Shown piece after piece: positions 1 through 64,000 of a stretch of DNA of 64,000 nucleotides. The translations under genes were made by a program, and so were the position numbers. This DNA comes from Dysgonomonas sp. ZJ279 (GTDB lineage: Bacteria; Bacteroidota; Bacteroidia; Bacteroidales; Dysgonomonadaceae), in assembly GCF_011039205.1 (NCBI RefSeq), contig NZ_JAAKEL010000004.1, positions 186,001-250,000 on the forward strand, written 5' to 3'. The notes under the pieces are model-generated. The model ran no database searches and had not been told where the DNA came from. It saw only the letters and a list, made by a program, of their open reading frames with translations. How positions within the stretch are numbered: position 1 is the first letter of the stretch; each line of letters starts with the position of its first letter.

Positions 1-182
1 TCTGCTCTATCTTCGGATTTTCACCCGAACTGGCAGGTACATTATTAATCATAGCCACTATTGTAGATATTCCTGCAACTTTACTCAATTCTACCGGAAA
101 CGTAGTATGTTCGTTATTAGTAACCCGCTTATCGGAGGGTAAAGATTGGGTTAAACAAATTGCTACTGAAAATGTTGATTAA
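1..182 (+). CDS. C-terminal end of a sodium:dicarboxylate/amino-acid symporter (partial)
   Basis: The window opens inside this gene; codons run in frame from base 3 to a TAA at 180-182. The last 59 residues include the hydrophobic stretch ending IPATLLNSTGNVVCSLL, followed by a charged tail (SEGKDWVKQ). This resembles the C-terminal half-helix and tail of the DAACS family (glutamate/aspartate or C4-dicarboxylate:Na+ symporters), inner-membrane proteins. The gene ends 17 bases before the next gene on the same strand, so the two may be co-transcribed. Substrate cannot be told from this fragment. Confidence 0.7.
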   Translation, partial: CSIFGFSPELAGTLLIIATIVDIPATLLNSTGNVVCSLLVTRLSEGKDWVKQIATENVD

Positions 183-199
183 AATAAAGATAACATAAT

Positions 200-2050
200 A
201 TGAAAAAGTTTTTATTTAGCACTATCCTCTGCTCTCTATTCGCTAGCGGATCGATAAACGCACAGGAATCAAATGATGCTCTGAGCTTGAAAAAAATATT
301 TCATGTAACAGATTCTGCTGCTACAAATCATCGAACATATCATGCCCCTTATATAGGCGTTTCGGCTAGTTACAGTAATAACGATGCTTCGCGGATTGCA
401 ACAGCTTATACAGAATCTATTGTAAAAGCAGGTGGTATCCCTGTCATCATACCAGTAACAACAGATCCTGCTACACTGCTAGATATCGTAAAACGTATCG
501 ATGGACTTGTTCTTTCGGGTGGTGGTGATGTCAATCCTGCATATTACAACGAAGAACCTAATACAGAAACATTAGATACCGATACTTTACGAGATGAATA
601 TGAGCTGATGTTACTTAAATTTGCAACAGATCGTAATGTGCCTGTGCTTGGCATTTGCCGTGGTGAGCAATTAATCAATGTAGCATTCGGAGGTACACTC
701 ATTCAGGATATTCCTTCTCAGTACGAAAATAAGAGTGTAAAACATTCACAGACCGAAGCTCGTGAAATAGGAACACATTATGTATCAGTAGCTCCCAGTT
801 CGCAATTAGCTGCTGTTGTTGATGATAAAACAGAATTGTTTGTAAACTCGTTCCATCATCAGGCCGTAAAAGATGTAGCACCCGGATTTAAAGCCGTTGC
901 AACCGCTACAGATGGTGTCATAGAAGGAATCGAAGCTTATCCCAACAGACCTATTTTAGCAATCCAATGGCATCCCGAAGCTCATGTAATGGGTGGCGAT
1001 AAGACGATGCTCGAAATATTTAAATTTATGGTAAAAGAAGCTAATATTTATCGTCAGGCGAAAGAAATACATCAACGTATTCTATCTGTTGATACGCATA
1101 CAGATACGCCTTTAGAATTTAAGAAAACGGGTTTTAATATTGCTAACAGAGATACTAATCAGGTAAACCTACCTAAAATGGAAGAAGGCAAACTGGATGG
1201 TGTCTATATGGCTGCTTATATAAGACAAGGTGAACGAGATAAAGCTTCTTCGCAAAAGGCTGTCGACTATATCACAGGCTTGATAGAAGGGGTACATAAG
1301 CAAGTGGGCATGAACAAAGATAAGTGTGATATTGCATACACAAAAGACGATCTTATCAGATTGAAAGGAGAAGGTAAGAAAGCTGTATTTATCGGTGTGG
1401 AGAATGGTTATGGCATAGGTAAAGATATTAGTAATCTGGCTCGCTACAAGAAAATGGGCGTCGGTTATATGACCTTGTGTCACAATAAGGACAATGATAT
1501 TTGCGATACATCGAATGCTGCATCTACCCAAGAGTGGAAGGGGTTAAGTCCATTTGGTGAAGATGTGATACGCGAGATGAACAACTTGGGAATGATTATC
1601 GATCTCTCTCATTCGGGAGAAAGCACTTTCTGGGATGTAATAAAACTATCTTCTCAGCCAGTTGTAGCAACTCATTCGTCGGCTCGGGCATTATGTAATA
1701 AAGACAGAAATCTGACTGACGATCAACTGCGTGCCATTGCTAAGAATGGTGGAGTAGTACAAGTTGCAATTGTAGACATGTTTGTAAATAAAGACCCTAA
1801 AAAAGCGAGTCTGACAGATGTTATCGATCACATCGACCATATCGCTAAAGTAGCAGGTATAGACCATGTAGGTATCGGCTCCGATTTCGATGGTGGTGGA
1901 GGCGTGATAGGCTGTTCAGGAGCGAACGATTTAATCAACATCACTGTAAAGCTAATAGGAAAAGGGTATTCCGAAGAAGATATAGCTAAGATATGGGGCG
2001 GTAACTACTTACGTGTTCTTGATAAAGTACAATCTTCAGCTACTAAGTAA
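200..2050 (+). CDS. Secreted fusion of gamma-glutamyl hydrolase (C26) and membrane dipeptidase (M19)
   Basis: 616 residues. A Sec signal peptide (residues 1-22, ending SINAQ) is followed by a class I glutamine-amidotransferase-like C26 domain (about 50-285) with nucleophile Cys153 (GICRGEQ) and His258/Glu260 (QWHPEAH). A complete M19 renal-dipeptidase-like domain (about 290-610) follows, with the zinc motif HTDT near residue 300, GVENG, THSSAR and GSDFDG. C26 enzymes cleave gamma-glutamyl bonds and M19 enzymes cleave dipeptides, so one periplasmic polypeptide could process gamma-glutamyl peptides in two steps; that is inference. The preceding symporter could import a product such as glutamate. 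Both halves keep their catalytic residues. Confidence 0.9.
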   Translation: MKKFLFSTILCSLFASGSINAQESNDALSLKKIFHVTDSAATNHRTYHAPYIGVSASYSNNDASRIATAYTESIVKAGGIPVIIPVTTDPATLLDIVKRIDGLVLSGGGDVNPAYYNEEPNTETLDTDTLRDEYELMLLKFATDRNVPVLGICRGEQLINVAFGGTLIQDIPSQYENKSVKHSQTEAREIGTHYVSVAPSSQLAAVVDDKTELFVNSFHHQAVKDVAPGFKAVATATDGVIEGIEAYPNRPILAIQWHPEAHVMGGDKTMLEIFKFMVKEANIYRQAKEIHQRILSVDTHTDTPLEFKKTGFNIANRDTNQVNLPKMEEGKLDGVYMAAYIRQGERDKASSQKAVDYITGLIEGVHKQVGMNKDKCDIAYTKDDLIRLKGEGKKAVFIGVENGYGIGKDISNLARYKKMGVGYMTLCHNKDNDICDTSNAASTQEWKGLSPFGEDVIREMNNLGMIIDLSHSGESTFWDVIKLSSQPVVATHSSARALCNKDRNLTDDQLRAIAKNGGVVQVAIVDMFVNKDPKKASLTDVIDHIDHIAKVAGIDHVGIGSDFDGGGGVIGCSGANDLINITVKLIGKGYSEEDIAKIWGGNYLRVLDKVQSSATK

Positions 2051-2075
2051 TCTGTATATAATTTATATAAAACAT

Positions 2076-2107
2076 AAAGGCTGCATAGATTGATCTATGC
2101 AGCCTTT
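2076..2107. terminator. Bidirectional intrinsic terminator
   Basis: A perfect 15-bp inverted repeat (AAAGGCTGCATAGAT and its complement) with a 2-base centre lies between convergent genes ending at 2050 (+) and 2132 (-). The arms begin with A runs and end with T runs, so it can work in both directions. Confidence 0.8.
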
Positions 2108-2131
2108 ATTATATGTTATTATAGTTATATA

Positions 2132-3406
2132 TTACAAAGTTTTGACCTTCAGATTTCTCCATAATACTTTTATACCGCCACCATCGTGAATCTGTAGTGC
2201 GATACGTCCTTGGCCTGCTCCAATCTTAGCGTCATCGAAATTAACCATCTCTTGGCCATTCAACCAGGTTGTTACATTGTCTCCAACGGCTTTGATGCGA
2301 AGTGTATTCCATTCTCCTTCTTTTAGAATTGATTCTTTTTCGTCTGGTATTTGGATTAACCAGCCTCGACCATAAGATTCATAGATGCCGCCTGTGTCGT
2401 GACCTTTTGGTGCTACTTCTACTTGCCATCCGTTTACTTTTACGTCTTCTTCGATGAATGATCGAATAAATACGCCTGAGTTTCCGTCTGCTTCTTGTTT
2501 GAATTCTACTGACAGATCGAAATCATTATAATACTCGCGGGTAGCCAGATAACCATATTGTTTATCGGGACCGCTCTCGCAGATAAGTAATCCGTCTTTT
2601 ACATACCATAGCTCTGTGCCGTATTTTTCCCAACCTTTGAGATCGACTCCATTAAAGAGTGATACTTCTTTCGATTTGCGTGGAAGTTCTTTTACTTTTA
2701 TATTGCGGAAAGATGCCGGGTAACCATGGTCTTGTAAGCAGAATACGCCTTTTTTTGCTAAACCATATTCAGGAGCATGTGCCCATTTACCACTGTTTTT
2801 ACGGTCGAACCAATCGTCTGTCCATGCTTCGAATTCTAATATTTTCACGCCGTTCAGCCAATGTTCCACATGACCGTTATCAAATATGATTTTCGAGTTA
2901 TTCCATTCTCCGTAGGGATTTACTTTCATCAATGTTGTGTCTGGTAAATGCATGGCATAGTCTACGCCTAGTTTTTGCCAGTCTTCGAGTGGTTCGGGAA
3001 AGTTAGGGGTGTCTATCAGTTGGTATTCAGGTCCTGTGACATAAGGTACTGCAAATTGTGGACGCTCTACTACATGGTATAGCATACCGCTGTTTCCGCC
3101 TTTAAATAGCTTCCAGTCCCACGATAGTTCGAAATTTTCGTATTGTTTTTCACTGACGATGTAACCGCTGGCATCACTTCCGTCACCTTTGGCTTGGATG
3201 CAGCCGTCTACTACATGCCATGGTTCGGTTAGTACGGAGTCGTTGTAATCGCGCCAACCGTTCATCGTCTTGCCATCGAATAATAAAACCCAACCGTCAG
3301 CTGCTTCTTCAGCGGTTAGGGTGTTGGGCTCAGTACTTGAGCAAGAACTGAATAGCATTAATGAGGCTGTCGCAGACATCATTATACTCTTGATAGTTAA
3401 TTTCAT
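2132..3406 (-). CDS. Lipoprotein with two DUF1080 (3-keto-disaccharide hydrolase-like) domains
   Basis: 424 residues. The signal peptide ends in a lipobox (LFSSC, Cys22), so it should be lipid-anchored. Two DUF1080/LamG-like jelly-roll domains follow (about 38-237 and 245-424). Each starts with a 'W(V)LLFDGKTMNGW' or 'SLFNGVDLKGWE' signature and ends with a 'FRNIKVKEL'/'WRNLKVKTL' strand. The family is linked to carbohydrate metabolism: some members hydrolyse 3-keto-glycosides, others are only glycan-binding. The tandem copy is unusual, since single-domain members are about 200-280 residues. No sugar gene cluster is adjacent, so the substrate is unknown. Confidence 0.85.
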   Translation of the reverse strand: MKLTIKSIMMSATASLMLFSSCSSTEPNTLTAEEAADGWVLLFDGKTMNGWRDYNDSVLTEPWHVVDGCIQAKGDGSDASGYIVSEKQYENFELSWDWKLFKGGNSGMLYHVVERPQFAVPYVTGPEYQLIDTPNFPEPLEDWQKLGVDYAMHLPDTTLMKVNPYGEWNNSKIIFDNGHVEHWLNGVKILEFEAWTDDWFDRKNSGKWAHAPEYGLAKKGVFCLQDHGYPASFRNIKVKELPRKSKEVSLFNGVDLKGWEKYGTELWYVKDGLLICESGPDKQYGYLATREYYNDFDLSVEFKQEADGNSGVFIRSFIEEDVKVNGWQVEVAPKGHDTGGIYESYGRGWLIQIPDEKESILKEGEWNTLRIKAVGDNVTTWLNGQEMVNFDDAKIGAGQGRIALQIHDGGGIKVLWRNLKVKTL

Positions 3407-3609
3407 GTTGTTATATTTAAGTTGATAATAGAGAAGAATTATTTTATGGTGTTTTTAATTATAGATTTAAATTGTAAATATATAAGAAAAATTACAATTT
3501 TAAAAATATTTATTTTAGTGATTAGAAATTATACGATATAGATTTAATTTATGATATTATAATAGACATCTATTTTCTTTAATATATGTTATAAAAAGTA
3601 TAAAAATCC

Positions 3610-3617
3610 TACCTTTG
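3610..3617 (+). promoter_or_regulatory. Putative Bacteroidota -7 promoter element of riboswitch 1 transcript
   Basis: TACCTTTG matches the TAnnTTTG consensus and sits 5 bases before the start of the cobalamin riboswitch. The preceding stretch (3407-3609) is very A+T-rich; I see no gene or clear -33 element in it. Confidence 0.55.
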
Positions 3618-3621
3618 CATC

Positions 3622-3892
3622 TGCTTAGGTGATACAAAAAGATATCCATCTTTTGTATTAAAAGGGAATTCGGTTAGAATCCGAAACAGTGCCCGCTACT
3701 GTGAAACTCTTGTTAAGTTTTGAGCAACCCTCTTGCCACTGTCAGAAACAGTGAACAGTAAACAGTAAACAACAATTTCGTTGATAACTGATGGCTGATG
3801 ACTGATATGATGGGAAGGCGCTCAAAATGGAGTAAGTCAGGAAACCTGCCAGGCAAAATACATTAATTTATGTACTCTCGGGGTCAAGAGTA
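3622..3892 (+). promoter_or_regulatory. Cobalamin riboswitch 1 (upstream of BtuB-like receptor)
   Basis: Conserved B12-riboswitch blocks occur in order: AGGTGAT (3628), AAAGGGAATTCGG-TNAGAATCCG (3661), the hairpin CAGT-GCCCGCT-ACTG (L5, 3687-3701), GCCACTGT (3735), TGGGAAGG (3811) and GTCAGGAAACCTGCC (3836-3850). A downstream hairpin at 3873-3892 (TACTCT/AGAGTA) exposes a CGGGGTCA loop whose CGGG complements CCCG in L5, as expected for the L5-L13 kissing pair. That hairpin lies 34 bases before the start codon, so translational control is plausible. Between GCCACTGT and TGGGAAGG the aptamer carries an extra arm of heptad repeats (3749-3804). Confidence 0.95.
3749..3804 (+). repeat. Heptad-repeat hairpin arm inside riboswitch 1
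   Basis: CAGT units at 3749, 3756 and 3763 (period 7, spacers GAA/AAA) and CAAC at 3770 face GTTG at 3780, then ACTG, GCTG and ACTG at 3787, 3794 and 3801 (spacers ATA/ATG). The loop is the 6-base AATTTC. Every 4-mer pairs with its partner (one G-U), giving four 4-bp helices separated by 3x3 internal loops. Confidence 0.9.
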
Positions 3893-3925
3893 TAAGTTAT
3901 TAACATCTTATTCTATTTATTCTCA

Positions 3926-6109
3926 ATGAAGAAGAAAGTATTTTTTACAGCATTGTTGTGCTGTTTTGTTAATGTTTTATGTGCACAAATCACATTAAAA
4001 GGGAGGGTAGTCGACGAAACTGACCGCCCAATTGCAAATGCGACAGTACGTCTCGAAAAAACGACAATTGGAACAGTTACCAATGCAAATGGTTTTTTTG
4101 AACTGAACAATGTCCCGAATGGGGACTACACTCTAAGAGCTAGTCGTATGGACTTCGAAGCTACTCGTCTAGATGTAAATGGCTCGAAAGAAGATATTGT
4201 ACTTACATTAGTAAAATCATTTCTAAATCTCAATGAAGTTGTTGTTACAGGGACAGGAACACATCGCCGTTCGCAAGAATCGCCTGTTGCAATAGAAGTA
4301 ATATCGCAGAAGGAATTAAGAAATGTGAATATTCCTACTTTTGAGAATGCAATGATTGCTCTTAATCCATCCTTTACATTCAGCCCAAATGCTATGGGTA
4401 CATATATGCAGCTAAACGGTTTAAGCAATAGGTATATTCTTATATTGATAGATGGTAGAAGGCTTGCAGGTGATGTAAGTGGAAATATCGACCTCTCACG
4501 TATCAATATGAATAATGTGAAACGTATCGAAATACTTAAAGGTGCTGCATCGTCTCTTTATGGCTCGGAAGCCATAGCCGGTGTAGTAAACATTATTACC
4601 GACAAGCGTAAAGAGAAAGTTTTCGCATCGAGTAATACACGTTATTCGGAATATGGACAGTTTACTCAAGGTATAAATGTAGATTTGAATCTGGGAATAT
4701 TTTCATCTTCTACGGCATACCAACGGAATCAATCAGATGGATGGCAATTAAACTCGAAAACAGTAGACAGTAAAACAGGCGAACTCGTGGATACCGAAGC
4801 GCAAGCATCCATGCGCTTTTACTCCGATATATTAAGTCAGAAGCTTTCTGTTGCTCCAACAAAACAATTAAGCGTGTATGTGGAAGGTAGTCTTTATGAT
4901 AAAAAATATATACGCGTACCAAGTGTATCAGCATATAATATGCTATACGAAGATTATTCGATCGGTTTGGGTGGTAAATATCTTCTCAAAAATGAAGGTG
5001 TTATCTCATTGGATTTGAATACGGACAACTTCGATTATTCGCAAGTATATATAGCTGATAATACGAAAACCGGAGTCGTAGCCGGAGATGAAGTATTTGT
5101 TCGTCGTCAAAAATACTATAATGCCAATCTGAAAGGTGTATTTAATGCCGGACAATATAATAAAATTTCAGTCGGTACCGAATATAGAATCGATTACCTG
5201 AAAAATGAAACTGATGTAAGAGACGGATCGAAAGATGTTTATACATCAGCTATCTATGCACAGGACGAAATAAGATTGCTGAATAATAAATTACAGTTTG
5301 TACCGGGTATCAGATATGTATATCACGAAACATTCAATAGTAAATTAACACCTAAATTGTCAGCAATGTATACGCTCGATAACGTAAATTTCAGGGCATC
5401 ATATGCAGCAGGATTCAGAGTTCCCGATTTAAAACAGCTTTACTATGAGTCATATGGTACAAAAGAAACTGTTACTGTAGGTAATCTGGACTTAAAACCT
5501 GAAACTTCAAACTATTACTCGATTGGTACCGAATATATCAGTGGTAAATTTACCGCATCGATAAACGGCTACATTAATGAAGTTAAAAACATTATTGAAA
5601 AAGAAAGTGTTACACCATTGCCCGAAGATGTAGAAAATGGTTTTCCAAAGAGAGACCAATATGTGAACAGGGATAAAGCACGTATCAGAGGATTCGATGT
5701 ATCGTTCAACTATTACATTGGCGCAGGCCTTACTGCAGGTGGGGGATATGCTTATGTAAGAGCTAAAAATCTGGAAACAGGAGAAGATCTTCAACGTATA
5801 AGCCGTCATACGGGAAATGTGAATGTAAACTATGCTAAAGATTGGGGATTATTCAGATCAAACTTCAATTTCAACGGACGTCTGCAAAGCAAAAGATATT
5901 TTTCGAACGAATGGGCACGTACATATCAATTGTGGAATTTATCGACAAACCATACATTCAAAAGTATGAATGGTGTTGTACTTGAACCTGGCTTTGGTGT
6001 TGAGAACTTATTTGATTTTGTAGATGACAGACCTTATGGAAGTAGCTATGCTACGCTATCTCCCGGGCGTACATTCTTTGTAAGTTTAGCAATAAAGTTT
6101 AGTAAATAA
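3926..6109 (+). CDS. btuB: TonB-dependent outer-membrane receptor, BtuB-like (cobalamin/corrinoid uptake)
   Basis: 727 residues. Signal peptide (about 1-20), then a carboxypeptidase-regulatory-like domain (about 22-90), a plug domain starting near VVVTGTGTHRRSQESP, and a 22-strand-type barrel ending in an aromatic-rich terminal strand (TFFVSLAIKFSK). It should import a corrinoid across the outer membrane using TonB energy. Location directly behind a cobalamin riboswitch is the main evidence for substrate; the 727-residue size also fits a small-ligand receptor rather than SusC (~1000). The start at 3926 leaves a normal signal peptide. Transcription probably stops in the MITE/terminator region that follows. 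Confidence 0.88.
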   Translation: MKKKVFFTALLCCFVNVLCAQITLKGRVVDETDRPIANATVRLEKTTIGTVTNANGFFELNNVPNGDYTLRASRMDFEATRLDVNGSKEDIVLTLVKSFLNLNEVVVTGTGTHRRSQESPVAIEVISQKELRNVNIPTFENAMIALNPSFTFSPNAMGTYMQLNGLSNRYILILIDGRRLAGDVSGNIDLSRINMNNVKRIEILKGAASSLYGSEAIAGVVNIITDKRKEKVFASSNTRYSEYGQFTQGINVDLNLGIFSSSTAYQRNQSDGWQLNSKTVDSKTGELVDTEAQASMRFYSDILSQKLSVAPTKQLSVYVEGSLYDKKYIRVPSVSAYNMLYEDYSIGLGGKYLLKNEGVISLDLNTDNFDYSQVYIADNTKTGVVAGDEVFVRRQKYYNANLKGVFNAGQYNKISVGTEYRIDYLKNETDVRDGSKDVYTSAIYAQDEIRLLNNKLQFVPGIRYVYHETFNSKLTPKLSAMYTLDNVNFRASYAAGFRVPDLKQLYYESYGTKETVTVGNLDLKPETSNYYSIGTEYISGKFTASINGYINEVKNIIEKESVTPLPEDVENGFPKRDQYVNRDKARIRGFDVSFNYYIGAGLTAGGGYAYVRAKNLETGEDLQRISRHTGNVNVNYAKDWGLFRSNFNFNGRLQSKRYFSNEWARTYQLWNLSTNHTFKSMNGVVLEPGFGVENLFDFVDDRPYGSSYATLSPGRTFFVSLAIKFSK

Positions 6110-6110
6110 A

Positions 6111-6303
6111 GTGAGTTCCATATTAAGGAAAGGAACAATAACTGATATTTTTTTACTTGAACTTGTCATCCCGATACGTAGTGAGGGATCTGTTATCCTA
6201 TTCCAAGGAGTAGTCAAGATCCCTCACTGTATATCGGGATGACAGAGCGGGCGAAAGATAGAGACGAGCTCATAATTACCTGATGTTTATATCGAATTCT
6301 CGC
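6111..6303. mobile_element. MITE-like palindromic element, copy 1
   Basis: A ~193 bp element starts 2 bases after the receptor stop codon. The left end (GTGAGTTCCATATTAA) matches the inverted right end (GCGAGAATTCGATATAA) imperfectly. The core is a ~28-bp inverted repeat (6164-6244) built on TGTCATCCCGATA...GTGAGGGATCT. The second copy at 25024-25223 has the same ends and core in the same order. No protein is encoded. Ends here have diverged and I see no clean target duplication, so this copy looks older. It could also terminate transcription between convergent genes. Confidence 0.75.
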
Positions 6304-6318
6304 CAAATATTATATGCA

Positions 6319-6351
6319 AAAAGAGACTGAATAGTGCATTCAGTCTCTTTT
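6319..6351. terminator. Bidirectional intrinsic terminator at the cobO 3' end
   Basis: Arms AAAAGAGACTGAA and TTCAGTCTCTTTT (13 bp) flank a 7-base loop and are followed on the + strand by a T-rich tract. The - strand cobO stop codon (6340-6342) lies inside the right arm. Confidence 0.7.
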
Positions 6352-6909
6352 CTTTTTATACAGAAAATCTTTCCATCGCTCTTCTACATCACCTTGCTGA
6401 TTCATCTCGAAACGTGCCATGACAAAGAATAAATCAGATAAGCGATTTACAAATTGTAATATAATAGGAGGTAGTTCATCTATTTTATTCAGCGTCCACA
6501 ATCTACGTTCTGCACGGCGGGCAATAGTTCGCGCTAATTGCAGATGTGCAGAAACCAAATTGCCACCCGGAAGAATAAAGTGAGAATTTTGACCCATTTT
6601 ATTCGTCAGGTTATCGATTTGCCCCTCACATAGCGTAACTAAATTATCAGACAGTTTATTCGGATTCTTTTCGCGTATATCGGAAGGTGTTGCCACATGC
6701 GACATAACAACCATCATTTCAGATTGTATAAGAAATAATAATTGCTGCCATTCATGTTCATCAGACAGATAAGCACGTACAACACCTATCATGCTGTTCA
6801 GTTCGTCGAGGCAACCGTTTGCTTCAATACGTATATCATCTTTATCCACACGCTGACCACCGTGTATTCCTGTTTTGCCCTTATCTCCACCTCGTGTATA
6901 TATTCTCAT
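6340..6909 (-). CDS. cobO: Cob(I)alamin adenosyltransferase, PduO type
   Basis: 189 residues from the ATG at 6909. The N-terminal TRGGDKGKTG and EANGCLDELNS motifs and the C-terminal ARRAERRLW and NRLSDLFFVMARF motifs are the PduO-family ATP/cobalamin-binding signatures. It transfers the adenosyl group of ATP to the corrinoid cobalt in the cytoplasm. A frame extension to a TTG at 6930 exists, but MRIYTRGGDKG is the usual start of the family. It lies 13 bases after cbiA, so the two are probably one operon. It is not preceded by a riboswitch. The symbol cobO is used by function; the protein is PduO-like, not CobA/BtuR-like. Confidence 0.9.
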   Translation of the reverse strand: MRIYTRGGDKGKTGIHGGQRVDKDDIRIEANGCLDELNSMIGVVRAYLSDEHEWQQLLFLIQSEMMVVMSHVATPSDIREKNPNKLSDNLVTLCEGQIDNLTNKMGQNSHFILPGGNLVSAHLQLARTIARRAERRLWTLNKIDELPPIILQFVNRLSDLFFVMARFEMNQQGDVEERWKDFLYKKKRD

Positions 6910-6922
6910 AACAATATTTTGT

Positions 6923-8224
6923 TTATTCAAAAAGACTCAATAAATCCAGTTGTGCCCAATAAATATGGGTATAACCTGCAATCAGATTTTTGTAACGAAA
7001 TAATTTGGCATCCACTTCTATACCTTTTGCATTATATATTTTAGCAATAGAAATAGAGTCTTCCGCATCTGCGATTTTAGAATAATGAAACTCGTGCCCT
7101 TTAATATTCTGCCCATTGTAATTGAAACTACGGTAACCCAACTTTAACCTCATTTGTTGCATAGTAGCATTTTGTTTCAAAACATCTACCATTGGATAAG
7201 CATTTCCATCCTTATCTGCAATAGATGAGCATAAATACATCATTCCACCACATTCAGCTAATAGCTTACCTCCATTTTCGATGTAATTTCTGATACTCTC
7301 GTGCATCGATTTATTTTCGCTCAATTCTGATAGATGTAATTCGGGATATCCACCGGGAAGATAAATAAAGTCTGCTTTCGGTAGTTCCTTATCCCACAGA
7401 GGACTAAAAAAAGTAATATCTCCTAATTCTTTCAAATACTCTATATTTTCGTAATAGAAGAAATTGAATGCTTCGTCATAAGCAACAGCAATTTCTAAGT
7501 TTTTATTTGTTATCTTTTTATCCGCTAGGCAAACAACAGGTCTCTCTTGTTTTGTTATTTCCAGCAAACGATCTATATCGATATGTTCTTCAATAAGTAA
7601 AGCTACTTTATCAGCAAAATCGTCGAAACAAAATTCCTTATCGAGACTTAATCCCAGATGGCGTGACGGTATTTCTATATCCGTTTGCTTAGGAAGATAA
7701 CCTAAAGGCTCTATTCCAACATCCTTACATGCTTCTTTAAGGAAATGGTAATGGCTTTCTGAACCTACAAAATTGAAAACAACACCTACAACATTTATAT
7801 TCTTATAGAAATTTTTAAATCCATATAGCATTGCCGCTGCCGAATATGCCATCGATTTAGCATTAATAACGAGTACAACAGGAATATCAATTAATTCGGC
7901 TATCTGTGCACTGCTTCCCTGCATACGATCGTACCCATCGAAAAGTCCCATAACACCTTCGGTGACGCAAACATCTTTACTTGCGCTATGTTTTGCATAT
8001 AATTGCTTCACATGACCGGGGGAAGACAGAAACAAATCCAGATTAATAGAATGGCCGTCCGATGCCAAATCATGGTATTTAGTATCTATATAATCTGGAC
8101 CACACTTAAAGGGTTGCACCTCTAATTGTCTGTTCTTTAATGCCCTCAATAAGCCTAAGGTCAAGGTCGTTTTTCCTGATCCTGATGATGTGGCTGCAAT
8201 AAGAAAATTGGATATCTTGCTCAT
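6923..8224 (-). CDS. cbiA: Cobyrinic acid a,c-diamide synthase
   Basis: 433 residues. An N-terminal dethiobiotin-synthetase-like ATPase domain with the P-loop ATSSGSGKTT (residues 11-20) is followed by a C-terminal class I glutaminase domain containing the nucleophile motif LLAECGGMMYL and the late His motif GHEFHY. It amidates the a and c side chains of cobyrinic acid with glutamine and ATP. Length is normal for CbiA. It starts 111 bases from the divergent riboswitch-2 promoter and is followed closely by cobO. Confidence 0.93.
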   Translation of the reverse strand: MSKISNFLIAATSSGSGKTTLTLGLLRALKNRQLEVQPFKCGPDYIDTKYHDLASDGHSINLDLFLSSPGHVKQLYAKHSASKDVCVTEGVMGLFDGYDRMQGSSAQIAELIDIPVVLVINAKSMAYSAAAMLYGFKNFYKNINVVGVVFNFVGSESHYHFLKEACKDVGIEPLGYLPKQTDIEIPSRHLGLSLDKEFCFDDFADKVALLIEEHIDIDRLLEITKQERPVVCLADKKITNKNLEIAVAYDEAFNFFYYENIEYLKELGDITFFSPLWDKELPKADFIYLPGGYPELHLSELSENKSMHESIRNYIENGGKLLAECGGMMYLCSSIADKDGNAYPMVDVLKQNATMQQMRLKLGYRSFNYNGQNIKGHEFHYSKIADAEDSISIAKIYNAKGIEVDAKLFRYKNLIAGYTHIYWAQLDLLSLFE

Positions 8225-8241
8225 AAAACTGATTCTTATTA

Positions 8242-8249
8242 CAAAAATA
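8242..8249 (-). promoter_or_regulatory. Putative -7 element for cbiA-cobO
   Basis: On the - strand TATTTTTG matches TAnnTTTG, about 17 bases before the cbiA start codon. The implied 5' leader is far too short for a B12 riboswitch, so these two genes seem to be outside the riboswitch regulon. Confidence 0.4.
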
Positions 8250-8334
8250 TGAAATGAACACTATAAATCATATTTATATATACATAAGTTTTATTTATTT
8301 TATTGAAACTATTTCCTATAACATTTATTAAGAC

Positions 8335-8342
8335 TATCTTTG
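8335..8342 (+). promoter_or_regulatory. Putative -7 element of riboswitch 2 transcript
   Basis: TATCTTTG matches TAnnTTTG and is placed 5 bases before the riboswitch, the same spacing as at riboswitch 1. Confidence 0.55.
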
Positions 8343-8347
8343 CAACC

Positions 8348-8631
8348 GCTTAGGTGATACTAATGGACAATCGTCTATTGTATTTAAAAGGGAATTCGGT
8401 TAAAATCCGAGACAGTGCCCGCTACTGTAAACTCTTCTTAAGTCTTTGAATAATACTCATACCACTGTCAGAAACAGTAAACGGTGAACAGTAAACAGTG
8501 AACAACAATCTAGTTGATGACTGATGACTGATGACTGATAACTGGTACGATGGGAAGGATATTCAAAGATGGAGTAAGTCAGGAAACCTGCCAAGCAAAA
8601 CAGTAAATACGTATTCTCGGGGTCAAGAATA
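8348..8631 (+). promoter_or_regulatory. Cobalamin riboswitch 2 (leader of the main cob operon)
   Basis: Same blocks as riboswitch 1: TTAGGTGAT, AAAGGGAATTCGG, L5 hairpin CAGT-GCCCGCT-ACTG (8413-8427), CCACTGTCAG, TGGGAAGG (8551) and GTCAGGAAACCTGCC. The expression-platform hairpin at 8612-8631 (TATTCT/AGAATA) shows the loop CGGGGTCA, again complementary to CCCG in L5. The hairpin ends 28 bases before the cbiK start. The similarity to riboswitch 1 extends into the extra arm, so the two probably arose by duplication. Confidence 0.95.
8475..8544 (+). repeat. Heptad-repeat hairpin arm inside riboswitch 2
   Basis: Left units CAGT 8475, CGGT 8482, CAGT 8489, CAGT 8496 and CAAC 8503 face right units GTTG 8513, then ACTG at 8520, 8527, 8534 and 8541. 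All sit at exact 7-base steps around a 6-base loop (AATCTA), giving five 4-bp helices (one with a G-U) separated by 3x3 internal loops. It has one more heptad per side than riboswitch 1. Confidence 0.9.
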
Positions 8632-8659
8632 TTTTATTAACACTTTATTCATTATTATA

Positions 8660-9586
8660 ATGAAAAAAACCTTTTTCATGCTCATGGTATTAGCTTTTTC
8701 TAATGCCCTAGCAGCTCATTCCGGTCCAAATTTTGAAGCCTCCGACATCTTCAAAACATTAGGGAAAGGAGACAAAGTAGCCATATTGATGGTTCACTTC
8801 GGTACCACCCATGCTGACACTCGCGCCTTAACTATCGATGCTATTAACGAAAAAGTAAAAGAAGAATTTCCTAATGTAGAATTTTGTGAAGCATATACTT
8901 CACGTATCGTAGTAAAACGTTTAGGAGAGAGGGGTATTCAAAAAATGAACGCTTCTCAGGCTCTGGAACAATTAAAAGCAGAGGGATACACACACATCTT
9001 AATACAAGCGACTTGTATTATCGATGGGGTAGAGATGGAAGCCTTAAACAACGAAGTGGATCAGATGCGGTCTTCTTTTAAAGAAATCCGTATAGGTGAT
9101 CCGTTATTGTATTCACCACACGACTATGAAAATGTTATAGAAGTATTAGCTCAAAAGAAAGACACATCCACAGCTTATATTTGGATAGGGCACGGTACGT
9201 ACGATTCTTCTACTGCCCAATATGCGATGTTAGATTACATGTTGAAATCGAAAGGGTATAATAACTATTTTGTAGCAACAATAGAGGGTTACCCCGAATT
9301 TGATGATGTATTGATGCGCCTAAATTCGATGAAAGCAAAGAAGGTCGTGCTTGTTCCTTTTCTTTTTGTAGCAGGCGAACATGCTAAAAACGACATTGCA
9401 GAAGACTGGAAATCAGACTTAGAGGAAAAAGGATTTGCTGTAGATGTACACATGGAAGGCTTAGGGCAAAATCCTGCAATACAAGACCTATTTATTTCTC
9501 ACCTTAAATTTATTTCTCACCACCGTAAAATTGGCATTATGAAAAAAAAGGCCATTTATGAAGTAACCGGAGAAAAAATGAAATAA
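8660..9586 (+). CDS. cbiK: Sirohydrochlorin cobaltochelatase CbiK with a signal peptide
   Basis: 308 residues from the ATG at 8660; the frame continues upstream into the riboswitch but that part is not coding. The N-terminus (MKKTFFMLMVLAFSNALAA) is a clear signal peptide. The mature part is a two-lobed class II chelatase: His46 (LMVHFGTTH) near the first strand, and the metal/catalytic histidines His178 (WIGHGTYDS) and His241 (FVAGEHAKND). CbiK inserts Co2+ into sirohydrochlorin or precorrin-2 at the entry of the anaerobic pathway. A periplasmic form is known in Desulfovibrio (CbiKP). It is the first gene after riboswitch 2. A metal-handling rather than biosynthetic role remains possible. 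Confidence 0.9.
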   Translation: MKKTFFMLMVLAFSNALAAHSGPNFEASDIFKTLGKGDKVAILMVHFGTTHADTRALTIDAINEKVKEEFPNVEFCEAYTSRIVVKRLGERGIQKMNASQALEQLKAEGYTHILIQATCIIDGVEMEALNNEVDQMRSSFKEIRIGDPLLYSPHDYENVIEVLAQKKDTSTAYIWIGHGTYDSSTAQYAMLDYMLKSKGYNNYFVATIEGYPEFDDVLMRLNSMKAKKVVLVPFLFVAGEHAKNDIAEDWKSDLEEKGFAVDVHMEGLGQNPAIQDLFISHLKFISHHRKIGIMKKKAIYEVTGEKMK

Positions 9587-9619
9587 GACTAAGTAAGCAC
9601 AAAAAACACATTAATTTTA

Positions 9620-11953
9620 ATGAAAAAAATAATATTATCTGCCATTTTTATAATGGCAGCAGGGGTAATTAATGCCCAATATAAAAACATTACCGACACA
9701 GTTCATGCTATAAAAGAGATTGTTATAGAAGCTCCTATCCAACAAAGAGTAAATATGATTAATCTTAATGTGCCATTGAGTTATCTGCCTCTTTCAGTGA
9801 CTAGTGTCTCAAGTAAAGACTTAGAAATGAGAGGGATTCTGAATCTCGAAGATGCTGTTAAGTTTCTACCCGGTACTCGCATGCAAACGAGCTATGGTGC
9901 ATTCCAAACGTTTTCGGTGCGGGGATTTACCAATGCAGCCATAATGATTGATGGCGTGAGAGATGAGAGAACTATCGTAAACTCAAATCCATTTCCTGAT
10001 TTATCTTCTGTCGAGTCATTAGAGTTATTAAAAGGACCGGCTTCGGTTCTGTATGGACATTCGGTTGTGGGTGGAGTGCTAAATATCACAAGAAAAGCAC
10101 CGACCGCCACAACTACGGTAAATACTCGTATGTCTTATGGTAGTTGGCAAAACAGACAGGCCACAATGGATTTTGGGGGCAAACTTGTTGATAAACTCAA
10201 CTATAGAGCAACGATCAATTATGCAGATCAGGAAGGCTGGAGAGATAATGGAAATAATCGTTTATCGGGGTATCTAGCTTTGGGATACAAACTCGATGCA
10301 ACAAGTAATATTGTGGTTAGGGGAGGAGCAGTTCGCGATTTCTATGGTACCGAAATAGGATTGCCTCCTAATATGGCTAATGATATTTATAATCTGGATG
10401 GTACTTCCTATCTGAAAAAAGGAGAAATGCAACCGGGACTGAATAGAAAAGCTAGATACAATAATGAATCTGATTTCTTTTACAATAAGAATTTCAATAT
10501 TTCAGCTAGATATGATAAGGTTTTCGGGAATGGTTTGAAACTTGAAAACTATATTTCTTACATTTCTGACGATATTGACTATTTTGGAACAGAAGAATTA
10601 AGCTATTTAGAGAGTGGGGAAGATAATCCTATCTATAACCACTATTATAAAAGAAAATCTAAAGACGGATTACGAGATTCAACAGTTTATATATCACTTG
10701 ATACTGTGCAATTAACATTTCCGCTACGATTTTCACATCTTAGTAAAACATTGATGAATCAATTTGAATTATCCGGTAAATTAGAAACAGGAGATATTAA
10801 ACATAACTTTTTAGGGGGTTATAACTTCTCTCAGATGAACCGGAATTCATTTACCGGTTATAATCTGGGAAAAGATGTACAGGGTCCCGGATTGTTTTCG
10901 AAAGTGGTAGTTAATGATCCTCAAAGCATGGGTTATATGACATCAAGTTTTAGTAAGGTTACACTCACTAAATTCTATACACATGGTATTTATCTACAAG
11001 ACCTGATAGAACTGAATGACAAATGGAAAGTAATGCTTGCAGGACGTTATGATTTCTTCAAATATATGAGTGAGAGTGGTATACCAACTTATAATGGCAA
11101 AAGACAATATCATAAATCAGAACAAAAAGGGTATTTTAAAAATAATACATCAGCATTCAGTTATCGTTTAGGAACAGTTTATCTGCCACATCCCGATGTA
11201 TCTGTTTATGCATCGATGGCCTCGTTTTTTACTCCTTATAGCGATGTTTATTCTGAAAAAACTGTCTATATAAATGGAAATGGCGACAGGTTTTACCCCG
11301 AGGAAGGAAAAGAAATATTCAAACCTCAAACAGGCTACCAAGCCGAAATAGGCACACGATATACTTATAAGTCATTATTACAAGCAACAGGAAGTGTTTA
11401 TTACATTCGTCGTAATAATGAAAAAAAGACTTTGGATACTGTAGAAGAGGATGGAGTAACTAAAAATGTTATCGGGCAGGTTGGCTCCACCGAATCAAAA
11501 GGATTTGATTTGGATATAAGTATATATCCTACAAACGGTTTAGCTTTAACCCTAGGATATGCATATATAGATGCTAAAATTGTGAACTTGGCTAAAAATA
11601 AATATCTAGATGTCGACCCCAATAAAGGTATGACCTTAGCTACTATACCCAAAAATACATTTATTGCTGCCGGAAACTATACTGTACAAAAAGGTTTTTT
11701 CAAGAACTTAGGGGTAAACTTTACTGTCTCTTATATGGATGAAGTATATCGCAGTTTGAGTAATGATATATATTTCCCATCCTATTGGTTAACAGATATG
11801 GGGGCTTCGTATAAATTGAATAGTGGCATTAGATTATCAGTTAATGTCAATAATATGTTCAATGAAAAATACTATAACCAAGCGCTGGGAAATCAAATGG
11901 TACCGAGTGCACCGACAAACTTTTTAGCAACAATATCTTATAGCTTAAAATGA
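9620..11953 (+). CDS. TonB-dependent receptor of the siderophore type, B12-regulated
   Basis: 777 residues. Signal peptide (1-19), a short N-terminus with KEIVIEAP as possible TonB box, then a plug domain (about 55-165) with siderophore-receptor motifs (GTRMQTSYGAFQTFSVRGF, IMIDGVRDER, LLKGPASVLYG) and a barrel ending NFLATISYSLK. The family imports metal chelates. Position between a signal-peptide cobaltochelatase and a PepSY protein, behind a cobalamin riboswitch, suggests cobalt or a cobalt chelate as cargo; this is inference. An iron siderophore is the alternative. Confidence 0.85.
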   Translation: MKKIILSAIFIMAAGVINAQYKNITDTVHAIKEIVIEAPIQQRVNMINLNVPLSYLPLSVTSVSSKDLEMRGILNLEDAVKFLPGTRMQTSYGAFQTFSVRGFTNAAIMIDGVRDERTIVNSNPFPDLSSVESLELLKGPASVLYGHSVVGGVLNITRKAPTATTTVNTRMSYGSWQNRQATMDFGGKLVDKLNYRATINYADQEGWRDNGNNRLSGYLALGYKLDATSNIVVRGGAVRDFYGTEIGLPPNMANDIYNLDGTSYLKKGEMQPGLNRKARYNNESDFFYNKNFNISARYDKVFGNGLKLENYISYISDDIDYFGTEELSYLESGEDNPIYNHYYKRKSKDGLRDSTVYISLDTVQLTFPLRFSHLSKTLMNQFELSGKLETGDIKHNFLGGYNFSQMNRNSFTGYNLGKDVQGPGLFSKVVVNDPQSMGYMTSSFSKVTLTKFYTHGIYLQDLIELNDKWKVMLAGRYDFFKYMSESGIPTYNGKRQYHKSEQKGYFKNNTSAFSYRLGTVYLPHPDVSVYASMASFFTPYSDVYSEKTVYINGNGDRFYPEEGKEIFKPQTGYQAEIGTRYTYKSLLQATGSVYYIRRNNEKKTLDTVEEDGVTKNVIGQVGSTESKGFDLDISIYPTNGLALTLGYAYIDAKIVNLAKNKYLDVDPNKGMTLATIPKNTFIAAGNYTVQKGFFKNLGVNFTVSYMDEVYRSLSNDIYFPSYWLTDMGASYKLNSGIRLSVNVNNMFNEKYYNQALGNQMVPSAPTNFLATISYSLK

Positions 11954-11954
11954 T

Positions 11955-13460
11955 ATGCTAAAAAGAATATTATATTCAATTCATAGGGTGCTGGGAACTA
12001 TTCTCAGCATCCTATTCTTGGTTTGGTTCCTTTCAGGATTTGTAATGATTTATCATACATTTCCGAAAATAAAAACAAAGGATAAGTATCAGAATATGCA
12101 GGTATTACCTAATAGTGTACCGAGTATTGATTCAGTCTTAAATAATTTGCCAAAAGATAAAAACATCTCAAGTCTTTCTTTAAAAATAAGATATAACACT
12201 CCTATATTTGAAATAGTTACAAACGACAGCGTATATAAAATATCTATTGATACTGCCGTGTTATTTATTGATAATATATCATATTCGCAAATAGAATCTT
12301 ATGCTAAGCAATGGAATAATAGAAATATCACTAAAGTAGATACGCTTTACGAACTAGATCAGTGGATACCATTCGGTTATTTGAAAAAAGACTTCCCCAT
12401 ATATAAATTTCACTTTTCGGATAATAAAGAACATCAATTATACGTATCTTCCAAAACTGGAGAAGCGCTACAATTTACAGATAAAGACAGTCGTTTTTGG
12501 ACATGGGTGGGAGCAATACCACATTGGGTTTATTTTACATCACTTCGTCAGGATTCGCAACTGTGGTCTGATGTTGTGGTATGGTTATCCGGCATCGGTT
12601 CTATTATGTGCTTAGGAGGAAATATACTAGGCATTTATGTTTTTTATAAACAATACAAAAATAAGAAAAAAGTAAGAACCCCTTACCGCAAGTTTTCTTA
12701 TAAATGGCATCATATATTAGGTTTCGTATTCGGATTATTCGTTTTTACATTTGTTTTTAGTGGAATGATGTCATTAGCTGATGTACCTGACTGGATGGTA
12801 AAAACACATGATTCGACAATTGGCAGAAGCCTATATAAATCACAATTGCATATTCCATCGGAAGGCTATCCTTTATCGTATCAAAAAATATTAAGTAAAT
12901 ACCCGGATAAGGTAAAAAGTATAGAGTGGTCGTCTTTCGGAAATATACCATTGTATAAGGCTATTATAGGCGATAGCTTATACGTATTCGACGCATCTTC
13001 GGATGAAGTCGTCAATCTCTTATTAGATAAAGATGCGATCCGAAATAGGTTATCCAAAACACATAAAGAGGAAATAAATATATCGTTAATGACTGAATAC
13101 GACAATTACTACGTCGGCAGAACAGATCACCTAGCGTTACCTGTTTACAAAGCTGAAATAAATGACGCAGACAACAGTACTTATTATATCAATCCGAAAA
13201 ATGGAACTATTCGTTATTACAATACCAATCTGAAAGCACGCAAATGGGCATATCAAGGCTTACATAGTTTTAAATTTAAGTTTTTGGCAGAGCGCCCGGT
13301 GTTATGGAATATTGTAATGTGGACAACAATGATCGGAGGAACACTTGTCTCTTTCACGGGTGTCTGGCTAGGTTTTAGGTATTTGAAACGCAAAATAAAG
13401 AAATTAAAACGGTATATTTGTTCTAATAAATCTAAAGATAAAAACAACCCATGTCAGTAG
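11955..13460 (+). CDS. PepSY-associated transmembrane protein
   Basis: 501 residues. Four hydrophobic segments lie near 10-32, about 205-230, about 250-275 and about 450-475, with conserved histidines at their edges (IHRVLG, YHTFPK, WHHILGF, LHSFKF). Two large soluble PepSY regions lie between them. The family accompanies TonB siderophore receptors and includes inner-membrane, haem-binding reductases that release metal from chelates. It follows the receptor by 1 base and overlaps cbiHC by 10, so it is firmly inside the cob operon. A reductase for an imported cobalt chelate is a guess from context. Confidence 0.8.
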   Translation: MLKRILYSIHRVLGTILSILFLVWFLSGFVMIYHTFPKIKTKDKYQNMQVLPNSVPSIDSVLNNLPKDKNISSLSLKIRYNTPIFEIVTNDSVYKISIDTAVLFIDNISYSQIESYAKQWNNRNITKVDTLYELDQWIPFGYLKKDFPIYKFHFSDNKEHQLYVSSKTGEALQFTDKDSRFWTWVGAIPHWVYFTSLRQDSQLWSDVVVWLSGIGSIMCLGGNILGIYVFYKQYKNKKKVRTPYRKFSYKWHHILGFVFGLFVFTFVFSGMMSLADVPDWMVKTHDSTIGRSLYKSQLHIPSEGYPLSYQKILSKYPDKVKSIEWSSFGNIPLYKAIIGDSLYVFDASSDEVVNLLLDKDAIRNRLSKTHKEEINISLMTEYDNYYVGRTDHLALPVYKAEINDADNSTYYINPKNGTIRYYNTNLKARKWAYQGLHSFKFKFLAERPVLWNIVMWTTMIGGTLVSFTGVWLGFRYLKRKIKKLKRYICSNKSKDKNNPCQ

Positions 13461-14860
13461 GAAAAATTATAGTCGCAGGTATTGGTCCCGGCTCAAAAAA
13501 TGATATAACTCCGGCAGTGCTTCATGCTATCAGAATATCGGATGTAGTAGTAGGATACAAATATTATTTTCAATTTGTAGAAGATATTATCAAACCCGAT
13601 GCCCTTTGTATAGATACAGGAATGAAGAAAGAACGCCAACGTGCCGAAGAAGCATTCAAATATGCCGAAGAAGGTAAAACGGTTTGCGTTATCAGTTCGG
13701 GCGATGCAGGTATCTATGGTATGTCTCCGCTTGTTTACGAAATGAAAAAAGAGAGAAACAGTGATATTGAAATAGAAGTACTACCCGGAATCAGTGCCTT
13801 TCAGAAAGCAGCTGCATTATTAGGGTGTCCTATTGGTCACGACTTTTGCATAATTTCCTTATCCGATCTAATGACTCCATGGGATCGGATAGAGAAACGA
13901 ATTATTGCTGCTTCGTCGGCAGACTTCGTTACTGCAATATACAATCCTAAGAGTAATGGTCGCTACTGGCAATTGTACCGCCTGATAGAATTGTTTCTAA
14001 AAGACCGTTCGCCTGATACCCCGATTGGATATGTACGCCAAGCGGGACGCGACGAGCAAGAGGTAAAAGTGACTACATTAGGTCAATTTGATCCTGAGGA
14101 AATAGATATGTTTACAATTATCATTATCGGTAATTCTCAATCTTATCTTTTCGATGAAAGCCATATTATTACACCTCGCGGTTATTATCGTGAGGCTCAA
14201 CGAGAAGATGTGGGCATTGGTCAGGATATAATGATACGTAGTTTCCAAACAATTGAGAGCGAGTTAAAGAATAAAGATATACCATTGGATAAAAAATGGG
14301 CTCTGCTTCATGCTATTCATACGACTGCCGATTTCGACATGGAAAATATTCTGAATATAGATGATAGGGCAGTAGAAAAACTACACAAAGAGGTTACAAA
14401 AGGTACGGTTCGCATTATTATCACAGATGTAACAATGGCTGCTTCGGGTATCCGCAAAGGTGCATTGGAACGTATGGGTATAGAAGTGAAATGTTATCTG
14501 CACGACGATAGTGTTGCAGCTTTAGCTAAAGATAAGGGAATTACACGCACACAGGCAGGTATTCGTCTGGCAGCAGAAGAGCATCCCGATGCCCTTTATG
14601 TATTTGGAAATGCCCCGACTGCATTAATGGAACTATGCGAATTAATCCGTAAAGATAAAGCATACCCGATAGGAATAATTGCCGCACCCGTAGGTTTTGT
14701 AAATGTGCGTGAATCGAAACACATGACCAAACCATTTAAGAATATACCCAAACTGATAGTTGAAGGACGAAAAGGAGGAAGTAATTTAGCTGCAACGTTA
14801 GTTAATTCTATCCTTACTCTGGATGATGCTGAACAATTAAAACCGGGACGCGATGTGTGA
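13451..14860 (+). CDS. cbiH-cbiC: Fusion of precorrin-3B/cobalt-factor-III C17-methyltransferase and precorrin-8 methylmutase
   Basis: 469 residues. Residues 1-245 form a tetrapyrrole methyltransferase (VAGIGPGSKNDITP SAM motif, SSGDAGIYGM, LPGISAFQKAAALLG) of the CbiH/CobJ type, which methylates C17 and contracts the ring. Residues 250-469 form CbiC/CobH (LLHAIHTTADFD with the catalytic His, ITDVTMAASGI, GNAPTAL, PVGFVNVRESK), which moves the C11 methyl to C12. The two reactions are not consecutive, so the fusion may serve stoichiometry. It overlaps cbiP by 8 bases. Confidence 0.95.
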   Translation: MSVGKIIVAGIGPGSKNDITPAVLHAIRISDVVVGYKYYFQFVEDIIKPDALCIDTGMKKERQRAEEAFKYAEEGKTVCVISSGDAGIYGMSPLVYEMKKERNSDIEIEVLPGISAFQKAAALLGCPIGHDFCIISLSDLMTPWDRIEKRIIAASSADFVTAIYNPKSNGRYWQLYRLIELFLKDRSPDTPIGYVRQAGRDEQEVKVTTLGQFDPEEIDMFTIIIIGNSQSYLFDESHIITPRGYYREAQREDVGIGQDIMIRSFQTIESELKNKDIPLDKKWALLHAIHTTADFDMENILNIDDRAVEKLHKEVTKGTVRIIITDVTMAASGIRKGALERMGIEVKCYLHDDSVAALAKDKGITRTQAGIRLAAEEHPDALYVFGNAPTALMELCELIRKDKAYPIGIIAAPVGFVNVRESKHMTKPFKNIPKLIVEGRKGGSNLAATLVNSILTLDDAEQLKPGRDV

Positions 14861-16361
14861 AATATGTGATAAAACAAAAAAGAAACTCCGCCCCATCATG
14901 TTTGCCGGTACAGGCAGCGATGTCGGTAAGAGTATCATAACTAGTGGATTTTGCCGAATCTTTCTGCAAGACGGCTATCATCCTGCGCCATTTAAGGCAC
15001 AGAACATGGCTTTGAACTCGTATGCCACACCCGAAGGTTTGGAAATAGGCAGGGCACAGGCTGTACAGGCTGAAGCCGCAGGAGTTGCTTGTCACACTGA
15101 TATGAATCCCTTACTTTTAAAACCATCGTCAGATAAGACAAGCCAGGTTGTGTTACATGGTAAGCCGATTGGGAATCAAGATGCTTATGAATACTTCAAA
15201 AAAGAGGGTCGTGATGTTTTTCGTAAAGAAGTAAACGATGCTTTCGATCGCTTGGAAAGGCGCTTTAATCCTATTGTAATGGAAGGTGCAGGCAGTATTT
15301 CCGAAATTAATTTACGCGATACCGACCTCGTTAATTTACCAATGGCGATGAACGCCAATGCCAATGTAATACTTGTTGCCGACATAGACAGAGGTGGTGT
15401 ATTTGCATCTGTTTACGGTTCAATTATGTTGCTTACCGAAGAGGAACGAAAACATGTAAAAGGTATTCTTATCAATAAATTCAGAGGTGACATGCGGTTG
15501 TTCGACTCGGGAATTAAGATACTCGAAGACCTATGCCATATCCCCGTTGTTGGTATTGTACCATATTACAAGGATATTTATATCGAAGAGGAAGATTCGG
15601 TAATGTTACAAACTAAGAATCTGCAAGCAACGTATGGCAAAGTGAATGTAGCGGTTGTATTGTTAAGACACCTGTCTAATTTTACCGACTTCAATGTATT
15701 GGAGCGTGATCCTCGTGTGCATCTCTACTATACCAATAATACAGATGAGATAGAAAAAGCTGATATTGTACTTATACCTGGAAGCAAAAGTACTATTGCC
15801 GATCTATATGAGCTTCGCCGCAATGGTGTTGCGCAAAGCATCGTTAAAGCTCATAAAGCAGGTGCTACGGTTGTAGGTATTTGCGGAGGCTATCAGATAA
15901 TGGGGCAGGAGGTATGTGATCCGCAACACTTAGAAGGGGATATAGAACGATTGCCGGGATTAGGATTACTACCTATCTCTACGGAGATACAAGGAGAGAA
16001 AGTGACCCGTCAGGTTAAATTTTCATTTCTCGGTTCAGATTCTATTTGCGAAGGCTATGAGATACACATGGGAACAACTGTTCCTTTAAAAGATACACAA
16101 TCTTCACCTCTGAATCAATTGCAGGATGGTACACATGACGGTTATTTCTTGAATAATAAATGCTTTGGAACATATATTCATGGCATTTTAGATAATGGGG
16201 TAGTTATAGATTATTTGCTTGCACCATATGTCGAAAAAATATCAGATAAGCCATTCGATTTTAAAGCCTTCAAAGAAGAGCAATATAATAAGCTGGCTGA
16301 CCATATCCGTGAGCATGTAAATATGGACTTGGTTTATAAAATAATGACAGACGAAAATTAA
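14853..16361 (+). CDS. cbiP: Cobyric acid synthase (glutamine-hydrolysing)
   Basis: 502 residues. The N-terminal ATPase domain has the P-loop FAGTGSDVGKS (residues 17-27) and FKAQNMALNSY, typical of CbiP/CobQ. The C-terminal class I amidotransferase domain has the nucleophile Cys344 (VGICGGYQIM) and a terminal GTYIHGI histidine motif. It amidates the b, d, e and g side chains of adenosylcobyrinic acid a,c-diamide. Length is normal for the family. One base separates it from the next gene. Confidence 0.95.
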   Translation: MCEICDKTKKKLRPIMFAGTGSDVGKSIITSGFCRIFLQDGYHPAPFKAQNMALNSYATPEGLEIGRAQAVQAEAAGVACHTDMNPLLLKPSSDKTSQVVLHGKPIGNQDAYEYFKKEGRDVFRKEVNDAFDRLERRFNPIVMEGAGSISEINLRDTDLVNLPMAMNANANVILVADIDRGGVFASVYGSIMLLTEEERKHVKGILINKFRGDMRLFDSGIKILEDLCHIPVVGIVPYYKDIYIEEEDSVMLQTKNLQATYGKVNVAVVLLRHLSNFTDFNVLERDPRVHLYYTNNTDEIEKADIVLIPGSKSTIADLYELRRNGVAQSIVKAHKAGATVVGICGGYQIMGQEVCDPQHLEGDIERLPGLGLLPISTEIQGEKVTRQVKFSFLGSDSICEGYEIHMGTTVPLKDTQSSPLNQLQDGTHDGYFLNNKCFGTYIHGILDNGVVIDYLLAPYVEKISDKPFDFKAFKEEQYNKLADHIREHVNMDLVYKIMTDEN

Positions 16362-16362
16362 T

Positions 16363-17370
16363 ATGCTGAACGGACACGGAGACGACATATATAGCCATGG
16401 CAAAACGATTGTGAGTAATTTCAGTTCGAATGTTTACAATAAGCTTGATCTTTCATTATTACAAGCTCATTTATGTTCGCAGATAAATACGATACATGCT
16501 TATCCCGAACCGGATGCTATTTCGTTGGCAAAGCTCTTGGCTCAAAAGTATAATGCAGATAGTAATAGCTTCTGTATGACTAATGGAGCAACAGAAGCTA
16601 TTTATTTAATCGCACAAACATATAGAAGAGCTAAAACTACTATTATTATCCCGACATTCAGCGAATACGAGGATGCTTGCAGAATTAATAAGTACGAATT
16701 ATCATTTTGTGAAAAATTGGAGAATATAAAACCGAACACTCAATTGGTGTGGTTATGTAATCCCAATAATCCGAATGGCTTTATATACAGTGCTGATTAT
16801 CTGAAACAATACATAAATGAGCACTCTGATATTTGTTTTGTTATCGATCAATCATACGAATATTATACAACTAAAGATCTATTGTCAATTGAAGAGGCTA
16901 TAGAGTTTCCAAATTTGATCTTGTTGCATTCTATGACAAAACAATATGCTATCCCAGGATTGCGTTTAGGATATATTACAGCTTGCTCTGAACTTATAAA
17001 GCGAATAAAAGCGTATTGTATGCCTTGGTCTGTCAATCAATTAGCCATAGAAGCAGGTAAGTTTCTCCTTGATAATGATTTGTCGTCACAACTTGATATA
17101 AATGAATACCTGATTGAATGTAAGCGATTGCAAAACGAATTATCACAGATAAAAGGCTTAAGTATTTTACCAACTGATACACACTTCTTTTTGTGCAAGT
17201 TGGATAATAAAAAAGCATCAGACTTAAAAAAATACTTAATAGACAATTACGGAATATTAATCCGTGATGCCTCCAATTTCAGAGGACTGGATGAACGGTA
17301 TTTTCGTATAGCGACTCAAACAGAGCAAGAAAATAATTTATTGGTAGAATCAATTAAACAATGGATATAA
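16363..17370 (+). CDS. cobD: L-threonine-O-3-phosphate decarboxylase-like aminotransferase-fold enzyme
   Basis: 335 residues of fold-type I PLP enzyme related to histidinol-phosphate aminotransferase. Key parts are FSSNVY at the N-terminus, TNGATEAIYL, CNPNNPNG, and the PLP lysine Lys193 in HSMTKQYAIPGLRLGY. In Salmonella CobD this enzyme makes aminopropanol phosphate, the arm joined to cobyric acid by CbiB, whose gene follows with a 10-base overlap. That adjacency supports the CobD assignment over HisC. No threonine kinase (PduX) was seen in the window. Confidence 0.88.
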   Translation: MLNGHGDDIYSHGKTIVSNFSSNVYNKLDLSLLQAHLCSQINTIHAYPEPDAISLAKLLAQKYNADSNSFCMTNGATEAIYLIAQTYRRAKTTIIIPTFSEYEDACRINKYELSFCEKLENIKPNTQLVWLCNPNNPNGFIYSADYLKQYINEHSDICFVIDQSYEYYTTKDLLSIEEAIEFPNLILLHSMTKQYAIPGLRLGYITACSELIKRIKAYCMPWSVNQLAIEAGKFLLDNDLSSQLDINEYLIECKRLQNELSQIKGLSILPTDTHFFLCKLDNKKASDLKKYLIDNYGILIRDASNFRGLDERYFRIATQTEQENNLLVESIKQWI

Positions 17371-18308
17371 CTCTACTTTTTATAATACCCTTATTGATAG
17401 GGTGGATTGCCGACTTATTATTTGGTGATCCATCTAGTTTGCCGCATCCCGTTGTCGGGTTCGGTAAAATTATATCATGGGGAGAGAAAAGATTGAATAA
17501 GGGAAACAGAAAGATGCTAAAAGGAGGATTATTTGCTATATGTTTAATAATCTTATGTTTTCTATTCACACTTTATATAGTAAAAGGGTTAAACATAATT
17601 CATCCTTATTTAGCAATAACTTTTTCCTCAATTATTGTCTTTTATTGCTTAGCGGGAAAAACACTTATAAAAGAGGTCGAACAAGTATTTATAGCTGTCG
17701 ACAGTTCATTAGAAGAAGGCAGAACACAAGTAGCACGCATTGTAGGCAGAGATACATCACAACTAAATGAACAACAAATACGAACAGCAGCGCTAGAAAC
17801 GTTAGCTGAAAACTTAAGTGATGGAGTTATAGCACCGCTATTTTGGTATATGCTTTTAGGTGTTCCGGGAATGTTGGCCTATAAGATGATCAATACACTC
17901 GATTCGATGATAGGCTATAAGAGTGAAAGATATAAACAATTCGGATGTTGGGCTGCACGAATAGACGATGTAGTAAATTATATTCCGGCACGGTTAACAG
18001 CATTATTAATGATAGTAGTAAGTGGAAAACTATCACTATTTTCGTTTGTCAAGAAATATGGCAATCAGCATGCAAGCCCCAATTCGGGTTATCCCGAATC
18101 TGCTCTGGCAGGGATACTCAATTGTAGATTTGGCGGACCCAATAATTATTTCGGTAAATTGGTAGAAAAACCATATATCGGAGATAATTCAAAAGACCTA
18201 ACAACCAACGATATGCAAATAGCCGTAGGGATAAACCGCAAAGTCGAGATTCTTATGATTGCATTGGTTATAATATACATACTAACTATCAGTTATATTT
18301 TCAGATAA
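17361..18308 (+). CDS. cbiB: Adenosylcobinamide-phosphate synthase
   Basis: 315 residues, integral membrane protein with about four to five hydrophobic helices. CbiB signatures include DLLFGDPSSLPHPVVGFG near residue 15, VARIVGRDTSQL, AALETLAENLSDGVIAPLFW, NTLDSMIGY and the late PNSGYPESALAG. It attaches (aminopropanol or its phosphate) to cobyric acid. The reading frame starts 10 bases inside cobD and ends one base before cbiET, consistent with translational coupling. Confidence 0.95.
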   Translation: MDITLLFIIPLLIGWIADLLFGDPSSLPHPVVGFGKIISWGEKRLNKGNRKMLKGGLFAICLIILCFLFTLYIVKGLNIIHPYLAITFSSIIVFYCLAGKTLIKEVEQVFIAVDSSLEEGRTQVARIVGRDTSQLNEQQIRTAALETLAENLSDGVIAPLFWYMLLGVPGMLAYKMINTLDSMIGYKSERYKQFGCWAARIDDVVNYIPARLTALLMIVVSGKLSLFSFVKKYGNQHASPNSGYPESALAGILNCRFGGPNNYFGKLVEKPYIGDNSKDLTTNDMQIAVGINRKVEILMIALVIIYILTISYIFR

Positions 18309-18309
18309 T

Positions 18310-19500
18310 ATGAAATTTTACGTTATAGGTATAGACGATAATAAAGAGCAGCATTTCTCACCCGAAATACTTGAAGTAATAACTTCAAATAAAGTGTTTT
18401 CGGGAGGAGCACGCCATCATGATATTGTTAAGGGAACATTACCGAAAAATTATATGTGGATCAGTATAACTGTTCCGTTGGATAATGTATTTAAGCAATA
18501 TAGCGTATTTGAAGATGTAGTGGTATTTGCATCAGGTGATCCTTTATTTTTTGGCTTTGCTAATACAATACAACGAGTAATGCCGGATGCCGAAATTATC
18601 TTATATCCTTACTTCAATTCATTGCAGTTATTAGCACATCGGCTTGTGATGCCCTATCAGGATATGCACATCGTATCGTTGACCGGTCGCCCATGGAACA
18701 AATTCGACGAAGCATTGATAACAGGGTACGAAAAGATAGGCGTATTGACCGATAATAAAGAACATACCCCATCTTCGATTGCTTCACGAATGCTCGAATA
18801 TGGTTACGATAATTATACAATATCAGTGGGGGAGTTATTAGGTAATAAAGAGGAAGAGATAGTTACCACATTCGACTTAAAAGATGTAATAGGCAAAACT
18901 TTCTCATTTCCCAATAATCTCATCTTGCAAAAAATATATACTCGCCCTCGTCCGTTTGGAATCCCCGAAAGCGACTTTCATTTATTGAATGGAAGAGTTA
19001 AAATGATAACTAAGATGCCTGTTAGATTACTATCCTTAAGTATGTTAGAACTAAGAGGTAAAGCCGTACTTTGGGATGTTGGTTTCTGTACCGGTTCTGT
19101 TTCAATAGAAGCTAAAATGCAGTTTCCTCATTTGCAAATATATACTTTTGAACAACGTGAAGAAGGTAGAGTGCTAATAGAAAGTAATGCCCATAGATTT
19201 GGTACACCCGGTATAACATCTTTTATAGGGGACTTTGTAGAAACAGATATTTCAACTATTTCGCATCCCGATGCTGTATTTATTGGTGGACATGGAGGGA
19301 AAATGAACGAAATAGTTACTAAATTAGTAGGTGTTTTAAATAAAGACGGAGTTATTGTCTTTAACTCTGTTTCAGAAGATAGTAAATCTTTGTTCTTAAG
19401 TGCTATTGACTCTAATAATCTAATATTGGATCAAAGCATTTCAATTAAAATAGATGATTTTAATACAATAGATGTAATGAAAGCGAAATTTAAAATCTAA
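18310..19500 (+). CDS. cbiE-cbiT: Fusion of cobalt-precorrin-7 C5-methyltransferase and precorrin-6B C15-methyltransferase/decarboxylase
   Basis: 396 residues, the CobL arrangement. Residues 1-200 are the CbiE methyltransferase (MKFYVIGID, VVFASGDPLFFG, ISVGELLG). Residues 215-396 are CbiT, a Rossmann-fold methyltransferase with the SAM motif WDVGFCTGSVSIEA and FIGGHGGKMNEI. Together they methylate C5 and C15 and decarboxylate the acetate on C12. The CbiE first motif is ID-D rather than the usual GxGPG, which is common in CobL proteins of this group as far as I can judge. The next gene begins 7 bases later. Confidence 0.93.
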   Translation: MKFYVIGIDDNKEQHFSPEILEVITSNKVFSGGARHHDIVKGTLPKNYMWISITVPLDNVFKQYSVFEDVVVFASGDPLFFGFANTIQRVMPDAEIILYPYFNSLQLLAHRLVMPYQDMHIVSLTGRPWNKFDEALITGYEKIGVLTDNKEHTPSSIASRMLEYGYDNYTISVGELLGNKEEEIVTTFDLKDVIGKTFSFPNNLILQKIYTRPRPFGIPESDFHLLNGRVKMITKMPVRLLSLSMLELRGKAVLWDVGFCTGSVSIEAKMQFPHLQIYTFEQREEGRVLIESNAHRFGTPGITSFIGDFVETDISTISHPDAVFIGGHGGKMNEIVTKLVGVLNKDGVIVFNSVSEDSKSLFLSAIDSNNLILDQSISIKIDDFNTIDVMKAKFKI

Positions 19501-19507
19501 TGTGTAA

Positions 19508-21328
19508 ATGATTAAAACGGCAATTATATTAACATCAGAATCCAGCTATCCATTAGCTGAAACAATAAAAAAAGAGCTTACAGATTCGCAAATTTATACC
19601 AAAGCAAGTATAAAAGGCACTGAGCATATCTGTTCTATAAATGATTGTGTTAAGGATATATTTGAAAAAACAGAGTCATTTGTTTTCATTGGTGCTATGG
19701 GTATTTGCGTACGCTCCATAGCCCCATATATCAAAGATAAGCACAATGATCCCGCTGTTGTAAATATAGATAGTACAGGCAAATATGTGATATCTGTATT
19801 GTCAGGCCATGTGGGCGGTGCTAATGAATTGACTACGCGTATTGCACACATCATAGGCGGAGAAGCTATTATAACGACACAAAGCGATAATACCAATTTG
19901 TGGGCACTGGATATTCTCGGACAAAAATATGATTGGATTACAGAAACTAACGCTGCTAATCTGAATTATCCTCTTACATCGTTCGTCAATAAGAGACCTA
20001 CAGCTCTGCTATTGGATATATACGACGAAGGAACTCAGTATTTGGAACGCACAGCCCCGGAACATGTAAAAGTATTCTACAAATACGAAGACATCGATTT
20101 GTATAATTATGAGTTACTGATTGCTGTCACTCCTTATTTATATCCGGATGCAAGTATACAGATAATATACTATCATCCTCAGGTATTACACTTAGGTATT
20201 GGCTGTCGTAAAGATTGTGATCCGAAAGGAATAGCAGAATTGATTGATATGGAGCTAAAAGGACTTAATATTGCAAAAGCTTCTATAAAGGATATTTCAT
20301 CTATCGATCTCAAGAAAGATGAGCCTTTATTGAAGAAATTGCAAGCACACTTTAATAGTATTCCTGTCAATATCTACTCGGCTGACGAGCTACGAGATAT
20401 AGAAGTCCCGAACCCATCAGAAAAGGTACAACAAGTTACCTCTGTTTTTGGAGTATCTGAATCCACAGCCATCAAAAGTGGTAATGGAGGTCCACTAATT
20501 CTTGAGAAACACAAAGGTGTGTTGAGCCATGGTAATGATTTCACTTTTGCTTTAGCATTAGATGCAGAAGTTGTTCGTCAGGGGCATATCGAAATAGTAG
20601 GGGCAGGTCCCGGTGATCCGGACTTAGTATCGGTAAAAGGACGTCAATTCTTAGAAACTGCAGATTTAATTCTCTATGCCGGCAGTCTTGTACCCATTGA
20701 ATTAACTTATTGTGCGAAAGAAGGGGCGGTTGTTCGCAGTTCTGCTTCGATGGATCTGGAAGAACAGTTTACTACAATGAAAGAGTTTTACGATAAGGGA
20801 AAACTTGTTGTCCGTTTACACACAGGAGACCCATGTATCTATGGCGCTATACAAGAGCAAATGGCATATTTCGACCAATATGATATGTCATATCATATAA
20901 CCCCCGGGATATCCTCTTTTCAGGCTGCTGCGGCTGCACTACGATCTCAATTTACAATACCAGAGAAAGTACAAACGATTATACTGACTCGTGGCGAAGG
21001 TCGCACAGCAATGCCGGAGAAAGAGAAATTAAATTTGTTGGCTCGCTCCCAAAGTACAATGTGTATATTTCTAAGTGCAACCGTAGTAGAAGATGTACAA
21101 AAAGATTTATTGGAACATTATCCACCTACAACACCCGTTGCTGCATGTTACAAACTAACGTGGAAAGACGAGCGTATCTATCGTGGAGAATTAAAGGATT
21201 TAGCTAAAATTGTAAAAGATAATAACCTAACTCTTACTACAATGATTGTAGTGGGTGACGCTATTGATAATCGTAAAGGATTGTCCAAATTATACTCGCA
21301 TCAGTTTAAACATTTATTCAGAAAATAA
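19508..21328 (+). CDS. cbiG-cbiF: Fusion of cobalt-precorrin-5A hydrolase and precorrin-4 C11-methyltransferase
   Basis: 606 residues. Residues 1-345 are CbiG, with SGHVGGANELT, GAMGICVRSIAP and a C-terminal LHLGIGCRKDCDPKGI domain; it opens the delta-lactone and releases acetaldehyde. Residues 355-600 are CbiF/CobM, with VGAGPGDPDLVSVKG, LYAGSLVP, HTGDPCIYGA, TPGISSFQAAAAAL and LTRGEGRT. The two steps are adjacent in the anaerobic pathway (C11 methylation then ring opening), so the fusion may channel an unstable intermediate. Gene spacing in the operon is 7 and 2 bases. Confidence 0.95.
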   Translation: MIKTAIILTSESSYPLAETIKKELTDSQIYTKASIKGTEHICSINDCVKDIFEKTESFVFIGAMGICVRSIAPYIKDKHNDPAVVNIDSTGKYVISVLSGHVGGANELTTRIAHIIGGEAIITTQSDNTNLWALDILGQKYDWITETNAANLNYPLTSFVNKRPTALLLDIYDEGTQYLERTAPEHVKVFYKYEDIDLYNYELLIAVTPYLYPDASIQIIYYHPQVLHLGIGCRKDCDPKGIAELIDMELKGLNIAKASIKDISSIDLKKDEPLLKKLQAHFNSIPVNIYSADELRDIEVPNPSEKVQQVTSVFGVSESTAIKSGNGGPLILEKHKGVLSHGNDFTFALALDAEVVRQGHIEIVGAGPGDPDLVSVKGRQFLETADLILYAGSLVPIELTYCAKEGAVVRSSASMDLEEQFTTMKEFYDKGKLVVRLHTGDPCIYGAIQEQMAYFDQYDMSYHITPGISSFQAAAAALRSQFTIPEKVQTIILTRGEGRTAMPEKEKLNLLARSQSTMCIFLSATVVEDVQKDLLEHYPPTTPVAACYKLTWKDERIYRGELKDLAKIVKDNNLTLTTMIVVGDAIDNRKGLSKLYSHQFKHLFRK

Positions 21329-21330
21329 CT

Positions 21331-22164
21331 ATGAAAAAACTATTGATTACTGCACTCGTTGCACTAACTTTTTTATCTTTTCAGGCAAAAGATAATGTAG
21401 CTAATTCGCAAACAGTTGATAATCTCAAGGACGTTTCCGATAGCTTAAGAATGGATGATATTTTGAAAAATGCTTTGTCTATAGCTGTTCAGAATAAAGA
21501 TAAGGCAAGCTTTACCGATGAATATCAGGTAGAAGGTGATGAAGTATATAATCCGACTAAAGTTTTTATTTCTTTGGGGAATTTATTCTCAGCAAATCAT
21601 AAACATTTATTCATCAAAAGAACAGTTGAATATGGAGATGTATTGATAGATATATATTTATTCAAAAACAATAAATTTGAACTAGTCAACCATAATGAGC
21701 AAAGCTATAATACATTTATGAGTGACGAAATAAGAGATATAAATGGTGATGGATATAAAGATTTAGATATACACTGGTATCCGCTGGCAGGTTGTTGTCT
21801 TAAAAATATACACGATGTGTATTTGTTAAATCCTAAAAACGGTACTTTTAAAAAGAAAGTCGAATTTATGAATCCTACATTTTATCCAAGAGAAGGTTTG
21901 ATAAGAGGCCTTACTTACGGATATTCGGGAATGGATGCGGCATTATATACTATAAAATGGAAGGGCTCTGAATTAGAAGGTGTAGAAGGAATCTATCAGG
22001 CACAATTTATTGAGGACCCCGAATATCAAGTAAATGACGAAGCTCTTAAAAATGTATATTATCGTATAACAGCTAAAGGCGATTCTACAAAAATAAACAG
22101 TATTCCGAATGAATATCTGACTATAGATCAGTTAAGCCTTAATTGGTTTAAAGGGGGCGAATAA
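21331..22164 (+). CDS. Secreted protein of unknown function inside the cob operon
   Basis: 277 residues. A signal peptide (MKKLLITALVALTFLSFQA) without a lipobox suggests a periplasmic or secreted protein. Residues 136-146 read DINGDGYKDLD, an EF-hand-like or FG-GAP-like calcium loop (Asp136, Asn138, Asp140, Gly141, Asp144), comparable to the loop in XAC2610-type proteins. A GCCLK cysteine pair follows shortly. The rest is beta-strand-like and rich in aromatics. It lies 2 bases after cbiGF and 8 before cobU, so it must be co-transcribed with cobalamin genes and come under riboswitch 2. I cannot assign a function. Confidence 0.8.
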   Translation: MKKLLITALVALTFLSFQAKDNVANSQTVDNLKDVSDSLRMDDILKNALSIAVQNKDKASFTDEYQVEGDEVYNPTKVFISLGNLFSANHKHLFIKRTVEYGDVLIDIYLFKNNKFELVNHNEQSYNTFMSDEIRDINGDGYKDLDIHWYPLAGCCLKNIHDVYLLNPKNGTFKKKVEFMNPTFYPREGLIRGLTYGYSGMDAALYTIKWKGSELEGVEGIYQAQFIEDPEYQVNDEALKNVYYRITAKGDSTKINSIPNEYLTIDQLSLNWFKGGE

Positions 22165-22172
22165 TAATTAGA

Positions 22173-22682
22173 ATGACGAAAATAACCCTCATAACAGGCG
22201 GACAACGTTCAGGCAAAAGTAATTATGCGGAGCAATTGGCATTATCACTTTCGCCTCACCCTGTATATATGGCAACTTCGCGCATCTGGGATGATGAGCA
22301 TCGCAGACGCATCGAACGACATAAAGCCAATAGAGGGAAAGAATGGACAAATATAGAAGAAGAGAAAGAACTAAGTAAACACGATTTAGCAGATCGTATA
22401 ATTCTGATAGACTGTATAACCCTTTGGGCTACAAACTTTTTCTTTGACTTAGAATCCAATGTAGAACAATCTTTGGATGCCTTGAAATCTGAATTCGATA
22501 ACTTCACCCTACAAGATGCTCAATTCATTTTTGTGACCAATGAGATAGGGATGGGTGAAATATCACAAAATGAAATTCAACGAAAATTTGCCGATTTACA
22601 AGGTTGGCTGAATCAGTATATTGCGAATAAATCCGATGATGTATATCTCATGATATCGGGTATTCCAATGAAAATAAAATAA
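22173..22682 (+). CDS. cobU: Adenosylcobinamide kinase / adenosylcobinamide-phosphate guanylyltransferase
   Basis: 169 residues. The P-loop TGGQRSGKS (residues 8-16) starts the protein, followed by VYMATSRIWDDEHRRRIERH, where His50 matches the guanylylated histidine of the family, and LIDCITLW. The C-terminus keeps VTNEIGMGE. It phosphorylates adenosylcobinamide and adds GMP, making the activated nucleotide loop acceptor used by CobS. Length is close to the usual 170-190. Confidence 0.95.
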   Translation: MTKITLITGGQRSGKSNYAEQLALSLSPHPVYMATSRIWDDEHRRRIERHKANRGKEWTNIEEEKELSKHDLADRIILIDCITLWATNFFFDLESNVEQSLDALKSEFDNFTLQDAQFIFVTNEIGMGEISQNEIQRKFADLQGWLNQYIANKSDDVYLMISGIPMKIK

Positions 22683-22699
22683 TAAACCAAAAATAAAAA

Positions 22700-23737
22700 A
22701 TGATACAGTTCAATATCGAAAAGCCTAAAGACGAAGTTCGCTCATACATACAAGAAAAAATAGACAATCTGACTAAACCCAAAGGTTCTTTAGGAATACT
22801 CGAAGATCTAGCCATGCAAATAGGATGGATACAACAAACACTTGAGCCCAAATTAAACCATCCTTGCCACATTGTTTTTGCCGGTGATCATGGTATTGCT
22901 GCCGAAGGTGTCAGTCCATCGCCACAGGAAGTTACATATCAGATGATAGCTAACTTCTGGGCAGGAGGCGCAGGCGTCAATTTTCTCTCACGTCAGCATA
23001 ATTTCGATCTCAAGGTAGTAGATTCCGGTGTTAATTTCGATTTCAAAGCGGAAGACTCTATTATAGACAAAAAGATTCGTAAAAGCACACGCAACTATCT
23101 GCACGAGGCAGCCATGACTAAAGAAGAAATGGAGCTAGCCATACAACGAGGAGCAGAATGTGTTCAAGCTTGTTATGATGAAGGATGTAATATTATAGGC
23201 TTTGGCGAAATGGGTATTACCAATACTTCATCTTCTGCACTATGGATGGCATGTCTTACCGGAACACCATTAGAACAATGTGTCGGTGCTGGTTGCGACC
23301 ATTCGGGGCAAGTCGTAGAACATAAACTCAAAGTACTCAAACAGTCGCTGGAAAACTATAAAGGAGATAATTCTCCCGAAGATATTATTCGTTATTTCGG
23401 TGGTTACGAGATGGTAATGGCTATCGGTGCAATGCTAAAAGCTGCTGAACTAAAGATGATTATCCTTATTGATGGTTTCATTATGACCAACTGCCTACTC
23501 GCTGCATCTAAACTTAATGAAAATGTATTGCATTATGCTGTTTTCGGACATAAGGGGGATGAAGCAGGTCATAAACAAATACTTGAATACCTATCCGCTA
23601 AACCTATTCTGCATCTTGATTTCAGGTTAGGAGAGGGTACAGGTGCATTATGCGCTTATCCAATTGTTGATTCGGCCGTAAGAATGATAAATGAGATGAA
23701 TTCTTTTAAGAAAATACAGGTAACCAAGTATTTCTGA
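22700..23737 (+). CDS. cobT: Nicotinate-nucleotide:dimethylbenzimidazole phosphoribosyltransferase
   Basis: 345 residues. Motifs typical of Cob[10 protein letters not shown] (residues 29-37), [29 protein letters not shown], and the catalytic-base region [12 protein letters not shown] with Glu312. It makes alpha-ribazole phosphate from nicotinate mononucleotide and a benzimidazole. NaMN can come from the nadABC operon 9 kb away. No bluB or anaerobic DMB gene is in the window, so the lower ligand source is unknown. The stop codon is 3 bases before the cobS start. Confidence 0.96.
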
Positions 23738-23740
23738 TTG

Positions 23741-24502
23741 ATGAAAAGTATAGCTGCTGCACTTGTTTTCTTTACCCGCTTGCCTTTCTGGCGACTAAAG
23801 GCCTTTAATGTACGGCCTGATTATTTCAAACAGGTAATAAATTACTGGGCTGTTGTCGGTTGGCTAACGTCAGTCATAATGGTTGGTGTATTATGGAGTG
23901 CAGCCCATATTCTTCCATATTCTATCGCCATAGTTTTGGCTATTCTTAGCCGTCTACTAATAACTGGTGCTTTACACGAAGATGGTCTAGCCGATTTCTT
24001 CGACGGCTTCGGAGGTGGAAACACAAAAGAGCGAACTTTAGAAATAATGAAAGACTCGCACATAGGTACTTATGGTGTGATAAGCCTTATCTTTTATTTC
24101 TTGCTTTTTTATCTGCTATTCGATAATATGAATTTACATTTAGCTTGTTTAGCAATATTGGCTGGCGATCCGTTATGTAAATTTATCGCCTCTCAGATAA
24201 CATTATTTTTGCCTTATGCGCGTACGGCAGAGACAAGTAAATCAAAGACCGTTTATAACAAAATGTCAATCGGAACAGCCATTATATCTTGTATTTTCGG
24301 ACTTCTTCCTCTTGTTTTATTATGGAAATTTCACTTTTGGCTAGCAATATTATTTCCTATATTTGTATTCATATTATTAATTTTCCTGATGAGAAAAAAG
24401 ATTCAAGGTTATACAGGTGATTGTTGCGGTGCAACTTTTCTACTTTGCGAACTATCTTTTTATCTGGGAATTATTATATTATTAAGAATATTCAATTTAT
24501 GA
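23741..24502 (+). CDS. cobS: Cobalamin-5'-phosphate synthase
   Basis: 253 residues, polytopic membrane protein. The N-terminal FFTRLPFW motif and LHEDGLADFFDGFGGG, which holds the acidic metal-binding residues, define the CobS family; MKDSHIGTYGV follows. It joins AdoCbi-GDP with alpha-ribazole (phosphate) at the inner membrane. A TTG one codon upstream is in frame but the ATG at 23741 is the better start. It overlaps cobC by 4 bases (ATGA). Confidence 0.95.
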   Translation: MKSIAAALVFFTRLPFWRLKAFNVRPDYFKQVINYWAVVGWLTSVIMVGVLWSAAHILPYSIAIVLAILSRLLITGALHEDGLADFFDGFGGGNTKERTLEIMKDSHIGTYGVISLIFYFLLFYLLFDNMNLHLACLAILAGDPLCKFIASQITLFLPYARTAETSKSKTVYNKMSIGTAIISCIFGLLPLVLLWKFHFWLAILFPIFVFILLIFLMRKKIQGYTGDCCGATFLLCELSFYLGIIILLRIFNL

Positions 24503-25023
24503 AAATATATCTTGTCAGACATACAGCGGTTGGAGTCCCTCAAGGCACATGCTATGGACAAACCGATGTACTTTTAAAAAACACTTTTGAATCGGAAGCA
24601 GAAATTGTAAAGCAGAAATTAGCTGATGTCGATCATGATGCTGTATTCTCAAGCCCATTGAGCAGATGCCGCAAGCTGGCAAATTATTGCGGATATGCTG
24701 ATGAAATTCAACTCTACGATCGATTGAAAGAGTTGCATTTCGGAGATTGGGAAATGCACAAATGGGACGAGCTGGATATGTCTGAATGGGAAAAAGACTG
24801 GGTTAATAACCCTGCACCTAATGGTGAATCATTCAAACATATGTACGACCGTGTAGCTTCATTTTTCGACGAAATAAAAGAAAATGACTATAAAGAAGTG
24901 ATTGTTTTTGCTCATGGTGGTGTAATTAATTGTGCAAAGGTCTATTTCGGACAAACCAACCTTAAGAGCGCTTTTGATAATTTAGCTGAATACGGACAAG
25001 TATTTGAGTTCGAATTAAAATAA
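24499..25023 (+). CDS. cobC: Alpha-ribazole phosphatase (histidine phosphatase family)
   Basis: 174 residues from the ATG at 24499, which overlaps the cobS stop. The N-terminal motif LVRHTAVG holds the phosphorylated histidine, with SSPLSRC, LKELHFGDWE and the second catalytic His in FAHGGVINC. It removes phosphate from alpha-ribazole phosphate or cobalamin phosphate. It is the last gene of the operon; the target duplication of the MITE includes its stop codon. Confidence 0.93.
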   Translation: MKIYLVRHTAVGVPQGTCYGQTDVLLKNTFESEAEIVKQKLADVDHDAVFSSPLSRCRKLANYCGYADEIQLYDRLKELHFGDWEMHKWDELDMSEWEKDWVNNPAPNGESFKHMYDRVASFFDEIKENDYKEVIVFAHGGVINCAKVYFGQTNLKSAFDNLAEYGQVFEFELK

Positions 25024-25223
25024 CGTGAGTTCGATATAAGAAAAAAACAATAACAAATAAAATCTTTAGTTGAATTTGTCATTCCGATACGCAGTGAAGG
25101 ATCTCGACTACTCTTTGCTATAGAATAGACAGATCCTTCATTGCGTATTGGGATAACAGAATGAGTGAAAGACAGATTCTAGCTAATAGGCATAATGTAC
25201 AGGATGCTTATATTGAACTCACG
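25024..25223. mobile_element. MITE-like element, copy 2, with 9-bp target duplication
   Basis: Exactly 200 bp, bounded by a nearly perfect terminal inverted repeat (left CGTGAGTTCGATATAA, right end complement CGTGAGTTCAATATAA). It is flanked by a 9-bp direct repeat, TTAAAATAA, at 25015-25023 and 25224-25232. The left duplication contains the cobC stop codon. Inside, a ~28-bp inverted repeat (25077-25158) begins TGTCATTCCGATACG. It encodes no protein. Length, ends and duplication fit a non-autonomous DNA transposon mobilised in trans. The same ends and core occur at 6111-6303. Confidence 0.88.
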
Positions 25224-25234
25224 TTAAAATAACT

Positions 25235-27058
25235 CTATTTTATAATTCGTCCTTCTTCGTCAATCAATAATATTGTCAGTTCACCACCGGGAAGTAGAGG
25301 AGCGCATATTTCATGGCATTTCTTTATTATCAGATGAAAGAACTCAGATTCTTCATTGGGAATTATGTCCCATAGCTGACGTGCCATTGTAATGCTTTGT
25401 ATTGCTTCAATCGTTTTATCTGAACAGTTTGATTCTCTAGCGGTATCAATCAAAAAATCTTTATTCATAACCACCTTTTTACTATGTGTATCTAGTGAGC
25501 CTTCAGCAAGTTTGACAGCTTTTCCCAGCATTATACCCATCGTTACATAACTGAATTGAAGTTCAGAAGCTATTTTGATCGTTTCGCCTATAAAGTTTCC
25601 ATAATGTATAAAAGCCTGACTTGGTAAATCCGGATATTCACCTTTTACGAAACGTTCACTTTTTGCTCCCGAATTAATTACTACACGCTTGCACCTTAAA
25701 GCTTTGGCAACCTGCATTTCACGACGAATAGAATTGACAAATGCCTCTGATGAAAAAGGCTTTACAATACCCGAAGTGCCAATAATGGATATACCGTTTA
25801 TAATTCCGAGCTTTGGGTTAAATGTCCGTTTTGCTATTTCTTCACCTTTGGGTACTGATATAGTTACATCAACCCCAATTTTTATATTCTGATTCGGTAA
25901 TTTATCCTGATTGTGTCGCAACACTTTAAATACTTCCCGCTTAATCATCTTTCGGGGAGTCTCATTTATAGCTGGTCCACCAATCTCTAATCCTAAGCCG
26001 GGCAAAGTGATTGTACCTACACCTTCTCCTTGTAGCAAATGAACGCCACGTTTAGCATCGTTTAAACAAACTGTCGATTGTATTTCTATACCATTTGTAA
26101 CATCTGGATCATCCCCAGAGTCTTTAATAACGGTAGCTGTAGCCATCTCTTTGTCGAATGCTACAAAATTTATAGGAATTCGTATCCATTCGCCATTTGG
26201 TAAAGTTATACTCACCTCATTTACAATCTCTTGATTTAATAAAGTTATTAGTGCGGCTTTAGTGGCTGCTGTGGCACAAGTACCCGTAGTATAGCCCGTT
26301 TTTAATTCAAAAAAGTCAGGAACAAGCTTTTCTATAATTTTTCTCAATCCATGTTCTCCATATACTGAAATAAAAGAAGATGAAAGGGTAGGGCGTTTCA
26401 CAACTAGTATAGGAATATTTAAATTGCGTGCAGCTTCTATCTTCTCCTTAAAACCACCAGACTCTCCACTTTCTTTTGTTATGATTGCTTGAGGGTTTAG
26501 CTGCTTAAATAATGGTTCTTCATCTTCCCCCTGCTGATAATAAAGCACCTTTTCTATTGGAAAGCCAGAGTCTTCGACAATTGATCTGGATTCATCACGG
26601 TCTAGTATTCTGAACCAACAATTGCGACATTCCCAATAAGGTTTCAATTTAGAGATTGTATTTACACCTGTCAATGCCAATAAATTATCTATTTTATTTT
26701 TCTCCAAATAATTTATAGCATCCTCATAATTGTCGCACCATATTAAATCGTCTTCATGTTCAGGATAATTACGCTCATAGCGAACAACAGGTATTTCTAA
26801 ATTTTTCGATACTCGTGCTATCGTTTGATGCAAGCCAACAGCAAAAGGGTGAGCTGCATCTATTATTAATTTGATATGATTATTTGTACAAATATCCGAC
26901 ATTGACTGATCATTTAATGCACCTGTCAAACGAATGTCATAAACACATTCTACCTCCTGCAAATCGCCCTTTGTAGAATAATAATATGCTTTTGCGGCTT
27001 CGTCACAAACTTTTACAGCGTGCCGCCCTTCGGTTGTTCCTCCAAATATCAATATCAT
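25235..27058 (-). CDS. cbiJ-cbiD: Fusion of cobalt-precorrin-6A reductase and cobalt-precorrin-5B C1-methyltransferase
   Basis: 607 residues. Residues 1-245 are CbiJ/CobK with the NAD(P)-binding start LIFGGTTEGR, DAAHPFA and LLALTGVNT. Residues 252-607 are CbiD, starting KTGYTTGTCATAATKAAL, followed by IIGTSGIVKPFS. CbiD methylates C1 and CbiJ then reduces the macrocycle; both belong to the oxygen-independent pathway, and CbiD is specific to it. It is the last gene of the - strand operon driven by riboswitch 3 and converges on cobC across the MITE. Confidence 0.95.
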   Translation of the reverse strand: MILIFGGTTEGRHAVKVCDEAAKAYYYSTKGDLQEVECVYDIRLTGALNDQSMSDICTNNHIKLIIDAAHPFAVGLHQTIARVSKNLEIPVVRYERNYPEHEDDLIWCDNYEDAINYLEKNKIDNLLALTGVNTISKLKPYWECRNCWFRILDRDESRSIVEDSGFPIEKVLYYQQGEDEEPLFKQLNPQAIITKESGESGGFKEKIEAARNLNIPILVVKRPTLSSSFISVYGEHGLRKIIEKLVPDFFELKTGYTTGTCATAATKAALITLLNQEIVNEVSITLPNGEWIRIPINFVAFDKEMATATVIKDSGDDPDVTNGIEIQSTVCLNDAKRGVHLLQGEGVGTITLPGLGLEIGGPAINETPRKMIKREVFKVLRHNQDKLPNQNIKIGVDVTISVPKGEEIAKRTFNPKLGIINGISIIGTSGIVKPFSSEAFVNSIRREMQVAKALRCKRVVINSGAKSERFVKGEYPDLPSQAFIHYGNFIGETIKIASELQFSYVTMGIMLGKAVKLAEGSLDTHSKKVVMNKDFLIDTARESNCSDKTIEAIQSITMARQLWDIIPNEESEFFHLIIKKCHEICAPLLPGGELTILLIDEEGRIIK

Positions 27059-27069
27059 ATACCTACTAT

Positions 27070-28095
27070 TTATTTATTAAAGAACGAAAATAGATTAATA
27101 TGCTCAAGCAAATTCTCAATACTATTCACTAAAATCACTTCATTTTCAATCAAGTATAGTTTTATTTCTGTATCATATAAATTGCCGACCTCAATATAAT
27201 AATCAGTCTCTATATTGCGTGACGCTAATATACCATTACGCAATAAGGCCTTACGCACCATAGCATATTTTTGTCCGTGTCCAACAAGTCTTATTTGCTT
27301 ATCATACGTGTTTTCAATACGGAACAATCCTGTTTCCATATCGAATGTGATTCCTTTTCGCTCAAAAAATCTGCTTAACTGACCGTTTAAGGATAAATCT
27401 TCGGGAGTTCCTATATTTACACTCGAATACTGATCTATGAGCCATATCTTATCTGCTATTTGTAAAGCTAGCTCCAGATCGTGTGTCGATAAGAATATCG
27501 TTTTATTCGTTTTTCGGGACAAACGATGTAGCAATTGCATAATCTCGACCTTGCTCGGAAAATCAAGAAAGGCGGTTGGCTCATCAAGAAATATAACAGG
27601 TGTTTCCTGTGCCAATGCTTTTGCAATCATTACTTTCTGACGCTCTCCATCGCTAAGGGTATGAATCATTCGCTGAGCCAAATCTTCTATTTTAATCATA
27701 GAGATAGCTTCATCTACAATCCGATTATCTTCGTCACTTAATGTACCCCAAAATCCAGTATAAGGACTACGACCCAAGCCGATTAATTCCCTAGCTGTCA
27801 TATTCTTCACATCAGGTTTTTCGGTGAGAACAACACCAATCAAAGTCGATAACTGTTTTTCAGTATATGTCGAAATGTCTTTATCTAAAACCCTAATATT
27901 ACCACCTAACTTAGGTTGAAAGGCTGATAGCGTACGTAATAGAGTCGATTTACCTATTCCGTTAGAGCCTAACAAACAAGTTAGTTCACCACTATAAATG
28001 TCAGCAGTAATATTTTCGGCAACGACTTTCTTATTGTTTTTAGTCTGATAGCCGATCGCAAGATTCTGTAATTCTATTGTCTTTTGTTTAGCCAT
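27070..28095 (-). CDS. btuD: ABC transporter ATPase of the B12/siderophore type, with a C-terminal extension
   Basis: 341 residues from the ATG at 28095; an in-frame TTG at 28104 is less likely. The FecE/BtuD-type ATPase domain (1-250) has Walker A LLGSNGIGKST (41-51), signature LSDGERQK, Walker B PVIFLDEPTAFLDFP and the switch His in LSTHDLEL. About 90 extra residues (250-341) form an unassigned alpha/beta segment. Ordinary members stop near 255. Placement with btuC and btuF, under riboswitch 3, indicates inner-membrane corrinoid import. Confidence 0.9.
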   Translation of the reverse strand: MAKQKTIELQNLAIGYQTKNNKKVVAENITADIYSGELTCLLGSNGIGKSTLLRTLSAFQPKLGGNIRVLDKDISTYTEKQLSTLIGVVLTEKPDVKNMTARELIGLGRSPYTGFWGTLSDEDNRIVDEAISMIKIEDLAQRMIHTLSDGERQKVMIAKALAQETPVIFLDEPTAFLDFPSKVEIMQLLHRLSRKTNKTIFLSTHDLELALQIADKIWLIDQYSSVNIGTPEDLSLNGQLSRFFERKGITFDMETGLFRIENTYDKQIRLVGHGQKYAMVRKALLRNGILASRNIETDYYIEVGNLYDTEIKLYLIENEVILVNSIENLLEHINLFSFFNK

Positions 28096-28100
28096 CCCGA

Positions 28101-29141
28101 TCAACTATTTATCTCGTTTCTTCTTTTACCGAATAATACTGAAATAACAATAGGCGCACCGATAAGTGCCGTCACCGAATTGATCGGTAATGCTCCTTCC
28201 ATACCCGGCATACGAGCTACAAGATTGCAGAACAAGGATAAGGATGCACCCATGAAAGTAACCGCAGGTACAAGAATGCGATGGTCTGATGTCTGAAATA
28301 TAGTCCTGCATAAATGTGGAACTGCAAGCCCAAGAAAAACAATCGGTCCGCAATATGCTGTTACAATAGCAGTAATGACACACGAACAAGTGATAACATA
28401 TAATCTTGCCCACCTGACATTCAAACCTAAATTACGTGCATAACTATCGCCCAAGAGCATAAGATTAAGCGTCTTGATAAGTAGAAATGAGAGAGGGATA
28501 AGTACCAGCATAATTGCTACAAAGGTATAGACTTGATCACCCGATACTTTCGAAAAGCTTCCTAATCCCCATATTACATAGGCTCTTACGTCCTCATCAT
28601 TACTGAAAAATTTCAATACACCGATTATTGCATTAGCTATATAGCCGATCATAACACCAATAATTAGTAAAATTACGCTTCCTTTTATCCTTTGCGATAT
28701 GGCTATTATCAATAACATGACTGCAAACGCCCCTAGTATCGCTGCTACCGATACTGCAATCTCACCAAAGAAACCAATCTTACTTAAGGCAATACCCCCT
28801 ATGCTCCCAGAGAGTAGAATCATTAATGCAACCCCCAGACTTGCTCCCGAACTAATACCCAATTCGGATGGTCCTGCTAATGGATTACGAAATACTGTCT
28901 GCATCTGTAATCCACTTATTGCTAAACCAGCCCCAGCAACCAAAGCTGTTATTGTTTGCGGAAAACGTGATTTCCAGATAATATTCTGCCAGATAATAGG
29001 TTCATCACCAACATTGAATAGTATTTTGCCTATAGAAGATGGAGGGATCGAAATAGTTCCCAATATTAGATTCAGAATAAAGAATAGAATAATGGATGCT
29101 ATAATAAGAATGAAGAAGAGTATATTTTGCTTTCTGCTCAT
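28101..29141 (-). CDS. btuC: FecCD-family ABC permease, B12 uptake
   Basis: 346 residues with about nine to ten transmembrane helices. Family motifs include LAGAGLAISGLQMQTVFRNPLAGPSELGISSGASLG in pieces (start near residue 65), LGLNVRWAR and the cytoplasmic-loop region GPIVFLGLAVPHLCR that contacts the ATPase. It forms the inner-membrane channel for corrinoid import. The start codon overlaps the btuF stop by one base, and its stop is 5 bases before btuD. Confidence 0.92.
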   Translation of the reverse strand: MSRKQNILFFILIIASIILFFILNLILGTISIPPSSIGKILFNVGDEPIIWQNIIWKSRFPQTITALVAGAGLAISGLQMQTVFRNPLAGPSELGISSGASLGVALMILLSGSIGGIALSKIGFFGEIAVSVAAILGAFAVMLLIIAISQRIKGSVILLIIGVMIGYIANAIIGVLKFFSNDEDVRAYVIWGLGSFSKVSGDQVYTFVAIMLVLIPLSFLLIKTLNLMLLGDSYARNLGLNVRWARLYVITCSCVITAIVTAYCGPIVFLGLAVPHLCRTIFQTSDHRILVPAVTFMGASLSLFCNLVARMPGMEGALPINSVTALIGAPIVISVLFGKRRNEINS

Positions 29142-30286
29142 TATTTCAATAATTCGTAATATACAGGTTTATGATCAGGCAACAATTCAGGATGAAAAGC
29201 CTTTATCAAATCAGCTAATACCACTTCTGGTTCTACCGGTGCGTTTTCATAAAATGGTTTCTGACGAAGATTGCAATATACCACTTTCTTTTCTTTAAAA
29301 GCTTTAAAGTCTGCGTAACGGGCATCGCTGGACTTTAACACTTCGTATGAATAGTCACCCGTATGACTTACCAGAAGCCTCCAGAAATCGGCATTTGCCC
29401 CTTGCGAATACACCGATTCGAAATCAAGATTTACACCTCCTGTTTCCTCATTACCTTTCAGGAAATATTCCGCACCTGCATCTCTGAATTGTTCTGCAAG
29501 ATAGCTTTTGCCACCCACTACATACCAATTTCCCGAACGCATTTCGCCACTCAGTACTATTGGTTTATTAGTAACTGATTCACTAAGCGCTTTTAACTCA
29601 TTGTATTTCTTTTCTATTTCGACAAATTTATGATTAGCGTGTTCTTCTGTCCCTAATAGCATGCCAACGAATTTCAACCATTCTGCCTGTCCCAACGAAG
29701 ATGTTTCTTTATATCCAAGAAATGTAATCAGAGGAATATTTAAATCTTTGATAACTTCATATCCTCCGCGCTTAAACGGTGAAACCAGAACTACATCAGG
29801 ATCGAGCGCCATAATAATCTCTTTATCGAAATTACCTTCTATACCTATCTGACTGGCTTTTCCTGTTTTTATTCGTTCTTTCATTTTTTCATTAAACAAG
29901 AAGTTGGTGCTTGTCATACCTACTACTTTGTCTAATGCATCTAACTTAATGAAATTGGAAAGTTGTAAGGTCGTCATGCAAATAAGGCTTCGAACAGGAG
30001 TTTCTATAATTGTATAATCTTGCGAAATCCTTTCATGGCTTTGTCCTCTGTTAACTAAAGCGTAGCGATAAATAGTTTCACTCTCACCTTGCGGATCTTG
30101 GATATCCACCAACTTATAGTTATCAAAATATGTCACTTTAAAACCTTGCGCATATTTTATCTCAATATGTGCAGAGTCCGAATTATTTATTGAAGAACTG
30201 TTTGTTCCTTCTTGTGATCTGTTCGGGTTGCAAGCCGAAAAGCAAATAGTAATAATGATAAGGTACAGAAACGAAAATTTGTTCAT
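29141..30286 (-). CDS. btuF: Periplasmic corrinoid-binding lipoprotein (BtuF-like)
   Basis: 381 residues. Lipoprotein signal with ICFSAC (Cys19), then a class III helical-backbone binding fold (about 90-375) with LICMTTLQLSNFIKLDAL, VGMTSTNFL, ALDPDVVLVSPF and ANADFWRLL. It delivers its ligand to BtuCD. The operon and riboswitch context supports a corrinoid ligand; sequence alone would also fit a siderophore or haem binder. Confidence 0.88.
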   Translation of the reverse strand: MNKFSFLYLIIITICFSACNPNRSQEGTNSSSINNSDSAHIEIKYAQGFKVTYFDNYKLVDIQDPQGESETIYRYALVNRGQSHERISQDYTIIETPVRSLICMTTLQLSNFIKLDALDKVVGMTSTNFLFNEKMKERIKTGKASQIGIEGNFDKEIIMALDPDVVLVSPFKRGGYEVIKDLNIPLITFLGYKETSSLGQAEWLKFVGMLLGTEEHANHKFVEIEKKYNELKALSESVTNKPIVLSGEMRSGNWYVVGGKSYLAEQFRDAGAEYFLKGNEETGGVNLDFESVYSQGANADFWRLLVSHTGDYSYEVLKSSDARYADFKAFKEKKVVYCNLRQKPFYENAPVEPEVVLADLIKAFHPELLPDHKPVYYELLK

Positions 30287-30292
30287 AGCTTT

Positions 30293-30994
30293 TTACTTAT
30301 GAATAATCATTAATGAGAAGTAAGGAATTTTCCGATCGAGAATATCTGATGTGTTTTTAGTATAGTATTCTTTTCCATCTACACCCACATTCTCGAAATA
30401 ATGATATGTAGCATCCAATTTTTCACATATACATTCTTTAATAGCTTCTGCACACTGCGATACTTTCATTATTACAACGACTTTTCCCGATTCTATTCTC
30501 TCTTTCAGATCTGATGCCGATATAATACCCGGAACAACATTCAACTCTTCTTCCTGCTTTACAATATGTATCTTAGCTAAAGCGCCACTTGCTATAAAAG
30601 CAGGAATCCCTGCAATACGCTCTACAGGAAAATCGCTATCTGACAGGTTATCGAATATATATTGTATAGAAGAATAGAAACCCGAATCACCTTCGGCAAC
30701 AACACATATTCTCTGCCCCGTTTTATATTGTTTCTTTATCTCTTCCGATACTGCGTTATAAGCATCTATAGCCAACGAACGGTCTTTGCTCATCGGAACA
30801 TGAAACGGAACTAATTTATTCGCATCAATATCTAACTCGGAAAGAATATCCAAAGCACGTGAGGTCTGAACACCGTCTTTACTTATAGTAGCAGGGTAGA
30901 ATATCCGATCAGCCGACTGTAAAGTCTTCAATCCTTTTAATGTGATTAGTTCAGCTTCTCCCGGTCCGAGAGAAACAAAGGTAATAGGGTACAT
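30293..30994 (-). CDS. cbiL: Cobalt-factor-II / precorrin-2 C20-methyltransferase
   Basis: 233 residues. Tetrapyrrole methyltransferase with VSLGPGEAELITLKGLKTL, IFYPATI, HVPMSKDR, VVAEGDSGFYSS and AGIPAFIASGALA, which matches CbiL/CobI. It methylates C20 immediately after cobalt insertion by CbiK. It is the first gene of the - strand operon, 86 bases behind the riboswitch-3 hairpin, and is followed by btuF after 6 bases. Confidence 0.94.
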   Translation of the reverse strand: MYPITFVSLGPGEAELITLKGLKTLQSADRIFYPATISKDGVQTSRALDILSELDIDANKLVPFHVPMSKDRSLAIDAYNAVSEEIKKQYKTGQRICVVAEGDSGFYSSIQYIFDNLSDSDFPVERIAGIPAFIASGALAKIHIVKQEEELNVVPGIISASDLKERIESGKVVVIMKVSQCAEAIKECICEKLDATYHYFENVGVDGKEYYTKNTSDILDRKIPYFSLMIIHK

Positions 30995-31080
30995 TATAAA
31001 CTCTTAATTTGAGTATTATTAATAACGCCTTTGATAATAGGAATAAAACAAGATTACATACATGATGTCTTATATGTTAT

Positions 31081-31280
31081 AAGCCTTTACCGCGAGCTTT
31101 AAACTATTATTTATTGGCAGGTCTTCTGACTTATTCCTTCTACACAACCTTCCCATTCTTAATGAACAGTGGCTTAAGTTTTGTGTAAAAACTTATGGAA
31201 CTTACAGCAGCGGGTCTGTTCAGGATTTACACCTGATTCCCTTTTCATTACTTATCTGGCAAACGCAGACTTGTAACACC
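31081..31280 (-). promoter_or_regulatory. Cobalamin riboswitch 3 (leader of the cbiL operon)
   Basis: On the - strand from 31280 down: GGTGTTACAAG, AAAAGGGAATCAGGTG, GTAAATCCTG, CAGACCCGCTGCTG (L5), GCCACTG, TGGGAAGG and GTCAGAAGACCTGCC (to about 31113). A hairpin at 31081-31100 (AAGC/GCTT) has GCGG in its loop, complementary to CCGC in L5, so the kissing pair is kept. The loop between GCCACTG and TGGGAAGG is short, without the heptad arm seen in riboswitches 1 and 2. The hairpin is about 87 bases from the cbiL start, farther than in the other two. Confidence 0.95.
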
Positions 31281-31292
31281 AAAATTCTAGTG

Positions 31293-31300
31293 CAAATATA
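31293..31300 (-). promoter_or_regulatory. Putative -7 element of riboswitch 3 transcript
   Basis: TATATTTG on the - strand matches TAnnTTTG and lies 13 bases before the riboswitch core, inside the 52-base gap after the KAS III gene. Confidence 0.5.
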
Positions 31301-31355
31301 ATGTATTAAATTGACATGGTTTTAGTAACCAAGAAAAAATATGGAGAATATAAAT

Positions 31356-32303
31356 TTAGCTTTTCTTTAATAAACACGTTCCGGCAGAATAACCGCCACC
31401 AAAAACAGATATACATATCAGGTCATTTTCCTTGAATGTATCATAATTTTGAGCAAAAACCAATAACGCACTTGTAGAACCCGTATTACCCAATTCCTCT
31501 ATATTATTCATTGTCTTGTTTTGAGGTATTCCCAATTCTTTAACTACATGGTTTATAATCCTTTTATTCGCCTGATGTCCTATAAAATATGACAAATCAG
31601 AGATAGTATATCCATTTTTAGTTATAATATCTTCAGTATTTTGCACTAGATAGATACATGCACGCTGAAATACATCCCTGCCATATGGCATACGTAATCC
31701 GGCACCATTTGGTTCTAGATTAACAGCTTTCGGCCCTTGCCCTATATGTGCTAATCCCTGACTTGTGATGTCAACTATTTCCAATTCATCACTCGAATAT
31801 CGTTCAGATGAGAAAAAATATGCTGTGGCAGCATCGCCCCATAAGTGCCCTGCTATAGAATCAGCATCATCAGAATATGTAGAATTCCTTTCCGCACAGA
31901 TAAGCAGAGCTTTCTTAGACATGTTAGCCTTAAAAAACGACTGTATAATCTCCATTCCATTAATTGCGGAAGAACAAGCCGAAGATATATGAAATGCTTT
32001 AGCTTTTTCCATTTTAAACTCCCTCTGAATAACATGGGCCGTTGTACCTACAGTATCCGAAGGGGTATAAGAAGCGAATATTATGAGGTCTACATCTGTT
32101 TCATTGTATGGTAATTGTGGCAATGCACCTAATACCGCTTCGGTACACATGTAGTCTATAGTTTCTTTATCATTAGCTCTGGAGCGAGTTTTGATTCCGG
32201 TTCGCTGGTATATCCATTGTGCGTCAAGTCCATTTATATCAGTAAAGTAATCGTTCGAAATTCGTTTTTCAGGGATATAGTAACCCACAGCATTAATATA
32301 CAT
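31356..32303 (-). CDS. 3-oxoacyl-ACP synthase III (KAS III) family protein
   Basis: 315 residues. Thiolase fold with the complete KAS III triad: Cys110 (HISSACSS), His243 (IGHQANKR) and Asn273 (LGNTGSTS). Such enzymes condense an acyl-CoA with malonyl-ACP to start fatty acid synthesis or build specialised acyl chains. No fab, acp or plsX gene is adjacent, which is unusual for housekeeping FabH, so this could be a second, specialised copy. It is transcribed in the same direction as the cbiL operon but lies upstream of riboswitch 3. Confidence 0.88.
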   Translation of the reverse strand: MYINAVGYYIPEKRISNDYFTDINGLDAQWIYQRTGIKTRSRANDKETIDYMCTEAVLGALPQLPYNETDVDLIIFASYTPSDTVGTTAHVIQREFKMEKAKAFHISSACSSAINGMEIIQSFFKANMSKKALLICAERNSTYSDDADSIAGHLWGDAATAYFFSSERYSSDELEIVDITSQGLAHIGQGPKAVNLEPNGAGLRMPYGRDVFQRACIYLVQNTEDIITKNGYTISDLSYFIGHQANKRIINHVVKELGIPQNKTMNNIEELGNTGSTSALLVFAQNYDTFKENDLICISVFGGGYSAGTCLLKKS

Positions 32304-32655
32304 AAATTCAGTATTTTTAATTTGAAGGTGATAAATGTATCTATAACAATCAAATTTTCATATTCGGCATATCACAAAAAAATCTAAGAGTATACATATT
32401 TATATTTATTTTAACTAATCCCATAGCATAAATAAATTTAATTGAAATACAAGGATTTTGATTGTTTAACAGTATATAATGACGCACTTTATACACTTTT
32501 GATTATCATCTCTTTCTACTATTCAGAACCTCTCTTTCGTATTACAGATAATCACGAGAACACTTTATATATTGATTTAGGCAAATAATAGTGCCAAAAG
32601 TTTACTCCTTACAAGATAATTCAGTAATTTCGGTCTCTATTTCAAAACTAAAAAC
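32304..32655. other. Divergent intergenic region, no gene seen
   Basis: 352 bases of A+T-rich sequence between the divergent KAS III gene and nadA. It must hold both promoters. I see no convincing open frame, repeat or strong hairpin. A weak -7 candidate for nadA (TAATTTCG) lies near 32624. Confidence 0.4.
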
Positions 32656-33660
32656 ATGTCAACACTAGAAAAAGCGATTGAAACACTTTCTACTAGGGGT
32701 TTTCTAAATATGGAAATTCCTAAGGGAATCAATTTGATTGAAGAAATAAATAAGCTACGTAAGGAAAAGAATGCAATTATATTAGCTCATTATTATCAAA
32801 CAGGAGATATTCAAGATATTGCAGATTTTCTAGGCGATAGCCTTCAATTGGCTCGTGAAGCAGAAAAAACAAATGCTGATATGATTGTTTTCTGTGGAGT
32901 ACACTTCATGGCCGAGACAGCAAAAATATTAAACCCAACTAAGAAAGTTGTTCTACCAGATACATTGGCGGGATGTTCCCTTGCCGATTCATGTTCGGGC
33001 GAAGGGCTCAGAGAGATGAAAAAGAAACATCCGAAAGCCATTGTAGTTAGTTATATAAACTGTGATTCTACAGTTAAGGCAGAAAGTGATATAATAGTTA
33101 CATCATCGAATGCAGAACATATTATTAACTCTTTACCATTGGATCAAGAAATAATCTTCGCTCCCGATCGTAATTTAGGCAGGTATATAAATCAGGTAAC
33201 GGGTCGCAATATGATTTTGTGGGATGGAGCTTGTATTGTGCATGAAGCGTTTTCTTTAGAACGGATTGCCCAACAAATGCTCAATAATCCGAAGGCGAAA
33301 TTAATAGCTCATCCCGAAGCACAAAAGCCTGTATTGCAAGTAGCTCATTATATAGGATCTACAGCCAATTTATTGAACTATGTGGCGAATGATGATTGTC
33401 AGGAGTTTATAGTGGCTACCGAAGAAGGTATCTTGCATGAAATGCATAAAAGAGCTCCTCACAAAAAGCTGATTCCTGCATTAACACAGGATGAAAGATG
33501 TAATTGCAGCGAATGCCATTTTATGAAGTTAAATACATTAGAGAAACTCTATTTGTGTATGAAATATGAGTTGCCGGAAATACTGCTTGACGAAGATATC
33601 AGGCTCAAAGCATTACGCCCAATCACCAAGATGTTGGAATTATCCAAAACGATTAAGTAA
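32656..33660 (+). CDS. nadA: Quinolinate synthase
   Basis: 334 residues. NadA signatures: LAHYYQTGDIQDIADFLGDS, VFCGVHFMAETAKIL, LAGCSLADSC, and the late CNCSECHFMKLNTLEKLY. The cysteines in these segments ligate the [4Fe-4S] cluster. It condenses iminoaspartate with dihydroxyacetone phosphate to quinolinate in the cytoplasm. First gene of a nadA-nadB-nadC operon; nadB starts 6 bases later. Confidence 0.96.
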   Translation: MSTLEKAIETLSTRGFLNMEIPKGINLIEEINKLRKEKNAIILAHYYQTGDIQDIADFLGDSLQLAREAEKTNADMIVFCGVHFMAETAKILNPTKKVVLPDTLAGCSLADSCSGEGLREMKKKHPKAIVVSYINCDSTVKAESDIIVTSSNAEHIINSLPLDQEIIFAPDRNLGRYINQVTGRNMILWDGACIVHEAFSLERIAQQMLNNPKAKLIAHPEAQKPVLQVAHYIGSTANLLNYVANDDCQEFIVATEEGILHEMHKRAPHKKLIPALTQDERCNCSECHFMKLNTLEKLYLCMKYELPEILLDEDIRLKALRPITKMLELSKTIK

Positions 33661-33666
33661 TAAACG

Positions 33667-35244
33667 ATGATATATACAGACGTTTTAGTCATAGGTTCAG
33701 GAATTTCGGGATTATCGTACGCATTGAAAATTGCCCAACAAAGACCTGAATCAAAAATAACTGTTATAACAAAGTCGGACGACGAAGAATCTAACACTAA
33801 ATATGCCCAAGGGGGTGTAGCGGTCGTTACCGATTTTCAAAAAGATAGTTTCGAAAAGCATATCGAAGATACATTGCGTGCCGGAGATAATCTATGTAAA
33901 AGAGAAACTGTAGAAATAGTTGTAAAAGAAGGGCCCGAACGCATAAAAGAAATGGTAGAGTGGGGGGCTAACTTCGATAAGAATGATACAGAAACATACG
34001 ATCTGGGACGAGAAGGAGGTCATACCGAAAATCGTGTTGTACACTACAAAGATATAACGGGAGCAGAAATAGAAAGAGCATTACTCGAAGCTGTACGAGC
34101 TTCTGAAAATATAGAATTACTTACCCACCATTACGTTGTCGATCTGATCACAGAACATCATATTCCGAATGAATCGTTCGACAAATACAATCTCAATTGT
34201 TACGGAGCCTACGTTTTAGACATTAAGACGCAAAAGATAAAAAGAATGTCTGCCAAAATAACTCTTATGGCAACAGGGGGATGTGGGCATGTATATAAAA
34301 ATACAACCAATCCTAATATCGCAACAGGCGATGGCATTGGCTTAGCACATCGGGCAAAAGCCAAAATAAGCAATATGGAATTTATTCAATTTCATCCTAC
34401 TGCGTTTTATAGTAATAGGGCCGGTCAGTTACCTCTCATATCGGAAGCTGTAAGAGGATTCGGGGCTAAATTATGTACGATATCGGGCGAGCGTTTTATG
34501 CATAAATACGATGTTCGTGAGGAACTTGCTTCACGAGATATTGTAGCAAGAGCAATCGATAGCGAAATGAAATTGAGAGGAGACGATTATGTCTGTCTCG
34601 ATTGCCGTCACTTAGATCATGAGAAATTCATGAACCATTTTCCAAACATCTATCAACAATGCAAAGATGAAGGTTTGGATATGTTCAAAGACCTGATACC
34701 TGTTGTTCCCGCAAGCCACTATTTATGTGGAGGCATCGATGTAGATTTATTCGGTCAGAGTACCATCAAAAATATGTTTGCCGTCGGCGAATGTTCAAAT
34801 ACAGGCTTGCATGGCGCTAATAGACTTGCATCAAACTCGTTGCTCGAAGCTCTGGTTTTTGCTCACAGAGCCGCTTTGAAGACTATAAAAAGGCTTTTAG
34901 AAGACGATTTCAATTATATCAATCTGCATAAAGTACCAGAATGGGATCAGGAAGGTATGAATGTCAACGAAGAAATGGTTTTATTGAATTATCTTCGCAA
35001 AGAACTGCAAAATTTAATGAGCGATCTGGTTGGCATTGTCCGCAGCAATAAGCGATTGAAATTAGCTAAACAAAAAGAAGAAGAAATATATAGAGCAGTG
35101 AAAGAGATATATAACTTTTCAATTCTTTCACCTCAATTATCCGAATTGCGAAATCTGGTAAGCGTGGCTTATTTGATTATATCCCAAAGCATAGAGCAAA
35201 AAGAGAACCGAGGAGCTTTTTATAATAAAGATTTAGAAAAATGA
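33667..35244 (+). CDS. nadB: L-aspartate oxidase
   Basis: 525 residues. N-terminal FAD motif VIGSGISGLSYAL, TKYAQGGVAVV, the substrate region GREGGHTENRVVH, FIQFHPTAF and the late GLHGANRLASNSLLEALVF define NadB. It oxidises aspartate to iminoaspartate, which NadA uses. The stop overlaps the nadC start (ATGA), suggesting coupled translation. Length is normal. Confidence 0.96.
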   Translation: MIYTDVLVIGSGISGLSYALKIAQQRPESKITVITKSDDEESNTKYAQGGVAVVTDFQKDSFEKHIEDTLRAGDNLCKRETVEIVVKEGPERIKEMVEWGANFDKNDTETYDLGREGGHTENRVVHYKDITGAEIERALLEAVRASENIELLTHHYVVDLITEHHIPNESFDKYNLNCYGAYVLDIKTQKIKRMSAKITLMATGGCGHVYKNTTNPNIATGDGIGLAHRAKAKISNMEFIQFHPTAFYSNRAGQLPLISEAVRGFGAKLCTISGERFMHKYDVREELASRDIVARAIDSEMKLRGDDYVCLDCRHLDHEKFMNHFPNIYQQCKDEGLDMFKDLIPVVPASHYLCGGIDVDLFGQSTIKNMFAVGECSNTGLHGANRLASNSLLEALVFAHRAALKTIKRLLEDDFNYINLHKVPEWDQEGMNVNEEMVLLNYLRKELQNLMSDLVGIVRSNKRLKLAKQKEEEIYRAVKEIYNFSILSPQLSELRNLVSVAYLIISQSIEQKENRGAFYNKDLEK

Positions 35245-36101
35245 ATAGACCTTCCTATGTAACACACGAAAGACTGACTCACTTCATCCGTGAGGCTATC
35301 AGAGAAGATATTGGCGATGGAGATCACTCTACATTAGCTAGTGTACCAGCTTCGATGCAACGGCGAGCAAGACTATTGGTTAAACACGATTGTATATTAG
35401 CCGGTATCGATTTGGCACAGGAAATTTTCCACTATTATGATAAGGATTTAAAAATTGAAATCTTCAAGCAAGATGGCGAAGAGGTAAAAGAAGGAGATAT
35501 TGCCTTTACCGTTTCGGGCTCTGCTCAATCTATATTGACGATGGAACGCCTTGTACTCAATTGTATGCAGCGTATGAGCGGTATAGCCACCTATACGCAC
35601 CAAATGGTTGCATTAGTAGCCGATAGCAAAACAAAAATACTGGATACTCGCAAAACGTCTCCTATCTTTAGAATGTGTGAAAAGTGGGCGGTACATATCG
35701 GTGGGGCACAGAATCACAGATATGGCCTTTTCGATATGATTATGCTGAAAGATAATCACAATGATTATGCAGGGAGTATTACTAAAGCCGTGGAATCGAC
35801 GGTAAAATACTTGAAAGAAAAAGGCAAGGATCTAAAGATAGAGGTTGAAACACGCAATCTGGATGAAGTAAAAGAAGCTTTAGCAACAAAAGCTGTCGAT
35901 ATTATTATGCTTGATAACATGTCGCTGGAAGAAATGAAAGAAGCTGTTCAGTTGATAGATGGAGCAGCTATGACAGAGGCTTCGGGGGGTATTACAAAAG
36001 AATCGGTACGAGCTATTGTAGAAACAGGTGTAGACTACATTTCCTCGGGTGCTATAATCTATTCTGCGCCTAACATCGATCTAAGTTTGAAAGCTTTTTA
36101 G
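35241..36101 (+). CDS. nadC: Nicotinate-nucleotide pyrophosphorylase (carboxylating)
   Basis: 286 residues. Quinolinate phosphoribosyltransferase motifs are present: EDIGDGDHST, LNCMQRMSGIAT, DTRKTSP, LKDNH, KIEVETRNL, IMLDNM and ASGGI. It converts quinolinate and PRPP to nicotinate mononucleotide, the substrate shared by NAD synthesis and CobT of the neighbouring B12 island. Last gene of the operon. Confidence 0.96.
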   Translation: MNRPSYVTHERLTHFIREAIREDIGDGDHSTLASVPASMQRRARLLVKHDCILAGIDLAQEIFHYYDKDLKIEIFKQDGEEVKEGDIAFTVSGSAQSILTMERLVLNCMQRMSGIATYTHQMVALVADSKTKILDTRKTSPIFRMCEKWAVHIGGAQNHRYGLFDMIMLKDNHNDYAGSITKAVESTVKYLKEKGKDLKIEVETRNLDEVKEALATKAVDIIMLDNMSLEEMKEAVQLIDGAAMTEASGGITKESVRAIVETGVDYISSGAIIYSAPNIDLSLKAF

Positions 36102-36133
36102 TTCAATGTCTATTAGTTATACTCAAAATAAAT

Positions 36134-36161
36134 AAAGGACTACTAATTATTGTAGTCCTTT
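36134..36161. terminator. Intrinsic terminator between nadC and the M56 gene
   Basis: Arms AAAGGACTAC and GTAGTCCTTT (10 bp) with an 8-base loop lie between two convergent genes. Confidence 0.7.
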
Positions 36162-36188
36162 AGTGTATCTAGGTAGAATGCTTTTTAC

Positions 36189-37586
36189 TTACTTCTTCAT
36201 TATAATAATGATCACTCCATTTTTACCCTTCTCGCCATAAGGTTGTATAGCTGATTCAGCTTTAAGAACAGAAATAGATTCGATATTATCAGTATTGATA
36301 GCATCTAGTTCTACTTGTGAAGCTTCTTTTCCATCTATGATAATTAAGGCATCTTTAAATTTATTATCTTTATCATTCGATATCTTAACTCCTTTTTTAG
36401 AATCTTGAGACTGCTTATTTTTCTTATATTCTTCTGTTTCAAATATAACAACGCCATTTTTGCCTTCTTCGCCGTAAATTGCTACAGCTTCTTCTCCACT
36501 TAACATTGCTGTTCGTTCACCCAATTTTCCAGCTCTGGCAACTTTACTATATTCATCAATAGTAATAGTTTCACCATCTAAAATAATTAACATATTTAAT
36601 ACATTAATCATTTTAGGTTTAGGTAATGTACTTGTCGACTTATTAGTAGAAGCATCTTTTGTTGTTGTTTGAGTAACTCCACTATCGTTAGAATCGGCTA
36701 TGGTTTCTTTGTTTAATACAGCGTATTCATCTACAATATAGCGTGGTTGAGCAGAAGCCCAGAAAAACAATCCTAATGCTGGAATGATTGCTAGTGCAGC
36801 AAACCTTTTCCTTGGCGAACTTTTAGTTTTCTTAATCATAACTAATCGATTTAAATTGTTTAAATAATTAAATGAATTGGAAAAAGAAAACACTGGGCCC
36901 TGAAATCGTTGGTTTATCAAAACTGCCTTATACAATGCGGGTGACGTCCCCGAATCGATCACAGCTTTATCCGCCAAGAATTCGTGATTCTCTTTCAATA
37001 GAAATATATAAAACCATATCAGCGGATTGAACCAATGAAGTAGCAGCATGCATTCGCTACACAATAAGTCTATCCAATGTTTCTGATTTATATGCGTTTG
37101 TTCGTGTTTTATTATCAGATCTTTCTCCGTATCCGACAATTTTTGTGTATTTATTACGATATAATTCCATACAGATAGTGGAGAATTAACTTTAACTGTA
37201 TCAATCAATTTGTAAGTTTTATTTTTAGAAAGGGTCCCCGATCTGAGTAGCTGTATGAAATTGCCAAGAGTTCTTATGTTTCGTATGATTATAATCAACA
37301 TACCTGTTATATAAAGGGCAAATACAATTGTCCAGATATCTATACTGTCATTCGCCGCCAATTGCCCTACCGAATTATCTGCTATCTCATTCGAAGCGGG
37401 TAAAGTCACATATACATTGTACGTATTGGGTATAAGCGGTATAGCTAGAGACGTAATCATCCCAAGCATCAAAAAACTTCTATTGAACTTAAAGAATGTA
37501 CTGGAACGAAAGAATATCTGATAAATAATCAGGAAGATACTCAAGCAGATACTCGATTGTAAGAGATAAACTATAAATTCTTTCAT
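36189..37586 (-). CDS. BlaR1/MecR1-like M56 membrane metallopeptidase with plug-like C-terminus
   Basis: 465 residues. Hydrophobic segments near 5-25, 37-52, 85-102, about 180-195 and about 260-280 surround the M56 zinc motif His161-Glu162-x-x-His165 (IIKHEQTHIN) and ENHEFLADKAV. The periplasmic C-terminus carries two repeats resembling SusC plug segments, IYGEEGKNGVVIFET and PYGEKGKNGVIIIIMKK, each preceded by a (I)ILDGE/IIDGKE strand. BlaR1-type proteins sense a signal and proteolyse the BlaI-type repressor encoded just upstream. No beta-lactamase is adjacent, so the signal and targets are open. Confidence 0.9.
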   Translation of the reverse strand: MKEFIVYLLQSSICLSIFLIIYQIFFRSSTFFKFNRSFLMLGMITSLAIPLIPNTYNVYVTLPASNEIADNSVGQLAANDSIDIWTIVFALYITGMLIIIIRNIRTLGNFIQLLRSGTLSKNKTYKLIDTVKVNSPLSVWNYIVINTQKLSDTEKDLIIKHEQTHINQKHWIDLLCSECMLLLHWFNPLIWFYIFLLKENHEFLADKAVIDSGTSPALYKAVLINQRFQGPVFSFSNSFNYLNNLNRLVMIKKTKSSPRKRFAALAIIPALGLFFWASAQPRYIVDEYAVLNKETIADSNDSGVTQTTTKDASTNKSTSTLPKPKMINVLNMLIILDGETITIDEYSKVARAGKLGERTAMLSGEEAVAIYGEEGKNGVVIFETEEYKKNKQSQDSKKGVKISNDKDNKFKDALIIIDGKEASQVELDAINTDNIESISVLKAESAIQPYGEKGKNGVIIIIMKK

Positions 37587-37592
37587 GGCAAT

Positions 37593-37988
37593 TTATTGTT
37601 GGTTATTATCACTATTATCTTCATTCAAGGCGTGGCGAGTTTCTTCTAATAATTCATCCATTTCTTCTATCGTAAAATTGCTTTCTTTTGCGAAAAAAGA
37701 AACCATGGATGAGAATGAACCATTAAAATAATCCTTAACAAAACCGAACAGTTGCTTTTTAGAATAATTATCTTTCGAAATAGTCGCTTTATAAATATTC
37801 ACCCGCCCTTCGGTTCGATGCTCTACAAATTGTTTTGTTTCCAAGATATTGAGTACAGTAGCAATTGTTGTACGAGCTGGTTTACTGTCTGCAAACTTTT
37901 GCAATATATCTTGTACAGTACCTTCTTCGATACTCCAAAGTATCTGCATTATTTGTTCTTCGGCTTTTGTTAGTTGCATGATATTCAT
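37593..37988 (-). CDS. BlaI/MecI/CopY-family transcriptional repressor
   Basis: 131 residues. Winged helix (about 5-75) with LTKAEEQIMQILW and TTIATVLNILETKQFVEHR, then a helical dimerisation region. It should bind the twin operators just before its start and repress itself and the M56 gene, which begins 6 bases downstream. Proteolytic inactivation by the M56 partner is the family model. Confidence 0.92.
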   Translation of the reverse strand: MNIMQLTKAEEQIMQILWSIEEGTVQDILQKFADSKPARTTIATVLNILETKQFVEHRTEGRVNIYKATISKDNYSKKQLFGFVKDYFNGSFSSMVSFFAKESNFTIEEMDELLEETRHALNEDNSDNNQQ

Positions 37989-38015
37989 GTTTTATAATGT
38001 ATGAAACAAATATAT

Positions 38016-38031
38016 GTCTAAATTTTTAGAC
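38016..38031. promoter_or_regulatory. Probable BlaI operator 1
   Basis: GTCTA-N6-TAGAC dyad, extended to a perfect TGTCTAAA-TT-TTTAGACA, 28 bases before the repressor start codon. Confidence 0.7.
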
Positions 38032-38044
38032 AACAAAATATCCA

Positions 38045-38060
38045 GTCTATTTTTTTAGAC
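38045..38060. promoter_or_regulatory. Probable BlaI operator 2
   Basis: A second GTCTA-N6-TAGAC dyad with identical half-sites and spacer length, 29 bases (nearly three helical turns) from operator 1. Confidence 0.68.
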
Positions 38061-38116
38061 AAAAATATATAATTATTTACTGACTACTTGTAATCAGGTA
38101 GTTATGATAAACAAAA

Positions 38117-38143
38117 AAGAGTTATCCAAAACAGATAACTCTT
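38117..38143 (-). terminator. Intrinsic terminator after tdh
   Basis: On the - strand AAGAGTTATC pairs with GATAACTCTT around a 7-base loop and is followed by a run of six T. It lies 25 bases past the tdh stop. Confidence 0.75.
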
Positions 38144-38167
38144 AAATAGTATAGAATCGTAATTATT

Positions 38168-39142
38168 TTATTTCTTTAAGGCCAGCGTTTGCTGTAAATG
38201 ACGCTCTTTCAATACCTGAATCATATCTATAGTCATTTTTGCCAAATCATATTTCGGATTCCATCCCCATTCTTCACGGGCACAAGTGTCGTCAAGAGAA
38301 TTTGGCCACGAATCGGCAATAGCTTGTTTCAATGGATCAACATCATAATCCATCACGAATTGCGGATAGTGTTTCTTAATCTCTGCATATATCATTTCGG
38401 GATCGAAACTCATGGATGCAATGTTGAACGAGTTGCGATGAACCAATTTGCTCGGATCAGCTTCCATTATCTGAATAGCTGCATCTAAAGCATCTGGCAT
38501 ATACATCATATCCATATATGTTCCTGCCTTTACAGGACAAGTAAACTTTTCGCCTTGTACTGCATTATAGAATATCTCTACAGCATAATCGGTAGTACCA
38601 CCACCCGGATGTGTCAGATTAGAAATAATCCCCGGAAAACGTACCGAACGTGTATCAACTCCCCAACGGCTATAATAATAATCGCTAAGTAATTCGCCCA
38701 CAACCTTAGTGATACCATATACCGTATTTGGTCGTTGAATCGTATCTTGAGGAGTTTTATCCTTTGGTGTATTATTCCCGAAAGCACCGATCGAACTTGG
38801 CGTAAATACAGCACAATTTAATTCTCGGGCAACATCCAGACAATTCATAAGGCTATCCATACCAACACTCCAGCCTAGTTTTGGATTCTTTTCGGCAGTA
38901 GCAGACAATATAGCCGCAAGGTTGTAAATGGTGTCGATTTTGTATTTTTTTACAGCATCTGCTATCTGATCTATATTTGTCGCGTCTATTTCTACTGTTG
39001 GACCTAAATCGAAAAAATTATCAGGATAAGGCGGCTTATAATATCCGCATATAACATTGTTATCACCGTAAATCGAGCGTAATCTAATACTTAATTCCGA
39101 ACCTATCTGTCCAGTGCTTCCTACAATTAAAATGTTTTTCAT
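38168..39142 (-). CDS. tdh: L-threonine 3-dehydrogenase, SDR/epimerase type
   Basis: 324 residues. Extended short-chain dehydrogenase with the NAD motif VGSTGQIGSEL, TPSSIGAFG, and catalytic YGITK. It resembles UDP-glucose 4-epimerases, but it overlaps by 4 bases the gene for 2-amino-3-ketobutyrate CoA ligase, the next enzyme of threonine catabolism. That pairing identifies it as the epimerase-like threonine dehydrogenase common in Bacteroidota. It oxidises threonine to 2-amino-3-ketobutyrate. Confidence 0.9.
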   Translation of the reverse strand: MKNILIVGSTGQIGSELSIRLRSIYGDNNVICGYYKPPYPDNFFDLGPTVEIDATNIDQIADAVKKYKIDTIYNLAAILSATAEKNPKLGWSVGMDSLMNCLDVARELNCAVFTPSSIGAFGNNTPKDKTPQDTIQRPNTVYGITKVVGELLSDYYYSRWGVDTRSVRFPGIISNLTHPGGGTTDYAVEIFYNAVQGEKFTCPVKAGTYMDMMYMPDALDAAIQIMEADPSKLVHRNSFNIASMSFDPEMIYAEIKKHYPQFVMDYDVDPLKQAIADSWPNSLDDTCAREEWGWNPKYDLAKMTIDMIQVLKERHLQQTLALKK

Positions 39143-40332
39143 ATAATTCCGAGCTCTTTTCCTATTTTAGTGAAAGCTGCAATACATTTATCTAAATGTT
39201 CCTTTTTGTGTGCAGCCGAAATTTGTACGCGAATACGTGCTTGCTCTTTTGGAACAACGGGATAGTAGAATCCTGTTACATAGATTCCTTCATCCAATAA
39301 TTTAGAAGCCATATCTTGCGATAATTTGGCATCGTATAGCATTATTGCACAGATAGCCGATTGAGTAGGCTTAATATCAAACCCGGCAGCTGTAAGTTTT
39401 TCCACGAAATAGGCAGTATTGCTATGTAATGTATCTTGTAATTCGTTAGTCCTTTCTATCAATTCAAACATTTTGATACCAGCAGCAGCGATAGCAGGAG
39501 GTATAGAGTTTGAGAATAAATAGGGGCGTGAACGTTGACGAAGCATATCTATAATCTCTTTCTTCCCGGTAGTAAATCCGCCGATAGCACCACCAAAGGC
39601 TTTACCCAAAGTACCTGTTAGGATTTCGGCCTTACCTCTAAGGTTAAATAATTCAGTAGTTCCACGACCTGTTTTACCGACCACGCCTGCTGAGTGCGAT
39701 TCGTCGATCATAATCATTGCATTATATTTTTGAGCTAACTCATATATCTTATCAAGTGGAGCAACATTACCATCCATCGAAAATACACCATCGGTAACTA
39801 TCAAACGGAAACGTTGCGATTGTGCCAGTTGTAATTGTTTTTCAAGATCAGCCATATCAGCATTTGCATAACGGTAACGTACAGCTTTACACAAGCGTAC
39901 CCCATCAATAATTGATGCGTGATTTAACGAATCTGATATTATTGCGTCTTGTTCATTCAATAAAGGTTCGAAAACACCACCATTGGCATCGAAACATGCT
40001 GCATATAGAATAGAATCTTCTGTTCCGAAGAATTTAGCGATAGCCGCTTCCAATTCTTTATGTATATCCTGAGTACCGCATATAAAACGAACCGAAGACA
40101 TACCGTATCCATGTGTATCGAGTGCCTGTTTAGCTGCATCTATCAACTCCTGATTATCTGATAGTCCCAGATAGTTGTTTGCACAAAAGTTAAGTACATT
40201 TTGCCCTGTACTAACACGTATTTCAGCACTCTGAGGAGAAGTGATTATTCGCTCATTCTTATACAGCCCGGCAGATTGTATATTTGCAAGTTCTTCTTGC
40301 AGAAAATTTTGGAAATTCTTATATGTACTCAT
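39139..40332 (-). CDS. kbl: Glycine C-acetyltransferase (2-amino-3-ketobutyrate CoA ligase)
   Basis: 397 residues. Alpha-oxoamine synthase family: FCANNYLGLSDN, HGYGMSSVRFICGTQ, MIDESHSAG, and the PLP lysine Lys244 in TGTLGKAFGGA. It cleaves 2-amino-3-ketobutyrate with CoA to glycine and acetyl-CoA. Upstream gene of the kbl-tdh pair. Length matches E. coli Kbl. Confidence 0.95.
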   Translation of the reverse strand: MSTYKNFQNFLQEELANIQSAGLYKNERIITSPQSAEIRVSTGQNVLNFCANNYLGLSDNQELIDAAKQALDTHGYGMSSVRFICGTQDIHKELEAAIAKFFGTEDSILYAACFDANGGVFEPLLNEQDAIISDSLNHASIIDGVRLCKAVRYRYANADMADLEKQLQLAQSQRFRLIVTDGVFSMDGNVAPLDKIYELAQKYNAMIMIDESHSAGVVGKTGRGTTELFNLRGKAEILTGTLGKAFGGAIGGFTTGKKEIIDMLRQRSRPYLFSNSIPPAIAAAGIKMFELIERTNELQDTLHSNTAYFVEKLTAAGFDIKPTQSAICAIMLYDAKLSQDMASKLLDEGIYVTGFYYPVVPKEQARIRVQISAAHKKEHLDKCIAAFTKIGKELGII

Positions 40333-40552
40333 AGCTTTAAGATTTTGGAAACAAAGTTAGTGAAAATGTTACATTAGAAGCAGGTATCTCTTAAAAATAA
40401 TCTCGTCAACTTTTGCTTTTTTAGCTAAGTTCCTGTTTAAATTTTATTGGTATCCTTTAACGAGAAAAAACTCTTTCATTTCCTTTGTCATAACTGAAAT
40501 GTTTTTATCTTTATAATCAGCAATTTATCGTTCATCAAAAAACAGATATGCC

Positions 40553-41398
40553 ATGAATCCCCAATTAGGTGCTACCACATTATCCTGGATACATCCCCTA
40601 TGGAATGATGAAGCCGGATTGTACGCTATAAAGAAAGCTTCGGACATAGGTTTCGATCTCATAGAGTTATTATTGCCTCACTCGATGGTGATAGATACAA
40701 ATAGTGTGAGAAAGCAACTTGACAGATACAATATAGATGCCGTGTGTGGCTTAAACTTATCTGCCGACACACATATACCAACTCATCCCAAAGAGGCTTT
40801 ACAACTGATCAAAAAAGCATTAGACAAAGTCGCTGAACTCGAACTGAATCATCTTGGGGGTGTACTTCATTCGGGCATTGGCTCTTTTTCGGGGAATGTT
40901 TGTACAGAGAGCGAGAAACAAACAATCTGTGATGTTTGGGCAGAAGTCGCCGATTATGCTCAACAATATGGTGTAAATATTGGCGTAGAGCCAATCAATC
41001 GCTATGAGTCTTATATATGTAATACCGGTGAAAATGTATTAGAGCTATTAAAGAGACTAGATGTATCTAATATGTATTTGCATCTTGATACATTTCACAT
41101 GAATATAGAAGAAGATAACTTTTATGATCCCATAATAAGTGCTGGCGATAGACTGAAACATGTCCATATGACTGAAAGTAACAGAGGAATGCTAGGAGAA
41201 GGCAATGTCCATTGGGCTGACTTATTCAAAGCGTTGAAAGAAATTGATTATACAGGAAATCTCGTTCTGGAAAACTTCTCCTCTTCAGTCGAAGGAATGT
41301 CAAGTGCGGTATCTTTATGGCAGCGATCGAAATACGATGCCGACGATCTGGCGAAAGGCAGTCTCGAATTTATTCGTAAAATGATAGCATTAACATAA
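40553..41398 (+). CDS. Sugar isomerase/epimerase, ketose 3-epimerase-like TIM barrel
   Basis: 281 residues. AP endonuclease family 2 TIM barrel related to D-tagatose/D-psicose 3-epimerases. The metal ligands expected for that group are visible: Glu in GVEPINRYE, Asp/His in HLDTFHMN, His in KHVHMTESNRG, and Glu in LVLENFSS. Such enzymes invert C3 of free ketoses. It stands alone, with no sugar kinase or transporter adjacent, so the substrate is open. Confidence 0.85.
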   Translation: MNPQLGATTLSWIHPLWNDEAGLYAIKKASDIGFDLIELLLPHSMVIDTNSVRKQLDRYNIDAVCGLNLSADTHIPTHPKEALQLIKKALDKVAELELNHLGGVLHSGIGSFSGNVCTESEKQTICDVWAEVADYAQQYGVNIGVEPINRYESYICNTGENVLELLKRLDVSNMYLHLDTFHMNIEEDNFYDPIISAGDRLKHVHMTESNRGMLGEGNVHWADLFKALKEIDYTGNLVLENFSSSVEGMSSAVSLWQRSKYDADDLAKGSLEFIRKMIALT

Positions 41399-41423
41399 AA
41401 CCCTGATCTTACTTTTCGATAAT

Positions 41424-41460
41424 ATAAAGGGCATAAGTTCGACGAATTTACACCCTTTAT
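41424..41460 (+). terminator. Weak candidate terminator
   Basis: ATAAAGGG and CCCTTTAT arms (8 bp) flank a 21-base loop and are followed by TTATTATAA, 26 bases after the epimerase stop. Confidence 0.45.
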
Positions 41461-41590
41461 TTATTATAATGCGCAGCTGTCTTTATAATCTGATTTATTC
41501 TAAATAAATGACATATATAACCCTCTATTCTAAAGGTTTTGAGCTATTAAATTCCCTCTTTTTAAGAACATAAAATCATAGAGAATGTTA

Positions 41591-41598
41591 TACCTTTG
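41591..41598 (+). promoter_or_regulatory. Putative -7 element for the YidE-type transporter
   Basis: TACCTTTG matches TAnnTTTG, 23 bases before the start codon at 41622. Confidence 0.5.
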
Positions 41599-41621
41599 GC
41601 GCAATTAAAAAAAACCTAATT

Positions 41622-43298
41622 ATGGATTGGTTATTAAATACCATTTTACAGCCTTCTACCATACAGTCTATTATAATAATTTCGGCAGTATCAGCAATTG
41701 GCCTCCAACTAGGGAAATTGAAATTATTCAATGTCTCTTTAGGCATTACATTTGTTTTCTTTATAGGCATTCTAGTTGGTCATCTTAATTTAGACATAAA
41801 TGAGGATATGCTTCATTTTGCTCAAAATTTTGGACTAATCATATTCGTTTATGCCTTGGGATTACAAGTAGGACCCGGTTTTTTCTCGTCATTAAAGAAA
41901 GGAGGACTACGACTCAACTCTCTGGCTTTCGCTGTCGTTGTTATTGGTATTCTATTAACTCTTATATTTAGTTATTTCAGTAACGTTTCGTTACCTAATA
42001 TGGTTGGGCTCCTTACAGGTGCTGTAACAAATACACCTGCTCTCGGTGCAGCACAACAAGCATTAAGACAAGTAGCGCCTAACGATACCAAATCTATATC
42101 AGACATGGCGCTGGCTTGCGCAGTAGCATATCCTCTAGGTGTAGTAGGGGTGATATTAGCTATTGCTCTTATGCGCACATGGTTTGGACCGAAAGACAAT
42201 TCCGGCAAAATAAAGGAAAAGAAAGACTCGGATACCTATGTGGGCGAATTCCATGTAACCAATCCTGCACTTTTCGGAAAAACAATACGCGAAATTATGA
42301 AGCATACATCTAAACGCTTCGTAATATCCCGCATCTGGAGAGACGGAAAGGTAACTATTCCAACATCCGAATGTGTATTAAACCAAAATGATCACCTCCT
42401 TATTATATCCATAAAATCGGATGTAGAAAGTATCAAAGTCCTCTTTGGAGAGCAAGAAAATGTGGATTGGAATAAAGAAGATATAGATTGGAATCACATA
42501 GACAATAGCCAGCTTGTTTCACGTCGCATAATTGTTACACGAGGTAAGGTTAATGGTGTGAAGCTTGGTACACTGAAATTACGCAATATTTATGGTATAA
42601 ATATTACCCGTATCAACCGTGCCGGCATCGATCTATTACCATCGCCACACCTGTCTTTGCAAATAGGGGATAGGATAACTGTAGTTGGTGAAGCGGCTTC
42701 CATTAATAATGTAGCTAAGATTCTGGGTGACGAAGTAAAACGATTGAAAGAGCCTAATCTGATTGCTATATTTATAGGCATTGCTTTTGGTTTACTATTA
42801 GGAGCACTACCGTTTCCATTTCCCGGAATGAATTTTCCTATTAAGTTGGGCATTGCCGGAGGGCCAATAATTGTTGGAATCTTAATGGGTGCTTTTGGTC
42901 CACGTTTTCATCTGACAACCTATACTACACAGAGTGCGAATTTGATGATGCGTCAACTAGGTCTTGTTGTGTATTTAGCTTGTTTGGGTATTGATGCAGG
43001 AGGGCATTTCTTCGAAACTGTTTTACAACCCGAAGGACTTCTATGGGTTGGATTAGGGTTTGGACTAACCGTTATTCCCGTTATTATAGTAGGTGTACTT
43101 GCTATGAAAGTACTGCATATCAATTATGCCAAAAGTGTAGGAATGCTATGTGGAAGTATGGCTAATCCGATAGCCTTAAGTTATGTTGACTCCACAGTAG
43201 AGGGTGATGAGCCTTCTGTTGCTTATGCAACAGTTTACCCGGTATCTATGTTTATCCGAATCATATCGACCCAACTATTGTTATTGTTCTTCTTGTAA
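41622..43298 (+). CDS. AspT/YidE/YbjL-type antiporter
   Basis: 558 residues. Two homologous five-helix membrane halves (about 10-185 and 380-558) flank two TrkA-C (RCK-C) domains (about 205-290 and 295-375). The repeated AspT motif appears as GLLTGAVTNTPALGAAQ in the first half and GMLCGSMANPIALSY in the second. Relatives exchange aspartate for alanine or other dicarboxylates, but YidE-type substrates are unknown. Single gene with its own -7 element. Confidence 0.9.
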   Translation: MDWLLNTILQPSTIQSIIIISAVSAIGLQLGKLKLFNVSLGITFVFFIGILVGHLNLDINEDMLHFAQNFGLIIFVYALGLQVGPGFFSSLKKGGLRLNSLAFAVVVIGILLTLIFSYFSNVSLPNMVGLLTGAVTNTPALGAAQQALRQVAPNDTKSISDMALACAVAYPLGVVGVILAIALMRTWFGPKDNSGKIKEKKDSDTYVGEFHVTNPALFGKTIREIMKHTSKRFVISRIWRDGKVTIPTSECVLNQNDHLLIISIKSDVESIKVLFGEQENVDWNKEDIDWNHIDNSQLVSRRIIVTRGKVNGVKLGTLKLRNIYGINITRINRAGIDLLPSPHLSLQIGDRITVVGEAASINNVAKILGDEVKRLKEPNLIAIFIGIAFGLLLGALPFPFPGMNFPIKLGIAGGPIIVGILMGAFGPRFHLTTYTTQSANLMMRQLGLVVYLACLGIDAGGHFFETVLQPEGLLWVGLGFGLTVIPVIIVGVLAMKVLHINYAKSVGMLCGSMANPIALSYVDSTVEGDEPSVAYATVYPVSMFIRIISTQLLLLFFL

Positions 43299-43351
43299 CA
43301 TTAGCTTTTAATTCGTTACTTTATACTCATAAAACTGTTGAAAATATAGAT

Positions 43352-43990
43352 ATGAAGAATAATATTTGTGTACTTTTTGATATGGATGGGGTTATGATCG
43401 ATACTGAACCTCAATACGATAAGTTCTGGAAGCATGCTGCCGACAGATATAGTATAGGAATCCCTAATTTCGAGAAAATAATAAAAGGAACAACTCTCCC
43501 AAACATATTAAAGAAGTATTTTTCTGAATACACTCAGGCAGAACGAGATGCTCTTGTGGAAGAGATAGATAAATTCGAAGCGAATATGACGTACCCCGAA
43601 ATACCGGGTTCTATCAAGTTTGTTAATGAATTGAAGAAGCAAGGTATCAAGGTTGGCCTAGTAACCAGTTCTACCGATACTAAATTAATTGGGGTGTACA
43701 GAGATGTACATTTCGATACATTGTTCGACACGGTAGTATCGGCAGCTCGTGTCACTCACGGTAAACCAGCACCCGATTGTTTCTTATTAGCAGCAAAAGA
43801 TCTAGGTGCAGATCCCAAAGATTGTATTGTATTTGAAGACTCTTATGCCGGAATTGAAGCTGGAACAGCCGCCGGTATGAAAGTGATTGGTTTGGCAACA
43901 ACACATCCGGCAGATACACTGATAGATAAATGTGTGAGAGTTATTCCTGATTTTACGAATTTCGATGTTTCAGAGTTATATAGTATCTGA
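43352..43990 (+). CDS. HAD-superfamily phosphatase/phosphoglucomutase-like hydrolase
   Basis: 212 residues. HAD motif I FDMDGVMIDTE with the nucleophile Asp, motif II VTSSTD, motif III Lys in THGKPAPDCF, and motif IV VFEDSYAGIEAG. The small helical cap and motif spacing match beta-phosphoglucomutase or 2-deoxyglucose-6-phosphate-phosphatase-like proteins. It begins 53 bases after the transporter and may share its transcript. Substrate unknown. Confidence 0.88.
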   Translation: MKNNICVLFDMDGVMIDTEPQYDKFWKHAADRYSIGIPNFEKIIKGTTLPNILKKYFSEYTQAERDALVEEIDKFEANMTYPEIPGSIKFVNELKKQGIKVGLVTSSTDTKLIGVYRDVHFDTLFDTVVSAARVTHGKPAPDCFLLAAKDLGADPKDCIVFEDSYAGIEAGTAAGMKVIGLATTHPADTLIDKCVRVIPDFTNFDVSELYSI

Positions 43991-44004
43991 ATAAAGATTA
44001 TTAT

Positions 44005-44047
44005 AAAAGAACGAGGCTTACTATAGTATAGTAAGCCTCGTTCTTTT
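44005..44047. terminator. Strong bidirectional terminator
   Basis: A perfect palindrome with 21-bp arms around a single central base (arms begin AAAAGAACGAGGCTTAC), flanked by A and T runs, lies between the convergent HAD gene and M16 protease gene. Confidence 0.88.
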
Positions 44048-44062
44048 TAATATATTCTCAAT

Positions 44063-46867
44063 TTATTTTTTAGGAACCATTATCACTTCTATTACATTTT
44101 CTTGTGATAGCAATGCTTTTGTTACTGCCTTTACATCTTCAGTTGTCAATGAATTAAGTATTGTCATGTAATTCGAATAAACATCGTCATTGTAAAAATA
44201 ATAAGCATTTAATACTGCATTCCAATAACCGTTTTGTTTAGTATTTTCCTGAAATTTCTTTGCCATATATTCTTTTACTTTTTGGAAATCCTTATCCTTA
44301 GGGCCATCCTGAGCAATTTTATCTAGTTCTCTATGAATAATTTTATTCAATGTAGCTGCTTTATCAGGATCGGTATCGTATGTCATTTGTACAATTGTTT
44401 GCCCTTCGGGAATACGATTGATTTCAACTCTCGAACGCACGCCATATGTACCACCTTCTTCTTCTCTGATTGTTTCTACATATACCATATCCAACACTTG
44501 ATTCAGAGCATCTAGAGCTATACGTGTTTTCTGATCTCTCTTTAGAGTACCGCTATAAAGATCAAATACAGAGGCTTTAGGATTCTTCATCTCTTGTTCG
44601 AAAACATTAGTATATGTACCTTTTCTTATATCATAATTCACATCTTTATATCTGGCATTTTTGTTTCCTGATGGGAGCGATGCCAAGTATTGCTCTACTA
44701 ATGGTTTCATTGCGACTTCATCTACATTGCCTACAAACGTAAATACGAATGAGCCCGGATTAGCAAATACTTCTTTATAAATTTCTATTGTACGGTCATA
44801 ATTAAGTTTCTCGGCATCTTCTAGTTTCAATTCTTTTGTTCGAAGGTTATCTCCGTACATAGCGTATGTTGTTGAATCAGAAAAAATAGCAGAAGGTTCA
44901 GTTTTCATATTCTTCAACTGGTTTTTAATCATATCGAGTAATGATGTATATGCATCCAGATCTTTACGCGGAGCTGTAAAGTACAGATAAGTCAATTGAA
45001 GTAATGTTTCAATATCCTTAATGTTTGATGATCCACTAATATTCTGATCCCATCTACCTACATTCACACCAACCTTAGCTGATTTTCCGGCTAATACTTT
45101 TTTCAGATCCGTAGCACTAAAATTTCCAATACCACCAATATGAGGAACTGCACCTACTAATTCTGCATTATGCATATCATTGTCCGGAACAATAGAAGTT
45201 CCTCCATAAGCTATGGATGACATTAATATTTCATCATCTTTGAAATCAGTCTTTTTAAGAACAACCCTCATCCCATTCGACAATGTCCATGAGGTAGAAC
45301 CTAACTTCTCGTCAGTTTTTGTATCAACAATGCTTCCTGCTTTAGGTAATTGACTTATAAGAGGTTCATTTGATACAGTTTCAGCATATGGAGTTATATT
45401 TTCTGCTTCAACTATTTTAAATATATTCAGTAATTCACTTTCAGAAGGGTAGATAATACCATCCTTCTCGGGACCTGTTACCGATATAACAATATTTTTA
45501 TCAGTTATAATTTGTCTGATAAATTGATTAATGGCATCGGCATCTACCATAGGTGCAAATTGTTTTACAAAGTTATATTCAAATTCAATACCCGGTATTG
45601 CATCGCCATCTGTAAAACTTTCTACATATTCTCTTATATAGGAATCATTCAATTCTTTGCTACGGTTATTATATGCAGTTTCATACCTTTGAAGCAGTGT
45701 AGCCTTGGCTCTTTCTAGTTCAGCATCCGTAAATCCAAATTTACTCACTCTCTCATTTTCTCGTATAAGAGTCGCTAATGTAGCATCGATCTGCCCTTCT
45801 TTACTAAGCGCTATCGTTGTCCAGGCATCTTTAGTTTTAGAGACAAAATAAGGACCATCATAAGCAATAGAAACAGCAAAAGGTGCATCTGCTTTTTGTG
45901 ATATTTCACTTAAACGATCTGAAAACATTTTAGATACAAGTTCTTGCATGACAGACATGATTAATCCGATGTTTGTCTTTTTTAGTTCAGCAGGCAATAC
46001 ATCGTGCTTTATATACAGCGTAACTTGTGTTCTGACAGCCTCCGGATCGGTAGTAATAGCTACAATGGGTTCTTCATTGTCGGGTACCGGATAATATATT
46101 CTTTCGGCCGGATTAGCAGGGGCAGGAATATCAGCAAACATAGCTTTTATCTTTGCTTCCACCTTATCTGCATCAATATCTCCAACTACAATGATGGCCT
46201 GAAGATCTGGTCTATACCATTTATGATAATAATCTTTTAATGTTTGATGTTCAAAGTTTTCAACAACCTCCATTGTTCCTATCGGAAGACGGTTAGCATA
46301 CTTACTATCTTTAAATAGGATAGGTAGCTGCTTCTCCCAAATACGCATTTGTGCGCTACCTCTTGTACGCCATTCCTCTTTTATGATAGAACGCTCTTTG
46401 TCTATTTCTTCATTATCTAAAGTAATGAAGCCAGACCAATCATGCAATATCAGAAGGCAGGAATCGACAACACCCTCACGCACCACAGGTATATCCGATA
46501 GGTTATAAACTGTTTCGTCGAATGAGGTGTATGCATTTACATTTGCTCCGAATTTTGCTCCATTTTTCTCCAAGTAATCAAGCATAGCTTTTCGACCCGG
46601 AAAGTTCTTACTTCCATTGAAAGCCATATGTTCTAAAAAGTGAGCAAGTCCCATCTGAGAATCCTCTTCTTGCATCGAACCTACTTTCTGAGCTATATAG
46701 AAATCAGCCCTTTTCTCAGGATACGCATTTTGACGAATATAATACGTCAAGCCATTACTTAGCTTACCATATCTGACCTGAGGATCGATAGGTAATTTCT
46801 CTTGTGCGTTAACATTAAGAACGAAAGAGAAAGTAAGTAAAGCAATTAGAATAAACAGTTTTCTCAT
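44063..46867 (-). CDS. M16 (pitrilysin-family) zinc protease, two-domain, secreted
   Basis: 934 residues. Signal peptide (1-22, ending NVNAQ), an active N-terminal M16 half with inverted zinc motif His76-x-x-Glu79-His80 (LAHFLEHMAFNGS), and a downstream Glu near residue 157. The C-terminal half (from about 510) repeats the fold without the zinc motif. Such 900-residue M16B proteases act on peptides in the periplasm. It is the only gene between a terminator and the DgkA-like gene 25 bases upstream. Confidence 0.92.
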   Translation of the reverse strand: MRKLFILIALLTFSFVLNVNAQEKLPIDPQVRYGKLSNGLTYYIRQNAYPEKRADFYIAQKVGSMQEEDSQMGLAHFLEHMAFNGSKNFPGRKAMLDYLEKNGAKFGANVNAYTSFDETVYNLSDIPVVREGVVDSCLLILHDWSGFITLDNEEIDKERSIIKEEWRTRGSAQMRIWEKQLPILFKDSKYANRLPIGTMEVVENFEHQTLKDYYHKWYRPDLQAIIVVGDIDADKVEAKIKAMFADIPAPANPAERIYYPVPDNEEPIVAITTDPEAVRTQVTLYIKHDVLPAELKKTNIGLIMSVMQELVSKMFSDRLSEISQKADAPFAVSIAYDGPYFVSKTKDAWTTIALSKEGQIDATLATLIRENERVSKFGFTDAELERAKATLLQRYETAYNNRSKELNDSYIREYVESFTDGDAIPGIEFEYNFVKQFAPMVDADAINQFIRQIITDKNIVISVTGPEKDGIIYPSESELLNIFKIVEAENITPYAETVSNEPLISQLPKAGSIVDTKTDEKLGSTSWTLSNGMRVVLKKTDFKDDEILMSSIAYGGTSIVPDNDMHNAELVGAVPHIGGIGNFSATDLKKVLAGKSAKVGVNVGRWDQNISGSSNIKDIETLLQLTYLYFTAPRKDLDAYTSLLDMIKNQLKNMKTEPSAIFSDSTTYAMYGDNLRTKELKLEDAEKLNYDRTIEIYKEVFANPGSFVFTFVGNVDEVAMKPLVEQYLASLPSGNKNARYKDVNYDIRKGTYTNVFEQEMKNPKASVFDLYSGTLKRDQKTRIALDALNQVLDMVYVETIREEEGGTYGVRSRVEINRIPEGQTIVQMTYDTDPDKAATLNKIIHRELDKIAQDGPKDKDFQKVKEYMAKKFQENTKQNGYWNAVLNAYYFYNDDVYSNYMTILNSLTTEDVKAVTKALLSQENVIEVIMVPKK

Positions 46868-46891
46868 ATTAACTTAATCTAAATTATTTAT

Positions 46892-47284
46892 TTACTGACA
46901 TATAAGATTGTATAATTTTGGAACAAATATAATTAAGCCACAGACTACAGACATAATTGTAGCAACCAGAACAGCAGCCGCAGCCATATCTTTTACTTTC
47001 TTTATTATATCATGCCTTTGCGGGCTTATATAGTCGCACAAATTCTCAATTGCAGAGTTTATTATTTCTAAACTAAATACCAATCCAATCAGGATACATA
47101 TAGCCAGCCATTCTGCAACCGATATGTTAAACACAACTCCCATAAGAATAACACAAACCGATACGACCAAATGTATACGGGCATTGTGCTCCTCTCTAAA
47201 CAAGATTCTCAATCCATCAAAAGCATATCTAAAAGATCTTAATCTTTTACGTATTGAAAACCTTTCCGACTTAAAATCTTCCAT
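46892..47284 (-). CDS. dgkA: Prokaryotic diacylglycerol kinase / undecaprenol kinase
   Basis: 130 residues from the ATG at 47284 (MEDFKSERFSIRKRL). An upstream in-frame extension to 47347 lengthens it by a hydrophobic segment not typical of the family and is rejected. Three transmembrane helices and the DgkA motif LEIINSAIENLCDYI, with HNARIHL before it, identify the family. It phosphorylates diacylglycerol or undecaprenol at the inner membrane. It precedes the M16 gene by 24 bases. Confidence 0.9.
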   Translation of the reverse strand: MEDFKSERFSIRKRLRSFRYAFDGLRILFREEHNARIHLVVSVCVILMGVVFNISVAEWLAICILIGLVFSLEIINSAIENLCDYISPQRHDIIKKVKDMAAAAVLVATIMSVVCGLIIFVPKLYNLICQ

Positions 47285-47461
47285 ATTACTGAAAAAGCAT
47301 TTAAATATAAACGCTAAAGTATAAAAATACACTAGGATAGTAATCATTTTAAACTTTTTTCTTTATGTATTTTTATCATTTATGTACTCTATGAAGTATA
47401 GTCGGGCTTGTTGTTCTGGCTAAGAATCGTTACTTTTGATAAAACTTTAAAATTAATTGAT

Positions 47462-47806
47462 ATGTATAAATATATTTTCTCTATCCTACTTGGATTCATA
47501 TTCTTTTCGTGTGGTGGTGCTTACGATCACACTTTAACTGAAATGGGTAAGTCTGTAAAGCAACACATCAGATATAATGACGAGAAAAACAATATCAAAA
47601 CAAATATTGAAATATTAAAACCTATATCGTATGAGGAAGTACCCGTAGACCAAAGGGTTCAACCTGATGATGTATATTTATGCAAGGTTTATTTAAGAGC
47701 TAATTGGGCATATGTGGGTAGCTCTCGTTTATATAATACTGACGATACACTCAACTGTTATTTCGATAAGAATAAAGTTTTTGTACGAATAGATACGAAA
47801 AAATAA
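47462..47806 (+). CDS. Small lipoprotein of unknown function
   Basis: 114 residues from the ATG at 47462; an extension to 47408 would break the signal peptide. Lipobox FFSC (Cys17) gives a mature protein of about 98 residues with charged, mostly beta-like sequence (VYLCKVYLRANWAYVGSS). It lies 4 bases before the mechanosensitive channel gene, so the two are almost surely co-transcribed. I do not recognise a domain. Confidence 0.75.
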   Translation: MYKYIFSILLGFIFFSCGGAYDHTLTEMGKSVKQHIRYNDEKNNIKTNIEILKPISYEEVPVDQRVQPDDVYLCKVYLRANWAYVGSSRLYNTDDTLNCYFDKNKVFVRIDTKK

Positions 47807-47810
47807 TATA

Positions 47811-49106
47811 ATGGAAGCCGAACAAGTTCAAACAGATTTTGATGATATAATAATCTCTATAAATTCATGGATGCAAGAGTTACTCACTAAATTGGGGGTT
47901 GCTGAGCAATGGATTATTTATACTAAGTTGGTAGTACTGTTAATAATAGTAGCTACCGCAAGTTATCTTTTGCAGCTACTGGTAAGGAAACTTTTGATAT
48001 TTGTATCTCAGCGTATTACTAAAGTAACATCCATATCTTTCTTCAAATACGGAATTAACAATCGATTACCTCATTATCTGGCTCTTATTGTACCATACTC
48101 CTTTGTAAGGAGTGTTATACCTATTATTTTTTTCAATTTTAAAAGCCTGATAGTTCCTTGTTTGAAGATAGCTGATATCTACATGGTATTCATGGTTATA
48201 TGGACTGTTATGGCTGTAATAAAATCATTTGGAGATATACTTCAAGAAAAACCTGCTTTTCATAATAAACCGATGAAAAGCTATATGCAAGTTATCCAAA
48301 TCGTACTTTTTATATTTGGAGCAGTTGCAATCTTTTCGATAGTCACAGGAAAATCGGCTATGGCATTCTTTGCAGCAATGGGAGCTGCTTCTGCCGTTTT
48401 ACTTCTGATGTTTAAAGATTCTATAATGGGGTTTGTAGGCAGTATCCAAATCTCGACTAACAACATGGTGCAGATAGGAGACTGGATTACAATGAATAAA
48501 TATGGTGCAGATGGCTCAGTTGAAGAGATTACACTTACCACTGTAAAAGTTAGGAACTTCGATAAAACAATAACTACAATACCAACATATGCTCTGATTT
48601 CAGATTCGTTTCAAAACTGGCGGGGTATGCAAGAGTCAGGTGGCAGACGTATTAAGAAAGCTGTATATATAAAACAATCTGACATTCGTTTTCTAAATGA
48701 TGATGAGTTAGATAAATTTAAACACATAGATGGGCTAGGTGAATTTATAGCAGAGCATAAGAAAAATAATAAAAAGATAGAAGGTTCCTCGCCATTAGTT
48801 ATCGGACCAAGAATTACGAATAATGACCTGTTCATGCAATATGGCATATATTATCTGCGTCATCATCCTAAAATTAATAAAACGATGACATTAATGGTTC
48901 GCCAGTTAGCCCCGACCCCAGAAGGATTGCCCGTAGAACTATATACATTTACAGACACAGTAGTATGGGCTGAGTACGAAGCCATCTCGACCGAAATATT
49001 TAATCATTTGATCAGTGTCGTTAAATATTTTGATTTACAAATATTTGAAAGTTCGTCGGGTAGTGATGATTACAATGTTTATATGCGTAAAACTGAGAAT
49101 GGGTGA
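47811..49106 (+). CDS. MscS-family mechanosensitive channel, YbdG-like
   Basis: 431 residues. About five N-terminal transmembrane helices precede the pore helix region MAFFAAMGAASAVLLLMF and the MscS beta domain, with FVGSIQISTNNMVQIGDWI, GSVEEITLTTVKVRNFD and TIPTYAL. The extended cytoplasmic domain (SDSFQNWRGMQESGGRRIKK) matches the YbdG subgroup. It would release solutes at hypo-osmotic shock. It follows the small lipoprotein. Confidence 0.92.
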   Translation: MEAEQVQTDFDDIIISINSWMQELLTKLGVAEQWIIYTKLVVLLIIVATASYLLQLLVRKLLIFVSQRITKVTSISFFKYGINNRLPHYLALIVPYSFVRSVIPIIFFNFKSLIVPCLKIADIYMVFMVIWTVMAVIKSFGDILQEKPAFHNKPMKSYMQVIQIVLFIFGAVAIFSIVTGKSAMAFFAAMGAASAVLLLMFKDSIMGFVGSIQISTNNMVQIGDWITMNKYGADGSVEEITLTTVKVRNFDKTITTIPTYALISDSFQNWRGMQESGGRRIKKAVYIKQSDIRFLNDDELDKFKHIDGLGEFIAEHKKNNKKIEGSSPLVIGPRITNNDLFMQYGIYYLRHHPKINKTMTLMVRQLAPTPEGLPVELYTFTDTVVWAEYEAISTEIFNHLISVVKYFDLQIFESSSGSDDYNVYMRKTENG

Positions 49107-49132
49107 TTATTCTACCTAGCAATATAACGGAA

Positions 49133-49162
49133 AAGTTCATAGCATGTCAAAACTATGAACTT
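49133..49162. terminator. Bidirectional terminator between mscS-like and phosphoesterase genes
   Basis: AAGTTCATAG and CTATGAACTT arms with a 10-base loop, followed on the + strand by ATTTTTTT. The phosphoesterase stop codon touches the right arm. Confidence 0.75.
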
Positions 49163-50009
49163 ATTTTTTTAATGTAATTTCTACTATTTCAGGAGGGGCA
49201 AAGAAACGAAAGGGAAAACCTCCCATACCAATACCTGATGTGACATACAGAGATATATTATTCTTTTTTAGCCAGCCATATCTATATTTGTTTCCTGTTT
49301 GCATATATTCGGGATGCCCAGTGCTAGGCATAATAGGAGCCCATAAACCAAAAAATGTGATTTGCCCACCATGTGTATGACCCGATAACATAAGATCTAC
49401 ATGATCGCTATCTAGTACTTCCAAATAGTCGGGGTTGTGAGAAATAAGAATACAAAAATCATGAATCTTGACATCGTCTGTCGTATTCCCTATAATCTGC
49501 ACATCTTCCCAGAAATCTCCGACACCACCAATCTTTATACTGTCATTACCCACTTTAATCCAATACGATTGATTGTCGCATGAATGAAAACCACATTCTG
49601 TCATTTGCTGACTGATAAGTACAGGATCTTCCCAATGATCGTGATTTCCTAATACGAAATAAGTGCCAGACTTACTCTTTAAGTTCTTTATTTCAACAAA
49701 AAAGGGTAGGAGATACCTAGGGTTTTTAGAAACTATATCTCCCCCGATTATTATTATGTCAGGTTCTCTTTCATTTATTCTATTGACTAGCTTGGCAACA
49801 TCTTCACTTGTAAAGTACCGGTCGCAATGTATATCTGATATGAATATTATTTTCTTACCTACAAATCCCTCCGGGATATCTTTGTGAGTAAATGTCAATT
49901 TTATCAGCCGGATATTCCTGGCTTCATAATAACTGTACACTAAAGGTATAATAGTGATGAAAATGGCCGATATAAGGAGAATCAATATATTCTTTTTCCT
50001 AAATGTCAT
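49161..50009 (-). CDS. Membrane-anchored metallophosphoesterase (YkuE/YaeI-like)
   Basis: 282 residues. One N-terminal transmembrane helix (about 7-26) then a calcineurin-like fold with all metal motifs: ISDIHCD, IGGDIVS, LGNHDHWE, ISHNPD and LSGHTHGGQ. Members such as YkuE or YaeI/LpxH-related proteins hydrolyse phosphoesters at the membrane. The start overlaps the stop of the pyrophosphatase gene by 4 bases. Substrate not determinable. Confidence 0.88.
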   Translation of the reverse strand: MTFRKKNILILLISAIFITIIPLVYSYYEARNIRLIKLTFTHKDIPEGFVGKKIIFISDIHCDRYFTSEDVAKLVNRINEREPDIIIIGGDIVSKNPRYLLPFFVEIKNLKSKSGTYFVLGNHDHWEDPVLISQQMTECGFHSCDNQSYWIKVGNDSIKIGGVGDFWEDVQIIGNTTDDVKIHDFCILISHNPDYLEVLDSDHVDLMLSGHTHGGQITFFGLWAPIMPSTGHPEYMQTGNKYRYGWLKKNNISLYVTSGIGMGGFPFRFFAPPEIVEITLKK

Positions 50010-50623
50010 TTTCCGACAAACTCGTTATAATCTTGAATAGATCGCTCAATTACTTCATAAGCCACATCTACACCATATACCCCTGTCAATAAGCAGCGAG
50101 GCTCTTTATCCCCCGGCAAATCTTTATAAGTGGTGAAATAGTGTTTCAGACGTTCTATAACACTGCGCGGAACATCATTTATATCTTTATATTCGCCATA
50201 GATAGCATCATTATCCAAAACAGCAATAAGCTTGTCGTCCGCTTTATTATGATCTAATAATCTAAATCCACCTATAGGGCGTGCTTTCACTATAATGTCG
50301 CCATGTGTAATATCCTTTTCTGTCAGAACGCAGATATCAATAGGATCATCGTCTCCTTCTATATCAGTCCGATTCAGCTGAATATTCGTTAATTCTGCAA
50401 CCCTCGAAGCACTTAATGTTTGAGGAATAAAACCATATAAGGCTGGTATTATATTGGAATATTTCTGAGGACGGTCGATACTCAAATAACCCGTTTCTTT
50501 ATCCACCTCATATTTTACAGTATCAGTAGGTACTATTTCAATAAATGAAGTTACTACTTCAGGTGCATTTTTACCAATGCTGATACCATGCCAAGGGTGG
50601 GCTTTAAATTTCAATTCATTCAT
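50006..50623 (-). CDS. ppa: Family I inorganic pyrophosphatase
   Basis: 205 residues. The acidic metal motif GDDDPIDICVL, KYEVDKETGYLSIDRP and YGFIPQTL identify soluble family I PPase, which hydrolyses pyrophosphate. The canonical DGDPLDV motif is slightly changed (EGDDDPIDI). The length is longer than bacterial 175-residue forms by about 30 residues. It leads a two-gene unit with the phosphoesterase. Confidence 0.92.
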   Translation of the reverse strand: MNELKFKAHPWHGISIGKNAPEVVTSFIEIVPTDTVKYEVDKETGYLSIDRPQKYSNIIPALYGFIPQTLSASRVAELTNIQLNRTDIEGDDDPIDICVLTEKDITHGDIIVKARPIGGFRLLDHNKADDKLIAVLDNDAIYGEYKDINDVPRSVIERLKHYFTTYKDLPGDKEPRCLLTGVYGVDVAYEVIERSIQDYNEFVGK

Positions 50624-50704
50624 TTCTATATTACTTATCTAATTTATAATAAAAACAAATATACATAAAGATTGTTAAAACATCATCTTTTGCTTACAAA
50701 TATG

Positions 50705-50742
50705 AAAACAGGATTCAAGTATAAAACTTAAACCCTGTTTTT
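50705..50742 (-). terminator. Candidate terminator after the LRR lipoprotein
   Basis: AAAACAGG/CCTGTTTT outer arms and AAGT/ACTT inner arms with a mismatched middle lie 32 bases past the stop codon at 50774. T runs flank both sides. Confidence 0.55.
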
Positions 50743-50773
50743 TTCTATTTACCAAAAAATTCGAACGGTCACA

Positions 50774-52990
50774 TTAGTGACAAAATATGTTAGCTCTATA
50801 TGTAGCCAAGGACGGCGATAAATGTATATTTTCCCAGTCTATAACTCCGCAAATACGTATATTATCATTTGTTAATAATGCGCACTGCCCTATATTCAAA
50901 CTTGTTAGATTTGTCATGCCAGACAAATTTATAGAACTCAGATTATTGAACTCGGTAACCTGCAATGCCTTTAAATTACTTAATCCAGAAACAAATGAAA
51001 TATCGTTAACAGATGAAGAATTATATAATGTCAACGATAAATTTGCTAATCCCGATATTGGAGATAAATCGATTGTATTTGCCAAATAATACATACTTAA
51101 TGATTTCAGTTTAGGAAGTCCTGACAACGAAGATATGTCGTTTAGTTGCGAAGCTCCGACAATCAGACTCTCAAGATTATTCAGTCCAGCCAGAGGGGTT
51201 AGATTACTTACTTTTGAGCCTTTTATATCCAAATATTTAAGGGTATGCAAACCGGATAAACCCGAAATATCATTTATTCTCGCTCCGCCAATTGCTAAAA
51301 ACTCAAGATTGTCAAGGTCGACTAGGGGTTCCATAGTTATGGTTCTCGAAGTATTAACAGTAAAATAATAGAATTCTTTAAGGCTTTTCAATTTAGATAA
51401 AAAAGATAGATCACTAATATTTGTCGTAGATAAATCAATTGTTCTGAGATTATTCATATTATTTAGGGATAGCTTTTCCAAATTATCACATTCGAGAAAA
51501 CTAATATATTCTATTGTATTCATATTCGTCATAGTAACTTCAATAAGTGTTCTAAGGAATGTACAGTCCAACGTCTCAAGTTTTGGCATATTATTGAGAT
51601 TCACTTTTTTAATAGCTAGACAAAATTCAAAATCGATCAATTCCAAACTAGGAAGGTCTTGCAATTCTATATTTTCCATCATATCGCAATTTTGCATAGA
51701 TAGAATTTTCAGCCCCATGCTTCCGGAAACAGGGCTTATGTCTGTTATATTTGTGTGACAAAGGTCAATGATTGCCAATTCGGAAAGTTTGTTAAAGTCC
51801 GATGATAATTTTTTAATATTTGTATTATCAAAGTCTATTTCTACCACTCTTAGTTTGCCGGCTATCAATTTCCATACTACGCCCTTCCATTTTGTCACAT
51901 CATTTTCTTCAGCCCAGTTAGCCTCTTCTATACTGCGCATGACACTGGTAGGTCCGGCTGGTTTCAAAACACAAACAGTCAACTTCTTTCCTTCTGCCTG
52001 CAATAGTTCGTTGTTAACCTTTAGCAGATTCAGCAGGATTTCTTTATCGTTGATATCTTCATTACCCAATACTACATCTTCTCCGTTTTCTTCGCCCCAT
52101 TCTTCAATATTTCCATTAGCAAGCATACCGTTCTTTATGGTTATATTGAGCTTGTGTTTTTTCCCTTTTTTCAGCGTTGCAAAGGTTTTCGACAATTCGT
52201 GCTTATATTCTTTGTCTCCTTGTTTAATTATCAACACAGCATTATCCGATTCTATTGAAGACAATACACTCTCATACTTATTGTTCTTTTTATTCAGAGG
52301 TATGCTGAACGTAGATTCTTTGCTGCTTTCTTCGGTTTTCAGAAGACCGGTTTTCACGTCAAATAATACTTTGCCGGGAGTATTTTGGATCTTAACTTCT
52401 AAACTACTGTTATCCGACGATGCGATAGACATGCTTAGCATCGAAAGCTGATGTTTGAATACCAAAGAAACCGGAGTATTTTGATCGGCTGTCGCATATC
52501 CATTGTTTCCATTATTGGCAGTGGCATACAGTAAATCCAGCTTGCTCAAATCCGTCTGATCTGTTAGATCTATCGCTACTTCGTTTTCCTGCCATTCATT
52601 ATTATCAATAAATGGATAATAGGCTTTAAATACCAACCTTTTTCCATCTTCAGGATAATAAATTTTCTCACCCACTGCTTCGAAAGCTGTAGCATTATTA
52701 CTTTCCAATGCCCTGAATTGTAAATTTTTATATTCGCTCAAGATTTCTGTAGACTCCTTATTTACAACTAAAACACCAATTTTATCATTGACCTCCCATT
52801 TGGATTTATCCGGATTCAATTCATCTTGTGTAATTTTAGTTGATTTTTCTTGATTATCTATGGTCATTGCAGACTCGAATCTCACTTCATTGTTATTCTG
52901 GAAATTATTTTCCTGAGTGTTATCGTCGCATCCACTTAGTAAAATCAGAGAGGTTATAAATGTAACCGCTCTTAAACAGATTGTTTTCAT
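50774..52990 (-). CDS. Fimbrillin-like plus leucine-rich-repeat surface lipoprotein
   Basis: 738 residues. Lipobox LLSGC (Cys21). Residues about 35-290 resemble the fimbrillin (Mfa-like) family: WEVNDKIGVLV, KIYYPEDGKRLVFKAYYPF and VSLVFKHQLSMLSM. Residues about 385-720 hold roughly fifteen leucine-rich repeats, several of the internalin/SDS22 kind (DISGLSGLHTLKYLDI, NLTPLAGLNNLESL). Fimbrillin domains polymerise or display proteins at the surface, and LRRs bind protein ligands, so this may be an adhesin. No fimbrial usher or anchor gene is nearby. Confidence 0.85.
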   Translation of the reverse strand: MKTICLRAVTFITSLILLSGCDDNTQENNFQNNNEVRFESAMTIDNQEKSTKITQDELNPDKSKWEVNDKIGVLVVNKESTEILSEYKNLQFRALESNNATAFEAVGEKIYYPEDGKRLVFKAYYPFIDNNEWQENEVAIDLTDQTDLSKLDLLYATANNGNNGYATADQNTPVSLVFKHQLSMLSMSIASSDNSSLEVKIQNTPGKVLFDVKTGLLKTEESSKESTFSIPLNKKNNKYESVLSSIESDNAVLIIKQGDKEYKHELSKTFATLKKGKKHKLNITIKNGMLANGNIEEWGEENGEDVVLGNEDINDKEILLNLLKVNNELLQAEGKKLTVCVLKPAGPTSVMRSIEEANWAEENDVTKWKGVVWKLIAGKLRVVEIDFDNTNIKKLSSDFNKLSELAIIDLCHTNITDISPVSGSMGLKILSMQNCDMMENIELQDLPSLELIDFEFCLAIKKVNLNNMPKLETLDCTFLRTLIEVTMTNMNTIEYISFLECDNLEKLSLNNMNNLRTIDLSTTNISDLSFLSKLKSLKEFYYFTVNTSRTITMEPLVDLDNLEFLAIGGARINDISGLSGLHTLKYLDIKGSKVSNLTPLAGLNNLESLIVGASQLNDISSLSGLPKLKSLSMYYLANTIDLSPISGLANLSLTLYNSSSVNDISFVSGLSNLKALQVTEFNNLSSINLSGMTNLTSLNIGQCALLTNDNIRICGVIDWENIHLSPSLATYRANIFCH

Positions 52991-53272
52991 AAAATTTAAT
53001 GTTAAAATTGTTAATAATGGAAGGTGTTAATAAATATATTTTATATACATAATATAAGACGTAGTTTAGTTAACAAATCGTAAAGTTTTATTGTTGCAAA
53101 TATAAATACAAATATTGAGACTATGAAGCATTATGTGTATACATTTTTTAAATAATCTGATTACGAGTTGATTATTTCCTTTTTTGTCAGGGAAAATTCT
53201 TTTCAACAAAATACTATATTTTAAGATTTCTTTTGCAGATTCTATCATTTGAAATACTTTTCTTTGTAGTAG

Positions 53273-54541
53273 ATGAATGATAACGTACTCGAAAAACTTA
53301 CAGTTCTGGCAGAATCGGCAAAATACGATGTCTCCTGTTCTTCCAGTGGTACTATCCGAAAAAATAAAGCGGGTAGTATTGGAAATACTGTAGGTGGAAT
53401 GGGTATATGCCATAGCTTCACCGAAGATGGAAGGTGTGTTTCTTTGCTGAAAATAATGCTGACTAACAATTGTATCTATGATTGTGCATACTGTATCAAT
53501 CGGAGAAGTAATGACATTCGGCGTGCGACCTTCACTGTACAGGAACTAGTCGAATTAACTATCGAATTTTATCGTCGTAATTATATAGAGGGTCTTTTCC
53601 TTAGCTCGGGAGTAATAAATAATCCCGATTATACGATGGAACGTATGGTGAGAGTAGTTAAAGAACTTCGTACCACTTATCGCTATAATGGGTATATCCA
53701 TATGAAAAGCATACCAGGTGCTAGTCAGGAACTCGTTAACGAAGCCGGCCTATACGCTGATCGTATGAGTGTAAATATAGAAATACCCACCGAACAGAAT
53801 CTCAAGTTGCTAGCTCCCGAGAAAGATCATATAAGCGTTTACAAACCTATGCAATATATTCAGCAGGGAATGTTGCAAAGTTTAGAAGATCGCCGCAAAT
53901 TCCGTTCAGCTCCGCGATTTGTTCCTGCGGGACAGAGTACCCAGATGATTGTAGGTGCCACATCGGAGAGTGATAAAGATATCCTAAGTGTATCATCAGC
54001 ACTATATAGGCGACCTAGTATGAAAAGGGTGTATTATTCAGGGTTTATTCCTGTCAATAGTTATGATAACCGCCTACCTGCGATCAAACAAGCGCCATTG
54101 GTAAGGGAAAACAGATTGTATCAGGCTGATTGGCTGATGCGTTTCTATCAGTTTAATGCCAATGAGATAGTTGATGATGCCTATCCTAATCTTGATTTAG
54201 AAATAGATCCCAAACTTTCGTGGGCATTACGACATCCCGAAATGTTTCCCGTCGATGTCAATAAGGCTGATTATGCTTTAATACTCCGCATTCCCGGTAT
54301 TGGTGTTAAGTCAGCACAGTTAATCGTAACTTCGAGAAGATACGGCAAACTGAATGCGATGCAGCTTAAGAAAATGGGGATCGTGATGAAAAAGGCACAG
54401 TATTTTATCACTTGTAACGAGTTACCGATGTACACTGTGCATGAAGCAACTCCTGAATATGTACGAAAAATACTTACAGAGCCCAAGAAGCATAAGGGCG
54501 ATCAGGATCAGCGACAATTAGCTATTATTTTTCCCGATTGA
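53273..54541 (+). CDS. Putative DNA modification/repair radical SAM protein
   Basis: 422 residues. Radical SAM cluster Cys67-x3-Cys71-x2-Cys74 (NNCIYDCAYC), preceded by the conserved GICHSFTEDGRCVSLLK with extra cysteines Cys46 and Cys55. A TIM-barrel follows and a helix-hairpin-helix DNA-binding motif lies near residues 330-390 (LRIPGIGVKSAQLIV). It matches the family described as 'putative DNA modification/repair radical SAM protein' that is linked to a DUF4130/UDG-type partner; the partner gene starts 2 bases later. Biochemical activity is not established as far as I know. Confidence 0.88.
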   Translation: MNDNVLEKLTVLAESAKYDVSCSSSGTIRKNKAGSIGNTVGGMGICHSFTEDGRCVSLLKIMLTNNCIYDCAYCINRRSNDIRRATFTVQELVELTIEFYRRNYIEGLFLSSGVINNPDYTMERMVRVVKELRTTYRYNGYIHMKSIPGASQELVNEAGLYADRMSVNIEIPTEQNLKLLAPEKDHISVYKPMQYIQQGMLQSLEDRRKFRSAPRFVPAGQSTQMIVGATSESDKDILSVSSALYRRPSMKRVYYSGFIPVNSYDNRLPAIKQAPLVRENRLYQADWLMRFYQFNANEIVDDAYPNLDLEIDPKLSWALRHPEMFPVDVNKADYALILRIPGIGVKSAQLIVTSRRYGKLNAMQLKKMGIVMKKAQYFITCNELPMYTVHEATPEYVRKILTEPKKHKGDQDQRQLAIIFPD

Positions 54542-54542
54542 T

Positions 54543-55310
54543 ATGATAGTATTCTTCTACGATAAAACATTCGAAGGCCTATTAACTGCTGTTTTTGATG
54601 CTTATAGTCGAAAAATATTCCCTGATAAATTGTTGGTGGAAGGTGATGTTGCACCAATGTTTATGGAAGAAAGTTATACTGTAATGACTCAGAGTGACAA
54701 AGCATCTCGAGTATGGAAGGCTTTACACGAAAAGCTATCAAAATCTGCGTGTAATATGCTTTCGTACGTATGGCTATCAGAGTTAGATGGTAGCGACGAC
54801 CTTATATTCCGATATATTCGTAAGGCATTCGATAATAAGTCATCGGTATCTATAGAAATGAATTTTGGAGACAATGATATTTTAGAAGTTCATCAACTTG
54901 CAAAGAAAGTAGACAAGGAACAACACTCTTTAAAGCAATTCATACGTTTTCAAAAAGCAGCTGACGATATTTATTTTGCCCCCATCGTCCCTCTCTATAA
55001 TGCGCTTCCGTTAGCGATAGATCATTTTACCGATCGGTTTTCGGATCAAAAGTGGGTAATTTATGATCTGAAACGTAAATACGGTTATTACTATGATTTA
55101 AAGACCACTGTGGAGATTACATTGACTGATGACGATCATATTTTAAGCGGAAAACTGGACGAATCGCTGATGGCAGAAGACGAGAAATTATTTCAGGATC
55201 TATGGAAAGGCTACTTTAAGGCGATGACTATCAAAGAACGTATCAACCTAAAACTTCAGCGCCAACATATGCCCAAAAGATTTTGGAAATATCTAACTGA
55301 AAAACAATAA
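54543..55310 (+). CDS. DUF4130-type putative DNA metabolism protein, partner of the radical SAM protein
   Basis: 255 residues. It resembles the 'probable DNA metabolism protein' family (DUF4130). Conserved parts include the start IVFFYDKTFEGLLTAVFDAY, a central VHQLAKKVDKEQHSLKQFIRFQ, and a DDIYFAPIVPLYNALPLAIDHF segment. In other bacteria this family is fused to a uracil-DNA-glycosylase domain; here it is the stand-alone short form. The two-gene arrangement (2-base gap) supports a shared DNA repair or nucleotide-modification role. Confidence 0.82.
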   Translation: MIVFFYDKTFEGLLTAVFDAYSRKIFPDKLLVEGDVAPMFMEESYTVMTQSDKASRVWKALHEKLSKSACNMLSYVWLSELDGSDDLIFRYIRKAFDNKSSVSIEMNFGDNDILEVHQLAKKVDKEQHSLKQFIRFQKAADDIYFAPIVPLYNALPLAIDHFTDRFSDQKWVIYDLKRKYGYYYDLKTTVEITLTDDDHILSGKLDESLMAEDEKLFQDLWKGYFKAMTIKERINLKLQRQHMPKRFWKYLTEKQ

Positions 55311-55394
55311 GATATCCCCAATAGGTGAAATACACAACATTTTTTAACGCTTTTTGCCCTTCAATAATGATTTTATTTTCTCACATTTGCATTG

Positions 55395-55408
55395 TGAACG
55401 ATCGTTCA
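55395..55408. promoter_or_regulatory. Palindromic operator in front of tetR
   Basis: Perfect 14-bp palindrome TGAACGATCGTTCA, 16 bases before the tetR start and 6 bases after a CACATTTG stretch close to the -7 consensus. Confidence 0.8.
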
Positions 55409-55424
55409 TTTATAGATATTATTT

Positions 55425-56039
55425 ATGAAATATAGTAGAGAGTACATATTAAGAAATGCCTTCGACGTCTTTATGACAAAAGGATACGACAGCGCATCTA
55501 TTTCAGTTTTACAAAAAGAACTGAACATGTCAAGAGGCGTGTTATACAGATATTTCGAAAGCAAGGAAGAACTTTTCTTAGCAGTAATAGATGAGTATTT
55601 TTTCAAAGTATATGATAGAATATCGCAAAATGTCGATGTGCAAAAAACCACGGAAACATTTATTGAAACTATGCATCGCCGACAAAAATTGATGGCTACT
55701 GTTTTTATAAAATCTGGTGTTACACATATAGCATTTCTAAACTATACGGCATTAATTATACAAGCAGCTAAGCATTATCCTAATTTTGTTACCCGCTTTA
55801 AAGAAATTTATTCACGTATTGTAAACAATTGGGAGATAGTATTAAAAAACAGTATAGAATCGAAAGAGATAAGAGCAGATATCGATATAAAAATAATGAG
55901 CACCCTGTTTGTAAATGCATGTCTAAAGGAAACCTCTGATCAGGATTTTGATGAATCAAAATTTGCCTTAGACATAATGAGGGATATAGATAGGCGAAAA
56001 GAAGTTATGGATTATTTATTCACTTTGATAAAAGTATAA
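55425..56039 (+). CDS. TetR/AcrR-family transcriptional regulator
   Basis: 204 residues. N-terminal helix-turn-helix (about 8-55: ILRNAFDVFMTKGYDSASI, MSRGVLYRYFESKEELF), then an all-helical ligand-binding region. It is flanked by two identical palindromes, so it likely represses itself and the downstream lpxC-like gene. The effector is unknown; fatty acyl or lipid ligands are common in this family, which would fit the LpxC neighbour. Confidence 0.92.
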   Translation: MKYSREYILRNAFDVFMTKGYDSASISVLQKELNMSRGVLYRYFESKEELFLAVIDEYFFKVYDRISQNVDVQKTTETFIETMHRRQKLMATVFIKSGVTHIAFLNYTALIIQAAKHYPNFVTRFKEIYSRIVNNWEIVLKNSIESKEIRADIDIKIMSTLFVNACLKETSDQDFDESKFALDIMRDIDRRKEVMDYLFTLIKV

Positions 56040-56055
56040 TTTTTTCATATAATAA

Positions 56056-56069
56056 TGAACGATCGTTCA
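56056..56069. promoter_or_regulatory. Second palindromic operator, in front of the lpxC-like gene
   Basis: The same TGAACGATCGTTCA, with the flanking bases in mirrored order, lies 17 bases after the tetR stop and 64 before the lpxC-like start. Confidence 0.8.
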
Positions 56070-56133
56070 CGAATAAATATCAATAAAATAGAAATAAATC
56101 AAGTATACACTTTCATTAATTCACCATATAGTT

Positions 56134-57084
56134 ATGATCAAACAACGAACACTAAAAAGCAGCTTTTCTCTCGAAGGAAAAGGTCTACATACAGGCTTAG
56201 ATATACGTATTACTTTCAATCCTGCCCCAGAGAATCATGGCTATAAAATCAGGCGTACTGATATCTTCGATCAACCAATAATAGATGCTTTAGCTGAAAA
56301 TGTATCAGCGACTCAACGGGGAACAGTACTATGTGTCAATGGAATACAAGTTAGCACAACAGAGCATGCTCTTGCAGCACTTTACGCCAGCGAAATAGAT
56401 AACTGTCTCATTGATGTAGATGCACCCGAATTCCCTATTTTAGATGGCAGTTCGATTATGTATGTATCTAAAATAAAGGAAGTAGGAATTATAGAACAGG
56501 ATGCTGAAAGGGAGTATCTTGATCTCAAGAAAAGAAAAATAAAAGTAATAGATAAAGAAACAGGATCGTCTTTGATACTCATCCCCGATAATTCGTTCAG
56601 TATCCAATCGCGCATATCTTTCGACTCATGCTTTCTTAAAAACCAGGATGCCAGCATGGAAAACCTGTCGGAGTTCACAAAAGAGTTTGCTCCTGCCAGA
56701 ACTTTTGTCTTCGTAAAAGAAATAGAATATTTATTGCGGAACAATCTTATAAAAGGAGGTGATCTCGATAATGCGATTGTTATTTACGATAATCCAATCG
56801 ATCAAAAAGATTATGATTCTCTAGCCGACCTATTGGGTGTGAAAAGAAAAAATGCTGCACACTTAGGATACATTATGAACAAACCCCTTATATATCCTAA
56901 TGAGCCTGCTAGACACAAATTGTTGGACATAATAGGCGATATAGCCTTAGTAGGTAAATTTATAAAAGGAAAAGTTATAGCAGATTGCCCGGGACACAAG
57001 ATTAATAACATGTTTGCGAGAGCCATCCGCGAATGCATGGTCGAAGATAAAAAACAAGTAGGGGTGAAATATCTATACTGTTAA
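56134..57084 (+). CDS. lpxC: UDP-3-O-acyl-N-acetylglucosamine deacetylase (LpxC), stand-alone
   Basis: 316 residues. Zinc ligands are in place: His78 (STTEHALAAL), His261 and Asp265 (RHKLLDIIGD), plus catalytic His288 (CPGHKINN), with the same 27-residue spacing as E. coli His238-His265. LpxC performs the committed step of lipid A synthesis. In most Bacteroidota LpxC is fused to FabZ (~460 residues); here there is no FabZ part. With the TetR gene and operators it looks like a regulated second copy. A secondary role on another substrate is possible. Confidence 0.88.
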   Translation: MIKQRTLKSSFSLEGKGLHTGLDIRITFNPAPENHGYKIRRTDIFDQPIIDALAENVSATQRGTVLCVNGIQVSTTEHALAALYASEIDNCLIDVDAPEFPILDGSSIMYVSKIKEVGIIEQDAEREYLDLKKRKIKVIDKETGSSLILIPDNSFSIQSRISFDSCFLKNQDASMENLSEFTKEFAPARTFVFVKEIEYLLRNNLIKGGDLDNAIVIYDNPIDQKDYDSLADLLGVKRKNAAHLGYIMNKPLIYPNEPARHKLLDIIGDIALVGKFIKGKVIADCPGHKINNMFARAIRECMVEDKKQVGVKYLYC

Positions 57085-57126
57085 AAAACATTTTTTTTCT
57101 TTCTATATAACTTATACACTACTTTC

Positions 57127-57158
57127 AACCAGACTTGCAATACATTGCAGGTCTGGTT
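57127..57158 (+). terminator. Intrinsic terminator after the lpxC-like gene
   Basis: AACCAGAC-TTGCAA and TTGCAG-GTCTGGTT arms (one mismatch) with a 4-base loop, followed by ATTTTTTG. Confidence 0.8.
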
Positions 57159-57286
57159 ATTTTTTGCATTTGGATGAGTAAACAGAACATTATATAAACT
57201 GAAACTAAAATATATTAGCGACTTCTGTAAACCAATTGCATCTATTATTTGTTCTATGTAATAGATTTAACCAATAAGTACTAAAT

Positions 57287-58636
57287 ATGGAATTTGATAT
57301 CGCTATTATTGGAGGTGGTCCTGCTGGGTATAATGCTGCTGAAAAGGCTGCTGTTAACGGTTTGAAGACTATCCTTTTTGAAAAAAATGCAATAGGGGGT
57401 GTTTGTCTAAACGAAGGGTGTATTCCCACCAAAACGCTATTGTACTCAGCTAAAACATTAGATAATATAAAAAGTGCAGCCAAATACGGAATTTCTGCAG
57501 AAGGCAATCCAACATTTGATTTAAGCAAAATTATCAACCGCAAAGATAAGGTTGTTAAGAAATTAACCTCAGGTGTCAAAATGAAATTGACAGGAGGCGG
57601 AGTTACTATTGTAGAGGGTGAAGCCTCTATTACAGGAGAGAAAGATGGAAATATATCCATCGCATGTGGTAAAGATACATATCAAGTAACTTATGTATTA
57701 GTATGTACCGGTTCCGAAACAGTTATACCACCAATCAAGGGGTTATCTGAGACTCAGTACTGGACATCGAAAGAAGCTCTTGAGTCAAAGGAACTACCTA
57801 AATCTCTTGCCATTATCGGTGGTGGGGTTATTGGTATTGAGTTCGCTTCTTTTTTCAATAGCATGGGAGTAAAGGTTAGTGTAATTGAAATGATGCCTGA
57901 GATACTGGGTGCCATGGATAAAGAAACTTCTGCAATGCTAAGGGCTGATTATACAAAAAAAGGTGTTGATTTTCATCTGAAAACAAAAGTTGTAGAAGTT
58001 ACTCCTAAGGGTGTTATTGTAGAAAAAGATAATAAAACAATTACCATCGAAGCTGAAAAAACACTTGTAAGTGTAGGACGCAAGCCTATTATCAGTAGCG
58101 TAGGCTTGGATAAACTGAATATCGAACTACTACGAAACGGAGTGAAAGTAAACGAGTTTATGCAAACAAGTCATCCGCAAGTATATGCTGCCGGAGATAT
58201 AACAGGTTTCTCTCTACTTGCCCATACTGCTATTCGCGAAGGAGAAGTAGCGATTAATCACATTTTAGGCGTAGACGATAGTATGAGCTATAAAGCTATT
58301 CCGGGTGTTGTATATACCAATCCTGAAATTGCAGGAGTGGGTAAAACAGAAGAAGAACTGACAGAAAATGGTATAGCCTTCGATGTGTTAAAGCTACCTA
58401 TGGCCTATTCGGGGCGATTTGTTGCTGAAAATGAAATTGGAAACGGACTCTGCAAACTGATTATCGACAAAGACGAACGTATTATCGGATGCCATATGCT
58501 TGGTAATCCCGCTTCCGAGCTTATTGTTATTGCAGGTATCGCTATCGAAAAAGGATATACAGTTGACGATTTTAGTAAACAAGTGTTCCCGCATCCAACA
58601 GTTAGCGAAATTTTTCACGAATCTTTATTTGCCTGA
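57287..58636 (+). CDS. lpdA: Dihydrolipoyl dehydrogenase (E3)
   Basis: 449 residues. FAD motif IIGGGPAGYNAA, redox-active Cys40-x4-Cys45 (GGVCLNEGCIPTK), NAD motif IIGGGVIGIEFASFF, and the C-terminal FPHPTVSE with the catalytic His-Glu pair. It reoxidises the lipoyl arm of the 2-oxoacid dehydrogenase encoded downstream. First gene of the lpd-lplA-E2-E1-fld unit. Length is typical of short E3 proteins. Confidence 0.95.
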   Translation: MEFDIAIIGGGPAGYNAAEKAAVNGLKTILFEKNAIGGVCLNEGCIPTKTLLYSAKTLDNIKSAAKYGISAEGNPTFDLSKIINRKDKVVKKLTSGVKMKLTGGGVTIVEGEASITGEKDGNISIACGKDTYQVTYVLVCTGSETVIPPIKGLSETQYWTSKEALESKELPKSLAIIGGGVIGIEFASFFNSMGVKVSVIEMMPEILGAMDKETSAMLRADYTKKGVDFHLKTKVVEVTPKGVIVEKDNKTITIEAEKTLVSVGRKPIISSVGLDKLNIELLRNGVKVNEFMQTSHPQVYAAGDITGFSLLAHTAIREGEVAINHILGVDDSMSYKAIPGVVYTNPEIAGVGKTEEELTENGIAFDVLKLPMAYSGRFVAENEIGNGLCKLIIDKDERIIGCHMLGNPASELIVIAGIAIEKGYTVDDFSKQVFPHPTVSEIFHESLFA

Positions 58637-58648
58637 TATACCTTAATA

Positions 58649-59395
58649 ATGCTCTGTATAAACAATACAAACGTTGATCCGTATTTCAATATCGCTGCTG
58701 AAGAATATCTATTAAAGAATTTTTCGGAAGATATTTTTATGCTCTGGCAAAACGAACCGTCCGTTATTTTAGGTAAACACCAAAATGTACCGGCTGAGAT
58801 TAATCTCGACTTTGTACAGAAAAATAACATTAAAGTGGTACGCCGTTTTTCCGGTGGTGGAACTGTATTTCATGACATGGGAAATCTCAATCTTACATTT
58901 ATTGAAACCAATAGCAATATTAATTTCGATAAATTCACACAAGAGATCGTAGACCTTTTGTCTGAACTCGGTATCGCGGCTCAATCGGATGCACGCAGAG
59001 CAATAAATATAGATGGTCTGAAAGTATCGGGGAGCGCTCAATGTGTGCATAAAGGCAGAGCTATGTTTCATGCGACTTTACTATTCTCTTCCGATCTGAG
59101 TAGCCTTGTAGCTACCTTAGAAGGTGATCCGGAAGAAGCTGAGAATAAAGATAAGGCCAGCAAAAAGGTATATGTAAAGTCTGTGAAAAGTCCTGTAACC
59201 AATATCAGCAAGTATGTACCGAATTCTTTTGATATAAATGATTTTAAGAAATTCATATTAGATTATTTCACAAAAAAGAATGAAGAAAATAAGATATATG
59301 CATTTGATAAAAAAGATATTATAAATATTCAAAACCTAAAAGAGGCTAAATATCTGACACCCGAATGGAATTTCAATTCTTATTCTCTAAAATAG
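58649..59395 (+). CDS. lplA: Lipoate-protein ligase A
   Basis: 248 residues. Biotin/lipoate ligase fold: ILGKHQN, RRFSGGGTVFHDMGNLN (binding loop), and the lysine motif DGLKVSGSAQ with HATLLFSS. It activates free lipoate with ATP and attaches it to E2. Found 12 bases after lpdA, so lipoyl modification and the target enzyme share an operon. It lacks a long C-terminal accessory domain. Confidence 0.93.
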   Translation: MLCINNTNVDPYFNIAAEEYLLKNFSEDIFMLWQNEPSVILGKHQNVPAEINLDFVQKNNIKVVRRFSGGGTVFHDMGNLNLTFIETNSNINFDKFTQEIVDLLSELGIAAQSDARRAINIDGLKVSGSAQCVHKGRAMFHATLLFSSDLSSLVATLEGDPEEAENKDKASKKVYVKSVKSPVTNISKYVPNSFDINDFKKFILDYFTKKNEENKIYAFDKKDIINIQNLKEAKYLTPEWNFNSYSLK

Positions 59396-59537
59396 TCTAA
59401 GTGTGAAAACTTTATCCGAATTGTCATTGTTTAATTGTTAATAAAAGGTCATAGACCTTGTTTACTGCTTTAGCATAATAAGCACTAAATTCATTATAGC
59501 ACTATAAACGGGTTATAAACCCTAAAATATAATTTCT

Positions 59538-60860
59538 ATGCCAACATTTGATATAAAAATGCCCAAACTGGGCGAAAGTATTACAGAAGGAACCATAATG
59601 TCGTGGTCTGTTAAAGTAGGGGATATCATCAATGAAGATGATGTCTTATTCGAGGTAAATACAGCAAAAGTAAGTGCAGAGATACCATCGCCGGTAGCCG
59701 GAAAGGTAGCTAAAATTCTTTTCGAAGAAGGAGATACTGTAGCTGTAGGTATAGTTGTCGCAGTGATAGAACTCGAAGGAGAAGACACAGGTGATAGCAC
59801 TGCCGAAAGCCCGAAAGAAGAGGTGAAAGAGGCTCTTCCGGCACAAGTCGAAGAAAAACAAACTCTTGTTGCTGAGACACCAGCCAAAAATGTGAAAGGA
59901 GATGATGAAAAATGGTATTCACCTGTAGTTTTACAAAAAGCTAAAGAAGCTAAGCTTTCTAATGAGGAATTGGATAAAATTACCGGAACCGGTTATCTGG
60001 GTCGTTTAAGCAAAAAGGATATAGAACATTATATCGACCAAAAGAAACAAGGTGTAACACCTACTCCTGTACAAAAAACGGCAACTGCAGAAAAACCTGC
60101 GGCGATATCTGCGCCACAACAAAGCAGTCAACCGAAACCTGCTAGTCCAGTTGCAACAGCAGTTGGCGATGAAGTGATTGCAATGGATCCTATACGCCGC
60201 ATAATAGCAGACCGTATGGTCGCATCTAAGAAAATATCTCCGCATGTTACCAATGTAGTGGAAGTAGATGTAACTAAACTGGTACGCTGGCGTGAACAAA
60301 ATAAAGATGAATTTAAACGTCGTGAAGGAATCAGTCTTACTTATATGCCGGCTATAGCAGAAGCCACAGCCAAAGCATTGAGGGATTTCCCGAATGTGAA
60401 TGCGTCGGTTGACGGATATAATATTATCCTTAAAAAACGTATCAATGTAGGTATTGCCGTATCGTTAAACGACGGTAATCTTATTGTACCGGTTATCAAA
60501 GATGCAGATAAGCTAAGTATTAGCGGTCTTGCCTCGGCTATTTCTGCTGCTGCAAGTAAGGCACGTGCTAATAAATTAATGCCGGACGATATACAAGGCG
60601 GTACATTTACTATTACCAATTTCGGTTCGTTCAAGAGTTTGTTCGGAACTCCGATTATAAATCAACCCGAAGTAGCTATTTTAGGAGTGGGTACAATAGA
60701 AAAGAAAGCTGCTGTGGTTGAAACTCCGGAAGGTGACGTTATAGCTATCAGACAAAAGATGTATCTGTCTTTATCGTACGACCATCGTGTAATAGATGGT
60801 TCGTTAGGCGGAAACTTTTTACGTCGTATAGCCGATTATTTAGAAAATTGGAATGCTTAA
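59538..60860 (+). CDS. 2-oxoacid dehydrogenase E2 (dihydrolipoyl acyltransferase)
   Basis: 440 residues. One lipoyl domain (1-80) with the modified Lys44 in NTAKVSAEIPSP, an acidic/proline linker, a peripheral subunit-binding domain (about 132-170, YSPVVLQKAKEA), a second linker and the catalytic domain (about 210-440) ending with the active-site LSYDHRVIDGSLGG. NTAK in place of the usual ETDK/ESDK is a minor oddity. It transfers the acyl group to CoA. The branched-chain type is suggested by the partner E1. Confidence 0.93.
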   Translation: MPTFDIKMPKLGESITEGTIMSWSVKVGDIINEDDVLFEVNTAKVSAEIPSPVAGKVAKILFEEGDTVAVGIVVAVIELEGEDTGDSTAESPKEEVKEALPAQVEEKQTLVAETPAKNVKGDDEKWYSPVVLQKAKEAKLSNEELDKITGTGYLGRLSKKDIEHYIDQKKQGVTPTPVQKTATAEKPAAISAPQQSSQPKPASPVATAVGDEVIAMDPIRRIIADRMVASKKISPHVTNVVEVDVTKLVRWREQNKDEFKRREGISLTYMPAIAEATAKALRDFPNVNASVDGYNIILKKRINVGIAVSLNDGNLIVPVIKDADKLSISGLASAISAAASKARANKLMPDDIQGGTFTITNFGSFKSLFGTPIINQPEVAILGVGTIEKKAAVVETPEGDVIAIRQKMYLSLSYDHRVIDGSLGGNFLRRIADYLENWNA

Positions 60861-60888
60861 TAATTAAGCATGCTTAAATAAAATAATT

Positions 60889-62925
60889 ATGAAGAAGAAA
60901 TTCGATATAAAAACAACAGATAAAGAAACCCTGAAAAAATGGTTCTATCTGATGAAACTAGGACGAGCTATTGACGAAAAAGCACCTGCATATCTATTGC
61001 AATCGCTAGGCTGGTCATACCACGCTCCTTATGCGGGACACGATGGTATACAATTGGCTATGGGACAAGTTTTCGAAAAAGGAAAAGATTTTCTGTTCCC
61101 ATACTACAGAGATATGCTTACAGTGTTATCGGCAGGAATGACAGCCGAAGAAATAATACTAAACGGAATATCTAAAGCTACGGACCCGGCCAGCGGCGGA
61201 CGCCATATGTCTAATCACTTTGCAAAACCTGAATGGGGTATACAAAATGTATCCTCGGCTACGGGCAATCACGATTTGCACGCAGTAGGGGTGGCACGAG
61301 CAATTTCTTACTATAAAAGTGGAGGTGTTGCCATTACATCGCATGGTGAAGCAGCAACATCCGAAGGTTATGTATACGAAGCTATAAATGGCGCATCGAA
61401 CGAACGCCTACCTGTAATATTTGTCATACAAGACAATGGTTATGGTATCTCTGTTCCTAAAAAAGATCAGACAGCAAACCGTAAGGTAGCAGATAACTTT
61501 GCAAGTTTTAAGAATCTTAAAATTGTACATTGCAATGGTAAAGATGTATTCGACTCGATGAATGCTATGACTTTTGCCCGCGAATATGCAATCGAAAACA
61601 GAACCCCTGTTATCGTACAGGCAAATTGCGTACGTATAGGTTCTCACTCCAACTCCGACAAACAAACATTGTATAGAGATGAACATGAATTGGCTTATGT
61701 AAAAGCTGCCGATCCATTACTCAAATTTCAACGCATGCTGTTGCGCTACAAACGCTTCACTGACGCTGAACTAAAAGAAATAGAAGAAGAAGTTAAAAAA
61801 GACTTGAAAGACGCTAATCGTAAAGCATTGGCTGCACCTGATCCCGATCCGAAAAGTATCTACGATTTTGTTATTCCCGATCCATATTTACCTAAGAAAT
61901 ATGTGGATGGAACACATAACGAAGAAGGTGAGAAGAAAAACCTTGTTACGGCTCTTAACGAAACATTGAAAGCTGAATTCCGACACAACCCCGATACTTT
62001 TATCTGGGGACAAGATATGGCTAACAAAGAAAAAGGAGGCGTATTCAATGTATCGAAAGGTATGCAACAAGAATTTGGCGAAGAACGTGTATTTAATGCA
62101 CCTATTGCCGAAGACTATATTGTAGGTACAGCAAATGGAATGAGCCGATTCGACTCTAAAATACGGATTGTGATAGAAGGAGCTGAATTTGCTGACTACT
62201 TTTGGCCGGCAATGGAACAGTTTGTAGAATGTACACACGACTATTGGCGAAGCAATGGTAAGTACTCACCGAATATTACGTTAAGGTTAGCTTCAGGCGG
62301 ATATATCGGTGGAGGTATATACCATTCTCAAAATATAGAAGGTGCATTATCTACATTCCCCGGCGTACGTATAGTTTACCCATCTTTTGCTGATGATGCA
62401 GCAGGGCTGTTACGCACAAGTATGCGATCGGAAGGATTTACTCTATTTTTAGAACCAAAATCACTATACAATGCAGTAGAATCATCTACAGTAATACCCG
62501 ATGACTTTGAAGTTCCGTTCGGGAAGGCACGCATTCGCCGTGAGGGTAATGACCTGACAATTGTTACTTATGGTAATACTACTCATTTTTGTTTGAATGT
62601 GGCCGATCAGATTGCCAAAGAAGACGGTTTAAATATAGAAGTAATAGATATTCGCTCGTTAATACCTTTAGATAAAGAAACTATCTTCGAATCGGTAAAG
62701 AAAACCAGTAAAGTACTTGTAGTTCATGAAGACAAAGTATTTTCGGGATTCGGTGCTGAATTGGCAGCTATGATAGGAACCGAAATGTTTCGCTATCTGG
62801 ATGCACCCATTCAACGTGTAGGTGCTACCTTTACACCTGTAGGTTTTAATACGATTCTGGAAAAGGCTATATTGCCACGAGAAGAACGTATTTATGAGGC
62901 CGCAAAGAAATTACTGGAATATTAA
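60889..62925 (+). CDS. 2-oxoacid dehydrogenase E1, alpha and beta fused
   Basis: 678 residues. E1-alpha half (about 1-330) with thiamine-diphosphate region SHGEAATSEGYVYEAINGAS ... DNGYGIS and RIGSHSNSD. E1-beta half (about 350-678) with NAPIAEDYIVGTANGM, ASGGYIGGG, HSQNIEGAL and LVVHEDKVFSGFGAE. The alpha motif follows the branched-chain (BCKDH) pattern more than pyruvate dehydrogenase. It decarboxylates the 2-oxoacid and loads lipoyl-E2. It follows E2 by 28 bases. Confidence 0.92.
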   Translation: MKKKFDIKTTDKETLKKWFYLMKLGRAIDEKAPAYLLQSLGWSYHAPYAGHDGIQLAMGQVFEKGKDFLFPYYRDMLTVLSAGMTAEEIILNGISKATDPASGGRHMSNHFAKPEWGIQNVSSATGNHDLHAVGVARAISYYKSGGVAITSHGEAATSEGYVYEAINGASNERLPVIFVIQDNGYGISVPKKDQTANRKVADNFASFKNLKIVHCNGKDVFDSMNAMTFAREYAIENRTPVIVQANCVRIGSHSNSDKQTLYRDEHELAYVKAADPLLKFQRMLLRYKRFTDAELKEIEEEVKKDLKDANRKALAAPDPDPKSIYDFVIPDPYLPKKYVDGTHNEEGEKKNLVTALNETLKAEFRHNPDTFIWGQDMANKEKGGVFNVSKGMQQEFGEERVFNAPIAEDYIVGTANGMSRFDSKIRIVIEGAEFADYFWPAMEQFVECTHDYWRSNGKYSPNITLRLASGGYIGGGIYHSQNIEGALSTFPGVRIVYPSFADDAAGLLRTSMRSEGFTLFLEPKSLYNAVESSTVIPDDFEVPFGKARIRREGNDLTIVTYGNTTHFCLNVADQIAKEDGLNIEVIDIRSLIPLDKETIFESVKKTSKVLVVHEDKVFSGFGAELAAMIGTEMFRYLDAPIQRVGATFTPVGFNTILEKAILPREERIYEAAKKLLEY

Positions 62926-62945
62926 ATTATAAAATATAGTCAACT

Positions 62946-63452
62946 ATGAAAAAGATTGGACTGTTTTATGGAACAAGTACAACCAAAACAAAAGCTATAG
63001 CTGAAAGGGTTCAAAAAGCATTCGAACCTGTAAAGATTGATATAATACCAGTGGAGGATGCATGGGAGAAAGATTTCGAAAAATATGACCATTTGATAGT
63101 TGGGACTTCGACTTGGTTCGATGGCGAATTACCGACTTATTGGGACGAAGTTATACCCGAATTAACGTCTCTAAAATTAAACGGTAAAAAAGTTGCTATT
63201 TTCGGATTAGGAGATCAGGTAAGATACCCCGACAATTTTGTAGATGGAGTCGGAATATTAGCTGAAACTTTCGAATCGATAGGAGCAAAGCTGGTTGGAT
63301 TCACATCGTCGGAAGGCTATAACTTCGCTCACTCACGAGCATTGAAGGATGGAAAATTCCAAGGTTTGGTAATAGATATGGAAAATCAATCTGATAAAAC
63401 AGATAAGCGAATAAATGATTGGGTGAAACAACTCAACAAAGAGTTCAAGTAA
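62946..63452 (+). CDS. fld: Flavodoxin
   Basis: 168 residues. Long-chain flavodoxin with the FMN phosphate loop YGTSTTKTKAIAE, GTSTWFDGELPTYW and FGLGDQVRYPDNFVDG. It carries electrons at low potential in the cytoplasm. It follows the E1 gene by 20 bases and shares its direction; a functional link, such as to a 2-oxoacid:flavodoxin step, is not shown by the sequence. Confidence 0.93.
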   Translation: MKKIGLFYGTSTTKTKAIAERVQKAFEPVKIDIIPVEDAWEKDFEKYDHLIVGTSTWFDGELPTYWDEVIPELTSLKLNGKKVAIFGLGDQVRYPDNFVDGVGILAETFESIGAKLVGFTSSEGYNFAHSRALKDGKFQGLVIDMENQSDKTDKRINDWVKQLNKEFK

Positions 63453-63470
63453 TTCTGTATCATAAGAAGA

Positions 63471-63500
63471 AAGCCCTTTATTCGATTGAATAAAGGGCTT
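63471..63500 (+). terminator. Intrinsic terminator after fld
   Basis: AAGCCCTTTATTC and GAATAAAGGGCTT arms (13 bp) with a 4-base loop, followed by ATCTTTTAT. It ends the lpd-fld operon 18 bases past the stop. Confidence 0.85.
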
Positions 63501-63505
63501 ATCTT

Positions 63506-63711
63506 TTATATCATATTCTCAATAATTTCTTTTTGTTTCTCGAAAAAAGAAAGCCTTTCTTTTTCACCACTGGCACTTATAAGAGTGGAATATTTGCGTA
63601 AAGATTCTATCCATATTTTATGGCACCCAATTCCTCTTTTAAAACTGTAAGTTTTTCCTCCAAAATTAATTTCAGATTATAGAAATACTTTATCTGACTA
63701 ATGAATGACAT
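63506..63711 (-). pseudogene. Probable frameshifted small gene
   Basis: On the - strand an ATG at 63711 opens a frame (MSFISQIKYFYNLKLILEEK..., 34 codons) that hits a stop at 63607. A second frame, shifted by one base, runs on without a stop to TAA at 63506-63508 (CHKIWIESLRKYSTLISASG...). One extra G in the GGG run near 63626 would join them into a 68-residue helical protein. Loss of a base or a sequencing error are both possible. No known family was recognised. The rest of 63453-63965 shows no gene besides the terminator. Confidence 0.4.
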
Positions 63712-63965
63712 AAATATGTTACGTCCATAAGTGCTGATATATTTTAACTTATCACACGGAGGTAATTATTTTAGATTTTAACTATATGAAATAAATAGGT
63801 TATTAAGTAGAATTGAATCTATTTTAAGGATTATTGTACGTCATCGAAATATAAATCTATACCGAATACAATGCTTTGTATACTATATAACAGCGAAAGT
63901 ATATTATCACACATTAACTATCAAAAACAATCTACTTTCGTCGAAACATTCAATTAAAAAGCACA

Positions 63966-64000
63966 ATGAAACTAGCATTTATTTCTATTTTACTATTAAT
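63966..64000 (+). CDS. Start of an unidentified gene (partial, cut by window end)
   Basis: An ATG at 63966 is followed by MKLAFISILLL in frame to the window end, resembling the start of a signal peptide. A TACTTTCG stretch near 63932 is one base off the -7 consensus. Too little is present to name the product. Confidence 0.45.
   Translation, partial: MKLAFISILLL

Follow-up and report, generated by a model that had tools for sequence, protein, structure and literature searches.

Cobalamin riboswitches in the window

The window, that is, the whole 64-kb stretch of Dysgonomonas sp. ZJ279 DNA that was analyzed, contains three cobalamin riboswitches identified with the Rfam covariance model RF00174 (Table 1). 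The genes found downstream of riboswitches 1 and 2, coding for a TonB-dependent receptor and a cbiK-like cobalt chelatase, fit a control of both by B12. As the listed open reading frame (ORF) of the chelatase begins within riboswitch 2, its start (ATG 8660) was picked by eye. Riboswitches 1 and 2 carry a B12 box (AGTCAGGAAACCTGCC) 3' of the P6 extension, together with a CCCG motif in L5 and a CGGGG motif in the loop of a downstream hairpin. These hairpins, with the loop CGGGGTCA, are likely the P13/L13 kissing-loop partners of the CCCG in L5, to judge from the two motifs. In core, B12 box, P6 extension, and probable L5-L13 kissing loop, these two riboswitches resemble the RF00174 class with a P6 extension, as it is described in passages of PMC11260477 and PMC9911696. 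Since the aptamer core is intact and a likely kissing-loop partner is present, we can assume that the riboswitches bearing the arm described below most likely work normally.

Riboswitches 1 and 2 contain a long arm (83 and 97 nt, respectively) flanked by the motifs CCACTG and GGGAAGG. The Rfam alignment places the insertion at the outermost hairpin of the P6 extension (P11 in the usual numbering). An earlier note on this DNA had described, in both plus-strand riboswitches, an arm with CAGT units in its 5' strand and ACTG units in its 3' strand, each at exact 7-base steps, closed by CAAC-N6-GTTG and forming four helices in riboswitch 1 and five in riboswitch 2, with substitutions (GCTG, CGGT) that keep G-U pairs. 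The re-read sequence agrees with all of this, and the note's coordinates and base changes are exact to the base. Riboswitch 3, said to lack the arm, indeed has the short hairpin CCACTGTTCATTAAGAATGGGAAGG in its place.

Table 1. Riboswitches, heptad arms, and adjacent genes in the window
Feature	Position	Strand	Basis
Cobalamin riboswitch 1, aptamer	3609..3867	+	RF00174, 82.8 bits (gathering score, 31.5)
Heptad arm of riboswitch 1, CCACTG..GGGAAGG, 83 nt	3736..3818	+	Predicted ladder fold, -22.6 kcal/mol, z = -3.6
5' heptads of riboswitch 1, CAGT x3 (3749, 3756, 3763)	3749..3766	+	Sequence
Arm closure of riboswitch 1, CAAC and GTTG	3770-3773 and 3780-3783	+	Sequence
3' heptads of riboswitch 1, ACTG 3787, GCTG 3794, ACTG 3801	3787..3804	+	Sequence
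Hairpin with loop CGGGGTCA, 3' of riboswitch 1 aptamer	3871..3894	+	Sequence, local fold
Gene following riboswitch 1, TonB-dependent receptor	3926..6109	+	Pfam PF00593, PF07715
Cobalamin riboswitch 2, aptamer	8335..8609	+	RF00174, 70.8 bits (gathering score, 31.5)
Heptad arm of riboswitch 2, CCACTG..GGGAAGG, 97 nt	8462..8558	+	Predicted fold, -25.8 kcal/mol, z = -3.2
5' heptads of riboswitch 2, CAGT 8475, CGGT 8482, CAGT 8489, CAGT 8496	8475..8499	+	Sequence
Arm closure of riboswitch 2, CAAC 8503 and GTTG 8513		+	Sequence
3' heptads of riboswitch 2, ACTG x4 (8520, 8527, 8534, 8541)	8520..8544	+	Sequence
Hairpin with loop CGGGGTCA, riboswitch 2	8611..8632	+	Local fold
Gene following riboswitch 2, cbiK-like cobalt chelatase	8660..9586	+	Pfam PF06180
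Cobalamin riboswitch 3, short terminal hairpin CCACTGTTCATTAAGAATGGGAAGG, no heptads	31099..31298	-	RF00174, 103.8 bits (gathering score, 31.5)

Predicted folding of the arms

The arm is predicted to be a two-sided ladder of 4-bp helices. When the whole leader is folded, its minimum-energy structure contains the ladder in both cases, and the two arms fold better than their dinucleotide shuffles (z = -3.6 and -3.2 for riboswitches 1 and 2, with 0/200 and 1/200 shuffles as good). Four pieces of other arms were folded in isolation, and the ladder appeared in L013 (z = -3.5) and L298 (z = -1.9, with 8/200 shuffles folding equally well). In L011 and L244, whose pieces stop short of the arm's 3' end, the conserved CACTG takes the place of the 3' strand as the partner of the outermost 5' unit. 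With the core intact, the arm may be regarded as a tolerated extension, perhaps a mildly stabilizing one.

The spacers previously described (AAA/GAA against ATG/ATA) were found as such. The 3x3 internal loops attributed to them call for a refinement, as the middle spacer base is often Watson-Crick paired. This is the case in 142 of the 219 spacer pairs of the 52 arms gathered from all sources, so many of these loops are better seen as two 1x1 mismatches flanking one pair.

Heptads in the genome of ZJ279

The genome (4.10 Mb in 58 contigs) has six RF00174 matches, and the arm is found in four of them (83, 97, 83, and 97 nt). Contigs C10 and C35 contain one of these each, and the window contains the other two. 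A loop of the CAACAA..GTTG type is common to the four arms, with one base altered in some. The pattern CAGTNNNCAGT-gap-ACTGNNNACTG gave four matches in the genome, each seen on both strands, versus none with the reversed control, so the heptad pattern is not a product of chance; owing to its GCTG, the arm of riboswitch 1 is missed, and the matches fall in the other three. Exact three-unit ACTG heptad arrays gave nine matches versus one in the reversed control. By reading the sequences, we assigned seven of the nine to the four riboswitch arms and two to position 281710 of contig C47, the only site of such an array in the genome outside a riboswitch. With five sites in all, the many dispersed intergenic copies that would be expected of repeats like the short tandemly repeated repetitive (STRR) sequences were not found in this genome.

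The site in C47 (281710-281734) is a one-sided TAACTGA-type array that ends a few bases 5' of the ATG of a carotenoid-synthesis-like gene, a position relative to the gene start like that reported for the TAACTGA repeats of Beggiatoaceae. At least two tandem exact TAACTGA units are present there and in the riboswitch of C35; such a tandem is lacking in the arms of the window, which contain the variants TGACTGA and TGGCTGA. Downstream of the C35 riboswitch (L013, 173681-173957), no ORF of at least 100 amino acids begins within about 780 bases.

Occurrence in Dysgonomonas and beyond

RF00174 has 161 matches in 25 Dysgonomonas genomes, from which 146 distinct riboswitches were parsed after leaving out identical sequences, those missed by the B12-box/GGGAAGG pattern, and matches not listed or retrieved. 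The length of the terminal hairpin is bimodal among the 146, with 99 below 35 nt, 9 of 35 to 59 nt, 30 of at least 60 nt, and 8 without a closed hairpin; the arms of riboswitches 1 and 2, with their 83 to 97 nt, differ from the bulk of the genus. CAGT/ACTG heptad arms were found in 27 of the 146, 25 by script and two (L289 and L299, from the eight without a closed hairpin by script) by eye; two hairpins below 35 nt that passed the script's heptad criterion were excluded from this count. The repeats are two-sided in 26 of the 27 arms when one mismatch is allowed. At the same hairpin, AGCT-core heptads were seen by eye in L261 and L268.

A scan of GTDB genomes for two-sided heptads before GGGAAGG, which selects two-sided arms by design, returned 78 loci, and 40 cores in 38 of these loci are followed by a B12 box with up to three substitutions. 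The B12-box loci belong to Dysgonomonas, Paludibacter, Bacteroidales, Bacteroidota, Arcicella, Alkalitalea, Natronoflexus, a Cytophagales metagenome-assembled genome (MAG), and MAGs labelled Tannerella and Prevotella (L120 and others, the latter corresponding to Dysgonomonas). A few come from Nitrospira-like, deltaproteobacterial, and unclassified MAGs, and L109 and L180 are irregular. The arm therefore recurs across Dysgonomonas and beyond and is not peculiar to ZJ279. It does so in two orientations, roughly reverse complements of each other (among 53 arms, type A accounts for 27 and type B for 25, with one tie). The terminal hairpins of the second riboswitches of two loci contain other heptad cores by eye, GTGA/TCAC in a Nitrospiraceae MAG (L165) and a GTCAA-like one in a Paludibacter MAG (L164).

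The strict two-sided pattern was found in 3 of 393 genomes from an even draw of the order, including this genome and one other of the genus, so arms are rare at that level. A phylum-wide search for hairpins of 51 to 81 nt with an exact box matched 6 of 395 genomes, none of them with CAGT heptads; as the pattern was too short to recover even the arms of ZJ279 (0 matches), it is no gauge of rarity. We also considered the heptads as a plasmid feature and discarded this, as riboswitch 2 used as a query retrieved two plasmid records that match portions of the aptamer other than the arm (query positions 5-102 and 49-101).

Coupling of the two strands

The 52 arms exclude L180 and the long non-CAGT arms L214, L261, L028, L017, and L268, which were kept apart. 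Since L184 and L158 are one riboswitch trimmed differently, the coupling test was redone on 51 distinct arms. In 32 of the 51, both sides have the same number of units, when 18.3 such arms are expected by shuffling, and none of 20,000 shuffles reached 32. By script, the two counts are no more than one unit apart in 45 arms and further apart in 6, the most clearly unequal being L161 of Alkalitalea (three units left and seven right) and L142 (two and five), which look like intermediate or runaway states. The proposal that tandem heptads have been kept as a fold is supported, and the numbers on the two sides are coupled, although they are not always equal.

Pairing of the cores was counted over all 52 arms, the L184/L158 duplicate included, and these counts depend on predicted folds and related sequences. 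Among 876 core pair positions (219 unit pairs), 790 are consensus Watson-Crick pairs. The 86 changed positions still pair in 41 cases, 28 as one-sided G-U pairs and 13 through changes on both sides (for example, CAGC/GCTG and TAGT/ACTA), and 45 are broken, which makes the pairing constraint a loose one. A bias toward substitutions that keep the pair was considered as well and is weak (right strand, 19 ATTG plus GCTG versus 8 ACTA plus ACCG; left strand, 16 TAGT plus CGGT versus 13 CAAT plus CAGC). Cobalamin riboswitches L304 and L305, in two other Bacteroidota genomes of the same taxonomic class (G571 and G774), have by eye an apparent one-sided run of TTAGANN heptads in the terminal hairpin, so pairing seems not to be obligatory everywhere.

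The arms of this genome have RAA spacers on the left and ATR spacers on the right, mostly uniform along each strand, and the complementarity of spacers across the helix is confined to the middle A-U. With spacers that resemble their neighbors along the strand and do not complement those opposite, a new unit has apparently been copied from its neighbor on the same strand. For the same reason, the growth "in both arms together" suggested by the earlier note is unlikely if understood as a single event of copying across the hairpin, and a perfect palindrome produced by template switching is also disfavored.

Riboswitch arms and dispersed arrays

The same heptads do exist outside riboswitches, a point raised by the earlier note, in dispersed arrays in relatives and, in this genome, at C47. 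Three-unit heptad matches were counted genome-wide against the reversed control and were abundant in three relatives (394 versus 10 in G006, 183 versus 2 in G019, and 126 versus 15 in G007), while they are few or absent in the remaining ones. In 20 stretches of G006, the one genome sampled, picked around listed matches, we found 41 heptad clusters, 39 of them outside ORFs. None of the 41 has an exact inverted CAGT pair within 60 bases, and four have an inverted partner when one mismatch is allowed. The like-for-like set, made up of the 21 arms of the genus in which one side has an exact array of three units, has an exact partner in 16 arms, against 0/41 arrays of G006 (Fisher p = 7e-11), and a one-mismatch partner in 20 arms, against 4/41 (Fisher p = 2e-11).

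From the 40 loci of the GTDB scan without a B12 box, we ran 18 against Rfam, and none reaches the gathering score for a cobalamin riboswitch. These 18 are two-sided CAGT heptad sites by design, some of them clear hairpins, from Pedobacter, Spirosoma, Cyanobacteria, and others. As CAGT heptad hairpins occur outside known RNAs in other phyla, two-sidedness is not purely a riboswitch trait. Four such hairpins (L112, L123, L134, and L160, labelled Longimicrobium, Anaerolineaceae, Acidobacteria, and Spirosoma) have spacers that by eye are largely complementary, unlike those of the riboswitch arms.

Similarity within and between genomes

Among 26 arms of the genus, identity within a genome is 0.81 for the arms versus 0.68 for the rest of the riboswitch (27 pairs), and between genomes it is 0.72 versus 0.65 (298 pairs). 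The within-genome excess of the arm over the rest has a label-permutation p value of 0.004, to be read, like the other counts of arms, knowing that arms and genomes share kinship and are not independent. In the most extreme pairs, the arms are 0.93 identical when the rest is 0.55, and 0.89 when the rest is 0.54. Five arms from other genera compared with the four of this genome gave 0.64 to 0.82, a baseline without close kinship. Gene conversion anchored on CCACTG and GGGAAGG would account for such pairs, although the similarity of arms within a genome could come instead from recent common descent; the identities of arm and core are correlated (r = 0.44).

A second heptad insert

A heptad-derived insert was found near the start of the P6 extension in 20 of the 146 riboswitches of the genus (e.g., L097, L100, L183, L188, L207, L215, L287, L288, L298, and L299). 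It lies between CTGTAAGCTC and AAAGTCTTTGAACAA, often as TTTTCAGTGAGCAGTTAACAGTCATCAGTTAACA.., and is complementary to the arm's 3' strand in the same riboswitch. The insert is present in 15 of the 27 arm-bearing riboswitches versus 5 of the 119 others, one of which has an AGCT-type arm. The predicted duplex between insert and right strand has a mean of -28.7 kcal/mol, versus -23.1 for the arm itself, and with the right strands of other riboswitches the value is -29.7 kcal/mol. Most inserts are predicted to fold on themselves via GTTAAC.

Origin and persistence of the arms

We consider it probable that a dispersed heptad family of the STRR or TAACTGA kind has repeatedly colonized the outer hairpin of the P6 extension, growing by duplication within each strand, kept two-sided by the fold, and spreading within genomes. 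The units of the arm would be members of a short tandem repeat family, with an ACTG core and a 3-base spacer, dispersed between genes in several Dysgonomonas relatives and in other bacteria. Its arrays would multiply inside each strand by slippage or unequal exchange. In the outward-facing hairpin, it would be mainly the pairing, two-sided versions that persist, because the riboswitch must still fold. Once there, the arm could pass between riboswitches of one genome by gene conversion at its conserved flanks. A bolder version, in which structured RNAs act as safe harbors where a heptad parasite persists in two-sided form, moves between riboswitches by gene conversion, and is domesticated as a ladder, with the second insert perhaps swapping strands and tuning the switch, is speculative and on the whole rather doubtful.

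That the ladder is a functional regulatory module selected in the clade, either a protein-binding platform or a timer of folding or transcription, seems unlikely. Arms recur in several lineages, their sides are coupled in number, and they persist here despite the scarcity of dispersed copies (four of the five heptad sites are riboswitches), all of which would suit a function. However, 119 of the 146 riboswitches of the genus and two of the six in this genome have no CAGT/ACTG arm. Furthermore, other cores and both orientations, with different RNA mismatches, occupy the same site, which argues against a sequence-specific binding motif. A conserved RNA-binding motif was disfavored on these grounds, as the orientations differ in their mismatches and AGCT ladders replace CAGT in L261 and L268.

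Simple shared descent would require one ancestral armed Dysgonomonas riboswitch whose duplicates inherited the arm, with neither spread nor repeated colonization. The shared loop of the four arms of this genome and the correlation between arm and core identity point this way, but arms that are about 90% alike sit in riboswitches that are otherwise only 54 to 68% alike (e.g., the pairs L018/L018 and L244/L244), and arms also occur in other families and phyla, so we regard this explanation as very unlikely. A single mobile palindromic element of the REP or MITE kind, copied into the hairpin either way round, would explain the two roughly reverse-complementary orientations and the likeness of arms in one genome; against it are a length that is not fixed (78 to 115 nt in the 52 arms), nonpalindromic spacers, and the one-sided dispersed arrays of G006, which make it highly improbable. 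Finally, a long-range second switch, in which the second insert competes with the arm for its 3' strand, is extremely improbable even with the association of insert and arm and the more stable predicted duplex in its favor, as the insert pairs as well with the right strands of other riboswitches and so gives no sign of coadaptation, mostly forms its own predicted hairpin, and is absent from the sequences of riboswitches 1 and 2.

The interest of these arms is that heptads act as pairing partners within a regulatory RNA that has been studied in depth, and that they do so in many copies, in either orientation, and with several core sequences. They offer a natural experiment on how a repeat enters a folded RNA, on the joint lengthening of the two strands of a helix, and on whether the periphery of a riboswitch evolves by exchange between paralogues. 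They also explain a length variation that the Rfam model handles as a plain insertion, and they suggest that simple repeats can lodge in structured RNA provided that pairing is kept.

Relation to other heptanucleotide repeats

Heptanucleotide repeats of cyanobacteria and a few other lineages are known mostly as intergenic direct repeats. STRR sequences are heptanucleotide repeats, and their presence in RNase P RNA from heterocyst-forming cyanobacteria has reportedly been described by Vioque in 1997. There, as in the riboswitch arms, a structured RNA harbors short tandem repeats, although the RNA and the phylum are different. A closely related sequence is the TAACTGA heptamer, which forms intergenic tandem arrays of direct repeats in Beggiatoaceae, Cyanobacteria, and five Bacteroidetes and which alone would have no particular RNA structure, according to the main text of MacGregor 2015 (PMC4679880). 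These repeats and the arms have in common an ACTG core in a 7-base unit, but in the Dysgonomonas arms two heptad strands pair inside a riboswitch; neither "riboswitch" nor "AACAGT" occurs in the main text of that paper. Dispersed families of four to five tandem heptanucleotides, one class being drawn as a strand that loops back, are described for Geobacter metallireducens in passages of PMC2700814; their sequences differ from those of the arms, and these passages give no riboswitch location. Among the matches listed when heptad or tandem repeats were looked up together with riboswitches or Bacteroidota, a search scope mostly outside the subscription literature, there was no earlier report of heptad riboswitch arms. 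In Dysgonomonas sp. UBA7710 (G006), the intergenic regions (L331-L350) resemble mosaics of several repeat families, in which AGATACA/AGATACG-type heptads, ACTG heptads, and GTTACCTTT 9-mers follow one another in a like order at many places.
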